A DNA stretch of 64,000 nt from Streptomyces sp. LBL (GTDB lineage: Bacteria > Actinomycetota > Actinomycetes > Streptomycetales > Streptomycetaceae): NCBI RefSeq assembly GCF_029893585.1, contig NZ_JARXYX010000002.1:186001-250000 (forward strand), written 5' to 3'. Made by a program: the position numbers and the translations under genes. Shown one piece after another: positions 1-64,000 of this stretch. The notes beneath the pieces were generated by a model. It had not been told where the DNA came from. It ran no database searches and was given only the letters and a program-made list of their open reading frames with translations. Numbering within the stretch: position 1 is the first letter of the stretch; every line of letters begins with the position of its first letter.

Positions 1-357
1 GACCGTGTCGCCGATCTCCTCGTCCTGCCAGACGACGACCTTGGGGTCGAAGTCCTCGACCGCGAAGGCCATCTCGGGGGCGGCCCAGCGCCAGTAGCCG
101 GGACAGACCATGGCGCCGACCTTCGCGGCGGCGCCGAGCAGTTCCCAGATGCGGAAGGAGTTCTGGCCGAGCCACAGGATCCGGTCGCCGGGGCCGACGC
201 CCGCGCCGGTGAGGGCGTGGGCGAGTCGGTTGGTGCGTTCGTCCAGCTGGGGCCAGGTCAGCCGGACGTCGCCGTCGACGAGGGCGACCGCGTCGGGGAA
301 GGACCTTCGGTGCTCACGGATGATGTCGCCGAACGTCAGGCGGCGGGCGGGATGCAT
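1..357 (-). CDS. AMP-dependent acyl-CoA ligase, N-terminal part (runs off the window)
   Basis: Only the first 119 residues are in the window. They read as the N-terminal domain of an ANL-superfamily acyl-CoA ligase, including the typical stretch TWPQLDERTNRLAHAL near residue 34 and GVGPGDRILWLGQNS near residue 53. The family activates a carboxylic acid with ATP and loads it on CoA. The ATG at 357 is preceded by a CTGGAG ribosome site six bases upstream. It lies 37 bases behind the aldehyde dehydrogenase gene on the same strand, so the two are probably co-transcribed; an aldehyde oxidised to an acid could then be activated here. Substrate unknown. The catalytic A3 and A10 motifs lie outside the window. 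Confidence 0.85.
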   Translation of the reverse strand, partial: MHPARRLTFGDIIREHRRSFPDAVALVDGDVRLTWPQLDERTNRLAHALTGAGVGPGDRILWLGQNSFRIWELLGAAAKVGAMVCPGYWRWAAPEMAFAVEDFDPKVVVWQDEEIGDTV

Positions 358-394
358 GCTGTTGGCTCCAGAGGCTTCGTGAGGTGGAGTGCCG

Positions 395-1885
395 TCAGAC
401 GCGGCTGATGCCCACGCCCTTGACGTTGATGAACTCGTCCAGACCGGCCTTGCCGCCCTCCCGCCCGAACCCGCTCAGGCCGACGCCTCCGAAGGGCGTG
501 GCGGGCGAAGTGATCGGATTGGGACCGGGGTTGACGTAGACCGTCCCGGCCTTCAGGCGTGGCACCAGACGGTTGACACGCGCGATGTCAACGGACTGGA
601 TGTAGGCGGACAGGCCGTACTCGGTGTCGTTGGCCAGGGCGACGGCCTCGTCCTCGGTGTCGAACGGGGTGATGGCCAGGACCGGGCCGAAGATCTCCTG
701 CTGGGCGAGGTCGCTGCGGTTGTCGACGTCCGCGAAGACGGTCGGGGAGACGAAGTAGCCGTCGGAGTCGATGTGTTCCCCGCCGAACACCAGCCGGCCC
801 GCACCGCCCCCGATCGCCTTGTCGATCATGCCCTGGACGCGGTCACGGGCGGCCGCGTCGATGAGCGGTCCGATGTACGTCGCCGGGTCGAGCGGGTCGC
901 CGACGGGCAGGTGGGCGACCACACCGGTGACCCGTGCGACGACCTCGTCGTAGACGGAACGCTCCACCAGCAGCCGGGTGGGCAGTGCGCAGCCCTGGCC
1001 GCTGTTGCTCATCGCAAAGGCCGCGCAGTACGGGACGACGGTGTCCAGGTCGGTGTCGGCGAAGAGCAGGTTGGCGGACTTGCCGCCGAGCTCGAACACG
1101 ACCGGCTTGAGGCTCAGGGCCGCGTCGGCCATGATGCGGCGCGCGGTGGCGGGACCGCCGGTGAAGGAGATCTTGTCGACGCCGGGGTGTGTCACCAGGG
1201 CCGAGCCCGCGTCGCCCAGCCCGGTGACGACGTTGACGACGCCCTCGGGGATGCCCGCCTCGCGGGCCAGGTCGGCGAAGAGCAGCGCCGAGAACGGGGT
1301 GGACTCGGCCGGTTTGATGACCACGGTGTTGCCCGCGGCGAGCGACGGCGGGACCTTCATCGCCAAGGACAGCGCGGGCGAGTTCCAGGTGATGATGTGG
1401 CCGATGACGCCGTACGGCTCGGCGATGGTGTATTCAAGGTTCTCGTGCGGGCTGTAGGCCGCGCCGACCACGCCCTCGATCTTGTCGGCCCAGCCGGCGT
1501 AGTACTCGGTCCACTCGGCGACGTGCGGTCCGACGTTCTCAGCCCAGCCGCCGACGCAGACGCCGTTCTCCAGCGGACAGATCGCCGCGAAGTCGGGGAT
1601 GTGGTCGCGCAGCAGCCCGGCGAAGCGGGTGAGCAGCCGGCGGCGCTCGGCGGGGCGCATGGTGCCCCACACCTCGAAGGCCTGGCGTGCGGCCGCCACG
1701 GCCTGGTCCACCTCTCTCGCACCCGCGAGCGGGATGTGCGCCTGGACCAGGCCGGTCGCCGGGTTCCGGTGCTCGTAGCGGCCGCCGCTGGTGTCGGTGA
1801 GGTCCTTGCCTCCGATGACCAGCCGTGGCTGCGGCAGATCGTGCTCGGCCCTGTCCTGGTGCCGCTTTACATCCACCGTGACCAC
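395..1885 (-). CDS. NAD(P)-dependent aldehyde dehydrogenase
   Basis: A full-length (about 496 aa) aldehyde dehydrogenase that would oxidise an aldehyde to a carboxylate in the cytoplasm. It shows the cofactor fold stretch VVIKPAEST, the FTGGPATAR loop, the general-base motif FELGGKSANLLF and the nucleophile in SGQGCALPTRLLV, and it ends with the normal family C-terminus. The longest open frame starts at ATG 1912, but the GTG at 1885 has a GAGGAGG ribosome site five bases upstream, so I prefer it. Downstream on the same strand is an acyl-CoA ligase, which suggests an aldehyde to acid to acyl-CoA sequence. An A/T-rich palindrome lies just upstream. Substrate unknown. Confidence 0.93.
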   Translation of the reverse strand: MVTVDVKRHQDRAEHDLPQPRLVIGGKDLTDTSGGRYEHRNPATGLVQAHIPLAGAREVDQAVAAARQAFEVWGTMRPAERRRLLTRFAGLLRDHIPDFAAICPLENGVCVGGWAENVGPHVAEWTEYYAGWADKIEGVVGAAYSPHENLEYTIAEPYGVIGHIITWNSPALSLAMKVPPSLAAGNTVVIKPAESTPFSALLFADLAREAGIPEGVVNVVTGLGDAGSALVTHPGVDKISFTGGPATARRIMADAALSLKPVVFELGGKSANLLFADTDLDTVVPYCAAFAMSNSGQGCALPTRLLVERSVYDEVVARVTGVVAHLPVGDPLDPATYIGPLIDAAARDRVQGMIDKAIGGGAGRLVFGGEHIDSDGYFVSPTVFADVDNRSDLAQQEIFGPVLAITPFDTEDEAVALANDTEYGLSAYIQSVDIARVNRLVPRLKAGTVYVNPGPNPITSPATPFGGVGLSGFGREGGKAGLDEFINVKGVGISRV

Positions 1886-1924
1886 GGATGCCTCCTCGAG
1901 CCCGTGCGGCACCGCCGCACATCC

Positions 1925-1957
1925 GGGTTAAATAGCTAACCTATTTATCCAAGGTAG
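1925..1957. promoter_or_regulatory. Operator-like A/T-rich palindrome upstream of the aldehyde dehydrogenase
   Basis: In a very GC-rich setting this short stretch is mostly A and T. It contains the inverted repeat AAATAG-N5-CTATTT at 1930-1946 with the core GCTAAC (GTTAGC on the other strand) at 1935-1940. The same core occurs near 3200, 21406, 23321 and 29690, always in front of a catabolic gene. It probably overlaps the promoter of the leftward gene and binds an unlinked regulator; this is inference. Confidence 0.55.
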
Positions 1958-2028
1958 TCAATGAGCGGAACGCGCCCGGACACGCCGGGACATGCCGGGA
2001 CACGCCTGGACACGCCAGGACAACCGGC

Positions 2029-3171
2029 TCACAGCCCCAGCGACCGCCCGATGATCTCCAGCATGATCTCCGAGGTCCCGCCGAAGACCCGCTGCACCCG
2101 ACTGTCCCGCCAGATGCGCGCGATCTCGTACTCGTTGACGTAGCCGTAGCCGCCGAAGAGCTGCATACAGCGGTCGATGACCTCCCAGCCGGTCTCCGAG
2201 GTCCAGTACTTGGCGGCTGCCGCCTCCTCGGGCGTCAGCTCGTCCCGGACCAGGGCCATGATGCAGCCGTCCACGTACACGCGGGCGGCGCTCAGCTTGG
2301 CCTTGATGTCGGCGAGCGCGAACCTGTTGGCCTGGAACTCCCCGATCGGCTGCCCGAAGGCGGTACGGGTCCTGGCGTACTCCAGCGCCAGCGCGTAGGC
2401 CCGCTCGGCGGCCGCCAGCGAGGAGACGGCGATGGCGAGCCGCTCCGTAGGGAGGTTGCCCATCATGTGGTAGAAACCGCGCCCCTCCTGTCCGATCAAG
2501 TTCCCGGCCGGGACGCGGACCTCGTGGAAGAAGAGTTCGGCGGTGTCCTGGGCCTTCATCCCGACCTTGTCGAGCTTGCGTCCGCGCTCGAAGCCCTCGG
2601 CGCCACGCTCGACGACGATCAGGCTGATGCCCTTGTGACCGGCCCCCGGGTCGGTCTTGCAGGCGACGATGACCAGGTCGGCCAGGATGCCGTTGGTGAT
2701 GAAGGTCTTGGACCCGTCGATCACCCACTCCTCGCCGTCCCGGCGGGCGGTGGTGCGGATGCCCTTGAGGTCGGAACCGGCGGACGGCTCCGAGAGCGCG
2801 AGCGCGCAGATCGTCTCGCCACTGATCACCCCGGGCAGCCAGCGCTCCTTCTGCTCGACGGAGGTGAGGTGCGCCAGATAGGGCGGGATGACGTCGTTCT
2901 GCAGCCCGAGCCCGATACCGACCGAGCTGGTGGCCGCCATCTCCTCCGCCATGATGGCGTTGTAGCGGAAGTCCCGGATCCCCTGACCGCCGTACTCCTC
3001 CGGGAACTGCCAGCCGATGAGCCCGGCCTTGCCCGCCGCCGCCCACGCGGCCCGGCCCACCTGACCGTCGCGCTCCCACTGCTCGGCGTACGGGGCGCAT
3101 TCGCGCAGGTAGAAGGTGCGGGCGGTCTCGCGGAACAGCTCATGCTCCGCGGTGAAGATCGTACGGCGCAT
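2029..3171 (-). CDS. Acyl-CoA dehydrogenase
   Basis: A 380-residue FAD-dependent acyl-CoA dehydrogenase that introduces an alpha,beta double bond into an acyl-CoA and hands electrons to ETF. Recognisable parts are ALSEPSAGSDLKGIRTTA (substrate/FAD loop), GFYHMMGNLPTERLAIA, RTRTAFGQPIGEFQANRFA, LFGGYGYVNEYEIARIWRD and the C-terminal FGGTSEIMLEIIGRSLGL. The position that is Glu in the medium/short-chain type (YEGT) is Gly here, as in long-chain and isovaleryl types where the base sits on another helix. ATG 3171 has GGAG six bases upstream; the longer GTG start at 3183 is less well placed. It faces the SDR gene across an A/T-rich regulatory gap. Confidence 0.92.
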   Translation of the reverse strand: MRRTIFTAEHELFRETARTFYLRECAPYAEQWERDGQVGRAAWAAAGKAGLIGWQFPEEYGGQGIRDFRYNAIMAEEMAATSSVGIGLGLQNDVIPPYLAHLTSVEQKERWLPGVISGETICALALSEPSAGSDLKGIRTTARRDGEEWVIDGSKTFITNGILADLVIVACKTDPGAGHKGISLIVVERGAEGFERGRKLDKVGMKAQDTAELFFHEVRVPAGNLIGQEGRGFYHMMGNLPTERLAIAVSSLAAAERAYALALEYARTRTAFGQPIGEFQANRFALADIKAKLSAARVYVDGCIMALVRDELTPEEAAAAKYWTSETGWEVIDRCMQLFGGYGYVNEYEIARIWRDSRVQRVFGGTSEIMLEIIGRSLGL

Positions 3172-3185
3172 ACTCGACTCCACTC

Positions 3186-3240
3186 CTATATCTCGCTTAT
3201 TTAGCTGAAGTAGTTATACGATAGCGCTGTATAGGGACCT
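3186..3240. promoter_or_regulatory. Divergent promoter region with operator-like sequence
   Basis: An A/T-rich island between the leftward acyl-CoA dehydrogenase and the rightward SDR. It holds a TTTAGC core at 3200-3205 related to the GTTAGC element seen at four other promoters. It also has outer half-sites CTATA-N3-CGCT and AGCG-N3-TATAG that mirror each other. A single bound regulator could control both directions. No regulator gene is adjacent. Confidence 0.5.
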
Positions 3241-3256
3241 GGGCGAGGGAGGGCGC

Positions 3257-4012
3257 GTGAGCGTACGGGACAAGGTGGCACTCGTCACCGGAGCGGGACG
3301 CGGCATCGGCGAGGCGATCGCCGACGCGCTGGCCGCTCGGGGAGCCTCGGTCGCCGTCTGCGACCTGGACCCGGAGGCCGCCGGCAAGGTCGCGGCCGGG
3401 CTTGCCGAGCGGTACGGGGTGCGCGCCACGGGAGTCGGTGCGGACATCTCCGACAGCGCGGCCGTACATGCCGCCGTGGAGCGCGTGAGCGCCGAGCTCG
3501 GCCCGGTGGACGTGCTGGTCAACAACGCGGCCGTCGATGTGATCGGCCGCTTCGTCGACAGCACCGAGGAGAGCTGGGACCGGATCATCGCCGTCAATCT
3601 GCGCGGGACGATCACGGTGACCCGGGTCGTGCTCGACTCGATGACCGGGCGCGGCGGCGGCCGGATCATCCACATCGCCTCGGACGCCGGCCGGGTCGGC
3701 TCGTCCGGCGAGGTGGTGTACGCCGCGACGAAGGGCGGGGTCATCGCCTTCGGCAAGGCGCTGGCCCGCGAGGTCGCCCGGTACGGCATCACCGTGAACA
3801 GTGTCTGCCCGGGGCCTACCGACACCGCGCTGCTCGGGCAGGTCGCCGAGTACAGCCAGAAGATGTACGACGCGACCGTGCGGGCCATCCCGCTGCGCCG
3901 CGTCGCCCAGCCGGGCGAGATCGCCGGTGTGGTGGCCTTCCTCGCGTCCGACGACGCCGCCTACATGACCGGGCAGACGCTCTCGGTCAGCGGCGGCCTC
4001 ACGATGGTCTGA
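3257..4012 (+). CDS. Short-chain dehydrogenase/reductase
   Basis: A classical 251-residue SDR. It has the cofactor motif TGAGRGIGE at about residues 11-19, the NNAA motif near 92, the catalytic Ser region HIASDAG and the YAATKGG (Y-x3-K) pair near residue 155-159. The C-terminal GQTLSVSGGLTMV is typical of the FabG-like group. It would oxidise a hydroxyacyl-CoA or an alicyclic alcohol with NAD(P). The GTG start follows a GGAGGG ribosome site. It is the first gene of the rightward run that continues with an enoyl-CoA hydratase one base later, so the pair looks translationally coupled. Confidence 0.9.
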   Translation: MSVRDKVALVTGAGRGIGEAIADALAARGASVAVCDLDPEAAGKVAAGLAERYGVRATGVGADISDSAAVHAAVERVSAELGPVDVLVNNAAVDVIGRFVDSTEESWDRIIAVNLRGTITVTRVVLDSMTGRGGGRIIHIASDAGRVGSSGEVVYAATKGGVIAFGKALAREVARYGITVNSVCPGPTDTALLGQVAEYSQKMYDATVRAIPLRRVAQPGEIAGVVAFLASDDAAYMTGQTLSVSGGLTMV

Positions 4013-4022
4013 GGTGAGCCGC

Positions 4023-4793
4023 GTGGTGCGTGTCGAACTCCGGGACCGGATCGCCGTGTTGACCCTCGACCGGCCGGGGCAGCTCAACGCCGTCGGCTCC
4101 GAGACCGCGGACCTGCTCGCCCGTGCGCTGAACGACCTGCGCGACAACGACGAGGTACGTGCCCTGGTCGTGGCCGGAGCGGGACGGGCCTTCTCGGCCG
4201 GTGCCGACCTCGGTGAGATCGAGTCGTTCACGGCACCCGGACAGTTCCGTGCCTTCGTGGGCCGGCTGACCGAGACGTTCGCGCTCCTGGAGGAATTCCC
4301 CAAGCCCTCGGTCGCGGCCGTCCACGGGTTCGCCTTCGGGGGCGGTCTGGAACTGGCGCTCGCCTGCGACCTCCGGGTGGCGGAGCGGGGGGCCCGGCTC
4401 GGCCTGCCGGAGATGAAGCTCGGCGTCGTACCGGGCGCGGGCGGCACCCAGCGACTGCCGCGTCTGGCGCCACCGGCGATCGCGAAGCAGATGATCCTCA
4501 CCGGCGAGCCGATCGACGCGGAGCGGGCCCATGCGCTGGGACTCGTCAACGAACTGGCCGAGCCCGGCGGCGCGCTCAGGACCGCGGAGGCTCTGGCGGG
4601 GCGACTGGCCGCCGGCGCCCCGCTGGCCCTCGCGGCCGGCAAGCGGCTGATCGACTACGGCCTCGGCATGGATCTGGAGGCGGCGATCGCGTACGAGCGC
4701 GAAACCGTTGCGGTGCTGTTCTCCACCGAGGACCGGGCCGAAGGCCTCAAGGCCTTCCGGGAACGCCGACCGGGCGAGTTCCGCGGCGTGTAG
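4023..4793 (+). CDS. Enoyl-CoA hydratase/isomerase (crotonase family)
   Basis: About 256 residues of a crotonase-fold protein. It has the first oxyanion-hole segment AGAGRAFSAGADLGE, the second one VHGFAFGGGLELALACDLRVA and the LGLPEMKLGVVPGAGGTQRLPRL stretch. Glu in LPEMKLG and the loop that follows match the catalytic region of hydratases. The family hydrates trans-2-enoyl-CoA to 3-hydroxyacyl-CoA. The open frame begins at GTG 4014, but GAGGTGA at 4011-4017 is well placed for the GTG at 4023. The preceding SDR ends only a few bases upstream. This is the only hydratase in the window, so it may serve the operon at 14-21 kb too. Confidence 0.9.
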   Translation: MVRVELRDRIAVLTLDRPGQLNAVGSETADLLARALNDLRDNDEVRALVVAGAGRAFSAGADLGEIESFTAPGQFRAFVGRLTETFALLEEFPKPSVAAVHGFAFGGGLELALACDLRVAERGARLGLPEMKLGVVPGAGGTQRLPRLAPPAIAKQMILTGEPIDAERAHALGLVNELAEPGGALRTAEALAGRLAAGAPLALAAGKRLIDYGLGMDLEAAIAYERETVAVLFSTEDRAEGLKAFRERRPGEFRGV

Positions 4794-4849
4794 CAGTCGG
4801 GTGGCAGGCACGTGGCAGGCGTGAACAGCGGCGCGTGCAGACGTCAGAC

Positions 4850-4905
4850 GGACGGGCGTCAGGCATCAGGCGTCAGAAGTCAGGCGCCAGAAGTCAGGCG
4901 TACAG
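4850..4905 (+). repeat. Degenerate short tandem repeat in an intergenic gap
   Basis: The 139-base gap before the CoA transferase contains about five degenerate copies of a 9-11 base unit of the type GGCGTCAGAAGTCA. No gene is seen in the gap. The ribosome site of the next gene follows directly. Probably replication slippage; no function is visible. Confidence 0.6.
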
Positions 4906-4932
4906 GCGCCGCAACAGATCTGGAGGTGGGCC

Positions 4933-6087
4933 GTGCGGCCACTGGAGGGCATAGCCGTCGTCGAGCTGGGCATGTGGGTGGCGGCACCGGCCGCGGCCAC
5001 CATGCTCGCCGACTGGGGCGCGGACGTGGTGAAGGTGGAGGCGCCGACCGGCGACCCCAACCGGTACACGCTCCAGCACGTCGGGCAGGAGATCGACAGC
5101 GCGCCGCCGTTCGAGACGGACAACCGCGGCAAGCGCGGGATCGTCCTCGACCTGCGCTCGGAGGACGGCAAGGACGTACTGGAGCGGTTGCTGGAGCGGG
5201 CCGACGTGTTCGTCACCAACCTCCGCCCGGGCGCGCTGGAGCGGCTGGGGCTGTCCCCGGACGAGCTGCGCGCGCGCCATCCCCGCCTGGTCGTCGGCAC
5301 GTTGACCGGCTACGGCTGGTCGGGCGCCGAGCGTGACCGGGCCGGCTACGACGTCTCCGCGTTCTGGGCCCGGCCCGGCATCGCCGCCATGCTCAACCCG
5401 GCCGGAGAACCGCCGCCCGGCATCCGGCCCGGCCTCGGCGACCGTACGGCCGCGTCCAACCTGGTCGCCGGGGTGCTGGCCGCGCTGCTGCGACGCGAAC
5501 GCACCGGCGAGGGCGGCGTGGTCGACGTGTCCCTGCTCCGTTCCGGTACGTACGCCAACGGCAACGACCTCGCCCTGCAGAACTTCTTCGGCAAGCGGGG
5601 CCGTACCCGCCACCGCACGGAGCACGAGTCCCCCCTCTACAACAGCTACCGGGCCGCCGACGACCGCTGGTTCTGGCTGGTCGGCCTGGAGGGCAACCGG
5701 CACTGGCCCGGTGTCGTCAAGGCACTCGGTCGCGAAGACCTGGCGACGGACGAGCGGTTCGCGACCGGCAGGGCCCGGCGCGGCCACGTACGCGAACTGA
5801 TCGCCGTGTTCGACGAGGAGTTCGCGCAGCGGCCGTTGCACGCATGGGCCGAGCGCTTCGACACCGAAGGCGTGTGGTGGGCGCCCGTGCAGACCCTGGC
5901 GGAGGTGTCGGCCGATCCGCAGGCGGAGGCGGTGGGGGCGTTCGTCGAACAGCCGGGCATGGGGGACGCGCCGCCGCTGCGGACGGTGGCCACGCCCGTC
6001 GCCTTCTGGGGCGTGGACGAGAAGCCGCGCGGCGGCGCGCCGACCCTCGGCGAGCACACCGACGAAGTGCTCCGCGAACTCAACTGA
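4933..6087 (+). CDS. CaiB/BaiF-type (class III) CoA transferase
   Basis: A 384-residue family III CoA transferase, which moves CoA between acids in the cytoplasm. It begins with PLEGIAVVELGMWVAAPAAATMLADWGADVVKVEAP, the family signature, and has DNRGKRGIVLDLRSEDG near residue 60 and TNLRPGALERLGLS near 95. The likely nucleophile Asp is in AGYDVSAFWARPGIA near residue 140. The C-terminal GAPTLGEHTDEVLREL is also typical. GTG 4933 follows GGAGGTG. It opens a rightward run with SDR, DoxX-like protein and acyl-CoA dehydrogenase, so it may start the pathway by making a CoA thioester without ATP. Confidence 0.92.
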   Translation: MRPLEGIAVVELGMWVAAPAAATMLADWGADVVKVEAPTGDPNRYTLQHVGQEIDSAPPFETDNRGKRGIVLDLRSEDGKDVLERLLERADVFVTNLRPGALERLGLSPDELRARHPRLVVGTLTGYGWSGAERDRAGYDVSAFWARPGIAAMLNPAGEPPPGIRPGLGDRTAASNLVAGVLAALLRRERTGEGGVVDVSLLRSGTYANGNDLALQNFFGKRGRTRHRTEHESPLYNSYRAADDRWFWLVGLEGNRHWPGVVKALGREDLATDERFATGRARRGHVRELIAVFDEEFAQRPLHAWAERFDTEGVWWAPVQTLAEVSADPQAEAVGAFVEQPGMGDAPPLRTVATPVAFWGVDEKPRGGAPTLGEHTDEVLRELN

Positions 6088-6110
6088 ACTCACACATCTG
6101 GAGGTACGGC

Positions 6111-7022
6111 GTGGGCATCCTCGACGACAAGGTCGCCATCGTCACCGGCGGCGGGAGAGGGCTGGGCCGGGCACACTGCCTGGCGCTCGCCGAGGCCGGC
6201 GCGACCGTGGTCGTGAACGACCTCGGCTCGGGCATACACGGCGAGCAGACCGGCGACTCCCCCGCCGACGAAGTGGTCGCCGAGATCACCAAGCTCGGCG
6301 GGCGGGCGGTCGCCGACCACGCCTCGGTGACCGACTGGGCGGCGACCGAGACCATGGTCGCGGACACCGTCGCGGAGTTCGGCCGCCTCGACATCGTCGT
6401 GAACAACGCGGGGATCGTGCGCGACCGCATGCTCTTCTCGATGAGCGAGGCCGAGTTCGACGCCGTGATCGCGGTCCATCTCAAGGGCACCTTCGCGCTG
6501 ACCCGGCACGCGTGCGCGTACTGGCGCGAGGCGTCGAAGCGGGGCGAGCGGGTCGCCGGCCGCGTGATCAACACGACGTCCGGGACCGGCCTGTTCGGCA
6601 ACCAGGGACAGTCCAACTACGGTGCCGCGAAGGCCGGGATCGCCGGGCTCACCGTCCTCACCGCCCTGGAGATGCGCCGGTACGGCGTCACCGCGAACGC
6701 CATCTCCCCGATCGCGGCGACCCGGATGACGGACGGGCTGGCCGTCGGCGAGTCCCTCCGGGCCGTCGAGGGCTTCGACCCGCGCGATCCCGCCAACGCC
6801 TCCGGTGTCGTCGTCTACCTGGCCTCCGACAGCGCGGCCTGGCTCACCGGCCAGGTCCTGCGCATCGAGGGCAACCGGCTGAACCGGCTCCAGGGCTGGA
6901 CCGTCAGCGGCGTGCACCACAGCCAGTCCGGCCAGGCCCTCACCTACGACGAACTCGTCGACGCCGTACCGCAGTTGTACGGCGTCGCCCCCGCCGGCCG
7001 GGCGACGGGAGCCGGCCAGTGA
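6111..7022 (+). CDS. SDR family 3-hydroxyacyl-CoA dehydrogenase-like protein
   Basis: A 303-residue SDR of the type found in multifunctional enzyme 2. The cofactor motif TGGGRGLGRAH is near residue 12, the extended loop VVVNDLGSGIHGEQTGDSPADEVVAEI follows, then NNAGIVRDRMLFSM, the Ser region NTTSGTGLFG and NYGAAKAG (Y-x3-K). These features fit NAD-dependent oxidation of 3-hydroxyacyl-CoA. The GTG start at 6111 has GGAGGT five bases upstream; the in-frame open frame reaches much further upstream into the previous gene but without support. It is a close relative of the SDR at 18333-19244. Its last codons overlap the next gene by four bases. Confidence 0.9.
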   Translation: MGILDDKVAIVTGGGRGLGRAHCLALAEAGATVVVNDLGSGIHGEQTGDSPADEVVAEITKLGGRAVADHASVTDWAATETMVADTVAEFGRLDIVVNNAGIVRDRMLFSMSEAEFDAVIAVHLKGTFALTRHACAYWREASKRGERVAGRVINTTSGTGLFGNQGQSNYGAAKAGIAGLTVLTALEMRRYGVTANAISPIAATRMTDGLAVGESLRAVEGFDPRDPANASGVVVYLASDSAAWLTGQVLRIEGNRLNRLQGWTVSGVHHSQSGQALTYDELVDAVPQLYGVAPAGRATGAGQ

Positions 7023-7537
7023 AGGGCCACGACACGGCCGCCCTCGTCCTGCGCGCGACCCTCGGCCCGATGCTCTTCGCGCACGGCTGGAACAAGGTCG
7101 CCGGTCCGGGCGGACTGGAAGGGACGACGGGTTGGTTCCAGGCGCTCGGCCTCAAGCCCGCCGACCTGCACGCCCGGATGGCCGCCGGGACCGAGATGGC
7201 GGCGGGCGTGGGCATCACCCTGGGTGCCGCCAATCCCTTCCCCGCGGCGGCGGCCGTCGGCCTCATGACCGTGGCCGCCCGGACCGACCACCGCGGCAAG
7301 GGCTTCTTCGTCTTCAAGGGCGGCTGGGAGTACGTCGGTGTCGTGGGCGGCGCGGCCGTCGCGCTGGCCGCGCTGGGCAACGGCCGGTACTCGCTCGACG
7401 GGCTGCTGCGACGCCGACGCGCGGGAGTGGGGCCCGCGTTGCTGGCCGCCGGCATCGGCACGGCGAGCGCGGCAGCGCTGCTGGCGGTGTGCTACCGGCC
7501 GGAGCAGAAGCCGGACGGGACCCCATCAGATCACTGA
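7019..7537 (+). CDS. DoxX-like small membrane protein
   Basis: A 172-residue protein with about four hydrophobic segments. Sequence features are LVLRATLGPMLFAHGWNKVAGPGG near the start, GWFQALGLKP, AGVGITLGAANPFPAAAAVGLM and a KGGWEYVGVVGGAAVALAALG segment near the end, all of the DoxX type. The role of these proteins in catabolic operons is unclear; some associate with redox enzymes in the membrane. Its GTG start overlaps the SDR stop codon (GTGA), so it is translationally coupled to it. The acyl-CoA dehydrogenase follows 32 bases later. Confidence 0.8.
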   Translation: MKGHDTAALVLRATLGPMLFAHGWNKVAGPGGLEGTTGWFQALGLKPADLHARMAAGTEMAAGVGITLGAANPFPAAAAVGLMTVAARTDHRGKGFFVFKGGWEYVGVVGGAAVALAALGNGRYSLDGLLRRRRAGVGPALLAAGIGTASAAALLAVCYRPEQKPDGTPSDH

Positions 7538-7569
7538 GTGCAATCAGGACTGTCTATCAAGGAGTCGAC

Positions 7570-8727
7570 ATGGACGCGGCTGACTTCAGCGCGGTGCTGT
7601 CAGAGGTCCGGCGCTTCGTCCGCGAGCGCGTCGTGCCAGAGGAACAAGAGATCGACGAGAAGGACGAGATGCCCGCGGACATCCGCGAGGCGGCGAAGAA
7701 GATGGGGCTGTTCGGCTTCGCACTGCCCGAGGAGTACGGCGGGCTGGGACTGTCGATGTACGAGGAAGCCCAGCTGATGTTCGAGCTCGGGTACACGACT
7801 CCGTCCCTGCGTTCCATGTTCGGTACGAACAACGGCATCGCCGGGCACGTCCTGATGGTCGGCGGTACCCAGGAGCAGAAGGCTCAGTGGCTGCCGAGGA
7901 TCGCCTCGGGTGACGTACTGGCGTCGTTCGCGCTGACCGAACCCGAAGCCGGTTCGGACCCGTCGACGCTGACCACACGGGCCCACCTCGATGGCGAGGA
8001 TTGGGTGATCAACGGCGCCAAGCGCTACATCACCAACGCCCCCCTGGCCGACGTCTTCATGGTCTTCGCCCGCACCGACCCCGCCGCCCCGCGCACCCGG
8101 GGCATCTCGACCTTCCTGGTCCCGGCCGGCACCCCGGGCCTCACGGTGGCTCCCCGGGACCACAAGATGGGCCAGTTCGGCGCCTGGACGGCGGACGTGT
8201 ACTTCGACGACGTGCGCGTGCCGGCCGAGGCTCTCGTCGGCGGCGGAGACGGCCTGAACCGCGGCTTCTCCACCGCGATGGGCTGCATCGCGCACGGGCG
8301 GGTGCACATCTCGGCTCTGATGGTCGGCATGGCCGAGCGACTGGTCGACGAGTCCGTGGCGTACGCGAGCACCCGCAAGCAGTCCGGAAAGCTCATCGGC
8401 TCCTTCCAGCTCGTCCAGGGCCTGATCGCCGACTCGATGACCGACTACTACGCGGGTCGCGCCACGGTCCTGGAGGCCGCCCGGCGCTTCGACTCGGGCG
8501 AGGACACGAAGATCGGTCCGTCCTGCACGAAGTACTTCGCGAGCGAGATGGTGTGGCGGGTCGCGGACCGGGCGGTACAGGTCCATGGAGGTGCGGGCTA
8601 TATGCGCGGGGTCGCTGTCGAGCGCTTCTACCGTGACGCCCGGCTGTTCCGTATCTACGAGGGCACCAGTCAGGTCCAGCAGGTCATCATCGCGAAGGCG
8701 CTGCTGGGCGAGGCGGCACGGGCCTGA
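7570..8727 (+). CDS. Acyl-CoA dehydrogenase with canonical catalytic Glu motif
   Basis: A 385-residue flavoprotein acyl-CoA dehydrogenase. Visible landmarks are FALPEEYGGLGLSMYE, ALTEPEAGSDPSTLTTRA, DHKMGQFGAWTADVYFDDVRVPAE, QLVQGLIADSMTDYYAG, VHGGAGYMRGVAVERFYRDARLFRIYEGTSQVQQVIIAK. The YEGTSQ motif near the C-terminus carries the catalytic base of the short/medium-chain class, which sets this enzyme apart from the other four in the window. ATG 7570 is preceded by AAGGAG. It is the last gene of the rightward run and is followed by a strong hairpin. Confidence 0.93.
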   Translation: MDAADFSAVLSEVRRFVRERVVPEEQEIDEKDEMPADIREAAKKMGLFGFALPEEYGGLGLSMYEEAQLMFELGYTTPSLRSMFGTNNGIAGHVLMVGGTQEQKAQWLPRIASGDVLASFALTEPEAGSDPSTLTTRAHLDGEDWVINGAKRYITNAPLADVFMVFARTDPAAPRTRGISTFLVPAGTPGLTVAPRDHKMGQFGAWTADVYFDDVRVPAEALVGGGDGLNRGFSTAMGCIAHGRVHISALMVGMAERLVDESVAYASTRKQSGKLIGSFQLVQGLIADSMTDYYAGRATVLEAARRFDSGEDTKIGPSCTKYFASEMVWRVADRAVQVHGGAGYMRGVAVERFYRDARLFRIYEGTSQVQQVIIAKALLGEAARA

Positions 8728-8732
8728 CGGAC

Positions 8733-8774
8733 GGCACGTCCTGCGCACGGACGGTGCCGAACGCAGGACGTGCC
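8733..8774. terminator. Bidirectional terminator hairpin
   Basis: A 13-base-pair perfect stem (GGCACGTCCTGCG at 8733-8745 and its complement at 8762-8774) with a 16-base loop. It sits between two convergent genes, the acyl-CoA dehydrogenase and the GH76 enzyme. It has no U-tract, as is usual in Streptomyces. A second small hairpin, ACCACAGGTCGTGGT, follows immediately. Confidence 0.75.
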
Positions 8775-8791
8775 AAGACCACAGGTCGTGG

Positions 8792-9928
8792 TCACAGGAC
8801 CGCGGTGAGCAGCGACACCGCGGACTCCTGACGGCCGATGGCGGCGCTGTCGAAGGGCCCTGCCCAGCTCAGCCCGTACTGATCGTTGCTGTTGCGGTCG
8901 TGCGCGTAGGCCGAGTGGGCCTGCGCGGCGAGGTAGGCCCGGTAGGGGCGTCCGGGAAGCAGGGCGTCCAGCTCGGCGAGGTTGCGCGCGAAGATGCCCT
9001 TGAACGCGGCCTGGTCGGCGTTGCAGTCACCGGCCGGCTCGCAGGGCTCCGTCAGGATCCCGTTCGGGGACAGCGCCGGACTGGCGATCACCGCGTCAGT
9101 GATCTTCCGGCCCTCGGTGAGCAGCTGACGATCGTGGGTGCCCCGGTACAGTTCGGCGAGGCCGCCCAGGACCACGCCCTGGTTGTACGTCCAGGTGGTA
9201 CCGCCGTTGTTGGCACAGCCACCGCTCTGGGTGTTCAGACCATCGTTGACGAGGTGGTCGTCGTTGATCATTGAGCTGTTGCTGAACCACTTCCACGACT
9301 GGCGGGCGCGGTCCAGATACACGGTGTCCTGCGGAATCCGGTTGTGCAGGGATGCGACGAGCTTGAAGTACAGCTCGGTGCTGATCGCGTTCTTGTACGT
9401 CTTTCCGGGCAGGTCCCACCAGATGCCGCCGCCGCAGGTGTCGTCCCAGTACTGGCGCATGTAGGCCTCGTCGGTCCGCGCGATGTCCAGGTACTGCTTG
9501 TCGCGGGTGAGGTCGTACATACGCACCATGGCGAGTGCCCACCAGCCGGTGTCGTCGGTGGAGTCCGCCCGGAATTCGCCACCGCCCTGGGGCCACCAGT
9601 CCAGGGGTCGGCGCTGGAGCGCGATGGTGTTCTTGACCTCCGGCAGGTACGTACGCGAGCCGGTCTTCGACATGTAGTCGAGCAGCGCCTGGAGGGCGTT
9701 TCCCGACTGCCACCACGGAGAGTCCGGGTCCCAGCGCCCGGTGTTCCGGTCGTAGAAGCCCATCATCGCGCCCACGGCCGCCGTTGCCTGGGCACGGCTG
9801 GTTGCCGCGCCACCGGGGGTGGCGCCGGCCACGGCCTGGGCGGGTACCGCGGCCCCCAGCAGGCAGAGGATCGCGGCGCAGGCGGTGCTGCCTGTGGTCA
9901 TGCAGAATCTTCGGATCCGTTCGGGCAT
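8792..9928 (-). CDS. Secreted GH76-type glycoside hydrolase (alpha-1,6-mannanase-like)
   Basis: A 378-residue exported enzyme. Residues 1 to about 33 form a signal peptide (RIRR followed by a hydrophobic stretch ending in VPAQAVAGA). The mature part has tryptophan-rich (alpha/alpha) barrel features: DPDSPWWQSGNALQALLDY, RADSTDDTGWWALAMVRMYD, CGGGIWWDLPGKTYKNAIST and GGTTWTYNQGVVLGGLAELY. The Asp pair in STDDTGWW matches the catalytic DD of GH76, a family acting on alpha-1,6-mannan. ATG 9928 follows AAGGAG. Nearby are a DeoR regulator and a sugar ABC importer, which fit uptake of released oligosaccharides. A 14-bp tandem repeat lies in its leader region. Confidence 0.87.
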   Translation of the reverse strand: MPERIRRFCMTTGSTACAAILCLLGAAVPAQAVAGATPGGAATSRAQATAAVGAMMGFYDRNTGRWDPDSPWWQSGNALQALLDYMSKTGSRTYLPEVKNTIALQRRPLDWWPQGGGEFRADSTDDTGWWALAMVRMYDLTRDKQYLDIARTDEAYMRQYWDDTCGGGIWWDLPGKTYKNAISTELYFKLVASLHNRIPQDTVYLDRARQSWKWFSNSSMINDDHLVNDGLNTQSGGCANNGGTTWTYNQGVVLGGLAELYRGTHDRQLLTEGRKITDAVIASPALSPNGILTEPCEPAGDCNADQAAFKGIFARNLAELDALLPGRPYRAYLAAQAHSAYAHDRNSNDQYGLSWAGPFDSAAIGRQESAVSLLTAVL

Positions 9929-9958
9929 TTCGCATACTCCTTGCGAGAGGTGACGCCG

Positions 9959-10042
9959 GGGTGCCGATGCGTGGGTGCCGATGCGTGGGTGCCGATGCGT
10001 GGGTACCGATGCGTGGGTACCGGTACGTGGGTGCCGGTGCGT
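9959..10042. repeat. Six tandem copies of a 14-bp repeat
   Basis: Six consecutive 14-base units of GGGTGCCGATGCGT. The first three are identical and the last three carry single or double changes (GTACC, GGTAC, GGTGC). They lie between the start of the GH76 gene and the stop of the DeoR-type gene, 31 bases upstream of the GH76 start codon. No open frame of note runs through them. They could be a slippage array that affects the promoter or leader. Confidence 0.92.
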
Positions 10043-10101
10043 GATCAGGTGGCGAGACCTGGGGGCTCTGGGCGGGCGTAGTGACGGCGTGTCAGCCCAG
10101 T

Positions 10102-10875
10102 TCAGACGGTTAACACCTTTCCGCCCGCCTCACGGCACAGTTGGAGCGTCCGGGGGTCGGCGCCGCCCGTGGTGACCAGGACGTCGATGTCGGACAGCGA
10201 GCACAGACGCAGGGATCCGGTGCCCGGGAACTTGGCCTCCGAGGCGACCAGGACCACCTGGTCGGCAGCCTCGATCATCGCGTGCTTGATGGGTTCCTCC
10301 ACGGCCATGTCGTCCACCACGTGGCCGTTGGCGCGTACGCCCGTGCAGCTCAGGAACAGCATGTCGGCGCTGACCTGGCGCAGTGCCCGCTCCGTGAGCG
10401 AGCCCACCAGGGACTGGTAGTTGCGGCGCAGGACGCCGCCGAGCATCACCAGCCGCACCGTGTCGTCGTCGCGCAGCTCGTCGAGCACGGCCACGTTGCT
10501 GGTGATGACGGTGACCGGGCGGCCCCGCAGCTGCCGTGCGATCAAGGGAGTGGTCGTGCCGATGTCCAGCACGACCACGCTTTCGTCGGTGACGAGTGCG
10601 GCGGCCTGCTCCGCCATCGCCTCCTTCGTCGCCCGGTCGTGCGAGGCGGAGACGTCGAACGGCTCCTCGTCGGCCGCGCCCTCCGCCGCCCCGCGCGGCG
10701 GCAGGGCGGCGCCGCCGTAGGTGCGCAGGAGCTCGCCGTCGCGGTCCAACAACGTCAGATCCCTGCGGATCGTCGACTGACTGACCTGCAGCCGTTCGGC
10801 CAGTTCACGTACCGAGGCAACCCCTGTCGCCCGGAGCGCCTCTTTGATCTTCGCGTGCCGCTTGCTCGATGTCAC
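10102..10875 (-). CDS. DeoR-family transcriptional regulator
   Basis: About 257 residues. The N-terminal winged helix contains the DeoR signature, reading VRELAERLQVSQSTIRRDLTLLDRDGELLRTYGGA. The C-terminal sensor domain is of the sugar-phosphate isomerase-like type with VVLDIGTTT near residue 95 and LSCTGVRANGHVVDDMAVEEPIKHAMI. Such proteins usually repress sugar operons and respond to a phosphorylated sugar. The frame is open from 10902, but GTG 10875 gives the normal family N-terminus; no clear ribosome site is seen. It is divergent from the sugar ABC importer and presumably controls it through the repeats in the shared gap. Confidence 0.88.
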   Translation of the reverse strand: MTSSKRHAKIKEALRATGVASVRELAERLQVSQSTIRRDLTLLDRDGELLRTYGGAALPPRGAAEGAADEEPFDVSASHDRATKEAMAEQAAALVTDESVVVLDIGTTTPLIARQLRGRPVTVITSNVAVLDELRDDDTVRLVMLGGVLRRNYQSLVGSLTERALRQVSADMLFLSCTGVRANGHVVDDMAVEEPIKHAMIEAADQVVLVASEAKFPGTGSLRLCSLSDIDVLVTTGGADPRTLQLCREAGGKVLTV

Positions 10876-10876
10876 G

Positions 10877-10930
10877 CAACGAAAATAGCACTCCATGCGC
10901 AACTTCAGTCATCTTCGAACGAAAACACTC
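10877..10930. promoter_or_regulatory. Probable DeoR operator repeats and divergent promoter
   Basis: Two direct copies of a CGAAAA-type element lie 40 bases apart: AACGAAAATAGCACTC at 10878-10893 and AACGAAAACACTC at 10918-10930. DeoR-type repressors commonly bind such A-rich direct repeats. The first copy sits immediately upstream of the regulator start, consistent with autoregulation; the second lies toward the importer genes. Confidence 0.55.
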
Positions 10931-11105
10931 ATTTTACTGACCGAACCTTGTCATCCGGCTGCAAGAGTGCTCACAGTTGAGCACGCCATGAAGGATGCGG
11001 CGGAACGGAGATCACCTCCGTGCTCGATGTGGTCCGGGACGAGCAAGGCCCCCCTCCCCGGGCCGCCCGTCCCCGGCCGGCCGATCAGCACCAGGAGAAC
11101 AGCCC

Positions 11106-12488
11106 ATGAGCGACAGAACGCGCCCTGCGTGGCCCCGCCGGCTCGCCACAGCCGTGCTCGCCGTCGCCTGCCTTGCCACAGCGGCGGCATGCGCGCCCGG
11201 GCCGAACAGTTCTTCCAAGAACGCCGCGAAGAACAGCGCGAGCCCGGTCTCCACCGACCCCGCCACGGCAGGCAAGGTCACCCTCACCGAGTGGGACCAG
11301 AACACCGACACGGGCACCGACGCCTCCACCGTGGCGCTCAACAAGGCGTTCATGAAGAAGTACCCGAACGTCACCGTCAAGCGCGTCTCCCGCTCCTTCT
11401 CCGACCTCAAGACGACGCTGAAACTCGCGCTGTCCTCGGACAGCCCCCCGGACGTCGTCCAGGCCAACCAGGGCTATCCCGACATGGGCGCCTTCGTGAA
11501 GGCCCAGCTCCTCCAGCCCGTCGACCGCTACGCCAAGGCCTACGGCTGGAACACCGCCTTCCCGTCCCAGCTGCTCGACCTCAACAAGTTCTCCACCGAC
11601 GGAAAGACCTGGAAGACCGGCAGCCTCTACGGCGTCTCCCAGACCGGCGAGATCGTCGGTGTCTACTACAACAGGACCAAGCTGAAGTCCCTCGGTCTCG
11701 CCGTGCCCACCACCCTCGCCCAGTTCGAGACCGCGCTCGCCAAGGCCAAGGCCTCCGGCCTGCTGCCCATCTCCTACGGCGACTCCGACAAGAGCCCCGG
11801 CATTCACCTCTTCGGCGTCGTGCAGGCCGCCACCGCGGGCAAGAACGAGGTCCGGGGGCTCGTCTTCAACGAGGGCGGCGCGAAGTGGACCGACTCAGGG
11901 ACCGTCAAGGCCGGCCAGACACTGCGCGACTGGGCCACCAAGGGCTACCTGAGCTCCGGCTTCAACGGTCAGAGCGGCGACCAGGCGGCAGCAGCCTTCG
12001 CCCAGGGCAAGTCCCTGTTCCTGGTGGACGGCACCTGGCAGGCCGCCACACTCGCCCCCAAGATGGGCAAGAACGTCGGATTCACCGCGCTCAGTCCGAG
12101 CGCCGGAGGGTCCCCACTCACCCAGGGCGGCGAGGGCCTCGCCTGGGCCGTCACCTCCAAGTCCAGGCACCCTGACGTGGCCGCCGCCTACCTCAACTTC
12201 CTCGTCGACCAGCACGGCATGCAGGTCTCGGCCGACAACGGAAACCTCCCCGCCCTCCCGCCCGCCGGCTACCGGCCTGCCGCCGGCAGTGTCCAGGCCG
12301 ACGTCCTCGCCGAGTGGAAAGCCGTCAGTGAGAAGGACGGCCTGCTGCCGTACCTCGACTACACCACCCCGACCTTCTACGACACGCTCACCGCCGCGAT
12401 ACAGGAGTTGACGGCGGGACAGCTGACGCCGCAGAAGTTCGGCGAGACGCTGCAGAGCGACTACTCCTCCTTCCAGCAGAGCACATAA
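11106..12488 (+). CDS. ABC sugar importer, extracellular substrate-binding lipoprotein
   Basis: A 460-residue family-1 solute-binding protein. The N-terminus has arginines, a hydrophobic segment and Cys29 in LATAAACAPG as the probable lipidation site, so the mature protein is anchored outside the membrane. It continues with VTLTEWDQNTDTGTDASTVALNKAFMKKYPNVTV, SSDSPPDVVQANQG, GEIVGVYYNRTKLKSLGL and GGEGLAWAVTSKS, all normal for sugar-binding proteins. ATG 11106 follows AGGAG. The two permease genes follow in order. Given the neighbouring GH76 enzyme the ligand may be a mannooligosaccharide; that is inference. Confidence 0.92.
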   Translation: MSDRTRPAWPRRLATAVLAVACLATAAACAPGPNSSSKNAAKNSASPVSTDPATAGKVTLTEWDQNTDTGTDASTVALNKAFMKKYPNVTVKRVSRSFSDLKTTLKLALSSDSPPDVVQANQGYPDMGAFVKAQLLQPVDRYAKAYGWNTAFPSQLLDLNKFSTDGKTWKTGSLYGVSQTGEIVGVYYNRTKLKSLGLAVPTTLAQFETALAKAKASGLLPISYGDSDKSPGIHLFGVVQAATAGKNEVRGLVFNEGGAKWTDSGTVKAGQTLRDWATKGYLSSGFNGQSGDQAAAAFAQGKSLFLVDGTWQAATLAPKMGKNVGFTALSPSAGGSPLTQGGEGLAWAVTSKSRHPDVAAAYLNFLVDQHGMQVSADNGNLPALPPAGYRPAAGSVQADVLAEWKAVSEKDGLLPYLDYTTPTFYDTLTAAIQELTAGQLTPQKFGETLQSDYSSFQQST

Positions 12489-12501
12489 GGCCACGCGACC
12501 G

Positions 12502-13449
12502 ATGGCTGTCACCGCACCCCGCCCGACCGCGCGCAAGCGCCCGGCCGACGCCTCCCGCAGACGCACGGCCGGGCGCCGTGACCGCGTCCAGTGGAAGGGC
12601 TACCTCTACGCCCTCCCCGCCCTGACCGTCCTCGCGGTCTTCCTGCTCGTCCCACTCGGTCAGCTCGTGCGGATCTCCCTCTACCACTGGGACGGCCTGT
12701 CCGCCTCCACCTGGGCGGGACTCGGCAACTACAGCGAGATCGTCCACGATCCGCAGCTGCGGGCCGCGTTCGGCCACTCCTTCGTGCTCATCTTCTTCTT
12801 CGCGGTCGTCCCGATCGCTCTCGCCCTGCTCCTCGCGGCCGTCACCACCCGCGCCGCCAGACTACGCGGGGTGTCCGTCTTCCGGGCGGTGATCTTCCTG
12901 CCCCAGGTCGTCGCCATGGTCGTCACCGCCACCGCCTGGACGGCCGTTTACGCACCCGCCGGCGTGCTCAACAAGGCGCTGAACGCCGTCGGTCTGGAGA
13001 GCGTCACCCGCTCCTGGCTCGGCGACTTCGGCACGGCGCTGCCCGCCGTCGGGCTCATCGGCACCTGGCTGGAGATCGGCCTGTGCCTGGTGCTGTTCAT
13101 CGCCGGCATCGGCCAGATCCCCCGCGAGCTGTACGAGGCGGCCAAGGTCGACGGTGCCGGGGCGGTCCGGGAGTTCTTCGCGGTCACGCTGCCGGGACTG
13201 CGCGGACAGATCACGGTGGCGCTCACCCTCACCGTCATCGCGGCGCTGCGCACCTTCGACCTGGTGTACATCGCCACCCACGGCGGCCCGGGCAACGCCA
13301 CCAGCCTGCCGGCCTTCGAGGTCTACAACCGGGCGTTCAACACCGGCCAGGTCGGCTCGGCCTGCGCGATCGCCGTCGCTTTGACCGGGGTGATCCTGCT
13401 CCTCACCTTCCTGATCACCAAGCTCCAGCCCGAGGAGGACGGATCATGA
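12502..13449 (+). CDS. ABC sugar importer, MalF-type permease
   Basis: A 315-residue membrane protein with a charged N-terminus and about six transmembrane segments. The coupling-helix region reads PRELYEAAKVDGAGAVREFFAVTLPGLRGQI, the EAA motif that contacts the ATPase. It starts 13 bases after the binding-protein gene and overlaps the next permease by four bases. No ATPase gene is present; a shared MsiK-like ATPase encoded elsewhere is usual in Streptomyces. Confidence 0.93.
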   Translation: MAVTAPRPTARKRPADASRRRTAGRRDRVQWKGYLYALPALTVLAVFLLVPLGQLVRISLYHWDGLSASTWAGLGNYSEIVHDPQLRAAFGHSFVLIFFFAVVPIALALLLAAVTTRAARLRGVSVFRAVIFLPQVVAMVVTATAWTAVYAPAGVLNKALNAVGLESVTRSWLGDFGTALPAVGLIGTWLEIGLCLVLFIAGIGQIPRELYEAAKVDGAGAVREFFAVTLPGLRGQITVALTLTVIAALRTFDLVYIATHGGPGNATSLPAFEVYNRAFNTGQVGSACAIAVALTGVILLLTFLITKLQPEEDGS

Positions 13450-14267
13450 TCTCCCGGCGCGAACGCGCGCTGAACTACGCCGTCCTCACGGTCTTCGCCG
13501 CGCTGGCCCTTGTCCCGCTGGTCGGGGTGGTGGCCTCGTCGCTGACGCCGCGCTCGCAGTCCTCCCCGGCCTTCACCTGGCCGCACCACCTGGACTGGAG
13601 CAACTTCTCCACGGCCTGGGCGCAGGGCCACTTCGCCACGTACCTGCGCTCCAGCCTGCTGGTCGCGGTGAGCGTCGTCCTGATCACGGGCGTGCTGGCG
13701 ATCCTCGCCGGGTACTCCTTCGCGCGGTTCGACTACCCCGGCCGCTCGCTGCTGTTCTACGTCACCTTGGTGGGGCTCATGGTCCCGCCCGAGGCGTTCG
13801 TCATTCCTCTCTACTTCAACCTGCGCGACGTCGGTCTCACCGACTCGTACTGGTCGCTGATCCTCCCGCAGACCGCCCAGTCGCTGGCCTTCGGCGTCTT
13901 CTGGATGCGCAACTTCTTCCGCTCCGTGCCGGCCGGTGTCATCGAGGCGGCGCGGCTCGACGGGGCGTCGGACTGGCGGGTGCTGTGGCAGATCCTGGTG
14001 CCCCTCAGCCGCCCCGCGCTGCTCACCATGGCGATGCTCGTGTTCATGTGGACCTGGAACGAGTTTCTGCTTCCGCTCGTCATGATCACCGACGAGGGAA
14101 AGCGCACCGCACCCCTGGGCCTCGCGTTCTTCCAGAGCGCGCACACCACGCAGTACTCCCTGCTGGCCGCGGCCTCCGTCATCGTCGCCCTGCCGGTCGT
14201 CGTCCTGTACGTCTTCCTGCAGCGGCACTTCATCTCCGGAATGCTGTCCGGTGCGGTGAAGGGGTGA
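13446..14267 (+). CDS. ABC sugar importer, MalG-type permease
   Basis: A 273-residue membrane protein with about six transmembrane segments. The EAA motif reads PAGVIEAARLDGASDWRVLWQILVPLSRPAL and it ends in HFISGMLSGAVKG, the normal C-terminus of MalG-type permeases. The ATG at 13446 overlaps the stop of the upstream permease (ATGA). It closes the importer operon. The acyl-CoA dehydrogenase operon converges on it from the right, with no obvious hairpin in the 49-base gap. Confidence 0.93.
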   Translation: MISRRERALNYAVLTVFAALALVPLVGVVASSLTPRSQSSPAFTWPHHLDWSNFSTAWAQGHFATYLRSSLLVAVSVVLITGVLAILAGYSFARFDYPGRSLLFYVTLVGLMVPPEAFVIPLYFNLRDVGLTDSYWSLILPQTAQSLAFGVFWMRNFFRSVPAGVIEAARLDGASDWRVLWQILVPLSRPALLTMAMLVFMWTWNEFLLPLVMITDEGKRTAPLGLAFFQSAHTTQYSLLAAASVIVALPVVVLYVFLQRHFISGMLSGAVKG

Positions 14268-14316
14268 TGGCAGCCGCAGATCCATGACCACCGCGGGCCG
14301 AACCGCTCGGGAGACG

Positions 14317-15432
14317 TCAGATACCGAGCCGGTCCAACAGCCGCTCGTGGTACACCGCCGGGCCGCCGAAGAGCAGTTGCGAGGACTTGGCCCGCCGGAA
14401 GTACAGGTGGGCCGGATGCTCCCAGGTGAAGCCGATACCGCCGTGGACCTGGATGTTCTCCATGGCGGCGACCAGGTACGCCCGTGAGCAGCAGGCGTGT
14501 GCCACGGCCGCGGCGACCGGGAACTCCGGGGAGCCCTCGTCGGCCAGCCGCGCCGCCTCACGGGAGGAGGCCTCGGCCAGTTCCACCTGGACGAGCATGT
14601 CGGCGCACTTGTGCTTGACCGCCTGGAAGGAGCCGATCGGCCGGCCGAACTGATGACGGACCCGGGCGTATTCCGTGCTCGTCTCCAGACACCGGCGGGC
14701 CCCTCCCGCCTGCTCGGCGGCCAGCCCCACCGAGGCGACGTCCAGGACCTTGGCCATGATGCGCCCGCCCGCCCCCTGCGCGCCGACGAGCGTCGCGGGC
14801 ACGGCGTCGAACGTCAGGCGGGCGATGGCCCGGGTGGCGTCCAGCGTCTCCATCGCATCCGCCGCGAGTCCCGTGGCTTCCCGGTCCACGGCGAAGAGCG
14901 TGGGGCCGGCGACGGTACGGGCGACGACGAGGATCAGATCCGCCGTCGTACCGTCGACGACGAAGCACTTGCGGCCTCGCACCATCCAGCCGTCGTCGCC
15001 GTCCGGCACGGCCCGCGCGGAGACCATGGCGGGGTCCCAGGAGCCGCTGTCCTCGGCGACGGCGAGGGTGGCCGTGGTCCGCCCGGACGCGATGCCGGGG
15101 AGGTGGCGCGCGCACGCCTCCTGGTCTCCGGAAGCCAGCAGCGCCTGGGCCGCCAGGACGACGGTGGCGAAGAAGGGCGCGCAGAACAGCGCACGGCCCA
15201 TCTCCTCCAGGACCACGCCGAGTTCGACCAGCCCGAAGCCGTCACCGCCGTACTCCTCCGGGACCGCCAGGCCCGGCAGCCGAAGTTGGTCGGCCGCCTG
15301 GGCCCACACCGCCGGGTCGAAGCGCGGCTCGCTCTCCATGAGCTTGCGTACGGCCTCCTCGGGCGACTTGGCGTCCAGGAACTCCCGTACGGACGCCCGC
15401 AGTTCCCGCAGTTCGCGCTCGTCGGCGGTCAC
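14317..15432 (-). CDS. Acyl-CoA dehydrogenase, atypical subunit of a probable heteromeric pair
   Basis: A 371-residue acyl-CoA dehydrogenase homologue. It has FGLVELGVVLEEMGRALFCAPFF, VRHQFGRPIGSFQAVKHKCADMLV and MENIQVHGGIGFTWEHPAHLYFRR. In place of the usual GT(S/E)EI tail it ends KSSQLLFGGPAVYHERLLDRLGI, so the catalytic YEGT position is not preserved, and the ALTEP-type loop is also altered (AVAEDSGSWDP). Its GTG start overlaps the stop of the upstream dehydrogenase by four bases. Adjacent unequal acyl-CoA dehydrogenases form alpha2beta2 enzymes in actinobacterial steroid side-chain degradation; the same is inferred here. Confidence 0.88.
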   Translation of the reverse strand: MTADERELRELRASVREFLDAKSPEEAVRKLMESEPRFDPAVWAQAADQLRLPGLAVPEEYGGDGFGLVELGVVLEEMGRALFCAPFFATVVLAAQALLASGDQEACARHLPGIASGRTTATLAVAEDSGSWDPAMVSARAVPDGDDGWMVRGRKCFVVDGTTADLILVVARTVAGPTLFAVDREATGLAADAMETLDATRAIARLTFDAVPATLVGAQGAGGRIMAKVLDVASVGLAAEQAGGARRCLETSTEYARVRHQFGRPIGSFQAVKHKCADMLVQVELAEASSREAARLADEGSPEFPVAAAVAHACCSRAYLVAAMENIQVHGGIGFTWEHPAHLYFRRAKSSQLLFGGPAVYHERLLDRLGI

Positions 15433-16673
15433 GACCGCACCTCCTTGGCAGCGGGGGTCACCGGTTCCTTGGGCAGGCCGAGGACGCGTTCCGCGAGGAT
15501 GTTCTTCATGATCTCCTCGGTGCCACCGAGGATGCGCAACGCCGGGGTGGCCAGGAGCAGTTCGGTCCAGGCGTACGTGCCCCACCGGCCGGTGTCGGCG
15601 ATGAGCCGGGGGCCGAGCACGTCGGACACGAAGTGCGCCGCGCGGGTCAGGTTCTGGCCGTACATCAGCTTCGAGACGGACATCTCGGGCCCCGGCGCGA
15701 TGCCGCCGCGCACCTTGCGCAGGGCACGGGCGTTGAGGTGCTCGGTGGCCAGGACGTCGACCAGGAGCTCTCCGAGGCGGGCGCGCAGGGCACGGTCGTC
15801 CCAGGTCCAGGTGGCCCGCATGAGTGCCGAGAGGTGGTCCGGGGACAGGGCCGCGGCCACCGGGCCCGCGCCCTCGCTGCCGACCGTCGCGCGCTCGTTC
15901 ATCAGGGTGGTCAGGGCGACCGTCCAGCCGCCGTCGACCTCGCCCAGGCGGTGGTCGTCGGGGACGCGGACGTCGGTGAGGAAGACCTCGTTGAAGTCCG
16001 CGCCGCCGGTCATCTGCCGCAGCGGCCGGACCTCGACGCCGGGGGTGTCCATGGGGACCAGGAAGGCCGTGATGCCGCGGTGCTTGGGGGCGTCGGGATT
16101 CGTCCGGGTCAGGGCGAGGCCGATCTGGCTGTGCTGGGCGACCGACGTCCACACCTTCTGCCCGTTGAGCACCCAGTCCTCGCCGTCGCGGACGGCTCGG
16201 GTGGCCACGCTCGCCAGGTCGGATCCCGCGCCGGGTTCGCTGAACAGCTGGCAGGCGATGGCGTCCCCGCGGTACATCGCCGGCAGCCAGCGCTCCTTGA
16301 GGTGGGGCTGGGCGTGGGCCAGGATCGTCGGCCCGATCATGCCCAGGCCGATCACGCCGAGCACACCGGTGTCGGCGACGTCGTACTCCGACTCGACGGC
16401 GTCGTAGAGCAGGTCGTGGACAGGGGTCAGGCCCCGGCCGCCGTACTCCCGCGGCCCCGTGATCCAGCCGAAGCCGTGCTCGTGGCGGATCCGCTGCCAC
16501 TCCCGGGCCCGTCGCACGAACTCCCGCTCCTCCTCGGGCGGGAGGCTGCTGAAGTACGCCATCGAGTCGTCGCCCTCGCCCCAGGTGAGGGCGGTGCGGT
16601 CGGGGGCCTTCGCCGCGTGCGCGTCGAGGAAGCGGCGCGCTTCGGCGGCGAAGTCCTGCATGTCCTGGTCCAT
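15429..16673 (-). CDS. Acyl-CoA dehydrogenase, partner subunit of the pair
   Basis: A 414-residue acyl-CoA dehydrogenase of the FadE type. Landmarks are FGWITGPREYGGRGLTPVHDLLYDAVE, FSEPGAGSDLASVATRAVRDGEDW, LNGQKVWTSVAQHSQIGLALTRTNPDAPKHRGITAF and ALRILGGTEEIMKNILAERVLGLP. The extra length over the partner lies mostly in the N-terminal helical part. ATG 16673 has AGGGA upstream. The gene sits between the thiolase-like gene (19 bases upstream) and the atypical subunit, with GTGA overlap to the latter. The two together probably make one enzyme that dehydrogenates a bulky acyl-CoA. Confidence 0.9.
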   Translation of the reverse strand: MDQDMQDFAAEARRFLDAHAAKAPDRTALTWGEGDDSMAYFSSLPPEEEREFVRRAREWQRIRHEHGFGWITGPREYGGRGLTPVHDLLYDAVESEYDVADTGVLGVIGLGMIGPTILAHAQPHLKERWLPAMYRGDAIACQLFSEPGAGSDLASVATRAVRDGEDWVLNGQKVWTSVAQHSQIGLALTRTNPDAPKHRGITAFLVPMDTPGVEVRPLRQMTGGADFNEVFLTDVRVPDDHRLGEVDGGWTVALTTLMNERATVGSEGAGPVAAALSPDHLSALMRATWTWDDRALRARLGELLVDVLATEHLNARALRKVRGGIAPGPEMSVSKLMYGQNLTRAAHFVSDVLGPRLIADTGRWGTYAWTELLLATPALRILGGTEEIMKNILAERVLGLPKEPVTPAAKEVRS

Positions 16674-16691
16674 AACGGGTTCCCTGTGCTG

Positions 16692-17840
16692 TCAGGTCGA
16701 CAGGATCGTCACCGCCGACGCGCCGGGCGCGCCGTACAGGTGGGTGTAGCCGACGCGAGGCGTGCCGGGCATCTGTCGGGGGCCCGCCGTACCGCGCAGT
16801 TGGAGCACGATCTCGTGGATCTGGCGCAGTCCGGACGCGCCGATCGGTTCCCCGTTGCCGAGCAGCCCGCCGTCGGTGTTGACCGGGAGCCGGCCGCCGA
16901 TCTCGGTGGCGCCCTCGGCGATGAGGCGCTCCTGCTCACCGTCCTTGCAGAGGCCGTTCTCCGCCATGTGGATGATCTCCGACCCCGCGTCGGTGTCCTG
17001 GAGTTGGGCGACGTCGACGTCCTCGGGGCCGATGCCCGCGTGTTCGTACGCCGCCCGGGAGGCGTCCACGCTCGGGCTGTCCACGGGTTCCCCGAGCGGG
17101 AACGACGGGCTCTGCACCTCGAAGGCGCCGAGCCTGCGGCTGCGCAGGGCGGTGGCCCGGACGCGTACGGGGGTGGACGTGTACTTGTGGGCCTGGTCGG
17201 CACGGCACATCACGACGGCCGCGGCGCCCTCGTTCGGGCCGCAGTACATGAACTGGCGGAGGGGGTGGTTGAGAACAGGGGAGGCGAGAACCTCCTCCGC
17301 CGACAAGGGCGTACGGCGCCAGGCCTTCTCGTTCCCGGCCGCGTTGCGGAAGTTCTTCGACGCCACGCGGGCGAGCGTCTCGTGGGAGATGCCGTGGTCG
17401 TGCATATAGCGGTTGATCTTCATGCCGAAGAAGTGGGTGGTGAGGAAGAGCCCGGTCTGCCCGTACCAGGAGGGGATGCCCGCCACGGACGGATCGGCGG
17501 CGAACGCGCCACGCGGGTGCTTGTCCAGGCCGATCGCGATGGTCAGGTCGTGCTCGCCGGTCTCGATGGCGCGGGCGGCCAGCGCCACCGCCGTACCGGC
17601 CGTGGCGCAGCCGTTGAACACACCGCGCAGGGGTATGCCGGTCAGGCCGAGCCGGCCGACGATCGCGTCCGGGTTGGCGACCTCGTAGCTGCCGATGTAA
17701 CCACCCTGGATCTGCGGCCAGTTCACGCCCGCGTCGGCGAGCGCCAGCCGTACCGCGTCCGCGCCCATGTCCAGCGCGGGCTTGCCGGGGAACCGGCCGA
17801 AGGGGTGGAGGCCCACCCCGATGATGACGGCCTCGGTCAT
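16692..17840 (-). CDS. Thiolase-like protein (lipid-transfer/aldolase type)
   Basis: A 382-residue thiolase-superfamily protein. The N-terminal Cys region is preserved as GVFNGCATAGTAVALAARAIETG near residue 72. The normal C-terminal catalytic His motif GHPxGxSG reads GEPIGASG here, and the CxG motif near the end is YGAPGASA without Cys. Loss of both fits the Ltp-like proteins that work with DUF35 partners as retro-aldolases rather than true thiolases. It overlaps the upstream DUF35 gene by four bases, the usual sign of a physical complex. Its substrate is probably a beta-hydroxyacyl-CoA with a branched or ring-attached carbon; that is inference. Confidence 0.88.
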   Translation of the reverse strand: MTEAVIIGVGLHPFGRFPGKPALDMGADAVRLALADAGVNWPQIQGGYIGSYEVANPDAIVGRLGLTGIPLRGVFNGCATAGTAVALAARAIETGEHDLTIAIGLDKHPRGAFAADPSVAGIPSWYGQTGLFLTTHFFGMKINRYMHDHGISHETLARVASKNFRNAAGNEKAWRRTPLSAEEVLASPVLNHPLRQFMYCGPNEGAAAVVMCRADQAHKYTSTPVRVRATALRSRRLGAFEVQSPSFPLGEPVDSPSVDASRAAYEHAGIGPEDVDVAQLQDTDAGSEIIHMAENGLCKDGEQERLIAEGATEIGGRLPVNTDGGLLGNGEPIGASGLRQIHEIVLQLRGTAGPRQMPGTPRVGYTHLYGAPGASAVTILST

Positions 17841-18331
17841 GACGCCTCCTCCTCGACCTGGACAGGCTCTTCGACCGGGGCGGACTCCTCGACCTGCACG
17901 GACTCCTCGACCGGGGCGAACGCGAAGGTGAGGACCTCGGTGCCGTCGTCCTCCACGGTGTAGGGCACGAGGGTCAGCCGCATCTCCTGCCCGATCCGCA
18001 GCTTCACGGGGTCGGGTTCGGTCAGGCGGGCCTCGACCAGCAGTTCACCGGGGAGTTCGACGTATCCGACGGCGTACGGCTCGAAGGCCTCGGGGCCGTC
18101 GTACGGCGGGGACGGCGGGCGGAAGTCCTGGGTCGTGTACGTCCACAGCGTGCCGCGGTCCGACAGGAGCCGTTCCTTCGATTCCGTGCTCGCGCACCGG
18201 ACGCAGTCCGGGGCGGACGGGAAGCTCACCAGGCCGCACTCCGTGCACTGGGAGCCGATCAGCCGAAGGGGGCCCGTGGTGGGCGGCCAGGTGAACAGGC
18301 CGTCGGCGACCGGCCGTCGGGGTGTCGTCAT
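17837..18331 (-). CDS. DUF35 zinc-ribbon/OB-fold protein, partner of the thiolase-like protein
   Basis: A 164-residue protein. A rubredoxin-like zinc ribbon is formed by C29-x2-C32 and C43-x2-C46, followed by an OB-fold with LWTYTTQDFRPPSPPYDGPEAFEPYAVGYVELPGELLVEARL, the DUF35 signature. DUF35 proteins bind acyl-CoA and assist thiolase-like enzymes. The C-terminal 25 residues are a low-complexity acidic tail of repeated PVEE and VQVEE units, encoded by a 36-bp tandem duplication. It starts one base after the SDR stop and ends inside the start of the thiolase-like gene. Confidence 0.9.
   Translation of the reverse strand: MTTPRRPVADGLFTWPPTTGPLRLIGSQCTECGLVSFPSAPDCVRCASTESKERLLSDRGTLWTYTTQDFRPPSPPYDGPEAFEPYAVGYVELPGELLVEARLTEPDPVKLRIGQEMRLTLVPYTVEDDGTEVLTFAFAPVEESVQVEESAPVEEPVQVEEEAS
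17850..17921 (-). repeat. 36-bp tandem duplication inside the DUF35 gene
   Basis: Two 36-base units, 17850-17885 and 17886-17921, differ at only a few positions. They encode the acidic Val-Glu-Glu tail of the DUF35 protein. The repeat length is a multiple of three, so the frame is kept. It looks like a recent in-frame expansion of a disordered tail. Confidence 0.8.
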
Positions 18332-18332
18332 G

Positions 18333-19244
18333 TCACGCCCCGTTCCGGTTGCCGAGGGCGTCGGCGTTCACAGCCGCCTTGGCCACCAGGTTCGGGACGA
18401 CCGAGGACAGCTCCTCGGGTGTCCACCGGGACTCGGCGCTCGCGCCGGGGCCGTTGACCCAGCCCTCCAGTACGGTGATCTGGTTGCCGACGACGCCGAA
18501 GACCCGGCCGGTGACCTCGCGCGAGGCGGCCGAGCCCAGCCACACCACGAGCGGCGAGATGGCCTCGGGGGTGAGGTCCTGGGCTTCGGCGGCCCGCTTC
18601 ATCATCTCGATGTCCTCGGTGAGCCGGGTGAGCGCGGTCGGCGCGATGGCGTTCACGGTCACGCCGTAGCGGGCGAGTTCGGCCGCGGCGATGATCGTGA
18701 GGCCGGCGATGCCGGCCTTGGCGGAGCCGTAGTTGGACTGGCCGGGGTTGCCGAAGATGCCGGACGGGGAGGTCGTGTTGATCACCCGGGCGTCGTTGTC
18801 GTGACCGGACTTGGCGCGCTCGCGCCAGTACGCGGCCGCGTGGTGCAGGGTGGCGAAACTGCCCTTGAGGTGGACGGCGATCACGCTGTCCCAGTCCTGC
18901 TCGGTCATCGACACGATCATCCGGTCCCGCAGGATGCCGGCGTTGTTGACCAGCACGTCCAGGCCGCCATAGGTGTCCACCGCCTGCCGGACGAGCCGGC
19001 CGGCGCCCTCCCAAGTGGCGATGTCGTCCGTGTTGGCCGTCGCCTCGCCACCGGCGGCGACGATCTCGTCGACCACGGTCTGGGCAGGCCCGGCCGAGGC
19101 TCCCGCCCCGTCCCGCGAGCCGCCCAGGTCGTTGACGACGACCTTCGCGCCCTGCGCGGCGAACGCCAGGGCATGCGCCCGGCCGATCCCGTTGCCGGCG
19201 CCGGTGACGACCACGACCCGGCCGTCGGCCACTCCTGCAGACAT
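18333..19244 (-). CDS. SDR family 3-hydroxyacyl-CoA dehydrogenase-like protein
   Basis: A 303-residue SDR closely related to the one at 6111-7022. Shared landmarks are TGAGNGIGRAH, VVVNDLGGSRDGAGAS, NNAGILRDRMIVSM, the NTTSPSGIFG Ser region and NYGSAKAGIAGL (Y-x3-K). It probably oxidises a 3-hydroxyacyl-CoA with NAD. ATG 19244 follows AAGGAG. In the operon it lies between the ligase-like gene and DUF35. Two such paralogues in one cluster may handle successive rounds or different stereoisomers. Confidence 0.9.
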   Translation of the reverse strand: MSAGVADGRVVVVTGAGNGIGRAHALAFAAQGAKVVVNDLGGSRDGAGASAGPAQTVVDEIVAAGGEATANTDDIATWEGAGRLVRQAVDTYGGLDVLVNNAGILRDRMIVSMTEQDWDSVIAVHLKGSFATLHHAAAYWRERAKSGHDNDARVINTTSPSGIFGNPGQSNYGSAKAGIAGLTIIAAAELARYGVTVNAIAPTALTRLTEDIEMMKRAAEAQDLTPEAISPLVVWLGSAASREVTGRVFGVVGNQITVLEGWVNGPGASAESRWTPEELSSVVPNLVAKAAVNADALGNRNGA

Positions 19245-19246
19245 GC

Positions 19247-19978
19247 TCAACTCCTTGATGGCTGAGGCCGGTCGGCTTCGGCGAACAGAACCCGCGGGTC
19301 CTCGCTGCCGCAGCCGCACCGGCCGGTGATGGCGCGGCCCGCGATGCCGAGCGGTGTCTCGGGGAGCGGCGAGGTGCGGGCCTCCCCCGCCGCCAGGAAC
19401 AGTTGCCCGTCCCGCTCGCCGACCCGCCACTCGGCGGCGTTGACGTGCGCGCCGGCCCGCTCGGGGCACTCCAGTGCGAGGGCCGGTCCCACGGCCGAGA
19501 TCAGGGCGGCGGACACACCCACCCCGCGCAGCAGCGGTACGGCTGCGGGCCTGGCCAGCACCACGGACGTGGAGCGGAACATCTCACCGAGGTCCGCCGT
19601 CCCGGCGAGTCCCTCCAGGGTCTGCGCCGACAGGCCGATCACCGCGTGCGGGTTCAGTTCGCGATGGAAGACCGCGGTGCGGCGGTGGTCCCAGCCCATC
19701 GCCTCGGCGATGCCGTACGTCACCTTCAGCGCGCTCAGGGCGCCGATCACCGCGCGACCCCAGAAGCCCTCGAAACCGGACGCGGTCAGCAGAGCCCGCT
19801 GCCCGGCGGCCAGGCCGTGCTCCCGCAGCCGTGCGGTGACCCAGTCGGTGTCGCGGGCGAGTTCCGCCCAGGTCAGTTCCGTCTTCCGCATGCCGTCGGC
19901 CGCGGGGAAGCGTACGAGGTAGGCGAGTTCGGGGCGGTCGAGTTCCCTGGCCCGGGCCAGGGTGTCGGCGCGGGCCAT
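19247..19978 (-). CDS. Adenylate-forming-enzyme-like protein without a P-loop
   Basis: A 243-residue protein. The N-terminal part reads like the front end of an AMP-binding enzyme (ELTWAELARDTDWVTARLREHGLAAGQRALLTASGFEGFWGRA), and the C-terminal part has TGRCGCGSEDPR, reminiscent of the cysteine motif of PaaK-type ligases. The Ser/Thr/Gly-rich ATP-binding loop and the adenylation core residues are absent. It overlaps the stop of the full PaaK-like ligase by four bases, so the two are made together. I infer a non-catalytic partner or regulator of that ligase; the function is not known. Confidence 0.7.
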   Translation of the reverse strand: MARADTLARARELDRPELAYLVRFPAADGMRKTELTWAELARDTDWVTARLREHGLAAGQRALLTASGFEGFWGRAVIGALSALKVTYGIAEAMGWDHRRTAVFHRELNPHAVIGLSAQTLEGLAGTADLGEMFRSTSVVLARPAAVPLLRGVGVSAALISAVGPALALECPERAGAHVNAAEWRVGERDGQLFLAAGEARTSPLPETPLGIAGRAITGRCGCGSEDPRVLFAEADRPQPSRS

Positions 19979-21300
19979 CAGCGCTTCACCACCCGGGGGA
20001 ACTTGGCGACGCTGGTCATGGTCTTCAACAGGTCCTCCTCGGTGCGCATGTCGAGCACCGGCTTGACCCCGGTCCGCTCGCGCACGGCCTCGCTCAGGCG
20101 CCCGGCCAGGGCATCGACGTCCGCGGTGAGATGGGGGTCGTAGCCGACGCGCAGCCGCAGTTCGTCGACCTCGCGCCGGTCCCGGACGATCTGGAAGACC
20201 CCCGCGACGGTCTCCGGCTGGTCCTCCACCGCCTGCCAGATGTCCCGCAGGACCACGGAACGCCCCTGGACCAGGGTCTCGTCGCCGCGTCGTCCGGCGA
20301 CCCACATCCGGGCGTGGGTACGGCCGCAGCCGCAGGTGTCGCGGGAGAGGCGGACGAGGTCCTCGCTGCGGTAACGGATCAGCGGCGCGGCCCGGTTGTC
20401 CAGGTCGGTGGCGACGAGTTCGCCGAGGTCGCTCTCCGGGACGTCCTGCCAGCCGTGCTCGTCGACCTCGACGCACTCGGCGAAGACGGTGTCCTCCCAC
20501 AGGTGGAAGCCGTCGTGCTCACGGCACTCCCAGGCGGTGCCGGTGTCGGCGGCGCTGGTGTACTCGTAGACGTCGATGCCCCAGTCGTCGCGGATCCGCT
20601 CACGCATCTTCCGGCTGAGGGGCTGGCCGGCGCAGGAGGCGCCCTTGAGGGAGGAGAACGCCTCCTTCAGATCCGTCTGCTCGGCCAGGTGCTCCAGCTC
20701 GACCATCTGCGGGTACATCATCTGCAGATAGGCGGGGCGGTAGGTGCGCAGGGCCTCGACGACCTCGTGCATCTTCCCGAGCCAGGTGTCCACCTCGATG
20801 ACCACCGCGCCGAGGGCCTGGTAGCCGGGGTCCATGAGGTTGCGGAAGGTGCCGGGCGGGCTCAGCACCCGGTCCCCGGGCCTGAGGCCCAGCTCCCACA
20901 GGTCCCGCACCTGCGCGGTCACCAGGGGTGGTGCGTCCTGCCAGATCTCGGCGAAGAACTCCGGGTCGCCGGTGGTGCCCGAACTGGAGGAAACCGAGGT
21001 CAGCTCGTCGACCGGGACGCAGAGCAGACCGCCGAAGGGGTCGCCCGTGCGGGCCCGGTGGGCGCGCACCATGTCCTTGGTGATGAACGGCACCCGGGCC
21101 CGGAAGTCCTCCAGGGACCGGATGTCGCGCGGATGCACCCCGTGCTCGTCCCAGAGCTCACGGTAGAAGGCAGAGTTGCCGTAGGCGTGCCCGACGAGCT
21201 CCAGGATCCGTTCCTCCTGCCGCGCGCGCAGCTGCTCGCGGGGCATGGTCTCCACCTGGGGCTCGAAGTACCTGTCAGCGGTGTCCCGGTCACCGACCAT
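19978..21300 (-). CDS. PaaK-like acyl/aryl-CoA ligase
   Basis: A 440-residue ligase related to phenylacetate-CoA ligase. The ATP loop reads SVSSSSGTTGDPEFF, the adenylation motif is YEYTSAADTG, the hinge Asp motif is LIRYRSEDLVRLSRDTCGCGRTH, and the C-terminal domain ends with KFPRVVKR, which includes the probable catalytic Lys. It would activate an aromatic or alicyclic acid to its CoA ester with ATP. The open frame starts at 21336, but ATG 21300 has GAGGAGG four bases upstream. It is the first gene of the leftward operon that runs to 14317 and so probably defines the entry substrate. Confidence 0.88.
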   Translation of the reverse strand: MVGDRDTADRYFEPQVETMPREQLRARQEERILELVGHAYGNSAFYRELWDEHGVHPRDIRSLEDFRARVPFITKDMVRAHRARTGDPFGGLLCVPVDELTSVSSSSGTTGDPEFFAEIWQDAPPLVTAQVRDLWELGLRPGDRVLSPPGTFRNLMDPGYQALGAVVIEVDTWLGKMHEVVEALRTYRPAYLQMMYPQMVELEHLAEQTDLKEAFSSLKGASCAGQPLSRKMRERIRDDWGIDVYEYTSAADTGTAWECREHDGFHLWEDTVFAECVEVDEHGWQDVPESDLGELVATDLDNRAAPLIRYRSEDLVRLSRDTCGCGRTHARMWVAGRRGDETLVQGRSVVLRDIWQAVEDQPETVAGVFQIVRDRREVDELRLRVGYDPHLTADVDALAGRLSEAVRERTGVKPVLDMRTEEDLLKTMTSVAKFPRVVKR

Positions 21301-21339
21301 GGCGCCTCCTCGCGGCTCAGTGCCCAGATCTTCCAACTA

Positions 21340-21440
21340 TCAGGGCAATCAGTCAACCAATTGGACGGATTCAAGGCCAGACCTCGCGCTCGGTCGATCC
21401 ATATAGTTAACTCTTAGCACTCATTCATCTACCAGTCATC
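21340..21440. promoter_or_regulatory. Divergent promoter and operator region between ligase operon and etfBA
   Basis: An A/T-rich gap between two divergent operons. It contains the palindrome CCAATTGG at 21356-21363 and GTTAAC within ATAGTTAACTC at 21403-21413, related to the GTTAGC core found at four other promoters in the window. A common regulator could thus tie electron transfer flavoprotein synthesis to the degradation operon. Confidence 0.5.
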
Positions 21441-21455
21441 CATCAGGAGGGTGCC

Positions 21456-22235
21456 GTGAAGATCGTTGTCTGCGTGAAGCACGTGCCCGACGCCACGGCG
21501 GACCGCACCTTCACCGAGGACGGCACCACCGACCGGGCGTCGGTCGACTCACTGCTGTCCGAGCTCGACGAGTACGCGGTCGAGCAGGCCCTGCGGATCG
21601 CGGAGTCGGGCGTCGAGGCCGAGATCAGCTACCTCACCGTCGGCCCCGACGACGCGCGCGACGCCCTGCGCAAGGCGCTGGCCATGGGCGGCGACTCGGC
21701 GGTCCATGTCAGCGACGACGACATCGAGGGCAGCGACGCGTTCGGCACGTCGCTCGTGCTGGCCAGGGCGATCGAGCGGCACGGCTTCGACCTCGTGCTG
21801 TGCGGGATGGCCTCGACGGACGGCACCATGGGCGTCGTACCGGCGCTGCTGGCCGAGCGGCTCGGCGTCCCCGCCGTCACCCACCTCGAAGACCTGGCGG
21901 TCGAGGACGGAGCCGTGACCGGCCGCCGCGAGGGTGACGGCGCGACGGTGCGGATCCAGGGCACCCTGCCGGCCGTCGTCTCGGTGACCGACCGCTCCGG
22001 TGACGCCCGCTACCCCTCCTTCAAGGGGATCATGGCCGCGAAGAAGAAGCCGATGGAGACCCTCGATCTCGCCGACCTCGGGATCGAGCCCGCGCAGGTC
22101 GGTCCGGCCGGCGCCCGGTCGGCCGTGGACACCGCGACCCGGCGCCCGCCGCGCACCAAGGGCGAGATCGTCACCGACGAGGGAGCGGGCGGCGCCGGAC
22201 TGGCCGCGTTCCTGACCACCAAGAAGTTCATCTGA
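21456..22235 (+). CDS. etfB: Electron transfer flavoprotein, beta subunit
   Basis: A 259-residue EtfB. It begins KIVVCVKHVPDATADRTF and has the AMP/ADP-binding region CGMASTDGTMGVVPALLAERLGVPAVTHLEDL and the C-terminal FKGIMAAKKKPMETLDLADLGIE typical of the family. It accepts electrons from the acyl-CoA dehydrogenases together with EtfA. The GTG start follows GGAGGG. The etfA gene follows 62 bases later. No ETF:quinone oxidoreductase is in the window, so delivery to the respiratory chain uses a gene elsewhere. Confidence 0.95.
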   Translation: MKIVVCVKHVPDATADRTFTEDGTTDRASVDSLLSELDEYAVEQALRIAESGVEAEISYLTVGPDDARDALRKALAMGGDSAVHVSDDDIEGSDAFGTSLVLARAIERHGFDLVLCGMASTDGTMGVVPALLAERLGVPAVTHLEDLAVEDGAVTGRREGDGATVRIQGTLPAVVSVTDRSGDARYPSFKGIMAAKKKPMETLDLADLGIEPAQVGPAGARSAVDTATRRPPRTKGEIVTDEGAGGAGLAAFLTTKKFI

Positions 22236-22297
22236 CCTGCCGTCCCATCCCCGTCCCATCCCCGTCCCACCTCCCGTCCAGAAGGAGTTGCATCACC

Positions 22298-23260
22298 GTG
22301 GCCGAGATCCTCGTCCTCGTCGACCACGTCGACGGTGCCGTACGCAAGCCGACCCTCGAACTGCTCACCCTGGCCCGCCGGTTGGGCGAGCCCTCGGCCG
22401 TCTTCCTGGGGCCGGGCGTGGACGCCGCGACCGCGGTTCTCGGCGGGTACGGCGCCCGGAAGGTCTATGTCGTGGACACCTCGGAGATCGACGAGCACCT
22501 CGTCACCCCGGCCGTCGACGCCCTCACGCAGATCGCCGAGCGCACCGGTCCGGCGGCGATCCTGCTGCCGTCCGGGCCGGACGGCAAGGAGACCGCCGCA
22601 CGGGTCGCGCTCCGGCTCGACTCCGGACTGATCACCGACGCCGTCGACGTCACCGCCGGACCGGACGGACCGGTCACCGAGCAGGCGGTGTTCGCGGCGA
22701 CGTACCAGGTCAAAGCGCATGTCACCCGGGGCGTGCCGGTGATCACGGTCAAGCCGAACGCCGTCGCACCCGAGCCCGCTCCCGCCGCCCCCGTCGTCGA
22801 GAAGCAGGACATCGTCTTCGGCCCGGCCTCCGCCGCCGTCCGGATCCTGTCCCGCACGCCTCGCGAGCGCGGCGACCGTCCCGAGCTGACCGAGGCCGAC
22901 ATCGTGGTCTCCGGCGGCCGCGGCGTGAACGGGGCGGAGAACTTCGCCCTCATCGAGCGGGTCGCCGACGCGCTGGGCGCTGCCGTCGGGGCATCCCGTG
23001 CCGCCGTGGACGCGGGCTGGTACCCGCACAGCCACCAGGTCGGCCAGACCGGCACCCAGGTCTCCCCGCAGCTCTACCTGGCCGCCGGTATCTCCGGGGC
23101 GATCCAGCACCGGGCGGGGATGCAGACGTCCAAGACGATCGTGGCCGTCAACAAGGACGCCGACGCACCGATCTTCGAGCTGGCCGACCACGGCGTGGTC
23201 GGTGACCTCTTCGCGGTACTGCCGCAGTTGGTGGACGAGATCGAGCGGCGTCGGAGCTGA
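22298..23260 (+). CDS. etfA: Electron transfer flavoprotein, alpha subunit
   Basis: A 320-residue EtfA that carries the redox FAD. The C-terminal FAD motif is complete: SHQVGQTGTQVSPQLYLAAGISGAIQHRAGMQTSKTIVAVNKDADAPIFELADHGVVGDLF. The GTG start has AAGGAG nine bases upstream. It forms an operon with etfB. A dedicated etfBA pair inside a catabolic cluster suggests strong demand for acyl-CoA dehydrogenase electrons. Confidence 0.95.
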   Translation: MAEILVLVDHVDGAVRKPTLELLTLARRLGEPSAVFLGPGVDAATAVLGGYGARKVYVVDTSEIDEHLVTPAVDALTQIAERTGPAAILLPSGPDGKETAARVALRLDSGLITDAVDVTAGPDGPVTEQAVFAATYQVKAHVTRGVPVITVKPNAVAPEPAPAAPVVEKQDIVFGPASAAVRILSRTPRERGDRPELTEADIVVSGGRGVNGAENFALIERVADALGAAVGASRAAVDAGWYPHSHQVGQTGTQVSPQLYLAAGISGAIQHRAGMQTSKTIVAVNKDADAPIFELADHGVVGDLFAVLPQLVDEIERRRS

Positions 23261-23307
23261 TCTTCCCTCCTCCCGGTCTTCCGTTCGGCCTTCCATTCAG
23301 CCGCCCA

Positions 23308-23340
23308 TACAACTAAAATCGCTAACTGATTGCATCCATT
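23308..23340. promoter_or_regulatory. Operator-like A/T-rich element upstream of the amidohydrolase operon
   Basis: The sequence AATCGCTAACTGATT at 23317-23331 is an inverted repeat (AATC and GATT) around the GCTAAC core at 23321-23326. The core is the complement of the GTTAGC seen at 1935, 29690 and, with one change, two other promoters. It lies 30 bases upstream of the amidohydrolase start. Confidence 0.5.
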
Positions 23341-23356
23341 GACTCGAAGGGGTGTC

Positions 23357-24436
23357 ATGACGAAGATCTGGGTCAACTCCGGGGACTCCCATGTGATGGA
23401 ACCCGCCGACGTGTGGACCGAGAGGCTGCCCGCACGGCTCGGCGCCAGGGCGCCCCGCAGCGAACGCGGCGAGAAGTACGAGATGCTCTACATCGACGGC
23501 GAACGCATCGACCGCCAGCTCGGCGACTTCATGGACGCCATGCGTCCGCCGGGCGCCTGGGACCTGAAGGTCCGCCTCAAGGACCTCGACCAGGAGGGCG
23601 TGTGGTCCCAGCTGGCCTTCCCCTCCATGGGGTTCTGGCTGGTGTCGATCACCGACCGGGAACTCGCCCGGGAGACCGTCCGGGCCTGGAACGACTGGGC
23701 CCACGAGGAGATCCTCCGTAAGAACAAGCGGGTCATCACCACCGCCTGCGTCTCGACGGCCGACATCGACGACGCCGTCGCCGAGGTGGAGCGGGTGGCG
23801 GAGCTGGGCTTCAAGGCGATCTTCCTGCCGTGTTCCACCCGGGAGGGCGAGGAGTACGCGCTCGACCGCTGGGAGCCGCTGTGGACGGCGGTCGAGCGGG
23901 CCGGTCTGGTGCTCGGTTTCCACATCGGCACGGGCGGTCAGAACGTCGTGTTCCGCGGACCCGGCGGCGCGGTCGTCAACTACATGGAGACGACCTACCC
24001 GGGCATGCGGGTGGTGTCCCACATGGTCGCGGGCGGTGCGCTGGACCGGCACCCGGACCTCAGGATCCTCATCGCGGAGGGCGGCGCGGGCTGGGTGCCC
24101 GCCATCGGCGACCGGATGGACGAGGCCTACCGTCAGCACGGGATGTTCGTCCGGCCGAAGCTGAGCCGGCTGCCCAGCGAGATCATCCGGCAGCAGGTGT
24201 ACGCCTCCTTCCAGCACGACAAGAGCTCGGTGGAGATCGTCGAGTCGACCGGCTACCGCAACGTGATGTGGGGCGACGACTACCCCCACCTGGAAGGGAC
24301 CTACGGTCACACCCAGTCCACGCTGCGGGAGCTGTTCGACGGCGTGTCCGACGACATCCGCGACCGCGTCACGCGCGGCACCTTCAACGAGCTCTTCGGC
24401 CTGCCCGAGCAGACTCCCCGGGAGGCGGCCGTCTGA
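23357..24436 (+). CDS. Amidohydrolase family (PF04909-like) metal-dependent hydrolase
   Basis: A 359-residue TIM-barrel hydrolase/decarboxylase of the amidohydrolase-2 type. It begins KIWVNSGDSHVMEPADVW, where Asp and His are the first metal ligands, and later has FHIGTGGQNVVF and WGDDYPHLEGTYGHTQ, with a conserved Asp. Members include ring-opening hydrolases and decarboxylases of aromatic degradation. ATG 23357 follows AAGGGG. It is the first gene of a rightward operon with the GNAT/acyl-CoA synthetase fusion, luciferase-like oxidoreductase and thioesterase. It could open a ring made by the neighbouring monooxygenase; that is inference. Confidence 0.87.
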   Translation: MTKIWVNSGDSHVMEPADVWTERLPARLGARAPRSERGEKYEMLYIDGERIDRQLGDFMDAMRPPGAWDLKVRLKDLDQEGVWSQLAFPSMGFWLVSITDRELARETVRAWNDWAHEEILRKNKRVITTACVSTADIDDAVAEVERVAELGFKAIFLPCSTREGEEYALDRWEPLWTAVERAGLVLGFHIGTGGQNVVFRGPGGAVVNYMETTYPGMRVVSHMVAGGALDRHPDLRILIAEGGAGWVPAIGDRMDEAYRQHGMFVRPKLSRLPSEIIRQQVYASFQHDKSSVEIVESTGYRNVMWGDDYPHLEGTYGHTQSTLRELFDGVSDDIRDRVTRGTFNELFGLPEQTPREAAV

Positions 24437-24462
24437 GCGGCGCCGACGGCGGAACCGCTCCG

Positions 24463-26880
24463 GTGACCACTCCCCCGTATCCCGAGGACCTGGAACGGCC
24501 CGGGCTCGTCAGGACCGGACGGTCGACCTTCGTCCGGCCCGTCCGGCCCGAGGACGCCGACCGTCTGGTCGCGTTCGTCGGCGGCCTGTCCCGGGCCACC
24601 CTGGCCTACCGCTCGCTCGGCCCGGTGGTGCGCGCCCGTGACGACGTGATCAGGCGCGGCGCGCACGTGGACTACCTGAACGAGCTGGCACTCGTCGCCC
24701 TGGCCGGGGACGAGATAGCCGGTCTGGTGCGCTATGTCCGCGACCCCGAGGAGCCGGAGCACGCCGAGGTCACCTTCACCATCCGGGACGACCACCAGAG
24801 CGAGGGATTCGGCCGGCTGCTCCTGGAGGACATCGCCGCCGCCGCCCGCGCGCGGGGCATCCGGGTGCTGGAGGCCGATGTCCTCGCCGACAACACCCGG
24901 ATGATCAACGTGTTCCTCGGATCCGGCTACCGGATCGAGAGCGGGCCGCCCGGCCAGATCATCCACTTCGAGATCGCCATCGACCCGCAGGCCCAGGCAG
25001 TGGCCCGGGCCGAGCGCCGCGAGCACACGGCGGTGCGGCGCTCACTCAGGCCGTTGCTCGAACCGCGCTCGGTCGCCGTGATCGGCGCCAACCGCGATCC
25101 GCTGACGATCGGCCACGAGATCGTGGCCAACCTGCTGCGGGGCGGCTTCGGCGGCAGTGTGTTCCCTGTCAACCCGCGGGCCGAGCGGATCGCCGGGGTG
25201 CGGGCGTACGCGAACCTCCGGGACCTGCCCGAGCCGCCCGACCTGGCCCTGGTGGCCGTACGGGCCGCGGCGGTGCCCGAGGTCGTACGGGAGTGCGCGG
25301 ACGCCGGCGTCAAGGCGGTGGTCGTCGTCTCCACCGGCTTCGGGGAGACCGGAGCCGAGGGGCGGGCCACCGAGCTGGAGCTGGCCCGGTTCGCCCGTGC
25401 CTCCGGTATGCGGCTGGTCGGCCCGAACTGCATGGGCGTGGTCAACACGACCCACGCGGCGCGGCTGGCCGCGACCTTCTCGCCCGCCCTGCCGACGCCG
25501 GGCCGGGTGGCGATGTCCAGCCAGTCCGGGCCGCTGGGGCTCGCGGTGCTCGACTTCGCCCGGCGGCTGCGGCTCGGCTTCTCCGGATTCGTGTCGGTGG
25601 GGCACGCCGTGGACGTGTCCACCGACGAACTGCTCCAGTGGTGGGAGGAGGACCCCGGGACCTCGGTGATCCTCCTGCACGTCGAGACCTTCGGCGATCC
25701 GCGCCGGTTCGCCCGCGTCGCCCGCCGGATCGCCCCGCGCAAACCGATCGTCGCGGTCCACCCGGGCCACACGGACTCGGCGGTGAGCTCGCTGTTCGCC
25801 CAGTCCGGCGTGATCCGCACCCGCAGTCTCCAGGAACTCTTCGACGTCGCCCTGCTCCTCGCCCACCAGCCTCCCCCGCCCGGCAACCGGATCGCCGTCA
25901 TCACCAACGCGGGCGGTCCGGCCGCACTGACGGTGGGGGCGTGCGCGGCCAGCGGTCTGTGCGTCCCCGCGCTCGGTGAGCGAACGCGACAGACGCTGCG
26001 TGCGGCTCTGGCGCCGCGTGCGGAGGTCGCCAACCCGGTCGACCTGACCCCCATGGCCACCGCCGCGCACTACCGGCGCGCCCTGGACACCGTCCTGGCC
26101 GACGACGACATCGACGCGGTCGTCGTCCTGTTCATGCCGCCGCTGGCGGACAAGCCCGACGAGGTCGCGTCGGCGATCCTCGACGCGGCAGCGGGCCGGC
26201 CCGACAAACCGGTGGTGGCCAGCTTCCTGGGCGGCGCGGGCGTCGCCGACCTCCTGCACCGGGGCGACCTGGTGGTGCCGACATACACGTTCCCCGAAGC
26301 GGCGGCCGTCTCGCTCGGGCAGGCGGCGGCCTACCAGGCGTGGCGCAGCACCCCGGCGGGCGTCGTGCCGGACCTCGCGGGGGTCGACGCCGAGCGCGCC
26401 CGAGCGCTGATCGCCGGCCACGCCCCCGGTCCGGTCCTCGCCGCGGTCGCCGCCGAACTGCTGGACGCGTACGGAATCGCCGTACGGGACACCGAACCGG
26501 GCCGGGGCCCTGACGCGTTCCTCTCCGTCCGCGCCGACCCGGTCTTCGGCCCGGTGGTCGCCTTCGGGCTGACCGGGGACTACGCCGACCTCATGGCGGA
26601 CGTCGTGCACCGCGTCACCCCGCTCAGCGACCGCGACGCCCGGGAGATGGTCCGCTCACTGCGGGCGGCCCCGCTGCTGGACGGCCGGGTGGGCGGCCGG
26701 GGCGTGGATCTGGCGGCGCTGGAGGAGACCGTCCTGCGGATCTCGGCGATGGTCGAGGACCTGCCCGAGATCGAGGCGCTGGAACTGCGCCCGGTACGAC
26801 TGCTGCCGCCCGGGAACGGGGTGGCCGTCGCCCACGCGACGATCCGACTGGCCGACAACACAAAGGGAGGCCGCTCATGA
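24463..26880 (+). CDS. GNAT acetyltransferase fused to NDP-forming acyl-CoA synthetase-like domains (shortened ATP-grasp part)
   Basis: An 805-residue fusion. Residues about 20-175 are a GNAT domain (FVRPVRPEDADRLVAFV, FTIRDDHQSEGFGRLLLEDIAAAARARGI). From about 200 a CoA-binding Rossmann domain follows (PRSVAVIGANRDPLTIGHEIVANLL), then succinyl-CoA-ligase-like domains (MSSQSGPLGLAVLDFARR). The C-terminal ATP-grasp part jumps from LLDAYGIAVRDTEPGR almost directly to RADPVFGPVVAFGL. In full-length relatives roughly 100 residues with the ATP-binding Lys and HKSDxGG lie between. It may therefore not make acyl-CoA and could act as a CoA-sensing lysine acetyltransferase, as PatZ-type proteins do. 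GTG 24463 has only a weak ribosome site. It overlaps the next gene by four bases. Confidence 0.85.
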   Translation: MTTPPYPEDLERPGLVRTGRSTFVRPVRPEDADRLVAFVGGLSRATLAYRSLGPVVRARDDVIRRGAHVDYLNELALVALAGDEIAGLVRYVRDPEEPEHAEVTFTIRDDHQSEGFGRLLLEDIAAAARARGIRVLEADVLADNTRMINVFLGSGYRIESGPPGQIIHFEIAIDPQAQAVARAERREHTAVRRSLRPLLEPRSVAVIGANRDPLTIGHEIVANLLRGGFGGSVFPVNPRAERIAGVRAYANLRDLPEPPDLALVAVRAAAVPEVVRECADAGVKAVVVVSTGFGETGAEGRATELELARFARASGMRLVGPNCMGVVNTTHAARLAATFSPALPTPGRVAMSSQSGPLGLAVLDFARRLRLGFSGFVSVGHAVDVSTDELLQWWEEDPGTSVILLHVETFGDPRRFARVARRIAPRKPIVAVHPGHTDSAVSSLFAQSGVIRTRSLQELFDVALLLAHQPPPPGNRIAVITNAGGPAALTVGACAASGLCVPALGERTRQTLRAALAPRAEVANPVDLTPMATAAHYRRALDTVLADDDIDAVVVLFMPPLADKPDEVASAILDAAAGRPDKPVVASFLGGAGVADLLHRGDLVVPTYTFPEAAAVSLGQAAAYQAWRSTPAGVVPDLAGVDAERARALIAGHAPGPVLAAVAAELLDAYGIAVRDTEPGRGPDAFLSVRADPVFGPVVAFGLTGDYADLMADVVHRVTPLSDRDAREMVRSLRAAPLLDGRVGGRGVDLAALEETVLRISAMVEDLPEIEALELRPVRLLPPGNGVAVAHATIRLADNTKGGRS

Positions 26881-27851
26881 GAGTCGGCATCTACTTCGAC
26901 ATGCGCAACCCCCCGCCCTGGCAGCGGTCTTGGTCCCGGGTCTACGGGTTCGCCCTGGAGATGTGCGAGGAGGCGGACCGCCTCGGCCTCGACTCGGTGT
27001 GGTTCTCCGAGCACCACGGCTTCGAGGACGGCTATCTCCCCCAGCCGCTCACCATGGCCGCCGCGGCGGCCGCCCGCACCCGCCGGATACGCCTCGGCAC
27101 CGCCGTCATCCCCGCACCCCTGCACGCGGCCCCCGAGATCGCCGAACAGGCCGCGATCGTGGACATCATCAGCGCCGGCCGGCTGGACCTCGGTCTCGGC
27201 ACCGGTTACCGGGTGCCCGAGTACCGGCTGTACGGGGCCGACCTCGCCAAGCGCTACACCACGACCGACCAGCGGGTCCGGGATATCCGCGGCCTGTGGG
27301 ACGAAGCCCTGGTCACCCCCGGTCCGGTCCAGGATCCGCTGCCGATCTGGCTCGGCTACCAGGGCCCGCAGGGCGCCCGCCGGGCCGGCCGGCTCGGCAC
27401 GGGGCTGCTGTCGCTCAACCCGGCGCTGCTGACGCCGTACCGGGAAGGGCTCGCGGAGAGCGGGCACGACGTGTCGGCGGGCCGGATGCAGGGCTCGTTC
27501 ACCACGTTCGTCACCGAGGACCCGGAGGCCGACTGGCCGATGGTCCGCGGGCATCTGTCGTACCAGTGGGACAGCTACCGCCGCTACATGGTCGAGGGCA
27601 CCGACCGGCCCGCCCCCCGCCCCATCGATCCCGAGAAGTGGCGGGAGACGGGGCTGAGCGCGTCCGGCGTCGGCCAGTTCCTCTACGGCACCCCGCAGGA
27701 CACCGCCGACGCCATCAGGGCGTACGTGGCAGGGTTGCCGGTGGAAGGGGTGTTCCTGTGGGCTTCGCTGGCCGGGATGCCTGAGGAGGCGGTGGCCCGC
27801 CAGGTACAGCTCATCGCCGGGAAGCTGCGTCCGCTGCTTGCCGACGTCTGA
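26877..27851 (+). CDS. Luciferase-like (LLM) flavin or F420-dependent oxidoreductase
   Basis: A 324-residue bacterial-luciferase-fold enzyme. It begins MRVGIYFDMRNPPPW and has LGLDSVWFSEHHGFEDGYLPQPL, RIRLGTAVIPAPLHAAPEIAEQAAIVDIISAGRLDLGLGTGYRVPEY, and a C-terminal substrate domain. Such enzymes are either FMNH2-dependent monooxygenases or F420-dependent dehydrogenases; sequence alone does not decide. The ATG overlaps the stop of the GNAT fusion gene. In this operon it could hydroxylate or Baeyer-Villiger-oxidise the substrate before hydrolysis. Confidence 0.88.
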   Translation: MRVGIYFDMRNPPPWQRSWSRVYGFALEMCEEADRLGLDSVWFSEHHGFEDGYLPQPLTMAAAAAARTRRIRLGTAVIPAPLHAAPEIAEQAAIVDIISAGRLDLGLGTGYRVPEYRLYGADLAKRYTTTDQRVRDIRGLWDEALVTPGPVQDPLPIWLGYQGPQGARRAGRLGTGLLSLNPALLTPYREGLAESGHDVSAGRMQGSFTTFVTEDPEADWPMVRGHLSYQWDSYRRYMVEGTDRPAPRPIDPEKWRETGLSASGVGQFLYGTPQDTADAIRAYVAGLPVEGVFLWASLAGMPEEAVARQVQLIAGKLRPLLADV

Positions 27852-27867
27852 CACGAGGAGTCACAGC

Positions 27868-28416
27868 ATGTCCACGACGTCACCGACGGGTCCCTGGGCC
27901 GGGGCGGACTTCCAGGAGCCGCCCCGGACCCCTGGCGGGGTGGCCCTGTGCGGGGCGTGTCGCGCCGCCGGCTCCTGCCGGCTGGGGGTGGAGCACGAGC
28001 GGCTCGACGAGGACGGGACGGCGCGGTTCGAGCTGTCCTGCCCGCGGGACCAGGAGGGCGGTCCCGATGTCGCGCACGGCGGCTGGACGGCGGCCGTCCT
28101 GGACGACTGTCTCGGCCATCTGCCACTGTTGCACCGGGTGTTGAGCGTCACGGCGGAACTGAGCGTGAGCTTCGTGAAGCCGGTGCCGGTGCAGCGGCCG
28201 TTGGAGGTCCGCGCCTGGGTGGAGAAGCGGGAGGGCAGGCGCTGGTACATCGCGGGCGAGATGGTACTGCTGCCGACCCGGGCCGTGCTGGCCCGGGCAT
28301 CCGGGATCTGGGTGCTCCGGGACCAGGGCCACTTCGCCCGGCACAAGGAGTGGCTGGCCGAACAGGACACGGGCGACGGGCCTCAGCAGCACCTCAGTCC
28401 GGGAGGGGCTCAGTAG
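27868..28416 (+). CDS. PaaI-like hotdog thioesterase
   Basis: A 182-residue hotdog-fold protein. The motif GGPDVAHGGWTAAVLDDCLGHL is the HGG-helix signature of PaaI-like acyl-CoA thioesterases. A short Cys-rich segment (LCGACRAAGSCRLGVEH) precedes it near residue 30. It would release CoA from stalled intermediates. The C-terminus QQHLSPGGAQ lies inside a 27-bp tandem repeat, and the stop codon TAG is a CAG to TAG variant of that repeat, so the protein was probably longer. ATG 27868 follows GAGGAG at a longer than usual distance. Confidence 0.87.
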   Translation: MSTTSPTGPWAGADFQEPPRTPGGVALCGACRAAGSCRLGVEHERLDEDGTARFELSCPRDQEGGPDVAHGGWTAAVLDDCLGHLPLLHRVLSVTAELSVSFVKPVPVQRPLEVRAWVEKREGRRWYIAGEMVLLPTRAVLARASGIWVLRDQGHFARHKEWLAEQDTGDGPQQHLSPGGAQ

Positions 28417-28509
28417 CACCTGAACCCGGCAGGGCCTCAGCAGCACCTGAACCCGACAGCGGCCCAGCAGCACCTGAACCCGGCAGGGCCTCAGTAGGAC
28501 CTGAGCCCC
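28384..28509. repeat. 27-bp tandem repeat spanning the ends of two convergent genes
   Basis: Units of 27 bases begin at 28384, 28411, 28438 and 28465, with a partial fifth copy from 28492. The consensus begins CAGCAGCACCTGAACCCG and ends AGGGCCT. Copy 1 encodes the thioesterase C-terminus, copy 2 holds its stop, and the partial copy 5 encodes the last residues and stop of the convergent acyl-CoA dehydrogenase. In the thioesterase frame the array would read as repeats of QQHLNPAGP. Confidence 0.92.
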
Positions 28510-29642
28510 ATGCTGCGGGCTATGCCGTTGCGCTGGATCTGGCTGGTGCCCCCGGAGATCGTGGCCACGATCGACTCCCGGTAGCGGAAGCTCATCACGC
28601 TCTCGGTGGAGAAGCCGTGCCCGGCGCAGACCTGCATCCCGAGCCGGGCGGCGGCCACATAGGTCTCCGACCCCTTCAGCTTCGCCATCGAGCCCTCGCG
28701 CGTGCAGGGCTTGCCCTGGGCGAGCAGCCAGGCGGCGCGGTGGGCGAGCAGCCGGGCGGAGTCGATCTCGGTCTGCAGATCGGCCATGGCGTGGGCGAGG
28801 GCCTGGAAGGTGCCGATCGGACGGCCGAAGGCGTGCCGAGTGCGGGCGTACTCCAGCATCTCGTCCAGCGTGGCCTGCGCCGCGCCCAGATACCCGCCGG
28901 TGATGATCACCTTCTCCAGTTCGATGTTGGAGAGCATCACCTTCCAGCCCTCGTCACGCGGGCCGACGAGGTTCTCCTTGGGCACCAGGGCGTCATTGAA
29001 GAAGACCTCGTTGGTGCCCAGGATGTGCCGGGCCAGCGTCGGTGTCCGGCGCACCTCGACGCCCTCCGTCGACGGATCGACCAGCAGCAGGCTGATGCCG
29101 CCGTGCTTGGGCTCGCGGGGCCCTGTGCGCACGTAGGTGGCGATGGTCGTGTCGGGCAGACCGCCGCCCGTGCACCAGGCCTTCTGGCCACGGACCAGGA
29201 AGTGGTCCCCGTGGTCCTCGGCGGTGGTGCGCAGTGCCGCGGCGTCGGACCCGCTGTCCGGCTCGCTGAGGCCGACGGCGAGCCGGTGCCGGCCCGTCAT
29301 GACCTGCTCACGGATGAAGTCGCGCTGCGCCTCGCTGCCCCACCGGAACACCGTGATCCCGGGGATGAGCACCCCGATGTAGCACATGGCGACGTCGAAG
29401 CTGGCCCGCCCCAACTCCTCGGCGATCAGGATGAGCTCCAGCGGCCCGCCGCCGTCGCCGCCCTCCTCCTCGCCGAACGGGAGGGAGAACCACCCCAGCT
29501 CGGCCATTCCGCGAAACAGCTCGGGCGGTACGACACCCTGCTCGTCCCACTGCTTGGCCTTCTCGGCCGGGCACACGTCGGCGACGAACTGCCGTGCCGT
29601 CGCGCGCAACAGGTCCTGCTCGTCGGTCAGCCCGAAGTCCAC
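28491..29642 (-). CDS. Acyl-CoA dehydrogenase
   Basis: A 383-residue acyl-CoA dehydrogenase. Landmarks are DFGLTDEQDLLRATARQFVADVCP, SLPFGEEEGGDGGGPLELILIAEELGRASFD, LSEPDSGSDAAALRTTAEDHGDHFLVRGQKAWCTGG and MSFRYRESIVATISGGTSQIQRNGIARSMGL. The residue before GT in the C-terminal motif is Gly, not Glu. The frame is open from 29672, but the GTG at 29642 has GAGGAG five bases upstream. Its 3' end was built from the 27-bp repeat array. It has its own A/T-rich operator-like promoter and is divergent from the LacI regulator. Confidence 0.9.
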   Translation of the reverse strand: MDFGLTDEQDLLRATARQFVADVCPAEKAKQWDEQGVVPPELFRGMAELGWFSLPFGEEEGGDGGGPLELILIAEELGRASFDVAMCYIGVLIPGITVFRWGSEAQRDFIREQVMTGRHRLAVGLSEPDSGSDAAALRTTAEDHGDHFLVRGQKAWCTGGGLPDTTIATYVRTGPREPKHGGISLLLVDPSTEGVEVRRTPTLARHILGTNEVFFNDALVPKENLVGPRDEGWKVMLSNIELEKVIITGGYLGAAQATLDEMLEYARTRHAFGRPIGTFQALAHAMADLQTEIDSARLLAHRAAWLLAQGKPCTREGSMAKLKGSETYVAAARLGMQVCAGHGFSTESVMSFRYRESIVATISGGTSQIQRNGIARSMGLRSY

Positions 29643-29661
29643 GGCCACTCCTCGCCAGACT

Positions 29662-29700
29662 GGTCTATTCATCTATCTAATTATTCTATGTTAGCGGATA
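29662..29700. promoter_or_regulatory. Operator-like A/T-rich element upstream of the acyl-CoA dehydrogenase
   Basis: The inverted repeat CTATGTTAGCGGATAG at 29686-29701 is centred on GTTAGC (29690-29695). The wider stretch CTATC...GATAG also mirrors. It shares the core with the elements at 1935 and 23321 and is followed 30 bases later by a different, AACGTT-centred LacI-type site for the divergent gene. Confidence 0.5.
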
Positions 29701-29728
29701 GAGGGCGACCTGGACCGGGAATGGTTTC

Positions 29729-29744
29729 GGAAAACGTTTTAACC
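29729..29744. promoter_or_regulatory. LacI-type operator upstream of the LacI regulator
   Basis: GGAAAACGTTTTAACC contains a perfect palindrome AAAACGTTTT (29731-29740) with the central CG typical of LacI-family operators. The identical 10-base palindrome occurs at 34848-34857 in front of the GH106-like enzyme and the MFS gene. Autoregulation plus control of those genes is the simplest reading. Confidence 0.75.
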
Positions 29745-29826
29745 GTGGTCGCGGTAGACTTGCGCCGCTCATCGAGGACCGCTTCGTGCCCGGCCGCCCG
29801 GCCGTCACAGCGAGGGGATGGACGAC

Positions 29827-30840
29827 ATGCCGGTTCGCCCCGCCCGTATCCAGGACGTCGCCGCCGCCGCGGGGGTCTCGGTGTCCACGGTGTCGAACGT
29901 CCTGAACCGGCCCGAGCGCGTCAACGCCCGCACCGCCCAGCGGGTCCGTGACGCGGTGGCCGCGCTCGACTACGTACCCCATCCGGGAGCCGCCGGTCTG
30001 CGGACCGGACACTCGTCCTCGATCGGCCTGGTCCTGCCCGACGTGGCCAACTCCTTCTACTCGCGCATCGCGCGGGGTGCCGCGGACGCGGCGTACGAGC
30101 ACGGTTACGCCCTCGTGCTCTGCGACAGCGGGGACGCCCCGGAACGGGAGCAGGGCTACTTCACCATGCTCGTCGAGCAGCGGGCCGTCGGGGCGGTGGT
30201 GGTTCCGCTGAGCGCCGATCCCACCCGGCTGACGCGGCTGCGCGAGCGCGGCATCCCCTTGGTGCTCGCGGACCGGGCGATCTCCGCCCAGGACGGCTGC
30301 TCCGTCTCCGTCGACGACATCGCCGGCGGCCGTACCGCCGTGCAGCATCTCCTGGACCGCGGAGCACGCGACATCCTCGTCCTGAACGGGGAACGCGGGA
30401 TCCGGCAGTGCGCCGACCGGTACCAGGGCGCCCGCCAGGCCGTGCGCAGCCGACGAGAGGCGCGGCTGGGCCAGGCCGTCGCCAAGGAGATGACGGTGGC
30501 CTGCGGCGTGGAGACCGCACACCGGCTCGACGACCTGCCCGACGGGGTCTTCTGCACCAACGACTTCCTCGCCGCGGGGCTGTGCCGTGGACTGGGCGAA
30601 CGAGGCGTGCGGATTCCCGAGGAGGTGCAGGTGGTCGGATACGGCGATCTCGACCTCGCGAGCTTCGTGGAGACCGCCCTGACCACGGTCCGGCAGCCTG
30701 TGGAGGAACTCGGCAGGGCAGCCGTGGAGATGCTGCTCGACGAGGTGGAGGCCCGCGCGGAACACACCCACGAGACACGGGTGTTCGCTCCGGATCTCGT
30801 CGTACGCGACTCCACGCGGGCATCATCCTCCGGCACCTGA
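29827..30840 (+). CDS. LacI-family transcriptional regulator
   Basis: About 337 residues. The N-terminal helix-turn-helix and hinge read RIQDVAAAAGVSVSTVSNVLNRPERVNARTAQRVRDAVAALDYVPHPGAAGLRTG, followed by a periplasmic-binding-protein-like sensor (SSIGLVLPDVANSFYSRIARGAADAAYEHGY). ATG 29827 is better spaced from GAGGGG than ATG 29818. Its gene converges on and overlaps the end of the GH106-like gene by 18 bases. The matching AAAACGTTTT sites at its own promoter and at 34.8 kb suggest it represses the glycosidase/transporter/isomerase locus until the released sugar binds. Confidence 0.93.
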   Translation: MPVRPARIQDVAAAAGVSVSTVSNVLNRPERVNARTAQRVRDAVAALDYVPHPGAAGLRTGHSSSIGLVLPDVANSFYSRIARGAADAAYEHGYALVLCDSGDAPEREQGYFTMLVEQRAVGAVVVPLSADPTRLTRLRERGIPLVLADRAISAQDGCSVSVDDIAGGRTAVQHLLDRGARDILVLNGERGIRQCADRYQGARQAVRSRREARLGQAVAKEMTVACGVETAHRLDDLPDGVFCTNDFLAAGLCRGLGERGVRIPEEVQVVGYGDLDLASFVETALTTVRQPVEELGRAAVEMLLDEVEARAEHTHETRVFAPDLVVRDSTRASSSGT

Positions 30841-33800
30841 GCCCCCGTCCCGGAGCGTCACCGGCCCCAGCAGACCTGAGGAGCACTGGTACGGGAAAGC
30901 CCAGGCGGTGGGCGTGGCTTCAGCCAGATACGGGGCCAGCGTGTTGCGGACGGTCACGTCGAGCCGGACGGTACGCCCGGCGGCACCCGGGAGCGGGAAA
31001 CGGTACGGAGGACAGAACACCTCACCGACAGGTTCCCCGTCGAGCAGGACCTCGACACTGCCGCGGACCCGCCCGAGATCCAGCACCGGATCCCATCCGG
31101 CAGGCACCTCCAGATCACGGGCGTAGGTCACGCCCCCGCTCCAACCGCCCAGCCCCGACTCCCGCCAGTCCCCCAGCGGCAGCGGCGCCGGTACGGTGCG
31201 CACGCGCACCGGTCCGCGCCAGGCGGAGCCGCCTCGCAGCACGGCCGTGGGAACGGTGACGATCTCCACGTCCGTGGCTTCCCACAGCGGTTGATCCAGC
31301 GTCAACTCCGCCCCGGCGAAGGGACGTTCCGTACCACTACCGACCCGCACCCGGGCGGGAAGCATCAGCGGAAGGTGCAGCGACACGGTGCCCGGGGGCA
31401 CGGTGAAGCGGAAGCGCTGTGCGGCCTCGCGGACGTCGTCCGTGGACCGCAGCGGCAGTACGGCGGCGCCGGGCGCCGGCACACCGGTGAGCCACCCGGC
31501 GTCCGGCAGCGGGTGAGGGCGCGGCGCGGCGTGACAGTGCTGCAACTCGCCCCACCGGCCCTCGTGTTCGACGGTCCGTCCGTGCCACCCGCCGGTTTCG
31601 GCCTGCCAGCCGGGGCCGCTGACCAACGCGGTCGGCTCGGTGCCCGCCACGAGGTCGACGAACACCGCGTCCCGTGCGTGGACGCTGTCGGCCACGACCT
31701 CGAGTACGTGCTCGCCCGCCCCGAGCGTCAGCTGGTGGCGGAAGAACATCGGCACCGCGCCCCAGTCGGACTCGTAGTACTCCACCTTCTCCTGCCGCGC
31801 CACGGCCGCGCCGTCGAGCAGCACGCTGACGCCCGCCGCGGCACCCACGACGAGCACGGCTTCCGTGCCGTCGCGCGGGGAGCGCAGCCGGCCGCGGTAG
31901 GTGACGGTGCCATCCGGTCGTACCTCGTCGGGCAGGCACATGAACTGCGGCCGACTCGCGAACCCGTCCGGGCGGGAGAGGCAGAAGTAGCTGCCCAACG
32001 GTGTGCCGGAGGCCCCTGAGATGAGCGACGGCCGGTCCTGGGCGTCGGTCAGTTCGTACTCCAGCACGTTGCGGGGCCGTGCCACGTCCACCCGGGCGGA
32101 CGCCAGGTAGCCGACGCCCGTCTCCAGCCTCTCGCCGTTCCACCACACCCGCTTGGCCGCCGCCGCACCGAGATGCAGATCGGCGGGTCCCCGGTGGTCG
32201 GTCTCCACGATCGCCCGGACCCGGGCGACGGCTCCGGCCGCGGGCACCGGGACGCGCACGAACTCCTCGGGCACCAACCCCTTGTTGCCGAGCAGACCGT
32301 CCGGTTCCGGGATCCCACGGCTCGACGAGTACAGCGCGACCTCCCAGTCCTGGGGAGCCAGAGGCAGCTCGCCGGCCAGGACCCGTTCGGCACCGGCGCG
32401 GTCCAACGGGTCGGGGGCCTGGGCGGAGGGCACCGGAGCAAGGACGCGCACCCGGTTGCCGTAGGTCACGCGCGCCCGCGCCTCAGGGGCGTCGGTCTCG
32501 GTCCACCGCATGGTCCAGATCTGGGGTTCCGCCACGGACACTCCCGCGGGCAGAGCCAGGTCGCCCCAGGTGTTGTCCATGGTGGGGAGCAGACGGCCCT
32601 GCCAACCGGTCGACAGGTCCAGCGTCCGGGCCGAGGCGGGCCGTCGCGGTGGCGGGGTCGTCCGGTCCGGTGGGGTCGTCCGGTCCGGTGGGGTGCCTTC
32701 GCGCCATACGACAAGGGCGGCGGGGGCGCCGTCCAGCGGCACCTCGATGGTCGACAGGCTCTCGGAGAGGGTGACGCGCGCGCAGCGGCGGGCCCCGGTC
32801 GCCGGGTTCCAGATCTCGGCCTCGGCAACCGGGGCGCGCACGGTGACCGAGGATGTCCGGGCGTAACGCGCCGGGTCGATCTCGTGGTTGCCCCTCGGCG
32901 GATGCGTGCGGGCATCGGGGAAGGTTCCCGTGACCAGGGCGACCGCCTGGTCGCCGTACCTCCTGACGAGCAGCGGCACCTCGCCCGTCGCGTGTCCGGC
33001 GGCGTCGGCCACCGCCGCCGCCGCGGCTTCCGCGTCGCTCGCCCGTTCCAGTCGCGGATGGTCGACCAGCGCCGCGACGACGGAGTCGTCACCGGCCACC
33101 CCGGCCGCCGTCGCGGGCGGACGGCCGACGACCACCACCCGGCCGCCGGCGTCGAGGAGTTCGGTCAGCCGACGTGCTGTCTCCTCCTCCAGGACGCTCG
33201 CCGACGGCAGCAGAACCACGGCGTACGCGAGGTCCGTGACGCGCAGGGCGCCCTCGGCGGCCTTGGCCCGCTGCACGGAGGCGTCGTCGATGACGTCGAA
33301 GGAGACCCGGTGGCGGTCGAGGGCGCCGACGGCGGGCTCGAGCCAGTTGTTCGTGCCGCACAGCTCCAGGTAGTGCCGCTGTGTCTCGTCGACGTCGGTG
33401 TGGCCGTCGCCGAGGCGGCCGTCGCCGAAGTGCTGGACGGGCGCGTCCAGGGGGATGAGGGACTGCATGGTGGCGGTGGGGTGCAGGACCGCGACGTCGG
33501 CGCTGTAGGTGCCCCAGGACATGATCGAGCAGATCCGGGCGACGGCCCGGGAGAACGCCGGGTACTGGTGCCAGTAGGGCTGGCGCCAGTCGGTGGACGG
33601 CGGCGCCCACTCGAACCAGCCGCCCGCGGTGCCGAAGTAACTGGCGTGCGGGTTGTACAGGTTGGCGCCGCTGCGCAGGAACGGCAGGAGCCAGTCGTAG
33701 GTGTCCTCCAGGGTGCCGCCCCAGCCGGAGGAGTGGAACGCCTCGATCCAGACCCGCTCGTGGCCGTAGAGGTGGGCCATGGAGGAGTGGACCTTGGAGT

Positions 33801-34803
33801 CGCCGTGATGGTCGCTGCCGGCGGCACCGTACCAGCGGTGGGTGCGGAAGTAGTCGGTGTAGATCTGCGTGGACTGGGCCGGGAAGCCCGCGCGGGCGGG
33901 GTGGCTCTGGTCCGATCCGATGAGCATGCCGCGCTCGTCGTGCCAGGCGGCGAGCGGCCTGAACAGGGCCTCTTCGGTGAGTTCGGCGCGGACCGCGTAG
34001 TAGTCGCCGCGGATCTTCGCCGCCCGGGTGCTTGCCGGGCCGAACAGGGCGGGCAGGTGGTCGAGCAGGTCGTAGCCGCGCCGGGCGCGGAACTCGTCGG
34101 GGAAGCGGTGGCTCCAGGAGTTGGTGCCGGGCAGCTCGTCCTGGAAACTCCCGGCGATGACGTTGCCCAGGTACTGCGGGACGCGGCGGTCGTATGCGTG
34201 ATGGACGGTGTCCAGCAGCAGGCGGACGGCGCTGGGGTCCAGGTAGTCGAACGCCGTGGGGACGGCGACGACGAGGAGCACCTCCGTCCCGTCGGCTGCC
34301 GCGATCCGGGCCGTGCCGGGACGGGAATCGGGGGTCATGGACAGGCGTCGGCCCGTCACCTCGTACGTGGCGACCGGGGTTTCGGGGCCCCGTAGCGCGA
34401 CCGTGCCCCCGGAGACGGTAGCCCTACGGCACCGCAGCGCCCGGCCCGTCGCCTCCGGGTGCCGACGGGTGACGCCGCCCTGGATGTTGGCACCGGAGAA
34501 CCCGATCTGGTCGTAGAACCACAGCCGCATGCCGAGGTCCCCGGCGATCTGGCAGGCGTCGGTGAAACGGTCCCACCACTCCTCACCGAACCACACCGGA
34601 TTGTCGGTCCGGGCGCCGAACGTCGGACCGGCCGGCGCCAGATTGATCACCACGAGGTTGTGGATGCCGCCCTCGGCGAACCTGCGCATCTGCCAGGCGA
34701 GGCGCTCACGGGTGACCTTCGCACCGGACCACCACCACAGCGGAGTGGGGCCGAAGTCGCGGGGCGGGTCGTCGAACAGCTGCTGCAGTCCAGGGGAGAT
34801 CAC
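30823..34803 (-). CDS. Very large GH106-like glycoside hydrolase (alpha-L-rhamnosidase family)
   Basis: A 1326-residue protein without a signal peptide, so probably cytoplasmic. The start FGPTPLWWWSGAKVTRERLAWQMRRFAEGGIHNLVVINLAPAG and WFYDQIGFSGANIQGG are of the GH106 type (barrel with aromatic-rich start). Further landmarks are FQDELPGTNSWSHRFPDEFRARRGYDLL with a likely acidic catalytic residue, KVHSSMAHLYGHERVWIEAFHSSGWGGTLEDTYDW and several beta-sandwich modules in the second half, ending with NTLAPYLAEATPTAWAFPYQCSSGLLGPV. GH106 enzymes remove L-rhamnose from plant or microbial glycans and glycosides. It faces the MFS and isomerase genes across two LacI-type operators. Confidence 0.85.
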   Translation of the reverse strand: MISPGLQQLFDDPPRDFGPTPLWWWSGAKVTRERLAWQMRRFAEGGIHNLVVINLAPAGPTFGARTDNPVWFGEEWWDRFTDACQIAGDLGMRLWFYDQIGFSGANIQGGVTRRHPEATGRALRCRRATVSGGTVALRGPETPVATYEVTGRRLSMTPDSRPGTARIAAADGTEVLLVVAVPTAFDYLDPSAVRLLLDTVHHAYDRRVPQYLGNVIAGSFQDELPGTNSWSHRFPDEFRARRGYDLLDHLPALFGPASTRAAKIRGDYYAVRAELTEEALFRPLAAWHDERGMLIGSDQSHPARAGFPAQSTQIYTDYFRTHRWYGAAGSDHHGDSKVHSSMAHLYGHERVWIEAFHSSGWGGTLEDTYDWLLPFLRSGANLYNPHASYFGTAGGWFEWAPPSTDWRQPYWHQYPAFSRAVARICSIMSWGTYSADVAVLHPTATMQSLIPLDAPVQHFGDGRLGDGHTDVDETQRHYLELCGTNNWLEPAVGALDRHRVSFDVIDDASVQRAKAAEGALRVTDLAYAVVLLPSASVLEEETARRLTELLDAGGRVVVVGRPPATAAGVAGDDSVVAALVDHPRLERASDAEAAAAAVADAAGHATGEVPLLVRRYGDQAVALVTGTFPDARTHPPRGNHEIDPARYARTSSVTVRAPVAEAEIWNPATGARRCARVTLSESLSTIEVPLDGAPAALVVWREGTPPDRTTPPDRTTPPPRRPASARTLDLSTGWQGRLLPTMDNTWGDLALPAGVSVAEPQIWTMRWTETDAPEARARVTYGNRVRVLAPVPSAQAPDPLDRAGAERVLAGELPLAPQDWEVALYSSSRGIPEPDGLLGNKGLVPEEFVRVPVPAAGAVARVRAIVETDHRGPADLHLGAAAAKRVWWNGERLETGVGYLASARVDVARPRNVLEYELTDAQDRPSLISGASGTPLGSYFCLSRPDGFASRPQFMCLPDEVRPDGTVTYRGRLRSPRDGTEAVLVVGAAAGVSVLLDGAAVARQEKVEYYESDWGAVPMFFRHQLTLGAGEHVLEVVADSVHARDAVFVDLVAGTEPTALVSGPGWQAETGGWHGRTVEHEGRWGELQHCHAAPRPHPLPDAGWLTGVPAPGAAVLPLRSTDDVREAAQRFRFTVPPGTVSLHLPLMLPARVRVGSGTERPFAGAELTLDQPLWEATDVEIVTVPTAVLRGGSAWRGPVRVRTVPAPLPLGDWRESGLGGWSGGVTYARDLEVPAGWDPVLDLGRVRGSVEVLLDGEPVGEVFCPPYRFPLPGAAGRTVRLDVTVRNTLAPYLAEATPTAWAFPYQCSSGLLGPVTLRDGGSGAGG

Positions 34804-34847
34804 GGATGCGGTCCTTCCGCGTTCGGCTCGGACACCTCAGGGTTCTG

Positions 34848-34857
34848 AAAACGTTTT
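34848..34857. promoter_or_regulatory. LacI-type operator between GH106-like gene and MFS gene
   Basis: A perfect AAAACGTTTT palindrome inside CTGAAAACGTTTTATACG, 45 bases upstream of the GH106-like start. It is identical over ten bases to the site upstream of the LacI gene at 29731. The surrounding 251-base gap holds no gene. Confidence 0.75.
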
Positions 34858-34957
34858 ATACGACTCTCGAAGGCAGGCCACCTGGAATGTTCGCACCGAA
34901 TCCAGGGCCCGAGAAGACTCTGGAACTTCTTCCGGCGCGTCTGTGCAAGAGGGCTTG

Positions 34958-34975
34958 TTGGAACGTTTTTCGAAC
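34958..34975. promoter_or_regulatory. Second, weaker LacI-type operator upstream of the MFS gene
   Basis: TTGGAACGTTTTTCGAAC has the AACGTT centre at 34962-34967 but is less symmetrical than the site at 34848. It lies about 85 bases upstream of the MFS start, consistent with separate control of the rightward operon. Confidence 0.55.
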
Positions 34976-35054
34976 TCTATATTCACTGCGACCCGGCCCC
35001 AGAGCCGCGACGTTCCCCTCCGCTCGGCCCATCCCCAGACGACGGAGTCGCATC

Positions 35055-36419
35055 ATGGCCCGCACCTCGACCGCCCCGGATCACCCGGACCAGCCGCCCA
35101 TCCCCGCACACTTGTGGAGAGTCGCCGCCCTGTCGGGAATGGCCTCCTACCTCGACGCCGCCCTCATCGTCAGCATCTCCGTCAACCTGGCCATCTACCG
35201 GGACAGTTACGACATGGGCGTGTGGATGGCGGGCGCGATCAGCGCGATCGTCACCGGCTGTATCGCCGTCGGCTCCCTCGTCGGCGGACGGCTGGCCGAC
35301 ATGTTCGGGCGCCGCCGTGTCTACAACCTGGACATCCTCTGCTTCGCGCTGGGCGCGGTCGTCATCACGCTGGCGCCGAACGACCTGGTGCTCCTGGTCG
35401 GCGTGCTCCTGGCGGGGCTGGCGGCCGGTGCCGATCTGCCGACGTCCCTGGCCGTGGTCTCGGACGCGGCGCCCGCCCACGGCCGGGCGCGTCTGGTGTC
35501 CTTCACGCAGGTCATGTGGGTTCTGGGCATCGTCGTCGTCATCTTCCTGGGCTACGTCCTGTCGGACACCGGCATGACCGGGGCGCGCATCATCACCGGC
35601 CATCTGGCCGTCGCCGCGCTGGTCACCTGGCAGCTCCGCGCCCGTCTGAAGCTGGACGACGAGCCGTCGGACCAGGCGGTGGAGTCGGTCGCGGCGGTGA
35701 AAACGGTGGAGGCGACGGCGGTGGTGGTGGTGGAGGAGGAGGAGGAGGAGGAGGAGGTCGCGTCGGCCGCGTCACGCGGCCCCGCGCTCAAGAACGTGTG
35801 GAACCGTGCCGCGTTGCTGCCGATGGCCGCGACCTTCGTCTACTACGTCACCTGGGGGATCGGCGCCAACACCTTCGGCCAGTTCGGCACCTATCTGCTG
35901 GTCACGGTCAGCGGTGCCTCGCAGCGGCTGGCCACCGGGATCAACCTGGCCTTCCTCCCGATCGCGCTGGTGCTGACCTTCGTCTTCGTCCGGATCGCCG
36001 ACACCCCCTGGCGCGACCGGCTGTTCTACGCGTTCACGGTCGTGCAGGTCGTCGCCTTCTGCATCGCCTCCCTCACGGCCGGCGCCCTCGTCGGCATGCT
36101 CGTCTTCTTCGTGCTCTACCAGATCTCCAACCCCTTCGCAGGGGAGGCCAGTTACAAGGTGTGGTCGCAGCTCTTACTGCCCGCGGACACCCGCGGCACC
36201 ACGCAGGGCCTCACCTACGCCCTGTCGCGGGGGGTCTTCGCGGGCGTCGCGTTCGTCACGCCCGCCCTGATGGAGTACAGCGTGTCCCTTCTGCTCTGGT
36301 CGATCACCCTCTGCATGGCGGCATCGGGGGTCGCGGGCGTGTACGTCGTCCGTGTCCTCATCGCGCGTTCCCCCGATGCCGCCGACGCCCCGGCGAATGC
36401 GGGAGTGGCCAGGGCGTGA
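35055..36419 (+). CDS. MFS sugar transporter with a poly-Glu loop
   Basis: A 454-residue major facilitator with about 12 transmembrane segments. The loop-2 signature is GGRLADMFGRRRVYNLD and the second half has TPWRDRLFYAF and GEASYKVWSQLLLPADTRGTTQGLTYALSRG, all typical of sugar-transporter-like MFS proteins. The central cytoplasmic loop contains four Val followed by eight Glu, coded by GTG and GAG triplet runs. ATG 35055 is preceded by CGGAG; the longer open frame from 34806 has no support. It is co-directional with the isomerase-like gene 32 bases later and probably imports the sugar or glycoside used by this locus. Confidence 0.9.
   Translation: MARTSTAPDHPDQPPIPAHLWRVAALSGMASYLDAALIVSISVNLAIYRDSYDMGVWMAGAISAIVTGCIAVGSLVGGRLADMFGRRRVYNLDILCFALGAVVITLAPNDLVLLVGVLLAGLAAGADLPTSLAVVSDAAPAHGRARLVSFTQVMWVLGIVVVIFLGYVLSDTGMTGARIITGHLAVAALVTWQLRARLKLDDEPSDQAVESVAAVKTVEATAVVVVEEEEEEEEVASAASRGPALKNVWNRAALLPMAATFVYYVTWGIGANTFGQFGTYLLVTVSGASQRLATGINLAFLPIALVLTFVFVRIADTPWRDRLFYAFTVVQVVAFCIASLTAGALVGMLVFFVLYQISNPFAGEASYKVWSQLLLPADTRGTTQGLTYALSRGVFAGVAFVTPALMEYSVSLLLWSITLCMAASGVAGVYVVRVLIARSPDAADAPANAGVARA
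35721..35756 (+). repeat. GTG/GAG trinucleotide microsatellite in the MFS gene
   Basis: Four GTG triplets followed by eight GAG triplets, uninterrupted. They encode VVVVEEEEEEEE in the central loop of the transporter. Such runs change length by slippage in steps of one residue and keep the frame. Confidence 0.95.
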
Positions 36420-36451
36420 ATCCGAACCGGACCTCGGAAGGATCACCGACC

Positions 36452-37921
36452 ATGGCAACGACCGAACCCACCACCGTGACCGCGGACCGCGCCGCCACGC
36501 TGCGCGAGCTGCTCCCCCCGGCGCCCCGCCGTCGGCCTCGGATCGGACTGGTCGCGGGCGGCCTCGGCACGTACTGGCCGCAGTTCCCCGGACTGCTCCC
36601 GCAGTTGCGGGAGTCGGCCGGCTACGTCACCGAGCGGCTGAAGCAGATGGACGCGGAGGTCACCGACGTCGGTTTCATCTCCGACGCCGGGGAAGGCGCG
36701 GTCGCCGCCGAGGAGCTGCGCCGGGCGGACTGCGATCTGATCGTGCTGTTCCTGACGACGTATCTGACCTCGTCGATGGTCCTGCCGATCGCCCAGCGCT
36801 CGCACACGCCCGTCCTGGTCATCGACCTCCAGCCGTCCGAGCGGATGGACCACGCCTCCTTCGACACTGGTGCCTGGCTGGCGTACTGCGGACAGTGCCC
36901 CGTACCCGAGGTCGGCAACGTCTTCCGCCGCGCCGGCATCCCCTTCCGGTCGGTGTCGGGGTGGCTGCGCCAGGAGTCCGCGTGGCGGCGCATCGAGCAG
37001 TGGGTCCGGGCAGCGCACGTCCGCGCCGCGCTCCGACACGCCCGGCACGGGCTGATGGGGCATCTGTATCCCGGCATGCTCGACGTGTCGACCGACCTGA
37101 CGCTGCTTCCGGCGACGTTCGGCTCGCATGTCGAGGTACTGGAGTTCGACGACCTGCGGCACCGGGTGGAGAAGGTGACCGAGGCGGAGACATGGGACCG
37201 CATGGCGCTCGCCCGCCAGGTCTTCACCCTCGACGACAGCGTGGTGAACGAGGACTTCGCGTGGGGAGCGACCGTGTCGGTCGCACTCGACCGGCTCGTC
37301 GAGGACTTCGGCCTCGACACCCTCGCGTACTACCACCGCGGTCTGGACGGCGAGCTGCACGAGCGGCTCGGCGCCGGCATGATCCTCGGCGCCTCCCTGC
37401 TCACGGCCCGGGGCGTGCCCGCGGCCGGTGAGTACGAACTGCGCACCAGCGTCGCCCAGCTGGCCTCGCAGAGCATCGGGGCCGGGGGTTCCTTCACCGA
37501 GATCCAGGCCCTCGACTTCGAGGACGGCGTCGTGGAGATGGGGCACGACGGGCCCGCCCACCTCGCCGTGAGCGCCCGTGATCCGCTGCTGCGGGGTCTG
37601 GGTGTCTACCATGGCAAACGCGGCTGGGGCGTCAGCGTGGAGTTCGACGTCCAGCACGGCCCCGTCACCCTCCTCGGCCTCGGCCAGGACGCCGACGGCA
37701 GCCTGTCGTTCCTCACCTCCGAGGGCACCGTCGTGCCCGGCCCGCTGCTGGAGATCGGCAACACCACCAGCCGCGTCGACTTCGGCCGTGATCCCGGCGA
37801 GTGGGTCGACGCGTGGAGCGCCACGGGCGTCGGCCATCACTGGTCCCTCGCGGTCGGCCACCACACCGCCGACTTCCGGGCCGCCGCGAGTCTGCTGGGC
37901 ATCGACCACCGGGATGTGTGA
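36452..37921 (+). CDS. L-arabinose/L-fucose isomerase-like protein
   Basis: A 489-residue sugar-isomerase-fold protein. The N-terminal nucleotide-like domain reads RIGLVAGGLGTYWPQFPGLLPQLRESA, and later parts are GHLYPGMLDVSTDLTLLPATFGSHVEVLEFDDL, NEDFAWGATVSVALDRLVEDFGLDTLAYYHRG, HLGAGMILGAS-like and the metal-site His region GVGHHWSLAVGHH near the C-terminus. Arabinose isomerases interconvert aldose and ketose with a divalent metal. GGAAGG precedes ATG 36452. With the GH106-like enzyme and transporter it would convert the released deoxy- or pentose sugar; the exact sugar is unknown. Confidence 0.85.
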   Translation: MATTEPTTVTADRAATLRELLPPAPRRRPRIGLVAGGLGTYWPQFPGLLPQLRESAGYVTERLKQMDAEVTDVGFISDAGEGAVAAEELRRADCDLIVLFLTTYLTSSMVLPIAQRSHTPVLVIDLQPSERMDHASFDTGAWLAYCGQCPVPEVGNVFRRAGIPFRSVSGWLRQESAWRRIEQWVRAAHVRAALRHARHGLMGHLYPGMLDVSTDLTLLPATFGSHVEVLEFDDLRHRVEKVTEAETWDRMALARQVFTLDDSVVNEDFAWGATVSVALDRLVEDFGLDTLAYYHRGLDGELHERLGAGMILGASLLTARGVPAAGEYELRTSVAQLASQSIGAGGSFTEIQALDFEDGVVEMGHDGPAHLAVSARDPLLRGLGVYHGKRGWGVSVEFDVQHGPVTLLGLGQDADGSLSFLTSEGTVVPGPLLEIGNTTSRVDFGRDPGEWVDAWSATGVGHHWSLAVGHHTADFRAAASLLGIDHRDV

Positions 37922-37972
37922 TCGCGCGCCCGCCGTCCGCGCATGACCGAGGGGGGCGGGTTTGTCGGGCGC

Positions 37973-38004
37973 GGGGTCTGCCGGGCGCGCCCCCGGCAGA
38001 CCCC
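37973..38004. terminator. Bidirectional terminator hairpin
   Basis: A 13-base-pair GC-rich stem (GGGGTCTGCCGGG at 37973-37985 paired with 37992-38004) with a six-base loop, placed between the convergent isomerase-like and cbtA genes. Confidence 0.8.
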
Positions 38005-38023
38005 GCTGGATGTGGCTTTCGGT

Positions 38024-38770
38024 TCAGGCAGCCCTCGTGGAGACCCGGCCCCGCACGGTCTGCGGTTCCAGGACCCGTTCGGCCAGGTAGCCGAAGAGCA
38101 GCCCGAACGCCGCCCAGAGGACGGCCTGGATACCGATCGAGGCGAGACGGAACTCCCACAGGTCGGTCGCCGGGAAGCCCTTGGGCGTGTTGCCCCCGTG
38201 CGGCAGTACGGCCATCGCGACCGCGATGGCCGCGACGAAGGCGACACCGGCGGCGGTGGAGGCATTCCAGTTGCCCCAGGCCACGGCGAGCCTGCGGCCC
38301 AGCAGGATGGCCGCTGTGCCCAGCAGTACGCTCAGAGCGATCATCAGGACGAACAGGATGGACCGCTTGCCGAGGGTGTCCGGACTGCCGACGGCGGGCG
38401 GGCTCGCGGGGTACTTCAGGATCGGGACCAGGTAGGCCAGGAAGAACCCTGCGAGCGCGGTCAGTCCGGCCGTCGCCCGCGCACCGAACCGGCCGATCCG
38501 CCCGAGCGCGAAGCAGAACGCGAGTGCCGCGATGCCGCCGATGGCGACACCGAAGACGAGCACGCCCGTGGCGAGCCCGGCCGTCGACTGCAGGGAGCGG
38601 CTGACGAGTTCCTCGCCGCCGTGTTCATGGGAGTTGGCCTCCTCGAACGCGATGGCCGCGTCGACGGGGCCTTCCCCGACCAGGTAGGCGAAGAGGAAGG
38701 CGAGCACGCCGGCGGCCAGGCCGGCGAGCATGCCACGCACCAGCAGGGTGCGCACGGTGACGGAGTTCAT
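38024..38770 (-). CDS. cbtA: CbtA family cobalt transporter subunit
   Basis: A 248-residue membrane protein with about six to seven hydrophobic segments, beginning VRTLLVRGMLAGLAAGVLAFLFAYLVGEGPVDAAIAFEEA, the CbtA N-terminus. EEANSHEHGGEELVSRSLQS is a polar, His-containing loop often seen in this family. LPHGGNTPKGFPATDLWEFRLASIGIQ near the C-terminus is also typical. It starts 14 bases after cbtB and is controlled with it by the cobalamin riboswitch upstream. The pair is predicted to import cobalt for B12 synthesis. Confidence 0.93.
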   Translation of the reverse strand: MNSVTVRTLLVRGMLAGLAAGVLAFLFAYLVGEGPVDAAIAFEEANSHEHGGEELVSRSLQSTAGLATGVLVFGVAIGGIAALAFCFALGRIGRFGARATAGLTALAGFFLAYLVPILKYPASPPAVGSPDTLGKRSILFVLMIALSVLLGTAAILLGRRLAVAWGNWNASTAAGVAFVAAIAVAMAVLPHGGNTPKGFPATDLWEFRLASIGIQAVLWAAFGLLFGYLAERVLEPQTVRGRVSTRAA

Positions 38771-38784
38771 GAGGGAGGACTCCG

Positions 38785-39009
38785 TCAGTGGCAGGGGAAG
38801 CCGAGAAGGTGGCGGGCGTCATGCACCCACTCGTGCACGCCCTCACCGGAGACCAGCGCGGTGGCGCCCTGTTCGGCGCCGACGAAGTACAGCAGGACCA
38901 GCATCAGGACGCCGAAGAAGACGGCCCAGGGGGCTATCGACCGCAGCGGCAGCGGCGTGAGGGTCTGGGTGGTGGGGGTGGGGGTGGGGGCGGCGGTGGA
39001 CTGCGCCAT
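38785..39009 (-). CDS. cbtB: CbtB family cobalt transporter subunit
   Basis: A 74-residue protein with one transmembrane helix (IAPWAVFFGVLMLVLLYFVGAEQGA) and the C-terminal metal-binding tail VHEWVHDARHLLGFPCH, the hallmark of CbtB. A Thr-Pro-rich segment precedes the helix. The longer open frame to 39219 runs through the riboswitch and is not real. ATG 39009 has GAGGAGG seven bases upstream, inside the region the riboswitch would sequester. Confidence 0.92.
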   Translation of the reverse strand: MAQSTAAPTPTPTTQTLTPLPLRSIAPWAVFFGVLMLVLLYFVGAEQGATALVSGEGVHEWVHDARHLLGFPCH

Positions 39010-39062
39010 GGCGAGACCTCCTCGGGAACATCGCGTCCCGCATCGTGTGGAGCACGCGACGA

Positions 39063-39192
39063 CGGCGTTGGGTCTGACTCGCCACCCTCGCCTGGTCGGC
39101 GGGGTGGCACACAGTGGCGCGACCGTGCCGGGCTTGCACCGGACTTCCGTGGCGCCGTCGTCCTTGTCGTCCCAGATGGTAGGGGTAATAAG
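39063..39192 (-). ncRNA. Cobalamin riboswitch (leader of cbtB-cbtA)
   Basis: Read on the minus strand the leader has, in order, ACGGAAGTCCGGTGCAAGCC, the B12 box GCCACTG (39112-39118) in GCGCCACTGTGTGCC, and a downstream GAGTCAGACC. These are the conserved parts of the adenosylcobalamin riboswitch in correct order and spacing. It lies upstream of the cbtB ribosome site, so high cobalamin would shut off cobalt uptake. Confidence 0.93.
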
Positions 39193-39251
39193 GTCATCGG
39201 CCAACATGGCGTACGCCACCTACGCTGAACCGACCCGGGGAAAGGGCCTTC

Positions 39252-39845
39252 ATGACTGTGCGACTCACGCTGGTGTGCGCCGCCGCGTCCACCGAGCACG
39301 ACGTGCGTTTCGGCGCGGACACACCGCTCGACGAGCGGGCGTTGCGAGAGGCGCGGGCGACGGCCGGAGCTCTGCCCACGGCCGGCGCCCGGTACACGGC
39401 GCCTTCGCAACGGTGCCGGCAGACCGCTCGGGCCCTCGGGTGGGACACCTCCGCGGTGGAACCCGCGCTGCGCGACATGGACATGGGCGGTTGGCGGGGG
39501 CGAACCCTCGACGAGGTCGCGGCCGATGACGGTGCCGGGCTCGCCGCCTGGATGTCGGATCCCGAAGCGGCCCCGCACGGCGGCGAGTCCGTGGCCCGGC
39601 TGTGCCACCGCCTCGCTGCCTGGCTGGACGACTTGCCGACCGACACGGGACGGGTCCTGGCCGTGGTCGAGCAGGCGGTCGCGCGCGCTGCGGTGGTGCA
39701 CGCACTGGGGGCACCACAACGGTCGTTCTGGCGCGTCGACGTCCCACCGCTGTCCGCCTGCCGGCTCACCGGCCGGAACGGCCGCTGGAATCTGCGGATG
39801 GGCGCCGTCGCCGGGGCAGCGAACGAGGCGGACGTCGACGCGTAG
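39252..39845 (+). CDS. Histidine-phosphatase-fold protein lacking the catalytic motif
   Basis: A 197-residue protein with the overall pattern of the histidine phosphatase (phosphoglycerate mutase/CobC-like) family: RQTARALG, the MDMGGWRGRTLDEVAA segment and APHGGESVARLCHRLAAWLDDL. The N-terminal RHGxT motif is replaced by LVCAAASTEHD and the later SHGG motif by VVEQAVARA, so both catalytic His are gone. It is divergent from cbtB, next to the cobalamin riboswitch, which suggests a link with B12 metabolism (CobC dephosphorylates a cobalamin intermediate). It is probably a binding or regulatory protein rather than an enzyme. Confidence 0.8.
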   Translation: MTVRLTLVCAAASTEHDVRFGADTPLDERALREARATAGALPTAGARYTAPSQRCRQTARALGWDTSAVEPALRDMDMGGWRGRTLDEVAADDGAGLAAWMSDPEAAPHGGESVARLCHRLAAWLDDLPTDTGRVLAVVEQAVARAAVVHALGAPQRSFWRVDVPPLSACRLTGRNGRWNLRMGAVAGAANEADVDA

Positions 39846-39923
39846 AAGTTGATGACGTACCGGGCCCTGCCGGCAGTCGCCCCAGGGCAGCTCCGCTCCA
39901 GGGCGACACCGGCGTACCTCAGC

Positions 39924-40697
39924 TCACCTCTCGGACGAGGCCGCCCGGCGCCTGACCAGCCACCAGGCCCCGCCGCCAAGCGCGAGCAGCACGACGACGA
40001 TCACGGCGACCAGGACGCCGGAGGAGATGCCGTCGTCGTCGGCGGCCGAGTCCTCCGCCGCCGGTGAGGCGTCCGCGTCCGTCGCTTCGGCGGAGGCGGT
40101 CGGCGCCGCGGCGCCGGACGTGGCGCTCTGCGTCGGAGTCGCGCGCGAACTCGGACTCGCACTCGCACTCGGGCTGACCGGCCGGGCGCCCGGGGCCGCG
40201 GCTTCCAGCTTCAGCACCGGCGCGGGCTGCTCCGGCTCCTTGCCGCCGGTGGGCAGTTCGATCCAGCGGGAGACCTCGCCGTCGCTGTAGGTCTCGACGG
40301 TCTTGAAGGCGAGTTCCTTCTCGTCGGGCAGCTGGCGGACCTTGATCTTGTGCTCGGCGTCGACACCGGCCTTCAACGCCGGGCCGCCCACCGTGTAGCC
40401 GTCGGCGGTGGCCTTCAGCTTCCAGCCCTTGGGGGCCTCGCCAAGGGTGACGTCAGCGGGGGCGAGTCCCTCGGGCAGTACGACACGCAGCTCGCTGAAG
40501 CCCGCGGAGGCGGACTCCGCCTCGGAGACGAAGGTGAGCGTGACGTTCTCCGCGAGCGCCTGCGGACGGTCAGCCTCGACCTCCGCGTGAGCGGCCGCCG
40601 GCGAGGCCAGGGTGAGCGTGGCGGTCAGCGCGGCTGCAGCGACGAGGGCGACACGACGGCCGCCGTGAACCACCAGATGGGCAGAGAGGGACGACAC
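39924..40697 (-). CDS. YcnI/DUF1775 family exported copper-binding protein
   Basis: A 257-residue secreted, membrane-anchored protein. The signal peptide ends at PAAAHAEVEADRPQA, leaving a His near the mature N-terminus, the copper ligand of YcnI. The domain continues with FVSEAESASAGFSELRVVLPEGLAPADVTLGEAPKGW and ELAFKTVETYSDGEVSRWIEL. A Ser/Ala/Thr-rich linker follows, then a C-terminal membrane helix with RRR after it. The GTG at 40697 has AAGGAG seven bases upstream. It follows a His-rich membrane protein gene, with overlap. Confidence 0.88.
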   Translation of the reverse strand: MSSLSAHLVVHGGRRVALVAAAALTATLTLASPAAAHAEVEADRPQALAENVTLTFVSEAESASAGFSELRVVLPEGLAPADVTLGEAPKGWKLKATADGYTVGGPALKAGVDAEHKIKVRQLPDEKELAFKTVETYSDGEVSRWIELPTGGKEPEQPAPVLKLEAAAPGARPVSPSASASPSSRATPTQSATSGAAAPTASAEATDADASPAAEDSAADDDGISSGVLVAVIVVVLLALGGGAWWLVRRRAASSER

Positions 40698-41445
40698 AGG
40701 GAAACTCCTTGCTGGTACGGGAGAATCCGGCCCCGCGGGAACCGGGGCCGGTGACGGGAGGAAGGTGCTCCCGCCGCGGTGGCCCCCTGCGCACCACCGC
40801 GTACTCCAGTAGTTCCTCCCACGCCCGCGCCGCCACCGCGAACGCGCCCGTTCGCCCGCCCGGCAGCGTGGGCAGCGCCCCGTCCGGGTCCACCAACAGC
40901 CGGGGCCGCACGCAGGCCAGAGCGGCCACCGCGGCCTTGGCCAGCGTGCCCAGCGTCTCGAGCGCCGCCGTCATCCGGGCGTCGGCCCGGTGCAGCAGCC
41001 AGGACACCACCAGTGCGGCGACGATGTGCACAGTGGTCATCGCCGCTCCGGCGTGATGCCAGGCATGGTCGTCCCCAAAAGCGGCGGCCGTCTGCCCGGC
41101 GTGCGTCGCGTGCGGTTGCGGTGCCATCGAGGTGTCACCGTCCGCGCAGGACAGGACGAGATGCAGCATGCCCTGCACGAGCAGCGTGAACCCGACCGTC
41201 GCGACCGGGGCGTAGCGACGCCGGGCCAGCGGCCACACCGCCGCGCACTGAGCCCCGGCCAACACGGCCACCAGCCGCCACGGCACCGGGCCTTCGGCGA
41301 CCGTGAGATGCCCGAACGTCGCAAGCACGGTCCCGAGCACGGCGAACAGACCAGCCCGCGTACACGTTCCGGCACGGCTGGCCCGGCCCACTCCGGCACG
41401 TGTCTCACGCCCGGTCACATGATCAGGTGGCACGGCCGCCATCAT
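40570..41445 (-). CDS. His-rich integral membrane protein upstream of ycnI-like gene
   Basis: A protein of up to 291 residues with about four transmembrane segments. The loop SCADGDTSMAPQPHATHAGQTAAAFGDDHAWHHAGAAMTTVHIV carries many His and could bind metal. The neighbour is a copper-binding YcnI-like protein, which fits copper handling. The frame runs 128 bases into the ycnI-like gene; the last 45 or so residues are Arg/Ser/Pro-rich and look like out-of-frame read-through, so either the overlap is real or a frameshift removed an earlier stop. Start uncertain. Confidence 0.65.
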   Translation of the reverse strand: MMAAVPPDHVTGRETRAGVGRASRAGTCTRAGLFAVLGTVLATFGHLTVAEGPVPWRLVAVLAGAQCAAVWPLARRRYAPVATVGFTLLVQGMLHLVLSCADGDTSMAPQPHATHAGQTAAAFGDDHAWHHAGAAMTTVHIVAALVVSWLLHRADARMTAALETLGTLAKAAVAALACVRPRLLVDPDGALPTLPGGRTGAFAVAARAWEELLEYAVVRRGPPRREHLPPVTGPGSRGAGFSRTSKEFPCVVPLCPSGGSRRPSCRPRRCSRADRHAHPGLAGGRSRGGRG

Positions 41446-41493
41446 TCCCTACGGGCTCGGCTTCGTACGCGAAACGCCGTACGACGCCCAGCC

Positions 41494-41590
41494 CTTGCCC
41501 CTTGTCCCTCGCCCCACCCCTTGTCCCTCGCCCCTTGTCCCCCGCCCCGCCCCTTGCCCCCGCCCCGCCTCTGCCTCCGCCTCCGCTCCT
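41494..41590. repeat. C/T-rich low-complexity tract
   Basis: About 100 bases of irregular repeats of CCCCTTGTCCCTCGCC and CCCCGCC units, almost purely pyrimidine on the plus strand. No gene is supported here. It lies in the 232-base gap before the MFS gene. Such tracts can form unusual DNA structure. Confidence 0.8.
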
Positions 41591-41641
41591 GAAGCCGCGC
41601 CGCCCGCTCCCTCGGCGCTGCGACAGGACCGCTCCACCCTC

Positions 41642-41678
41642 TTGTCTCTGTCTCAGGCACCCCCCTAGCCTGATTTTG
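41642..41678 (+). promoter_or_regulatory. Probable promoter of a leaderless MFS mRNA
   Basis: TTGTCT at 41642-41647 and TAGCCT at 41666-41671 are separated by 18 bases. The GTG start codon lies at 41678, seven bases after the -10-like element, and has no ribosome site. This spacing fits transcription starting at or next to the start codon. Confidence 0.5.
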
Positions 41679-42877
41679 TGCCGCTTATAAACAAAGCCCG
41701 AACGCACAACGCCGTGCCGGGCAACGCCCTCACCCGGCTCCGCATCACCCTCACCGTCTTCTTCGCCCTCGACGGCTTCATCTTCGCGGGATGGGTCGTC
41801 CGCATCCCCGCCATCAAGCAGCAGACCGGCGCCTCCGCCAGCACCCTCGGCCTCGCCCTCCTCGGCGTCTCCGCGGGCGCGGTGGTGACGATGATCCTCA
41901 CCGGCCGGCTCTGCCGCCGCTACGGCAGCCACCGGGTCACCGTCGTCTGCGCCGCCTTCCTGTCCCTCAGCGTCGCCCTGCCACCTCTCACCCACTCGGC
42001 GCTCGCACTGGGCGCCGTACTCCTGGTCTTCGGCAGCGCGTACGGCGGGCTGAACGTGGCGTTCAACAGCGCGGCCGTCGACCTGGTGAGGGCGCTGCAA
42101 CGGCCCATCATGCCCAGCTTCCACGCCGCTTTCAGCCTGGGCGGCATGATCGGCGCCGGGCTCGGCGGACTGGTCGCCGGTCAGCTGTCCCCGGCCCGCC
42201 ATCTACTCGGCCTGACTCTCATCGGCCTGCTCGTCACCGCCCTGGCAGGCCGTCCCCTGCTACGCGTCCCGCCCCCGGCGCCATCGGAGAGCACACCGCA
42301 GCAGGACTCCGCGCCACGGCGCCTGGACACCCGCACACGCGGACTCGTCATCACCTTCGGTCTGATCGCACTGTGCACGGCTTACGGCGAGGGAGCCCTG
42401 GCCGACTGGAGCGCCCTGCACATCGAGCAGGACCTGGATGCCTCACCAGGCGCCGCGGCAGTCGGCTACTCCTGCTTCGCGCTCGCCATGACCATCGGCC
42501 GGCTCACCGGCACGAGGCTGCTCGAACGCCTGGGTCGGACCCGCACCCTGATATCCGGCGGCACGACCGCCGCGGCCGGCATGCTCCTCGGCGCCCTCGC
42601 CCCCTCTCTGTGGGCAGCGATCCTCGGGTTCGTGATCACCGGGCTCGGCCTCGCCAACCTCTTCCCCGTCGCCGTGGAACGCGCCGGGGCGCTGGCCGGC
42701 CCCGACGGAGTCGCGATCGCGTCCACTCTCGGCTACGGCGGCATGCTCCTGGGGCCGCCCGCCATCGGGTTCATGGCGGACTGGTTCTCCCTCCCGGTCG
42801 CCTTGACCAGTGTCGCGGCCCTGGCCGCCACGGCAGCCGTCATCGGCTTCGTCACGCGACGTGCGGCAGAGGGCTGA
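41678..42877 (+). CDS. MFS transporter (YbjJ-like)
   Basis: A 399-residue major facilitator with about 12 transmembrane segments. Characteristic parts are FFALDGFIFAGWVVRIPAIKQQTGAS, GRLCRRYGSHRVTVVCAAF, FNSAAVDLVRALQRPIMPSFHAAFSLGGMIGAGLGGL and GEGALADWSALHIEQDL. The SFHAAFSLGG and ADWSA segments are typical of the YbjJ/FucP-related group. Substrate unknown. The start GTG lacks a ribosome site (see promoter). Confidence 0.9.
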   Translation: MPLINKARTHNAVPGNALTRLRITLTVFFALDGFIFAGWVVRIPAIKQQTGASASTLGLALLGVSAGAVVTMILTGRLCRRYGSHRVTVVCAAFLSLSVALPPLTHSALALGAVLLVFGSAYGGLNVAFNSAAVDLVRALQRPIMPSFHAAFSLGGMIGAGLGGLVAGQLSPARHLLGLTLIGLLVTALAGRPLLRVPPPAPSESTPQQDSAPRRLDTRTRGLVITFGLIALCTAYGEGALADWSALHIEQDLDASPGAAAVGYSCFALAMTIGRLTGTRLLERLGRTRTLISGGTTAAAGMLLGALAPSLWAAILGFVITGLGLANLFPVAVERAGALAGPDGVAIASTLGYGGMLLGPPAIGFMADWFSLPVALTSVAALAATAAVIGFVTRRAAEG

Positions 42878-43034
42878 ACCCACGGCCGCAGCTGAGGGCA
42901 TGGAGCACGTGGATGCGCCGAACGACCCGGGCAAGGCCTACCGCGGTGACGGCGTGGCCCCGGAGCAACCGGTGCGCAGCGCCACCTCGCTGAAGCTCTG
43001 GATGGAGCACACTCCATCCGGCACACTCACCCCC

Positions 43035-43787
43035 ATGGAGACTGCCGAGTACGTAGCGATCCTGGACCAGGAGGGCCGACTGCTGGCCGCGGCCGCCGAG
43101 GAGGCCGGCACCGGCGCCAAGGTGCCGACCTGCCCGGAGTGGCAGGTCGCGGACCTGGTGCGGCACACGGGGATGGTGCATCGCTGGGCAGCGGCGTTCG
43201 TCGCCGAGGGGCACACGTCGTACCACCCGGACGGAGGGCTGCCCGACCTCGACGGCGCCGAACTGCCGGCCTGGTTCCGGGAGGGACATGGGCAATTGGT
43301 CGAGACCCTGCGTTCTGCCCCGCCTGACGTCCAGTGCTGGCACTTCCTGCCCGCGCCCTCCCCGCTCGCCTTCTGGGCCCGGCGTCAGGCGCACGAGACG
43401 ACGGTGCACCGGTTCGACGCCGAGTCGGCCAGGGGCGGCGCCCCGAGCGAAATCGCCGGCGCCTTCGCGGTGGACGGCATCGACGAGCTTCTGCTCGGCT
43501 TCCACGCCCTCGCCAGGAGCAGGGTGCGCACGGAGAAGCCCCGGATCCTGCGGGTGCGGGCGACGGACGAGGCCGGGGACACGAACGCGGACGGGGCGGT
43601 GTGGACCGTACGGCTGTCCCAGGAGCCGCCCGCCGCCGAGCGGGGCGATGCCGGGGACGCCGACTGCGAAGTGGCCGGGCCCGTCGGCCGGTTGTATCTG
43701 GCGCTGTGGAACCGGCTGCCGTTTCCCGCCCTGACCGGTGACGCCTCGGTCGCCGAGCTGTGGCGGGAGAAGTCCGCCGTCATCTGA
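43035..43787 (+). CDS. Maleylpyruvate isomerase N-terminal (MDMPI) domain protein
   Basis: A 250-residue protein of the mycothiol-dependent maleylpyruvate isomerase/DinB-like group. VPTCPEWQVADLVRHTGMVHRWAAAFV provides the first His and ARRQAHETTVHRFDAE gives the HExxxH metal ligands. A C-terminal beta domain follows. These proteins often modify small molecules with mycothiol, but most remain uncharacterised. The frame is open upstream to 42810; ATG 43035 gives the family N-terminus although no ribosome site is seen. Confidence 0.8.
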   Translation: METAEYVAILDQEGRLLAAAAEEAGTGAKVPTCPEWQVADLVRHTGMVHRWAAAFVAEGHTSYHPDGGLPDLDGAELPAWFREGHGQLVETLRSAPPDVQCWHFLPAPSPLAFWARRQAHETTVHRFDAESARGGAPSEIAGAFAVDGIDELLLGFHALARSRVRTEKPRILRVRATDEAGDTNADGAVWTVRLSQEPPAAERGDAGDADCEVAGPVGRLYLALWNRLPFPALTGDASVAELWREKSAVI

Positions 43788-43800
43788 AAGCGAGTCCGGC

Positions 43801-44196
43801 TCAGCCAGAGGCCAGCGTCCTCGTCAGTACCGCCCGCTGCACCGGCAGTACGTCGCCGTGCAGCGCGCGCCCCTTCTCCGTGAGCGCCACCTCCACGCCC
43901 CGCCGGTCCTCGGAACACATCCCGCGCTCGACGAGTCCGTCCTTCTCCAGCCGCGCGATCAGCCGCGACAGCGCGCTCTGACTGAGGTGGACGCGGTCGG
44001 CGATCTCCTGGACGCGGTACGAGCGGACGCGGTCCGCGGAACGCCCCTCGGACAGGACGTCCAGCACCTCGAAGTCACTGGCGCACAGGCCGTGTTGATG
44101 CAGCGCTCGGCCGAGTTCGCACTGGGTGCGCGCATGCTGCGCCAGGATCTCCCGCCACTGCTGAGCGAGCGCCTGCTCGGCCTTCTTCGCCGCCAT
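43801..44196 (-). CDS. MarR-family transcriptional regulator
   Basis: A 131-residue winged-helix protein: CASDFEVLDVLSEG, YRVQEIADRVHLSQSALSRLIARLEKDGLVERGMCSEDRRGVEVALTEKGRAL is the DNA-binding domain. It begins MAAKKAEQALAQQWREILAQHART. It converges on the MDMPI gene with 13 bases between stops. Its target is not evident; no clear palindrome is seen next to it. Confidence 0.9.
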   Translation of the reverse strand: MAAKKAEQALAQQWREILAQHARTQCELGRALHQHGLCASDFEVLDVLSEGRSADRVRSYRVQEIADRVHLSQSALSRLIARLEKDGLVERGMCSEDRRGVEVALTEKGRALHGDVLPVQRAVLTRTLASG

Positions 44197-44317
44197 GAGC
44201 GCACCGTAGCAGAGAAGGGAAATCGCCCGGAATCAAATGCATCTGCCATCGTTGGGGCGCCGTGCGCCCGGCGGGGCCTGCTTGTCCCGCCGGGCGCACT
44301 CCTGTGAGACTTCTGGG

Positions 44318-44620
44318 ATGGACAGGATGGACGGGATGGAGACGTACGGGCGACGGTGCGGTCAGGCCGAGCGGGACGCGATGACCGTGGAGATCGGGTA
44401 CGCCCTGTGCAGCGCGGTGTTCGCGGCGGCGGTCGTCTTCGGGGCCGTCGCCGGTCCGGTGCTGCTGTTCGAACTGCCGGAATCCGTCGAGCTGTTGCTG
44501 CTGCGGACCGGGCTGGTCCTCGCGCCGGCCCTCTTCGTCGCCCGTGTCGTCAGCGTCCTCGTCCGCTTCCGGCGGCGGCCTCAGCCCAGCCAGCCGGGCC
44601 GTACCAGCCCCGACTCGTAG
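44318..44620 (+). CDS. Small membrane protein (DUF6332-like)
   Basis: About 100 residues with two hydrophobic segments (IGYALCSAVFAAAVVFGAVAGPVLLFEL and LLLLRTGLVLAPALFVARVVSVLVRF). The N-terminal TYGRRCGQAERDAMTVEIGYAL resembles small orphan membrane proteins of Streptomyces. The start is uncertain: three closely spaced ATGs exist at 44318, 44327 and 44336. It converges with and overlaps the end of the response regulator gene by 40 bases. Function unknown. Confidence 0.6.
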   Translation: MDRMDGMETYGRRCGQAERDAMTVEIGYALCSAVFAAAVVFGAVAGPVLLFELPESVELLLLRTGLVLAPALFVARVVSVLVRFRRRPQPSQPGRTSPDS

Positions 44621-45246
44621 GCCAGCACCACGAGTTGGGCCCGGTCCCGCACGCCCAGCTTGACCATGGTGCGGCTGACATGGGTCTTCGCGGTGAGCGG
44701 GCTGACGACCAGGCGGCGGGCGATCTCCTCGTTGGACAGGCCCATGCCGACCAGGGCCATCACTTCCCGTTCCCGTTCGGTGAGTTCGACGAGGGCGTCG
44801 GCGGCTGCGGGTTCCTTGGAGCGGGCGGCGAACTCGGCGATCAGCCGGCGGGTCACGCCCGGCGAGAGCAGCGCGTCGCCTGCCACCACCGCCCGTACGG
44901 CGCGCAGGAGTTCCTCCGGCTCGGTGTCCTTGACCAGAAAGCCGGAGGCACCCGAGCGGATCGCCTCGAAGACGTACTCGTCGAGTTCGAAGGTGGTGAG
45001 CATGACCACCTTGACCTCTGTCAGGTCAGGGTCGTCGGTGATGCGCCCGGTCGCGGCGAGGCCGTCCAGCAGGGGCATGCGGATGTCCATCAGGACGACG
45101 TCGGGGCGCAGCTCGCGCACCGTGCGCAGCGCCGCCTCGCCGTCGGAGGCCTCTCCGGCCACCTCGATGTCCGGCTGCGCGTCGAGCAGCGCCCGGAAAC
45201 CGGCCCGTACCAGTGCCTGGTCGTCGGCGAGCAGTACGCGGATCAC
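44581..45246 (-). CDS. NarL/LuxR-type response regulator
   Basis: A 221-residue two-component response regulator. The receiver domain has LLADDQALVRAGF, the phosphoacceptor Asp in VVLMDIRMP, and MLTTFELDEYVFEAIRSGASGFLVKD. The C-terminal LuxR helix-turn-helix reads LTEREREVMALVGMGLSNEEIARRLVVSPLTAKTHVSRTMVKLGVRDR. Its ATG overlaps the stop of the histidine kinase gene (ATGA), so the pair is co-translated. Confidence 0.95.
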   Translation of the reverse strand: MIRVLLADDQALVRAGFRALLDAQPDIEVAGEASDGEAALRTVRELRPDVVLMDIRMPLLDGLAATGRITDDPDLTEVKVVMLTTFELDEYVFEAIRSGASGFLVKDTEPEELLRAVRAVVAGDALLSPGVTRRLIAEFAARSKEPAAADALVELTEREREVMALVGMGLSNEEIARRLVVSPLTAKTHVSRTMVKLGVRDRAQLVVLAYESGLVRPGWLG

Positions 45247-46526
45247 CGGTCGTCCTCCTCGAGTTCCACCTGCAACGGCAGCACGGCCAGCACCCGGAAC
45301 CCTCCGTCGGCGCGCGGTCCCGCCTCGATCGTGCCACCCAGCGCGGCCGCCCGCTCCCGCATTCCGGCCAGACCGTTGCCGCTGCCTCCCGCGTCGGCGC
45401 CGGTCGCGGGTCCGTCGTCGTCGATACGGAGCCGTAGCGCGCCGGCGTCGTGATCGAGCCGTACGCGCGCGTGCCGTGAACCGGAGTGCCGGACGACATT
45501 GGTGAGGGCCTCCTGGACGATGCGGAAGGCCGCGAGGTCCGTGCCGGGGGCGAGCCGGGGCGGGGGCCCGTCCACCTCGACGGTGAGGCCCGCGCCGGCC
45601 GCCTGCTCCACCAGTTCGGGCAGCCGGTCGAGGCCGGGCGCGGGAGCGCGCGGCGCGTCGCCGGGTGTGCGGAGTGTGCCGAGAACCTGACGGACCTCAC
45701 CGAGGGCCTCCTTGCTGGCGGCCTTGATGGTGCTGAGCGCGGTGCGCGCCTGCTCGGGGTCCGTGTCGAGGAGGGCGAGACCGACGCCGGCCTGCACGTT
45801 GATCACGGAAATGCTGTGGGCGAGGACGTCGTGCAGTTCGCGGGCGATGCGCAGCCGTTCCTCGTCCGCGCGCCGCCGCGCGGCCTGTGCGCGCTCGGCC
45901 CGCTCGCGGGCCCACTGGTCCCGTCGGGTGCGGGCGAGCTCCGAGACCGCGACGATCGCCACCGTCCCGGTGGCGACCACGAGCTCCTGCCCCCAGGAGC
46001 CGGCGGAGTCCCCGGACGGCGGCAGCCATCGGTACAGCCAGTGCGCCACCAGCATGTGGCCCGCCCAGAGCATCCCCAGCGCCGCCCACGCGGCCCAGCG
46101 ACGCCCCGCGACGATGGCACTGAAGCAGGCCAGGGCGACGGCCAGGAAGATTGGCCCGTACGGGTATCCCGCGCCGAGATAGACCATGGCGGCAGCCGCC
46201 GTACCGAACACGACGACCACCGGATACCGCAGCCGCCACAGCAGCAGGCCCGAGCCCACCACCAGGAGCACCCGTGCGAACGGGTCGAGGGGTGCCCGCC
46301 CGCCCTCCTGCGCGTGCGCCGCGAAGGTGGAGCCCACGAGCACGAACACGGTGACCAGCACGGTGGACAGCCAGGGCCGACGGGCCCTTCGCTGCTGCCC
46401 GTCCGAGCGGCTCCACCACGGCGGCCCGTTCCGCCACGACGGGGACCCATCCCGCCACGACGAGGGTCCGTTCCGCCACGACGAGGGCGGGCCGCCCCCG
46501 CGTCGGCGCCGCTCGTCCTCGTCCAT
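45243..46526 (-). CDS. Sensor histidine kinase (HisKA_3 type)
   Basis: About 427 residues. After a low-complexity N-terminus (seven-residue repeats of the SWRNGP type) come four to six membrane helices, then the phosphoacceptor region RIARELHDVLAHSISVINVQAG and an HATPase domain (EALTNVVRHSG, GNGLAGMRERAAALGG). It phosphorylates the adjacent response regulator. ATG 46526 is chosen because the longer N-terminus from 46583 is not family-like; no good ribosome site is visible. Signal unknown. Confidence 0.92.
   Translation of the reverse strand: MDEDERRRRGGGPPSSWRNGPSSWRDGSPSWRNGPPWWSRSDGQQRRARRPWLSTVLVTVFVLVGSTFAAHAQEGGRAPLDPFARVLLVVGSGLLLWRLRYPVVVVFGTAAAAMVYLGAGYPYGPIFLAVALACFSAIVAGRRWAAWAALGMLWAGHMLVAHWLYRWLPPSGDSAGSWGQELVVATGTVAIVAVSELARTRRDQWARERAERAQAARRRADEERLRIARELHDVLAHSISVINVQAGVGLALLDTDPEQARTALSTIKAASKEALGEVRQVLGTLRTPGDAPRAPAPGLDRLPELVEQAAGAGLTVEVDGPPPRLAPGTDLAAFRIVQEALTNVVRHSGSRHARVRLDHDAGALRLRIDDDGPATGADAGGSGNGLAGMRERAAALGGTIEAGPRADGGFRVLAVLPLQVELEEDDR
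46426..46488 (-). repeat. 21-bp triple repeat in the kinase gene
   Basis: Three 21-base units begin at 46426, 46447 and 46468 (CCGTTCCGCCACGACGAGGG type). They encode the repeated heptapeptide around SWRNGP/SWRDGS ahead of the first membrane helix of the histidine kinase. Confidence 0.85.
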
Positions 46527-46634
46527 GACGGCCACGCTAGACGCCGTCCGCCCCCGGCGGCGTCCGCCGGGGGCGGTGGTCACGCGTACTCCCCGTGCAG
46601 TACGCCGGGCCCGGCGCCGGCCGGCCCTGGTGGC

Positions 46635-47339
46635 TCACACCTGCGCCGGGTCCATCAGCCCCACGCCGTGGGCGAGCCGGGTGACCGCGTGCCGGAAGAA
46701 CGGCTCGCGGTCGTCCACGACCCGGTTGAACTGGCCGAACAGCTCGAACCCGATCAGGCCGTACAGCTGTGCCCAGGCCGCCACCAGGGCGGTGACCGTC
46801 TCGGGCGGGAGGTCGGGGGCCTGGTCGGCGGTCATGCGCATGGCCTCGGGACGCAGCTCCGCGGGCAGGGGCGGCTCGGTCAGGTGGCGGTCCTGGTGTG
46901 CTGCGCGGACAATTTCGATGAGGACCAGGGCGACGCGGGACGCGGCCGGGACCGTGGTGTCCGGTGCGGTGTAGCCGGGCACCGGCGATCCGTAGATCAG
47001 CGCGTACTCGTGCGGATGGGCTAGTGCCCAGCCGCGCACGGCCTCACAGACGGCGATCCAGCACTGCGTGGGACCGGCGCCCGCGAGCGCGTCGTACGCC
47101 GCCTCCACGCTCGCACCCATGGAGTCGAAGGCATCGATGATGAGCGCGGTCAGCAGGTCGTCGCGGCTGGGGAAGTAGCGGTAGAGCGCGGAGGACACCA
47201 TGCCGAGTTCGCGGGCCACGGCACGCAGCGAGAGTTTGGCGGCACCTTCGGCCGCGAGGTGTCTGCGGGCCTCGTCCTTGATGGCCGCGGTGACTTCGAT
47301 GCGGGCTCGGGCGCGGGCGCCGGGTGCGGTGCTGCTCAT
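46635..47339 (-). CDS. TetR-family transcriptional regulator
   Basis: A 234-residue regulator. The DNA-binding domain reads RRHLAAEGAAKLSLRAVARELGMVSSALYRYFPSRDDLLTALI. The C-terminal domain (WAQLYGLIGFELFGQFNRVVDDREPFFRHAV) is of the WHG type. ATG 47339. It is divergent from the deazaflavin-type reductase gene, and the gap contains several AGAGCAC-type repeats that probably form its operators. Confidence 0.93.
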   Translation of the reverse strand: MSSTAPGARARARIEVTAAIKDEARRHLAAEGAAKLSLRAVARELGMVSSALYRYFPSRDDLLTALIIDAFDSMGASVEAAYDALAGAGPTQCWIAVCEAVRGWALAHPHEYALIYGSPVPGYTAPDTTVPAASRVALVLIEIVRAAHQDRHLTEPPLPAELRPEAMRMTADQAPDLPPETVTALVAAWAQLYGLIGFELFGQFNRVVDDREPFFRHAVTRLAHGVGLMDPAQV

Positions 47340-47361
47340 GGGGCCAGTCTCCCATGAAACC

Positions 47362-47486
47362 AGAGCACTGCACACAAAGGAGAGCGCCGCACACAAAAGA
47401 GAGCACTGCTCTTGCTTTATGGTGCCCGCCCGGGCACACTGAGCGCATCGATCGAGAGCATCGCTCACAAAAGAGAGCACCGCTCT
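47362..47486. promoter_or_regulatory. TetR operator array between regulator and reductase
   Basis: AGAGCACTGCTCT at 47400-47412 is a perfect 13-base palindrome and AGAGCACCGCTCT at 47474-47486 differs at one position. Half-site variants AGAGCACTGC and AGAGCGCCGC lie at 47362 and 47381. Three of the copies are linked to an adjacent CACAAA(A) element. Such an array implies cooperative binding and tight control of both divergent genes. Confidence 0.75.
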
Positions 47487-47505
47487 CCCTGATCTTGGGG
47501 GTTCC

Positions 47506-47955
47506 ATGTCCACGCACGTACAGAAACCCGGCTGGCTCACCATCAACGTCCTCAACCGTGCCGTCGCATGGATGACCCGCCGGGGCCTCAGCGTCTGGGG
47601 CTCCCGGATGCTGGCGGTTCGCGGCCGCAAGAGCGGCGAGTGGCGGACCACCCCCGTGAACCTGCTGACCGTGGACGGACAGCAGTACCTGGTCGCTCCG
47701 CGCGGGCACGTCCAGTGGACGCACAACATGCGCGCGGCCGGCGGCGGCGAGCTCCGCCTCGGCAAGAACGTGGACGTGTTCAGCGCGACCGAGGTCACCG
47801 ACGACGACAAGGTCCCGCTGCTGCGCGCCTACCTCAAGCGCTGGAAGGCCGAGGTCGGGGTCTTCTTCAACGGCGTCGGCCCCGACTCCTCCGACACCGA
47901 CCTGCGCCGCATCGCCCCCGACCACCCGGTCTTCCGGATCACGGTCACGGCGTGA
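47506..47955 (+). CDS. Ddn-like deazaflavin (F420)-dependent reductase family protein
   Basis: A 149-residue split-beta-barrel protein: LSVWGSRMLAVRGRKSGEWRTTPVNLLTVDGQQYLVAPRGHVQWTHNMRAAGGGELRLG is the DUF385/Ddn signature, in which the RGRKSG and PRG stretches bind F420. Members reduce nitro or enone groups. ATG 47506. It is the likely target of the divergent TetR. Its last 11 bases overlap the convergent flavoprotein gene. Confidence 0.9.
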   Translation: MSTHVQKPGWLTINVLNRAVAWMTRRGLSVWGSRMLAVRGRKSGEWRTTPVNLLTVDGQQYLVAPRGHVQWTHNMRAAGGGELRLGKNVDVFSATEVTDDDKVPLLRAYLKRWKAEVGVFFNGVGPDSSDTDLRRIAPDHPVFRITVTA

Positions 47956-49201
47956 CCTCGCCGCCCGCGGGCTCCACGGGACGGCGGTCCATCGCGGCGA
48001 GGGCGCGCTGCGCGAAGGGGTGGGAGCGGACGAGCTCGCCCAGCGAGGTCGCCCCCCGGGTGATGTCGGCGAACGCCTTCCAGGCGGGCCGGAAGCCGGT
48101 GAGCGCCGCGTGGAACAGGCCCGGGCGCCGCTCGAACACCGCCAGCATGCTCTTGCCGACGCTCATCTCGACGCCGAGCCCCGCCTTGATGGCGAACGCG
48201 TAGTTCAGGGCCTGGCGCCGGGCGTCCACCGCGTCGTGCGCCTCCGCGATCCTGACCGCCCACTCCCCCGCGAGCCGGCCCGAGCGCAGCGCGAACGAGA
48301 TGCCCTCGCGGGTCCACGGCTCCAGCAGCCCGGCCGCGTCCCCGCACACCAGCACCCGCCCGCGTGACAGCGGCGAGTCGTCGGCACGGCAACGGGTCAG
48401 GTGGCCGGAGGAGATGCCCGGTTCGAAGCCGGCCAGACCGAGCCGCCCGATGAACTCCTCCAAGTAGCGCTTGGTGGCCGCCCCTTCACCGCGCGCCGAG
48501 ATCACCCCGACCGTCAGGGTGTCGCCCTTCGGAAACACCCAGCCGTAACTGCCGGGCATCGGCCCCCAGTCGATGAGCACCCGCCCCTTCCAGTCCTCGG
48601 CGACCGTCTCCGGCACCGGGATCTCCGACTCCAGGCCGAGATCCACCTGGTCGAGCTTCACGCCGACGTGCGCTCCTATGCGGCTGGCGCTGCCGTCCGC
48701 GCCGACCACCGCCCGCGCGAGCACCGTCTCACCGCCCTGCAGGACCACCGCGACCGTGCGCCGGTCCGGCACGGAGGAGCCGTGCTGCTCGACCCGCTGG
48801 ACGGTGACACCCGTACGCAGTTCCGCGCCCGCCTTCTGTGCGTGCTCGACCAGTTGCTGGTCGAACTCGGGCCGGTTGATCAGCCCGAACAGCATCTGCC
48901 GCGAGCGGCGGGTGCGGCTGAAGCGGCCGTTGTGCGAGAACGTCACCGCGTGCACCCGGTCCCGGAACGGCAGCTCGAAGCCGGGCGGCAGGGAGTCGCG
49001 GGAGGGGCCGATGATGCCGCCGCCGCACGTCTTGTACCGGGGCAGTTCGGCCTTCTCCAGCAACAGCACGCGCCGCCCCGCCACCGCCGCCGCATAGGCG
49101 GCCGAGGCGCCCGCGGGTCCCGCGCCCACCACCACGACGTCCCACACCCGCTGTACGTCGTCCGCCGAAGAATCGTCCGCCGAAGGGTTCTCGCTGCTCA
49201 C
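47945..49201 (-). CDS. Geranylgeranyl-reductase-like FAD oxidoreductase
   Basis: A 418-residue flavoprotein. The FAD motif GAGPAGASAAYAAAVAGRRVLLLEK is near residue 26, then RYKTCGGGIIG and LINRPEFDQQLVEHA, and VCGDAAGLLEPWTREGISFALRSG near the C-terminal third. These match the geranylgeranyl reductase family, which saturates isoprenoid double bonds (for example in menaquinone or lipids). The GTG start at 49201 gives a 19-residue Ser/Asp-rich lead before the FAD motif. Monocistronic. Confidence 0.9.
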   Translation of the reverse strand: MSSENPSADDSSADDVQRVWDVVVVGAGPAGASAAYAAAVAGRRVLLLEKAELPRYKTCGGGIIGPSRDSLPPGFELPFRDRVHAVTFSHNGRFSRTRRSRQMLFGLINRPEFDQQLVEHAQKAGAELRTGVTVQRVEQHGSSVPDRRTVAVVLQGGETVLARAVVGADGSASRIGAHVGVKLDQVDLGLESEIPVPETVAEDWKGRVLIDWGPMPGSYGWVFPKGDTLTVGVISARGEGAATKRYLEEFIGRLGLAGFEPGISSGHLTRCRADDSPLSRGRVLVCGDAAGLLEPWTREGISFALRSGRLAGEWAVRIAEAHDAVDARRQALNYAFAIKAGLGVEMSVGKSMLAVFERRPGLFHAALTGFRPAWKAFADITRGATSLGELVRSHPFAQRALAAMDRRPVEPAGGEVTP

Positions 49202-49334
49202 GATGGTCTACTGCTCCCGGTCAAGCCGCTGTCGCACCTGTCCCCCGCATCCTACGGCGGACCTCGCCGCAGGCCACTGTGGGAGGATCTACGGCACTCA
49301 CAGGTACAACGTCGCACCCACAAGGAGCGTGCCC

Positions 49335-50690
49335 ATGTCGTCGCATCCGGTCGCCGAGACCGTCGCCTCGTTGATGCCCCGGGCGAGGGCGGAGCTCACC
49401 GAGCTGGTGGCCTTCAAGTCGGTGGCGGACTTCGACCAGTTCCCGAGGAGCGAGAGCGAGGGCGCCGCCCGATGGGTCGCGGACGCACTCACCGCGGAGG
49501 GCTTCCAGGACGTGGCCCTGCTCGACACCCCCGACGGCACCCAGTCCGTGTACGGCCACCTGCCTGGACCCGAGGGTGCGAAAACGGTCCTGCTGTACGC
49601 CCACTACGACGTGCAGCCGCCGCTGGACGAGGCCGCCTGGACCACTCCGCCCTTCGAGCTGACCGAGCGCGACGGCCGCTGGTACGGGCGCGGGGCCGCC
49701 GACTGCAAAGGCGGCGTGCTCATGCATCTGCTGGCGTTGCGCGCGCTGAAGGCCAACGGTGGTGTCCCGGTCCACGTCAAGGTCATCGCCGAGGGCTCGG
49801 AGGAACAGGGCACCGGCGGTCTGGAGCGGTACGCCGAGGAACACCCCGACCTGCTCGCGGCCGACACGATCGTCATCGGCGACGCGGGCAACTTCCGGGT
49901 CGGCCTGCCGACGGTCACCTCCACGCTGCGCGGCATGACCCTCGTCCGCGTGGAGATCGACACCCTGGAGGGCAATCTGCACTCGGGCCAGTTCGGCGGG
50001 GCCGCACCCGACGCGCTGGCCGCGCTGATCCGCGTACTGGACTCGCTGCGCGCACAGGACGGTTCGACGACGGTCGACGGGCTCACCCCGAAGACGCGGT
50101 GGGAGGGGCTGCGATACGACGAGGAGCACTTCCGCCACGACGCCAGGGTGCTCGACGGTGTCGAGCTGATCGGCTCCGGCACGGTCGCCGACCGGATCTG
50201 GGCCCGGCCCGCCGTCACGGTCCTCGGCATCGACTGCCCGCCGGTCGTCGGCGCCACCCCGTCCGTACAGGCGGGCGCCCGCGCGCTGGTCAGCCTGCGG
50301 GTGCCGCCGGGCGTGGACGCGGGGGAGGCGACCAAGCTGCTCCAGGCCCATCTGGAGGCGCACACGCCGTGGGGCGCGCGGGTGCGCACCGAGCAGGTCG
50401 GGCAGGGCCAGGCGTTCAGCGCGGACACGACCAGTCCGGCGTACGCGGCCATGGCCGAGGCGATGGCGGTCGCCTACCCCGGTCAGCAGATGCAGTACGC
50501 CGGTCAGGGCGGCTCCATCCCGCTGTGCAACACCCTCGCCACCCTGTACCCGCGCGCGGAGATCCTGCTCATCGGTCTGAGCGAGCCGGAGGCCCGGATC
50601 CACGCGGTGGACGAGAGCGTGTCCCCCGAGGAACTGGAGCGCCTGTCGGTGGCGGAGGCGCTGTTCCTGCGCACCTACGCGGCGAGCTGA
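49335..50690 (+). CDS. M20 family metallopeptidase (dipeptidase)
   Basis: A 451-residue zinc aminoacyl peptidase. The first metal ligand is in LLYAHYDVQPPLDEAAW, the bridging Asp in RGAADCKGGVLMHLLAL, the catalytic Glu pair in VIAEGSEEQGTGGL, and a further ligand in VIGDAGNF and near EARIHAVDESV. It hydrolyses dipeptides or related amides. ATG 49335 follows AAGGAG. A strong hairpin follows downstream. Confidence 0.93.
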   Translation: MSSHPVAETVASLMPRARAELTELVAFKSVADFDQFPRSESEGAARWVADALTAEGFQDVALLDTPDGTQSVYGHLPGPEGAKTVLLYAHYDVQPPLDEAAWTTPPFELTERDGRWYGRGAADCKGGVLMHLLALRALKANGGVPVHVKVIAEGSEEQGTGGLERYAEEHPDLLAADTIVIGDAGNFRVGLPTVTSTLRGMTLVRVEIDTLEGNLHSGQFGGAAPDALAALIRVLDSLRAQDGSTTVDGLTPKTRWEGLRYDEEHFRHDARVLDGVELIGSGTVADRIWARPAVTVLGIDCPPVVGATPSVQAGARALVSLRVPPGVDAGEATKLLQAHLEAHTPWGARVRTEQVGQGQAFSADTTSPAYAAMAEAMAVAYPGQQMQYAGQGGSIPLCNTLATLYPRAEILLIGLSEPEARIHAVDESVSPEELERLSVAEALFLRTYAAS

Positions 50691-50825
50691 CCGCTACGCC
50701 CGACTCGCCGTACCGGTGGGCGACTTCGACCGGCGTCTCGCGCAGGAGCGCCGGCCGCCGTATCCGCGCGATCAGCTGCTGAGCACGAGGTCCTCGTCGC
50801 GTGCCTCCTGGAGCAGGTGCGGACA

Positions 50826-50868
50826 AGCGAAGTCCCCTCCGGAACCCGGGGGCGGCGGGGACTTCGCT
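50826..50868. terminator. Bidirectional terminator hairpin
   Basis: AGCGAAGTCCCC at 50826-50837 pairs perfectly with 50857-50868 over 12 bases, with a 19-base loop that is itself GC-rich. It stands between the convergent M20 peptidase and kinase-NUDIX genes. Confidence 0.8.
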
Positions 50869-50874
50869 ACGGGT

Positions 50875-51915
50875 TCAGCCGACCGGGATCCCCGCTTCCA
50901 GATAGAGCGCCGCGCCGCGTTCCCGCGCTCGCAGCGCCCGGCGCAGCCGTTCGTAGCGCACCGGCGGGAGCAGGTCGGCGGCCTCCTCCTCGGTGGCGAA
51001 GCACCAGTCGCGCAGTTCGGAGCCCGGCAACCGGAGCCGCCCGGCCTCGGCGGAGTCGAGCCGGCCTCCGTCGAAGAGGAAGCGCAGACCGCCGTAACGA
51101 GGAGGCGCGGGCGGTTCCCAGTCGACGACGAGAAGGCGGGGTACGTCGTCGAGGCAGATGCCGGTCTCCTCGGCGACCTCACGCATCCCGGCCCGGGCCG
51201 GAGCCTCACCGGGCTCGACGACCCCGCCCGGGAACTCCCAGCCGGCCTTGTAGGTGGGGTCGACGAGCAGCACCCGGTCCTGCTCGTCGAAGAGGAGGAC
51301 ACCCGCGGCGAGCGTCTCGGCGGTCGGCTCGGGCGTCTGCACGATGTCGCAGACCGGCACAGTGCCCCCGCTGACGGCCTCGGCGACCCGCAAGGCGGTC
51401 TCGTACGGCGTGAGGGCGCCGGTGTCGATCGGGTACGCGTCCGCGGTGAGCCAGGAGGCGAGGGCGGATCGGTACGGCTCTATGTGGTCGTACGCCCGCT
51501 GCCGCACCCGCGTCTCCTCGTCGGGGAGGTCCGGCGGGACCTCCCGCCCGGCTATTCGCTCACGCAGGATCGTTTCGGCCGGGGCGAGGAGGACATGCCG
51601 GACAGCGATCCGGCGTGCGGCCAGGCCACCGAAGATCTCGTCCCGGTAGTCCTGGCGGAGCAGGGTCATCGGGACCACCAGGATTCCGCCCAGCTCGGCG
51701 AGCATCGCGGCGGCCGTGTCGATCACGAGTCGGCGCCAGATCGGCAGGTCCTGGAAGTCGCCCACCTCGGCGAGGCGTTTGGGCGGCAGCAGGTGCGTGA
51801 GCCCTGCGCCGATCACCTCGGGGTCGAAGAGCGCGCTGTTCGGGATCAGTTCGATCAGCTCCCGTGCGGTGGTGGTCTTCCCCGCACCGAACGCGCCGTT
51901 GATCCAGACGATCAC
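50875..51915 (-). CDS. P-loop kinase-like domain fused to a NUDIX hydrolase
   Basis: A 346-residue two-domain protein. Residues 1-190 are a nucleoside-kinase-like ATPase with the P-loop GAFGAGKTTTA (7-17). From about 205 a NUDIX domain follows; its box reads GVVEPGE then REVAEETGI, an exact fit to GX5EX7REUXEEXGU. NUDIX enzymes cleave nucleoside diphosphates linked to another group. The combination suggests nucleotide salvage or antibiotic-type phosphotransfer, but no substrate can be named. The GTG start at 51915 follows GAGGGGG. Confidence 0.88.
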   Translation of the reverse strand: MIVWINGAFGAGKTTTARELIELIPNSALFDPEVIGAGLTHLLPPKRLAEVGDFQDLPIWRRLVIDTAAAMLAELGGILVVPMTLLRQDYRDEIFGGLAARRIAVRHVLLAPAETILRERIAGREVPPDLPDEETRVRQRAYDHIEPYRSALASWLTADAYPIDTGALTPYETALRVAEAVSGGTVPVCDIVQTPEPTAETLAAGVLLFDEQDRVLLVDPTYKAGWEFPGGVVEPGEAPARAGMREVAEETGICLDDVPRLLVVDWEPPAPPRYGGLRFLFDGGRLDSAEAGRLRLPGSELRDWCFATEEEAADLLPPVRYERLRRALRARERGAALYLEAGIPVG

Positions 51916-51998
51916 GTTTCCCCCTCTTCTGGTGGCCCCCTGTGGCTTGCCCGCTCCACCCTGCCATGGAAACCAGCCGCAGTAGAGGGCGCACAGAC

Positions 51999-52040
51999 GG
52001 GCACCGGCGCCCCCTCCGGTCGGAGGGGGCGCCGGTGCCC
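51999..52040. terminator. Strong terminator hairpin
   Basis: A perfect 20-base inverted repeat (GGGCACCGGCGCCCCCTCCG at 51999-52018 and 52021-52040) with almost no loop, so a slightly shorter stem forms in RNA. It lies downstream of the small secreted-protein gene and probably insulates the kinase-NUDIX gene from it. Confidence 0.85.
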
Positions 52041-52061
52041 CGGTTGCGCGGTCGGGCCTCG

Positions 52062-52253
52062 TCAGCCGTTCTGCCCGAGGCCGTCCTCGCCGACGGCCGG
52101 GCTGTCGGCGGCGACGGTGTGGTCGAGGGTACTGAGGGTCTTGTCGACGTCGAGGCCACCCCGTTCCTCACCCAGGGCGTGGGACGGGGAGACGGCCGCG
52201 ACGACGAAGCCGGTGGCGAGGGAGGCGATGGCGAGCATGCTGCGCTTCTTCAT
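52062..52253 (-). CDS. Small secreted protein of unknown function
   Basis: Sixty-three residues. MKKRSMLAIASLATGFVVAAVSPSHA is a clear signal peptide with a probable cleavage after SHA, leaving an acidic mature peptide of about 37 residues (LGEERGGLDVDKTLSTLDHTV...). Similar short exported orphans are common in Streptomyces. It is followed by a strong terminator. No function is known. Confidence 0.7.
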   Translation of the reverse strand: MKKRSMLAIASLATGFVVAAVSPSHALGEERGGLDVDKTLSTLDHTVAADSPAVGEDGLGQNG

Positions 52254-52283
52254 GCCGGGTTCAACTGGCGAACGGCGCCGGAG

Positions 52284-53294
52284 TCACGCCCCGCGTCGGG
52301 GTGATCGGGACAGGGCCGGAAGCGGCCGACGAGCGGCTCGTCCGGCGGCGGCACGGTCGCCGCGCCGCCGCCGGACCAGGTCGACAGCGGCGTCCGGCCA
52401 CTCGGGGTGTTCGAAGTCGAAGCCCGCGTCGAGCAGGCGACCGGGGACGACGCGCCGGCTCTTCAGAAGGAGTTCGGTGTCGGAGCCCAGCACGACAGCG
52501 CCGAGTTCCGCCATCCAGCGGGTCGCCGGGAGGCCCGTCGGAACGCCCCAGGCGGAGCGCAGGGCGCGCATGAACGCGCGCTGCGGCAGGGGCGCGGGAG
52601 CGGCGAGGTTCACGGGGCCGGCGAGGTCGTCCCGGTCGACGAGGAACTGCACCGCGCGGACGAAGTCCCGGTCGTGGATCCAGGACACGTACTGGCCACC
52701 GCCCGCGACAGGGCCGCCGAGTCCGAGCCGCGCAAGCCAGGACAGAACGTCGAAGACACCTTCCCGGTCGGGGCTCATCACCATGGCGGAGCGCAGGGCG
52801 ACCTTGCGGGTGTGCGGTGTCTCGGCCTGCTCCTGGGCGCGCTCCCAGCGGGTGGCGATCTCGACGCTGTAGGCCCAGTAGTCCGGGACGCCGGGCTCGG
52901 TGCCGCCGAGCAGTCCCGTCTCCTCGTCGTTGGGCGCGTCGAACCGATGGGAGTAGACGGTGGCCGTACTCATCTGCAGCCAGACCCGTGGCGGGCGGGC
53001 GGCGGCCGCGATCGCCTCACCCACGACCCGGGTGGAACGCACCCGCGAGTCCATCATGGCCTTCAGGTTGACCTCGGTGTACCGGCAGCTGACGGTGCGC
53101 CCGGCCAGGTTGATCACGACGTCGCTGCCGTCGATCTCCGCGGTCCAGGGGCCCGGGGTCTCGCCGTCCCAGGCGACTTCGCCTTCGCGTCGCGGCCGTC
53201 TGGTCAGGACGACGACCTCGTGTCCCGCCGCGGTCAGCGCACGGTTCATGATCGCGCCCACCTGCCCGGTCCCCCCGGGTATCACGATTTTCAT
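52284..53294 (-). CDS. TIGR01777-like NAD(P)-dependent epimerase
   Basis: A 336-residue extended-SDR. KIVIPGGTGQVGAIMNRALTAAGHEVVVLTR binds the nucleotide; the middle has VVINLAGRTVSCRYTEVNLKAMMDSRV and YSVEIATRWERAQ, and the C-terminal DUF1731-like tail reads RVVPGRLLDAGFDFEHPEWPDAAVDL. Function in cells is poorly known; plant and bacterial relatives act in cell division or stress. ATG 53294 follows AAGGGGAG. A perfect TetR-like palindrome lies 38 bases upstream, but no TetR gene is adjacent. Confidence 0.9.
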   Translation of the reverse strand: MKIVIPGGTGQVGAIMNRALTAAGHEVVVLTRRPRREGEVAWDGETPGPWTAEIDGSDVVINLAGRTVSCRYTEVNLKAMMDSRVRSTRVVGEAIAAAARPPRVWLQMSTATVYSHRFDAPNDEETGLLGGTEPGVPDYWAYSVEIATRWERAQEQAETPHTRKVALRSAMVMSPDREGVFDVLSWLARLGLGGPVAGGGQYVSWIHDRDFVRAVQFLVDRDDLAGPVNLAAPAPLPQRAFMRALRSAWGVPTGLPATRWMAELGAVVLGSDTELLLKSRRVVPGRLLDAGFDFEHPEWPDAAVDLVRRRRGDRAAAGRAARRPLPALSRSPRRGA

Positions 53295-53332
53295 AGGCTC
53301 CCCTTCGGTTCGGGGCAAGCATAGCGCAGATA

Positions 53333-53348
53333 TTTGAACATGTTCAAA
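53333..53348. promoter_or_regulatory. Perfect 16-bp palindromic operator
   Basis: TTTGAACATGTTCAAA is fully symmetrical and A/T-rich in GC-rich surroundings, as expected of a TetR-family operator. It sits upstream of the TIGR01777 gene. In other actinomycetes a divergent regulator would be expected; here the divergent side has only a transposon remnant. Confidence 0.75.
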
Positions 53349-53540
53349 AGATAGGTCGTGGCATGCGGAAGACCCCGGCCGGTCCACGCGGGGCGGTTTC
53401 CAGGGATCGACCGGGGGTCCAGCCAAGGTGAGGCCAAAAGCCACAACGGCGGATGGGAGTGGCCTGTGTCCGTGGAGGCCATCACTCGTTCGGCGCAATG
53501 TCGTTGGCGTGGTGACGGCTAGATCGGCCGAGACCGGGCG

Positions 53541-53990
53541 GTGATGTTCGACCTCACCGGGCTGCTGAAGCTCAAGGCCACCAGCGAGGACCGGCGGGTA
53601 CTGGACGCACTCGCGCACGCCAAGCGGTACAAGACCTCCTGCAAGACGATCCCGGAGATCGGCGAGGACGGCCGGAGGGTCGACGTCTCCTTCGCCACGC
53701 AGAACTGGCAGAAGGCCATCCGGGACAGGAACCGGCCCGGATCGTTCGTCCGCAAGCACTTCGAGGCGATGGTGTTCTGCTGTCTCGCCGAGGATCTGCG
53801 GACCGGCGACGAGGGCTGGAAGATCGAGCCGGAGGACCTGGCGGAGATCTCCCCGTACCTGACGGAGCACATCATGCGGTTCGGCGAATACTCCACCCAC
53901 GAGCTCGGCATCGCGCCGGACGCGTATGAGGCTCACCTCGACGTCGACTTCACCCGGCTCGACGTCGAGGATGTGGCCGAGGCGGCCTGA
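53541..53990 (+). pseudogene. Internally deleted Tn3-family transposase remnant
   Basis: The 149 residues consist of two parts of a Tn3-type transposase joined together. The first, DALAHAKRYKTSC ... FATQNWQKAIRDRNRPGSFVRKHFEAMVFCCLAEDLRTGD, belongs to the N-terminal half. The second, WKIEPEDLAEISPYLTEHIMRFGEYSTHELG, is the extreme C-terminus. The several hundred catalytic residues between them, including the DDE region, are missing, so it cannot act. No terminal repeats of a Tn3 element are obvious nearby. Confidence 0.75.
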
Positions 53991-54167
53991 AGCGGGGGCC
54001 CTCGGCCGTTCGGCAGGATCCGCCCAGCCCTTCCACTGCGGCCCGCATGCTGTCCAACCCGCTGCTCTGCACCAGTAACCCCTCGGCCAGTTGGTCTCAG
54101 CGAAGAAATGACTGCGCAGGTCAGAGCCGAGCGAGGCGTCATCCTGGTGGTGTCGCACAATGAGCGG

Positions 54168-55535
54168 ATGACGTATACCGAGGATGCGGCCACCGCCCAC
54201 GCCTGGGCGGCCCTGGGGGGCCGGAGCCAACTGGTTCAGAGCGTGTCCTTCGAGGGGGCGGGCGCTGTCCTGCCGTCGCGTCTGCCGGTGAGGGAACTGG
54301 CGCGGGCCAGCGTCGGAGTGTCCTCGCTGGCGGCGGCGGAACTGCTGGCGCTGCGCAACCGTGTGCCGGTGCCCACAGTGCGGGTGAACGAGGCGGCGGT
54401 GGCCACCGCGTTCGTCAGTGAACGCCACCTGCGAATCGACGGCCGGGCCCCGACGTCTTTCGCCCCGCTGTCCCGGTTCTGGCCAGCGGCCGACGGCTGG
54501 GTTCGCACCCACGCCAACTACCCGCACCACCGAGCCCGGCTGCTCAGCGCCCTGGGTATCGCGGACACGGGAGGGGACCAGGCGCTGGTGGGTGTGCTCT
54601 CGAAGGAGTTGGCATCGCGTCCGGCCGTGGAGGTCCAGGAGACCACCTACGCGGCAGGCGGCCTGGCCGTGGCCGTGGCTTCCGCACCCACTGCGGCCGG
54701 GCCCGCCCTGGTCGAGACGCGGCACGTGGGTCGGAGCAGCCCTCGGCTGCTGGCGCCCGCATCCGTACCGGCCCAAGACGTGCGGGTCCTGGACCTGACC
54801 CGCGTCATCGCCGGCCCCGTCGCCACACGCACACTGGCACTGCTGGGCGCCGACGTGCTGCGCGTGGACGCCCCCCAGCTCCCCGAGGACGCAGATGCTC
54901 ACGCCGACACCGGCGTGGGCAAACGCTCCACGTTGCTGGACCTCAGCAGCCCTGGCGACCGGCACGCCTTCGAGGACCTTCTCAGCCAGGCGGATGTCGT
55001 GGTGACCGGCTACCGCCCCGGTGCCCTGGACCGGCACGGACTGACCCCCGACGTGCTCCTGGACCGGTACCCCGACCTCATCGTGGCCCAACTGTGCGCC
55101 TGGGACTGGTCCGGCCCCTGGGCCGAGCGTCGCGGCTTCGACAGCCTGGTCCAAGCCGGTACCGGTATCGCCGCGATCGAGGCCACGGCCGACGGCCGCC
55201 CCGGTGTACTGCCCGCACAGGCGCTGGACCACGGAACCGGGTACCTGCTCGCCGCCGCCGTCCTACGTGCACTGAGCGACCGCCAGGCCACCGGCGGTGG
55301 GCGTCATCTTCGCCTCTCCCTGGCAGGCACAGCGTCCTGGCTGCTGCACGACATCCGCCCCACCCCCGCACAGGGCGAAGCCGACACCTACGATTCCGGA
55401 TCCTGGCTCACCAAGACCGAATCGCCCTACGGACTGCTGCGTCATGCCCTGCCCCCGGTCCACTACAACGGCGCACCCGTGAACTGGGACCATGCACCGA
55501 CCCAGTGGGGCACCGATCTGCCGAACTGGGCCTAA
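54168..55535 (+). CDS. CaiB/BaiF-type CoA transferase family protein
   Basis: A 455-residue family III CoA-transferase-like protein. The first 200 residues (MTYTEDAATAHAWAALGG ... RTHANYPHHRARLLSALGI) resemble a degenerate CaiB N-terminal unit. The second part has VRVLDLTRVIAGPVATRTLALLGADVLRVDAPQLPE, GYRPGALDRHGLTPDVLLDRYPD and the probable nucleophile Asp in RGFDSLVQAGTGIA. It may be a duplicated or pseudodimeric transferase. The frame is open from 54108; ATG 54168 is family-like. It stands alone among mobile remnants. Confidence 0.82.
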   Translation: MTYTEDAATAHAWAALGGRSQLVQSVSFEGAGAVLPSRLPVRELARASVGVSSLAAAELLALRNRVPVPTVRVNEAAVATAFVSERHLRIDGRAPTSFAPLSRFWPAADGWVRTHANYPHHRARLLSALGIADTGGDQALVGVLSKELASRPAVEVQETTYAAGGLAVAVASAPTAAGPALVETRHVGRSSPRLLAPASVPAQDVRVLDLTRVIAGPVATRTLALLGADVLRVDAPQLPEDADAHADTGVGKRSTLLDLSSPGDRHAFEDLLSQADVVVTGYRPGALDRHGLTPDVLLDRYPDLIVAQLCAWDWSGPWAERRGFDSLVQAGTGIAAIEATADGRPGVLPAQALDHGTGYLLAAAVLRALSDRQATGGGRHLRLSLAGTASWLLHDIRPTPAQGEADTYDSGSWLTKTESPYGLLRHALPPVHYNGAPVNWDHAPTQWGTDLPNWA

Positions 55536-55539
55536 AAAC

Positions 55540-55680
55540 GCGACGGCCCTTGGGCCTTCAAATAACCCTCGTTTATTGACGATCATGAAACCGGTCCGCG
55601 CGGACCCCGGACCTTCAAAAACTCCTTCAAAAACCCCAGTGCTTCAACAACCTCGGATCACCGTTTCTTGAGAAGATCCG
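55540..55680. other. Intergenic stretch with two small inverted repeats
   Basis: GGCCCTTGGGCC at 55545-55556 may terminate the CoA transferase gene. GGTCCGCGCGGACC at 55593-55606 is a perfect 14-base palindrome. Two CCTTCAAAAAC-type repeats follow at 55611-55636. No gene is supported. Confidence 0.5.
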
Positions 55681-55683
55681 GGG

Positions 55684-55923
55684 GTGAACGCGACCCTGGA
55701 ACCTGTGACGTTCAGCGCTTCATGGCGTCGATTCTTCACCGCAGTCTGGCGCGGCCGACCTGGGATCACCTGCACTGATGTCGTAGCCCTCTACTCAGCT
55801 CTACGCAATCGGGGCGTCGCCGCCTCTCGCCCGTTGAGACGAATCCTGAACGGTGCCGACGCCGCGGCCGAGCCGGCCGCTTCTCCCGAACCGCAGTCAG
55901 TTGCCCGTGGTGAAGTCTTCTGA
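55684..55923 (+). CDS. Hypothetical small protein
   Basis: Seventy-nine residues beginning with a GTG after GGGGG: VTFSASWRRFFTAVWRGRPGITCTDVVALYSALRNRGVAASRPLRRILNG. No family is recognised and no signal or membrane segment is seen. It overlaps the end of the S1-domain pseudogene on the other strand by 27 bases. It may be a short orphan or chance reading frame. Confidence 0.35.
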   Translation: MNATLEPVTFSASWRRFFTAVWRGRPGITCTDVVALYSALRNRGVAASRPLRRILNGADAAAEPAASPEPQSVARGEVF

Positions 55924-56600
55924 TCGGTCTTGCTGCAGGCGGATGTAGCGGTGGTTCAGCAGGTCGAGCGCATCGGGAATGCCGCCGCCGAACTCGTCTC
56001 GAATCCTCTGCAGGGCTTGAATCCTGCGCCCCTCTCCTGGCCGACGCTGACGACGTCGGACGGGTGGTTGAACGGGACGCCAGGACAGCTCCGGAATATT
56101 GATCATCGCGGTGAAGCCGTTGATGTCCACGAAGGTGACGCCGAAGCTGGCGATGGTTTGCACCGTGCCGGTGACGACCTGGCCGCGCCGCTGCCGAAGA
56201 GGACGACGTCTACTGGCCGCCCCTCCGCGCAACAGGTGCGGATGTGGCACAGGACGGCCTCGTTCGCGGCGTAGTTCCCGACGAACTCGGCGAACTCCAC
56301 ACGGCCGGTGCCCTGAACGTAGGGGACGGGAGGCGGGCCGTCGAAGGTGGAGGCAGCAAGCGGCCCGAGCTTGCGCAGGAGCCGTTGTGCGATCCGCAAG
56401 CGGTCCCTGGCGCGGTTGGCCTCACCGATCTGGAGTTGCGTCATGGGGAGACTCAGGGTGCACGACCACTGCCAGCGGCGCTCCAGAACAAGGCCGATCT
56501 CCTCGGCGACAGCGTGGACCCGACGGTCGGACCAGTACAGGTACCGTCCGGTGTCGCCACCTTGTGTCACGAACCATGCTCCGCTCTCGCACACCTTCAC
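55897..56600 (-). pseudogene. Frameshifted gene ending in an S1 RNA-binding domain
   Basis: Frame one, from 56600, encodes VCESGAWFVTQGGDTGRYLYWSDRRVHAVAEEIGLVLERR and QIGEANRARDRLRIAQRLLRKLGPLAASTFD up to about 56190. The reading then must shift to continue as RGQVVTGTVQTIASFGVTFVDINGFTAMINIPELSW, a clear S1 domain start. A further shift near 56070 would restore FNHPSDVVSVGQE. Two frame changes imply a decayed gene, or a fusion of two remnants. Downstream of the S1 part the frame ends in unrelated sequence. Confidence 0.7.
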
Positions 56601-56683
56601 CTTCGGCCGACTGTAGGGGCTTCGCTGGGCAGTGTGGCGGTCTTAGCGAAGGTGGACCCAGCGGGCCGGCGTCGGTAGACGTG

Positions 56684-56718
56684 AGCAGGCCCCCGGGATA
56701 CCTTCCCGGGGGCCTGCT
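56684..56718 (-). terminator. Terminator hairpin of the surface-protein pseudogene
   Basis: AGCAGGCCCCCGGGA at 56684-56698 pairs with 56704-56718 over 15 bases with a five-base loop. It lies 17 bases after the stop codon of the leftward surface-protein remnant. Confidence 0.8.
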
Positions 56719-56735
56719 GGTGGGGTGATCTTCGA

Positions 56736-57176
56736 TTAGCTGGTCTCGCTGTTGTCGTCCGGCTCGGGCTCGGCCGACGTACGACGGCGGGCGACGATCA
56801 GGGTCACAGCGCCGACGACGACGAGGAGGCCGGCGCCTGCAGCGATCCACGGTGTGGCGTCGGCACCTGTGTGGGCGAGAGAGCTCGCCGGTGCCTTCGG
56901 CGTGGAGTCGCCAGCCGGGGCTGCGGTGGACGAGGAGTCAGCATTTGGTGTGCCGGTGCCCGGCGAGGAGGGCGTGGCCCCGCTGCTCGGCTTGCCCGGA
57001 GTAGACGGGCTGTGGGTGGGTTTGTCCGGGGGGGGCGGGCTTCGGGTCGGTCGCGACCTTGGCGTTGGTGACGGTCGCAGTCACCGGGGCACCGGGACCC
57101 GCGGTGAACGTCTTCATCGGCTTATAGAGGTCGTAGCCAGCGGGGGCCTTGTTGTGGCCAAGGTTGGCGGTTGACC
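56736..57176 (-). pseudogene. Remnant of a sortase-anchored surface protein (LAxTG), frameshifted at a G8 run
   Basis: The minus strand ends with ASSLAHTGADATPWIAAGAGLLVVVGAVTLIVARRRTSAEPEPDDNSETS: a LAxTG sortase signal, a membrane helix and a charged tail. Upstream is a Ser/Thr/Pro-rich wall spacer (DKPTHSPSTPGKPSSGATPSSPGTGTP) and, in another frame, NKAPAGYDLYKPMKTFTAG, which is SpaA/Cna-B like. The two frames meet at eight consecutive Gs (plus strand, 57028-57035). The 5' part is missing and joins IS630 sequence near 57176. The gene is broken at both points. Confidence 0.75.
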
Positions 57177-57439
57177 GTTGACCGCAGGGCCTTGAGCGTC
57201 ATCGCGAGCGATCTGCCGCCGACATGCCGCGCGAAACACCCGGACCGCACCGGAGGAATCTTCCGCCCGCTGGCCTGCCACTTCGCCCACCACTTCTCGA
57301 CCCCCTTCAGCGACACCCCGCAGACCGCCGCCACATCCTCACGGTCCCGCCCCGTCACCGACGCGGCCACCGCCCGCAACCGCAAGGCTTCCTGCACCGG
57401 CGGCGACTGATGCCGCGCGTCCCTCACCAGATTCCTCAC
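57177..57439 (-). pseudogene. IS630-type transposase N-terminal fragment
   Basis: About 75 residues reading SPPVQEALRLRAVAASVTGRDREDVAAVCGVSLKGVEKWWAKWQASGR match the N-terminal helix-turn-helix domain of IS630-family transposases. The DDE domain is absent and the frame runs into the surface-protein remnant. It marks a past insertion and deletion at the edge of the sugar-acid cluster. Confidence 0.75.
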
Positions 57440-57475
57440 ACACCGCCAACGCCCCGGAACCCAAACTGTTTTGGA

Positions 57476-58243
57476 TCAGGACCCCATACCGAGATGCGCT
57501 CCACCGGCGACGTCGAGTGAGACGCCGGTGATGTACCGGTTGACCGGGTCCGTGAGGAAGCCGATCGCGTTGGCGACCTCGGTCGGTTCGGCGAAGCGTC
57601 GCATGGGGAGTTGTGCGGCGCGTGCGGCGCGTGCTGCCTGCGCGGAGCCGGACTGGTCGGCGAGCTGTGACCACATCGGTGTGTTCACCGGTCCGGGGTT
57701 GACGGCGTTGACCGAGATCCCATCCGGTCCGAGGATCTTCGCCATCGACCACATGATGTGCAGCACGGCGATCTTGCTGGCGTTGTACGGCAGGTAGTCG
57801 ACCCGTGCTTCCTTGGCCGCGACCGACGACAGCAGCAGAATCGTGCCCTTCGTGCCGCTGTCCCGCATGAGGTTCGCGACCTCGCGCGTGATGGTGAACG
57901 TGCCCGTGGCGTTGATGCGCATGGTGCGCTCGAACTCCTCGGTCGTGGTCGCCAGCGGATCGGGGGTGCCGCCCAGCACCCCCGCGGCGTGGACGAGGAC
58001 GTCGATGCGGCCGTGCTCGGCGACGGTGCGGCGCACCACTACGGTGGTCTGCTGCTCGTCGGTGACGTCGAGCTCGGCGAAGCCGGCGAGGTCCTGGCCT
58101 TCGAGCGGTGCGAGGTCGGCCCCGACGACGATGTCCCCGCGCGCCCGCAGGGCGTCGACGACGGCCGCGCCGATGCCGCCGCTGGAGCCGGTGACCAAGG
58201 CTACCTGGGGCTGCGGCGCTACTTCACTGCTTTGCTGGACCAC
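57476..58243 (-). CDS. Short-chain dehydrogenase of the sugar-acid cluster
   Basis: A 255-residue SDR: ALVTGSSGGIGAAVVDALRARG, VHAAGVLGG, SSVAAKEARVDYLPYNASKIAV with the Y-x3-K pair and GGAHLGMGS at the end. The GTG at 58243 has GGAGGG six bases upstream and lies inside the end of the Gfo/Idh/MocA gene (25-base overlap). It is the last gene of the leftward operon and may oxidise a sugar or sugar acid intermediate. Confidence 0.9.
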   Translation of the reverse strand: MVQQSSEVAPQPQVALVTGSSGGIGAAVVDALRARGDIVVGADLAPLEGQDLAGFAELDVTDEQQTTVVVRRTVAEHGRIDVLVHAAGVLGGTPDPLATTTEEFERTMRINATGTFTITREVANLMRDSGTKGTILLLSSVAAKEARVDYLPYNASKIAVLHIMWSMAKILGPDGISVNAVNPGPVNTPMWSQLADQSGSAQAARAARAAQLPMRRFAEPTEVANAIGFLTDPVNRYITGVSLDVAGGAHLGMGS

Positions 58244-59199
58244 GTGCGTCCCTCCTGCTCCTCGGTGGGCAGGCCCGCCACCGCGAGGATCTTGTCGAGT
58301 AGCTGCTGGGTCTTGACCGCTTCCCATCCGGAGGTCAGCGGCTGCTGCCGGTCCTTGACGCGGTCGAGGAAGTGGCGGACCGCGTCGGCGAAGCCGAAGG
58401 TCTCGGTCGCGGTCGCCCAGCCGAACGCCTCCGGGCTCATCGACCGGACGGTGCGGGCGCCGTCCGCTGTCACCGCGACGGTGTCGGGGGCGATGACCTC
58501 CGCCGAGCGCATCTGCCCGTACGCGTCGAGCTTTTCGCCCCACGCGCCGGCAGTTCGGGCCGCGACCAGCAGGCCCGTGTTCCCGGTCGAGAACCGGATG
58601 AGGGCGGCTGTGCCGTCCTCTTCCCAGGGGTCGGTTCCGGCGGCCGCGCTGGTGACCTCGACGACGTCTCCGCCGCAGAACCATCGGAGGAGGTCCACCA
58701 TGTGGATCGCGTTCTCGAACGTGGCCCGGTACTCGGAGCCGGCGCGGTTCTTCTGCGCGACGCAGAACGACGCTCCGGCCGCGCCGAACGTCTCCCGCGC
58801 GGCGACGTACACGGGCGCGAACCGCCGGTTCAGGCCGACCATCAGGATGCGGCCGTGCTCGTCGGCGAGTTCCGCGAGGCGGACCGCGTCGGAGGTCGAG
58901 GTGGCGAGGGGCTTCTCGCAGAACACGTCGATGCCGGCACGGAGGGCCATCTCGACGGCCGTGACGTGCTCGGAGCGGGGAGTGAGCACGAAGACGGCGT
59001 CGAGCTCTTCGGCGTCGAGCATCGCGTCGACCGTGCGGTACACGTGCGCGAACCCCCACCGACGCTGCAGCGGGCTCGGGTCCTCGCGCCGCGACACCAG
59101 GGCGCGCAGCTCGACGTCGTCGCGCTGAACGAGGGTGGGCAGCTGCGCGATGCTGGCGATGTTGCCGGCGCCCACCACGCCGACTCGGAGCGCGGTCAC
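58219..59199 (-). CDS. Gfo/Idh/MocA family dehydrogenase
   Basis: A 326-residue NAD(P)-dependent sugar dehydrogenase. It has RVGVVGAGNIASIAQLPTL, AVFVLTPRSEHVTAVEMALRAGIDVFCEKPLATS with the catalytic-region CEKPLA motif, and GLNRRFAPVYVAARE. The GTG start overlaps the stop of the isomerase gene (GTGA) and follows GAGGT. Substrate unknown; family members oxidise sugars or inositols. Confidence 0.92.
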   Translation of the reverse strand: MTALRVGVVGAGNIASIAQLPTLVQRDDVELRALVSRREDPSPLQRRWGFAHVYRTVDAMLDAEELDAVFVLTPRSEHVTAVEMALRAGIDVFCEKPLATSTSDAVRLAELADEHGRILMVGLNRRFAPVYVAARETFGAAGASFCVAQKNRAGSEYRATFENAIHMVDLLRWFCGGDVVEVTSAAAGTDPWEEDGTAALIRFSTGNTGLLVAARTAGAWGEKLDAYGQMRSAEVIAPDTVAVTADGARTVRSMSPEAFGWATATETFGFADAVRHFLDRVKDRQQPLTSGWEAVKTQQLLDKILAVAGLPTEEQEGRTWSSKAVK

Positions 59200-60116
59200 G
59201 AGCGGACCTCGGCCTTCTGGCCGGCCGCCTCGACATCGAGCTGCCGCAGCAACGTACGGAGGTGCTCGGCGCCGCGCCGGAATCCGATCTCCGGGGCTTC
59301 CAGATCCTGCGGATGCCACCGGTACTCGTATTCGAGCGAGAGCACGTCGTCGTAGCCGACTTCGCGCAGGCGCCGGAGGATGCTCGACCAGGCGAGGATG
59401 CCGTCGCCGACGACGCGCGACATGACGGCGCGCTCCTCGGCGTGCACGCGCGCCGTCTCGGACGCGACGAACGGGGCGTTCGGGTCCTTGAAGACAAGGT
59501 CCTTGACGTGCACGTGGCCGATGAGATCGCCCTGGACGGCGAAGGCGTCCTCGAAGTCCTCGTCGTGGGTGAAGGTGAGGTTCGCCTGGTCGTAGAGGAC
59601 GCGGACGGCGGGCGAGTCGACCGCGCGGATGAGCTCGGCGGTGTCGCGCGCGGTCTGCGTCATGGTGCCGAAGTGGTTCTCGGCGCAGAGCACGACGCCT
59701 GCGTCCGTCGCCGGGGTGGAGAGCTCTTGGAACGAGCGGACGAGCTGTGCCCAGTGCGCGGCGTGGTCCTTCCCGTCCGGCTGCCATGCGCCGGAGTAGA
59801 CGCGGATGCGGTTCGCGCCGATCGCGTGGGCGGTGTCGATGGCCGATCGCAGTTCGTCGACGGCTGCCGCGCGTATGCGCTCGTCGGTCGCGTTGATCGC
59901 GGTCGTGTATGGGGTGAGCCCGATGATGGAGATGCCTTCGCCGTCGGCGACGCGTGCCGCTTCCGCCGCTGCCGCGGTATCGCCGACGGGCAGACCGCTC
60001 TTGTAGTCGTCCTGGTAGATCACTTCGGCGGCATCCAGGCCGGCTCGGGCGAAGAGTTCGAGCGCTTCGGGAACGGTGTGGTCGGGAGTGCCGAGAGTGT
60101 GGCCGGCGATCTTCAC
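59196..60116 (-). CDS. Sugar phosphate isomerase/epimerase (xylose-isomerase-like TIM barrel)
   Basis: A 306-residue AP_endonuc_2/IolE-like TIM barrel. VKIAGHTLGTPDHTVPEALELFARAGLDAAEVIY opens the barrel; VVLCAENHFGTMTQT, VRVLYDQANLTFTHDEDF, GHVHVKDLVFKD and LSLEYEYRWHPQD hold the Glu, Asp, His metal ligands. The GTG has GGAGA seven bases upstream and overlaps the VOC gene stop. It probably isomerises a keto sugar or inositol derivative. Confidence 0.88.
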   Translation of the reverse strand: MKIAGHTLGTPDHTVPEALELFARAGLDAAEVIYQDDYKSGLPVGDTAAAAEAARVADGEGISIIGLTPYTTAINATDERIRAAAVDELRSAIDTAHAIGANRIRVYSGAWQPDGKDHAAHWAQLVRSFQELSTPATDAGVVLCAENHFGTMTQTARDTAELIRAVDSPAVRVLYDQANLTFTHDEDFEDAFAVQGDLIGHVHVKDLVFKDPNAPFVASETARVHAEERAVMSRVVGDGILAWSSILRRLREVGYDDVLSLEYEYRWHPQDLEAPEIGFRRGAEHLRTLLRQLDVEAAGQKAEVRS

Positions 60117-60676
60117 GAGGGTGTCTCCGAGGTCTTCGAGATCGAGTGGGTGTGCCAGTCGTGGGGGCCGACGAGACGTGGCGGGTCGACGACGCGCGAG
60201 CGGTCGACGAACTCGAGGATGAGCCCCCAGGAGGTGCGGGCGTACACCCAGCGGTTCCCGGCGACAGCGGGGCTGTCGCCGGCGACCTCCTTGCGCGCAC
60301 CGAGGATCTCGATGCCCCGGAGGTCGGCGATCGCGTCGACGACGTCGTCCACGTCGTCCACGACGAAGCAGAGGTGGTGCCCGCCCGCGTCGCTGGCGCG
60401 CGGGAACACGGGTGAGCGGTCCTCGCTCCACCACTGGAACAGCTCGACGTTCAGGTTCGGCGGCAGCCGGAGCATGCGCAGCTCCAGGTGTGCGTCCGCG
60501 GGCACGCCGAAGTGCTCCGGCATGACTGCCGCATCGGGTCCGCGGGTGGAGCGATAGAGCTCCTCGGCGCCGAAAAGGACGGTGAACAGGCGGGTGGCGT
60601 CGTCAAGGTCGGGGACAGTGAAGGCCACGTGGTCCACGTATTGCAGACCGGGAAGGCGGCCGGGGTTCGGATTCAT
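60113..60676 (-). CDS. VOC (glyoxalase-fold) family protein
   Basis: A 187-residue protein with the vicinal oxygen chelate fold: QYVDHVAFTVPDLDDATRLFTVLFGAEELY provides the first His, and HHLCFVVDDVDDVVDAIADLRG and ILEFVDRS give later ligands. These enzymes are isomerases, dioxygenases or glyoxalases. In a sugar-acid operon it could act on a reactive dicarbonyl or a keto intermediate. ATG 60676 overlaps the LacI stop (ATGA). Confidence 0.88.
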   Translation of the reverse strand: MNPNPGRLPGLQYVDHVAFTVPDLDDATRLFTVLFGAEELYRSTRGPDAAVMPEHFGVPADAHLELRMLRLPPNLNVELFQWWSEDRSPVFPRASDAGGHHLCFVVDDVDDVVDAIADLRGIEILGARKEVAGDSPAVAGNRWVYARTSWGLILEFVDRSRVVDPPRLVGPHDWHTHSISKTSETPS

Positions 60677-61668
60677 GAGCGCTGTTCCTGGGTGGAGGAG
60701 CGGATGAGAAGTGATGGCTCGAGCACGACGTGTTCGGGCGGGCCGCCGGCGATGAGTGCCTCGCCGAGTTCGATGGCGATCCGTCCGAGGTCGGTGATGG
60801 GTTGTCGGACGCTGGTCAACCGGGGGTTGAACTGGGCGCCGAGGTCGAGGCCGTCGAAGCCGATCACCGACAGGTCGCCGGGCACGGACAGTCCGCGCGA
60901 GCCGAGCTCGGAGATCATGGCGAACGCGATGAGGTCGTTGGAGGCGATCACCGCTGTCGGGCGGTTCGATTCCCGCATCCAGCGGTCCACGGGCTCCGGC
61001 CCCGGTTCGGCGCCGGGCGCCGCCTCGAGGACGACGGGCGGGACGGCGTGACGCTCGGCGGCGCGGTGGTAGGCGTCCCAGCGATCCTGGGCGGTGTACG
61101 TGCCGACGATGCCCGGGGCGTAGGCGATGTTCGAGTGCCCGAGACCAAGGAGGTGGTCGAAGGCGAGGTCGATGCCGCGGACGCTGTCGACGGTGACGGT
61201 GGGCACGGTCGGGTCGTCCTCGACCCGGTCGATGACGACGACCCGGTTCTGGAACGCGTACCGGCGGAGCGCCTCGAGGTTGACCCGGGTCGAGGGGGCG
61301 ACGATGCCGAAGGGCGAGTACATGGAGTGCATCGCGCTCACATAGTCGGCGGTCTGTCCGGCGTCGCCGTTGGTGATGCAGAGCATCAGCTGGTAGCCGC
61401 GTGCTTCGGCGGCGGCGGCGGTCGTGCGCGCCAGCTCGGCGAAGAACGGGTTCGTCAGGTCCGGAACGATCAGCGGGACGAGGTTGCTCGAGCCGCGGCG
61501 GAGAGCCTGCGCGAGGGGGTTCATCGAGTAGCCGAGCTCGGCCGCGACACGCAACACATGTTCCCGGGTCGCCGCACGCACGGCATCCGGCTTCGAGAAC
61601 GCGCGCGACACGGTCGAACGGTGCACGCCGGCCGCCTTGGCGACGTCGTCGATGCTCACCTCAGCCAC
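60673..61668 (-). CDS. LacI-family transcriptional regulator of the sugar-acid cluster
   Basis: A 331-residue regulator. The N-terminus SIDDVAKAAGVHRSTVSRAFSKPDAVRAATREHVLRVAAELGYSMNPLAQALRRG is the LacI helix-turn-helix with hinge; the rest is a periplasmic-binding-like sensor (DLTNPFFAELARTTAAAAEARGY, VIASNDLIAFAMISELGSRG). It is embedded in the operon rather than standing apart. Tandem operators in the 62.7 kb gap are its likely targets. Confidence 0.93.
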   Translation of the reverse strand: MAEVSIDDVAKAAGVHRSTVSRAFSKPDAVRAATREHVLRVAAELGYSMNPLAQALRRGSSNLVPLIVPDLTNPFFAELARTTAAAAEARGYQLMLCITNGDAGQTADYVSAMHSMYSPFGIVAPSTRVNLEALRRYAFQNRVVVIDRVEDDPTVPTVTVDSVRGIDLAFDHLLGLGHSNIAYAPGIVGTYTAQDRWDAYHRAAERHAVPPVVLEAAPGAEPGPEPVDRWMRESNRPTAVIASNDLIAFAMISELGSRGLSVPGDLSVIGFDGLDLGAQFNPRLTSVRQPITDLGRIAIELGEALIAGGPPEHVVLEPSLLIRSSTQEQRS

Positions 61669-62650
61669 GACGCGCCGTCCCTTCCGGGTGCGGCGACCAG
61701 ATGAGCTCCATCGTGGTCAGAAGCTCGGCGAGCGTCGACATGCCCGCGAACCCGGTCGTCAGCGTGTCGGCGACGCCGGTGACGAACACGTCGTACAGCG
61801 GGTCGCTGTCGACTTCCAGGACGGCGCTCTTGGTGACACCGGACTGGTCGGTGAATGTCGCGTCCCCGTTGGTGTCGACGGTGGCGAACCCATGGGACCC
61901 GGCCGCGGTGAAGCTGCAGTACCGCTTCAGCGGCGAGTCGGGGAACGCGTAGCCGACCTCGACGATCGCCTCGCGGCCCGTGCCGGTGGTCAGGATCATC
62001 GTGGAGTGGTCGTCGACCGCCTCGCCGTGCAGTGTGGTGGAGAGCTTCTGGACGACCTCGACGGGGTGTCCGAGGTGACGGATCGCCAGGTCGACGAAGT
62101 GCGGGCCGAGGTTCATCAGGCTGCCGCCGCCCGAGAGGTCGGGTTCGAGCATCCACGGGTTGCCGTTGCTCCGGTACCGCGAGGGCGGACCGGCGACGAA
62201 CGCCATTCGTTCGTAGACGATGTCGCCGGCCTGTCGCAGCCACGTGTCGATCGGTGCACCGCGCTGGACGAGCGCCACGGTCGCCGGTACGGCGGCCGAG
62301 CGCGCCTCCTCCTCGATCGCCCGAAGGTCGTCGAGGTTCGCACCGGCGGGCTTCTCGATCACGAACGGGATGCCGCGGCCGATGAGCTTTCGGCCGACCT
62401 CGAGCATCTCGTGGTGCGGGCAGAACACGAACGCCACGTCGATGCCGTCCTGGTCCAGGGCCTCGTCGACGCTCGCCGCGACGGGTGCGCCCAAGGGCTC
62501 GGCGAATGCCCGAGCGACCGCGGGATCGGGGTCCTGCACCGCCCTCACACGGAAGCGTCGGGCAAGCCCGGCACGGTACAGCGGCGCGTGCCAGTGGGAC
62601 GCACCCAGCACCACGGCCGAAGGCCGGGGGGCCGAAGAGGAATGATCCAC
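61661..62650 (-). CDS. Gfo/Idh/MocA family dehydrogenase, first gene of the leftward operon
   Basis: A 329-residue dehydrogenase that differs from the other one in the cluster. VVLGASHWHAPLYRAGLARRFRVRAVQD replaces the usual G-x-G-x-x-G start, followed by VAFVFCPHHEMLEVGRKLIGRGIPFVIEKPAGANLDDL with the EKP motif, and GGGSLMNLGPHFVDLAIRHLG. Start ATG 62650. It overlaps the regulator gene by eight bases. It is divergent from the aldolase gene over the tandem operators. Confidence 0.88.
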   Translation of the reverse strand: MDHSSSAPRPSAVVLGASHWHAPLYRAGLARRFRVRAVQDPDPAVARAFAEPLGAPVAASVDEALDQDGIDVAFVFCPHHEMLEVGRKLIGRGIPFVIEKPAGANLDDLRAIEEEARSAAVPATVALVQRGAPIDTWLRQAGDIVYERMAFVAGPPSRYRSNGNPWMLEPDLSGGGSLMNLGPHFVDLAIRHLGHPVEVVQKLSTTLHGEAVDDHSTMILTTGTGREAIVEVGYAFPDSPLKRYCSFTAAGSHGFATVDTNGDATFTDQSGVTKSAVLEVDSDPLYDVFVTGVADTLTTGFAGMSTLAELLTTMELIWSPHPEGTARRG

Positions 62651-62720
62651 CGCCGACGACTCTCCTTCGCATTGATCGTTCGCGTTGATCGAGGATCCCG
62701 GCGCCTCAGCCGCTTCGGGA

Positions 62721-62747
62721 TGAGAACGATTGCTGAGATCGATTGCA
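62721..62747. promoter_or_regulatory. Tandem LacI-type operators in the divergent promoter
   Basis: TGAGAACGATTGCT (62721-62734) and TGAGATCGATTGCA (62734-62747) are direct copies spaced 13 bases apart. The second fits the LacI-family consensus TGNNANCGNTNNCA at all fixed positions, the first at all but the last. They lie between the leftward operon and the aldolase gene. Confidence 0.75.
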
Positions 62748-62835
62748 GCTCAGGTTGCAACACGTCACCGCGATTCGTCAACGCCTTCTGGACGGGGCTC
62801 GCGAAGCGCGTGAAAAAGGTGTAACCATCAGGGCC

Positions 62836-63483
62836 ATGTTCCAGAAATTCCACGTCATAGAGACGATCCGCGATTCCGGCAACGTCCTCATCGTTCGCCT
62901 CGACAGCGCCGAGGAGGCGTTCGAGGTCGCCTCGGCAGCCGTCGCCGGAGGCATCCGCGCCCTCGAGATCACCCTGTCGATCCCCGGGGCCCTCACCGTG
63001 ATCGAGCGCCTGACCGAGCGCTTCGCCGGTGAGGATGTGGCCTTCGGCGCGGGCACCGTCCTCGACGGACACGCCGCCTGGTCGAGCATTCAGGCCGGCG
63101 CGCAGTTCCTCGTCAGCCCGAACCTCAACCCCGAGATGATCCGCGTCGCCAACCGCTACCAAATCGCCACCATCAGTGGCGCCTACACGCCGACCGAGAT
63201 CCTCGAAACGGCCGAGGCCGGCGCGGACATCGTCAAGCTCTTCCCCACCGAAGCCGGCGGCATCCCGTACGCCAAGGCGGTCCTGGCGCCGCTCGCGCAC
63301 GTCCCGATCCTTCCGGCGGGCGGCGTCACCACCGCCAATGTCGGCGACTGGTTCGCCGCGGGCGTCGCGGCGGTCGGAGTGGGCAGCGCCATCACCAAGG
63401 CCGGCCGCCCCGACGGCGACATGAGCAAGGTCACAGCGGCGGCGAAGGAGTTCATGGCCGCGATCGCTCGAGTGAAGCGATGA
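62836..63483 (+). CDS. KDPG/KHG-type 2-keto-3-deoxy aldolase
   Basis: A 215-residue class I aldolase. LEITLSIPGALTVIERL carries the catalytic Glu, GAGTVLDG and SPNLNPEMI follow, and the Schiff-base Lys is in DIVKLFPTEAGG. PAGGVTTANVGDWFAAGVAAVGVGSA binds phosphate. The family cleaves 2-keto-3-deoxy-6-phosphosugar acids to pyruvate and an aldehyde. ATG 62836 has only a weak AGGG upstream. It overlaps the kinase gene by four bases. Together they suggest an Entner-Doudoroff-like end to the pathway. Confidence 0.92.
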   Translation: MFQKFHVIETIRDSGNVLIVRLDSAEEAFEVASAAVAGGIRALEITLSIPGALTVIERLTERFAGEDVAFGAGTVLDGHAAWSSIQAGAQFLVSPNLNPEMIRVANRYQIATISGAYTPTEILETAEAGADIVKLFPTEAGGIPYAKAVLAPLAHVPILPAGGVTTANVGDWFAAGVAAVGVGSAITKAGRPDGDMSKVTAAAKEFMAAIARVKR

Positions 63484-64000
63484 CGTCCGACGCCCAAGCC
63501 GTGCCAGACATGCAAGCCCTGCCCGACGCGCACGCCCTGCCCGTTGCCTACATCACGCTCGGTGGGGCAGGATCGGGAAAGTCGACCCTGTCGAGACACC
63601 TCAGCTCCCTCACGGGCGCGGCCTATCTCGACAAGGACACGATCGCCGGCCCCCTCGTGCGAGTGGCCCTCGAGGCGTTCGGACAGGATCCCTCCGATCG
63701 GGAATCCAACGAGCTGTACGTCCAGAGGGTCATGCCCGCCGAGTACGAGACGCTCTTCGCGACCGCCGGTCGGAATCTGGAACTCGGCCACTCCGTCGTC
63801 CTCGACGCACCGTTCGTGGCGTACCTCGGAGACCCCGATTTCCTGCGTCGCTCGACCGAGCGTGCAAGCTGGCCCGCCGCTCGTATCCGGGTGCTCCACG
63901 TGCGCACCTCGCCCGAGGTCGTGCGGCAACGGCTGATCGAGCGCGGCAGTGAGCGGGACCGGGTCAAGCTCGCCGACTGGGACGCCTATTGGGAGCGATT
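63480..64000 (+). CDS. P-loop kinase-like ATPase (runs off the window)
   Basis: The first 173 residues are present. The P-loop is GGAGSGKSTLSRHL near residue 28, followed by AAYLDKDTIAG and VVLDAPFVAYL, and VRTSPEVVRQRLIERGSERD, which fits the AAA_33/gluconate-kinase-like group. A kinase beside a KDPG-type aldolase could phosphorylate the sugar acid, though the DKD motif is shared by many small-molecule kinases. ATG 63480 overlaps the aldolase stop. The C-terminus lies outside the window. Confidence 0.8.
   Translation, partial: MTSDAQAVPDMQALPDAHALPVAYITLGGAGSGKSTLSRHLSSLTGAAYLDKDTIAGPLVRVALEAFGQDPSDRESNELYVQRVMPAEYETLFATAGRNLELGHSVVLDAPFVAYLGDPDFLRRSTERASWPAARIRVLHVRTSPEVVRQRLIERGSERDRVKLADWDAYWER

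Follow-up and report, generated by a model that had tools for sequence, protein, structure and literature searches.

The gene at positions 24463-26880 (plus strand) of the window, the 64,000-nucleotide stretch of Streptomyces sp. LBL that was analysed, encodes a fusion of a GNAT domain with a pseudo-acyl-CoA-synthetase part that lacks its ATP-grasp lid. On balance it is probably a type II (SlPatA-like) protein acetyltransferase in lidless form, and would act as a ligase-dead, acyl-CoA-sensing lysine acyltransferase for the pathway of the surrounding gene cluster, freed from nucleotide control. As the sequence-only reading of this DNA had stated, the frame is intact, a single open frame of 805 amino acids with a GTG start and no internal stop, and the fusion of GNAT and acyl-CoA synthetase that it had described was borne out by Pfam matches to GNAT, CoA_binding_2, Succ_CoA_lig, Ligase_CoA_2 and, partially, ATP-grasp_5. 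The genes are tightly packed: this one begins 26 bases after the preceding gene, and its stop codon runs into the start codon of the following gene in an ATGA overlap.

The GNAT domain (aa 5-173; 24475..24981, +), delimited by Pfam and by structure alignment, superposes on the GNAT of S. lividans Pat (4u5y) over 165 residues with a Z score of 25.4 and an rmsd of 1.6. Glu102 (24766..24768, +), which we take to be the general base, is invariant in the 11 lidless sequences of alignment A1 and aligns with Glu123 of the 4nxy chain. The residues Q112-S-E-G115-F-G117 fit R/Q-x-x-G-x-G/A, described as the CoA phosphate motif of GNAT acetyltransferases (PMC8556138). An N-terminal GNAT, found here by both Pfam and structure alignment, is characteristic of the type II class, whose definitions in the available parts of two papers do not name the lid (PMC8556138, PMC6456759). 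In the synthetase-like part, Pfam places subdomain 1, the CoA-binding Rossmann fold (aa 202-328; 25066..25446, +), subdomain 2, Succ_CoA_lig (aa 346-465; 25498..25857, +), and subdomain 5, Ligase-CoA (aa 478-619; 25894..26319, +), so that all three CoA-binding subdomains of the ACD architecture are present. ATP-grasp subdomain 4 persists as its first helix and following residues (aa 660-673; 26440..26481, +), seen in the model, and as the remainder (aa 691-796; 26533..26850, +), identified by Pfam, dN/dS and structure alignment, with an excision scar (aa 674-690; 26482..26532, +; alignment and dN/dS) at the site of the missing subdomain 3, the lid. The predicted model of the protein is confident (mean pLDDT 87.6) and aligns with 8wzu_A over 598 residues (Z 46.5, rmsd 2.5) and with 1wr2 over 154 residues (Z 23.3, rmsd 1.8); there was no closer lidless solved structure among the structure-search matches listed.

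The jump from LLDAYGIAV to DPVFGPVV lies where the sequence-only reading had located it, although its estimate of about 100 missing residues was too high, the alignment with the full-length fusion L139 giving about 70 (70 columns). The same span comprises 51 residues in the window protein versus 119-125 in most full-length fusions and 114 in one. ATP-grasp_5 matches the window protein at profile positions 98-221 of 221 only, and three other proteins of the same genome at 2-221, 2-217 and 7-221. The missing stretch equals residues 701-770 of L139, where the model (mean pLDDT 89.6) has a lid of helices at 704-714 and 743-760 and strands at 718-723, 736-740 and 763-768, and by the L139 alignment it corresponds to about residues 507-581 of Nmar_0206 (own count). 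The ATP-grasp lid of Nmar_0206 (8WZU), its subdomain 3, is reported as residues 503-577, inserted in subdomain 4 and not visible in the electron density; in that enzyme phosphate is first accepted by H535, and the swinging loop carries H256 (PMC11494057). H535 falls inside this lid and, since the lid coincides with the missing stretch, the window protein is without the lid, its Lys and its His. What had been described as excision of the ATP-grasp core is accordingly narrower, in that the lid is gone but subdomain 4 remains in both model and alignment; the reported absence of the ATP-contact Lys and of the His motif was confirmed by alignment.

The swinging phospho-His loop (about aa 433-443; 25759..25791, +) is also shortened in the alignment, and its His is not a conserved one: where the window protein reads GHT, close relatives have GHA, GHE, GTA or GPA. 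The window protein thus has neither the lid with Lys and phospho-acceptor His nor the swinging loop with phospho-His that belong to the ACD architecture. The proposed loss of ligase activity is strongly supported by the absence of these elements and is near certain, but it is not special to this gene. A Pfam scan of the window protein found no intact ATP-grasp domain elsewhere in it. Supply of the lid by a separate small protein was rejected, as an ATP-grasp_5 search of the genome found no stand-alone lid above the cut-off; full matches were limited to three other fusions or synthetases and one weak match taken for SucC, and six weak partial matches fell below the cut-off. In L077, L015, L080 and L043, either the scar or the shortened His loop is occupied by low-complexity repeats.

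The window gene and its subdomain 4 remnant are under purifying selection. Against six relatives of the same genus (L009, L011, L014, L039, L040 and L074), Nei-Gojobori dN/dS was 0.13-0.19 for the whole gene, 0.03-0.12 for the GNAT domain, 0.10-0.20 for the subdomain 4 remnant and 0.16-0.62 for the scar, the loosest part in each, and against the more distant L058 the corresponding values were 0.28, 0.38, 0.20 and 0.53. Across all seven comparisons with the window gene, the scar had the highest dN/dS of the six domains compared. An assembly artefact, frameshift or pseudogene is ruled out by this selection, by the further lidless sequences described below and by the distinctness of all 37 lidless sequences at 99.5% identity (36 at 98%). 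There were no ambiguous N bases in the six lidless loci checked.

Lid loss was then placed among homologues in an alignment of 146 fusions, from which four partial rows (L031, L042, L064 and L133) were dropped. With lidless defined as 27-67 residues between YGI and DPxFG, and full-length as 92-104, the 142 kept rows comprised 37 lidless, 103 full-length and two odd sequences, in a set biased towards the lidless form because it was supplied by searches with lidless queries; the named loci are the best 80 matches listed of a scan. The gap is therefore common to 36 of the other 141 kept sequences, and the full-length rows are likewise mostly distinct (101 of 103 at 99.5% identity, 98 at 98%). Of the odd rows, L016 is the PatA orthologue of genome G168, in which a separate partial deletion keeps the HLRHRPDLGG piece of the lid, and L085, from a Methylomirabilota MAG, appears frameshifted within the lid. 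The lidless sequences come from Streptomyces and its kin, Actinomadura, a Pseudonocardiales MAG, an Actinomycetes MAG, Geothrix and a Binataceae MAG; all eight Actinomadura loci listed are lidless, in a list biased to such forms.

Dereplication at 78% gave a tree of 71 rows, 12 of them lidless, built by a quick method with the junction columns left out. On this tree eight changes of lid state are needed, at least seven of them forced by starred branches. The long row L121 was rejected as the cause of this count, as seven changes are needed and seven forced without it, and a single origin with all lidless rows held together was rejected at p-AU 1.06e-37. Change counts alone cannot separate loss from regain, and loss was the preferred reading since a module, once deleted, is not easily recovered. 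Among these related fusions, the lid therefore seems to have been lost about seven or eight separate times.

Within Streptomyces, the lidless gene comes in addition to a full-length PatA and is a paralogue of it. In each of the 12 Streptomyces genomes examined that have a lidless fusion, there is also a full-length one with 84-100% identity to L002, a separate gene of the window genome that keeps its lid and is 43% identical to the window protein over aa 92-602; fusions of the L002 type were taken for the PatA orthologue. Genomes G542 and G280 have no fusion other than the lidless protein at E <= 1e-60.

What was removed with the lid can be approached through 58 full-length rows of the tree (L085 left out), in which the swinging-loop His was called by a simple pattern on the alignment and the rows are related, hence not independent cases. 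Of the 30 rows with a swinging-loop His, 29 have the lid Lys and 29 the lid His; the 28 rows without it have the lid Lys in 26 (Arg in the other two) and the lid His in 17; in these 28 the lid Lys ranks eighth of 84 lid columns by conservation. This may be read as decay of the acceptor His, with the nucleotide-contact Lys staying, once ligase chemistry is gone. Because the Lys is kept though the His decays, the lid may still have a job, perhaps nucleotide sensing, in which case the lidless proteins could no longer respond to nucleotide. That the events followed one strict order is doubtful, since three lidless proteins (L049, L102 and L123) retain the swinging-loop His, which also tells against the main reading. 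It is a tentative possibility that the lid of ligase-dead Pats is a nucleotide (energy) sensor, removed about seven or eight times to give acyltransferases responsive to acyl-CoA only, with the Streptomyces paralogue as a form reserved for one pathway, whose acyl-CoA ligase it would control by feedback. PMC8556138 describes the exact role of the large synthetase-like domain in Pat enzymes as not completely understood, and the pairs of lidless and full-length proteins in one genome offer a natural test of whether information on ATP reaches the acetyltransferase through the lid.

The same counts bear on a plainer account, in which the window protein is an ordinary PatA-type enzyme whose useless lid decayed, such losses happening now and then with regulation unaffected. 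The synthetase domains of type II enzymes are reported to lack activity (PMC8556138), the lid His survives in only those 17 of 28 rows, and the PatA orthologue L016 carries its own, different partial deletion, all as this account would predict. However, the retention of Lys or Arg in all 28 of these related rows suggests that the lid is constrained where it is kept, and the losses take the whole lid, with 33 residues or fewer left at the site in 31 of the 37 lidless rows; simple decay is thus judged rather unlikely.

The fusion gene lies within a set of acyl-CoA genes. On the minus strand are two acyl-CoA dehydrogenases (14317..15417, start uncertain, and 15429..16673), a thiolase-like protein (16692..17840), a ChsH2-type OB-fold and zinc ribbon protein (DUF35; 17837..18331), an SDR oxidoreductase (18333..19241, start uncertain), a conserved ORF here labelled 'lig2' (19247..20005, start uncertain, no Pfam or NCBIfam match) and, beside it, a PaaK-like AMP-forming acyl-CoA ligase (19978..21336), the proposed target. 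The plus strand carries electron transfer flavoprotein beta (21456..22235) and alpha (22298..23260), an amidohydrolase_2 protein (23330..24436) and, downstream of the fusion, the luciferase-like monooxygenase with the ATGA overlap (26877..27851) and a hotdog thioesterase (27838..28416), followed on the minus strand by another acyl-CoA dehydrogenase (28491..29672). The ChsH2 match was computed for the OB-fold and zinc ribbon protein. The set at 14317-19241 presumably resembles the side-chain beta-oxidation clusters of steroid degraders.

At all 16 Streptomyces loci read with flanks, the SDR, ChsH2-like, thiolase-like, PaaK-like, 'lig2', luciferase-like monooxygenase and thioesterase genes are present, and the PaaK-like ligase ends in an SVAKFPRVVK tail; the amidohydrolase gene is absent from two of these loci (L165 and L076) and the ETF genes from one (L168), and the fusion gene stays. 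Within the Streptomyces sample, the PaaK orthologue and the lidless fusion occur in the same eight of 199 genomes. The class sample has a PaaK orthologue in nine of 388 genomes, six of which carry the lidless form of the window clade; in G395 the fusion copy (L042) is truncated where the contig stops, and in G215 and G360 the PaaK relative is at 56-57%, the best Pat matches are weaker and there is no close relative of the lidless protein. The two genes share a contig at about 15 kb in G512, 48 kb in G303 and 19 kb in G663, and the link therefore outlives rearrangement. In G663, a 75% relative, the PaaK orthologue (G663:C1:1483245-1484564) has one TGA inside its frame and may be broken.

Taken with the domain evidence, these observations suggest the following mechanism. 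Without the lid Lys, the lid His and the full swinging His loop, the protein would take no phosphate from ATP and make no acyl-CoA. Its synthetase part would serve as an acyl-CoA sensor only, which switches the GNAT domain and no longer takes any input from nucleotide. Once the pathway acyl-CoA accumulates, the GNAT would acylate a lysine as feedback, the most likely target being the PaaK-like ligase of the same cluster. The CoA-ester sensing and lysine acylation that the sequence-only reading had proposed to be kept agree with a GNAT whose fold and motif are intact and with the retention of the CoA-binding subdomains; lysine acylation is likely, and the PaaK-like ligase is a plausible candidate target in keeping with its co-occurrence with the fusion. 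The cluster-bound form would then be a lysine acyltransferase tied to one pathway, not to general acetate metabolism. Against this main reading, the PaaK-like ligase falls below the curated NCBIfam cut-offs and has no Pfam match, the oxidoreductases, thiolase and thioesterase of the cluster are other possible targets, and co-occurrence in a cluster can reflect joint inheritance only; the PaaK relatives of G215 and G360 without a close lidless partner, and the distant, interrupted copy of G663, also count against it.

Two further accounts change the chemistry. Acylation by the GNAT of a small pathway amine or amino acid, and not of a protein lysine, accords with a cluster of acyl-CoA enzymes and an amidohydrolase, but is considered very unlikely, as the best GNAT matches are protein acetyltransferases (SlPat, PatZ and Rv0998) and the fusion architecture is that of Pat. 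It is highly improbable that the protein is an ATP-independent phosphotransacylase coupled to the GNAT, with subdomains 1, 2 and 5 running acyl-CoA + phosphate = acyl-phosphate + CoA, a coupling for which we know of no precedent. This half-reaction needs no ATP-grasp unit, and the window protein retains intact both power-helix motifs, SQSG and NAGG. An ADP-forming enzyme is reported with a sulfate, taken as a phosphate mimic, at its power helices (PMC11494057), which favours such a reaction; however, NAGG is lost in several other lidless proteins (NSDSLG, NSAALA). The main reading, of an acyl-CoA-sensing lysine acyltransferase, was preferred.

Compared with known systems, the window protein shares with S. 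lividans PatA (SlPatA) an N-terminal GNAT followed by an NDP-forming synthetase-like domain, and its GNAT has the same fold as that of SlPatA (4nxy/4u5y) at 36-37% identity, whereas the presumed PatA orthologue of the window genome, L002, keeps the lid that the window protein lacks. SlPatA is reported to acetylate its own Acs poorly, and SeAcs and SlAacS well (PMC4053389). E. coli PatZ and Salmonella Pat (type I), also described as ligase-dead acyl-CoA sensors (PMC8556138), have the same domains (9it0, 594 residues, Z 39.4), but their GNAT is C-terminal and their lid region is present, the L139 segment match on 9isq/9it0 covering the lid. Nmar_0206 (8wzu) has the subdomain order 1-2-5-4 in common with the window protein, but it has no GNAT and retains subdomain 3, H535 and H256 (PMC11494057). 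The Actinomadura and other distant lidless Pats have the same excision and GNAT fusion; they differ in being 40-45% identical to the window protein in the best segment and in occupying a separate position in the tree. There were no window-cluster homologues (E <= 1e-10) in the flanks read around these loci, some of them short, so the target must differ among loci, a further point against the main reading. Published type II GNATs already have a synthetase domain that binds acyl-CoA but is inactive (PMC8556138, PMC6456759), the catalytic His being described as missing (PMC8556138), so that sensing without ligase activity is the established condition in this family. Lid loss in Pat enzymes was not found in the titles and abstract openings of the open-licence literature among the matches listed. 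Within that scope, what is new beside these systems is the precise, repeated excision of the lid and the lidless paralogue bound to an acyl-CoA cluster.
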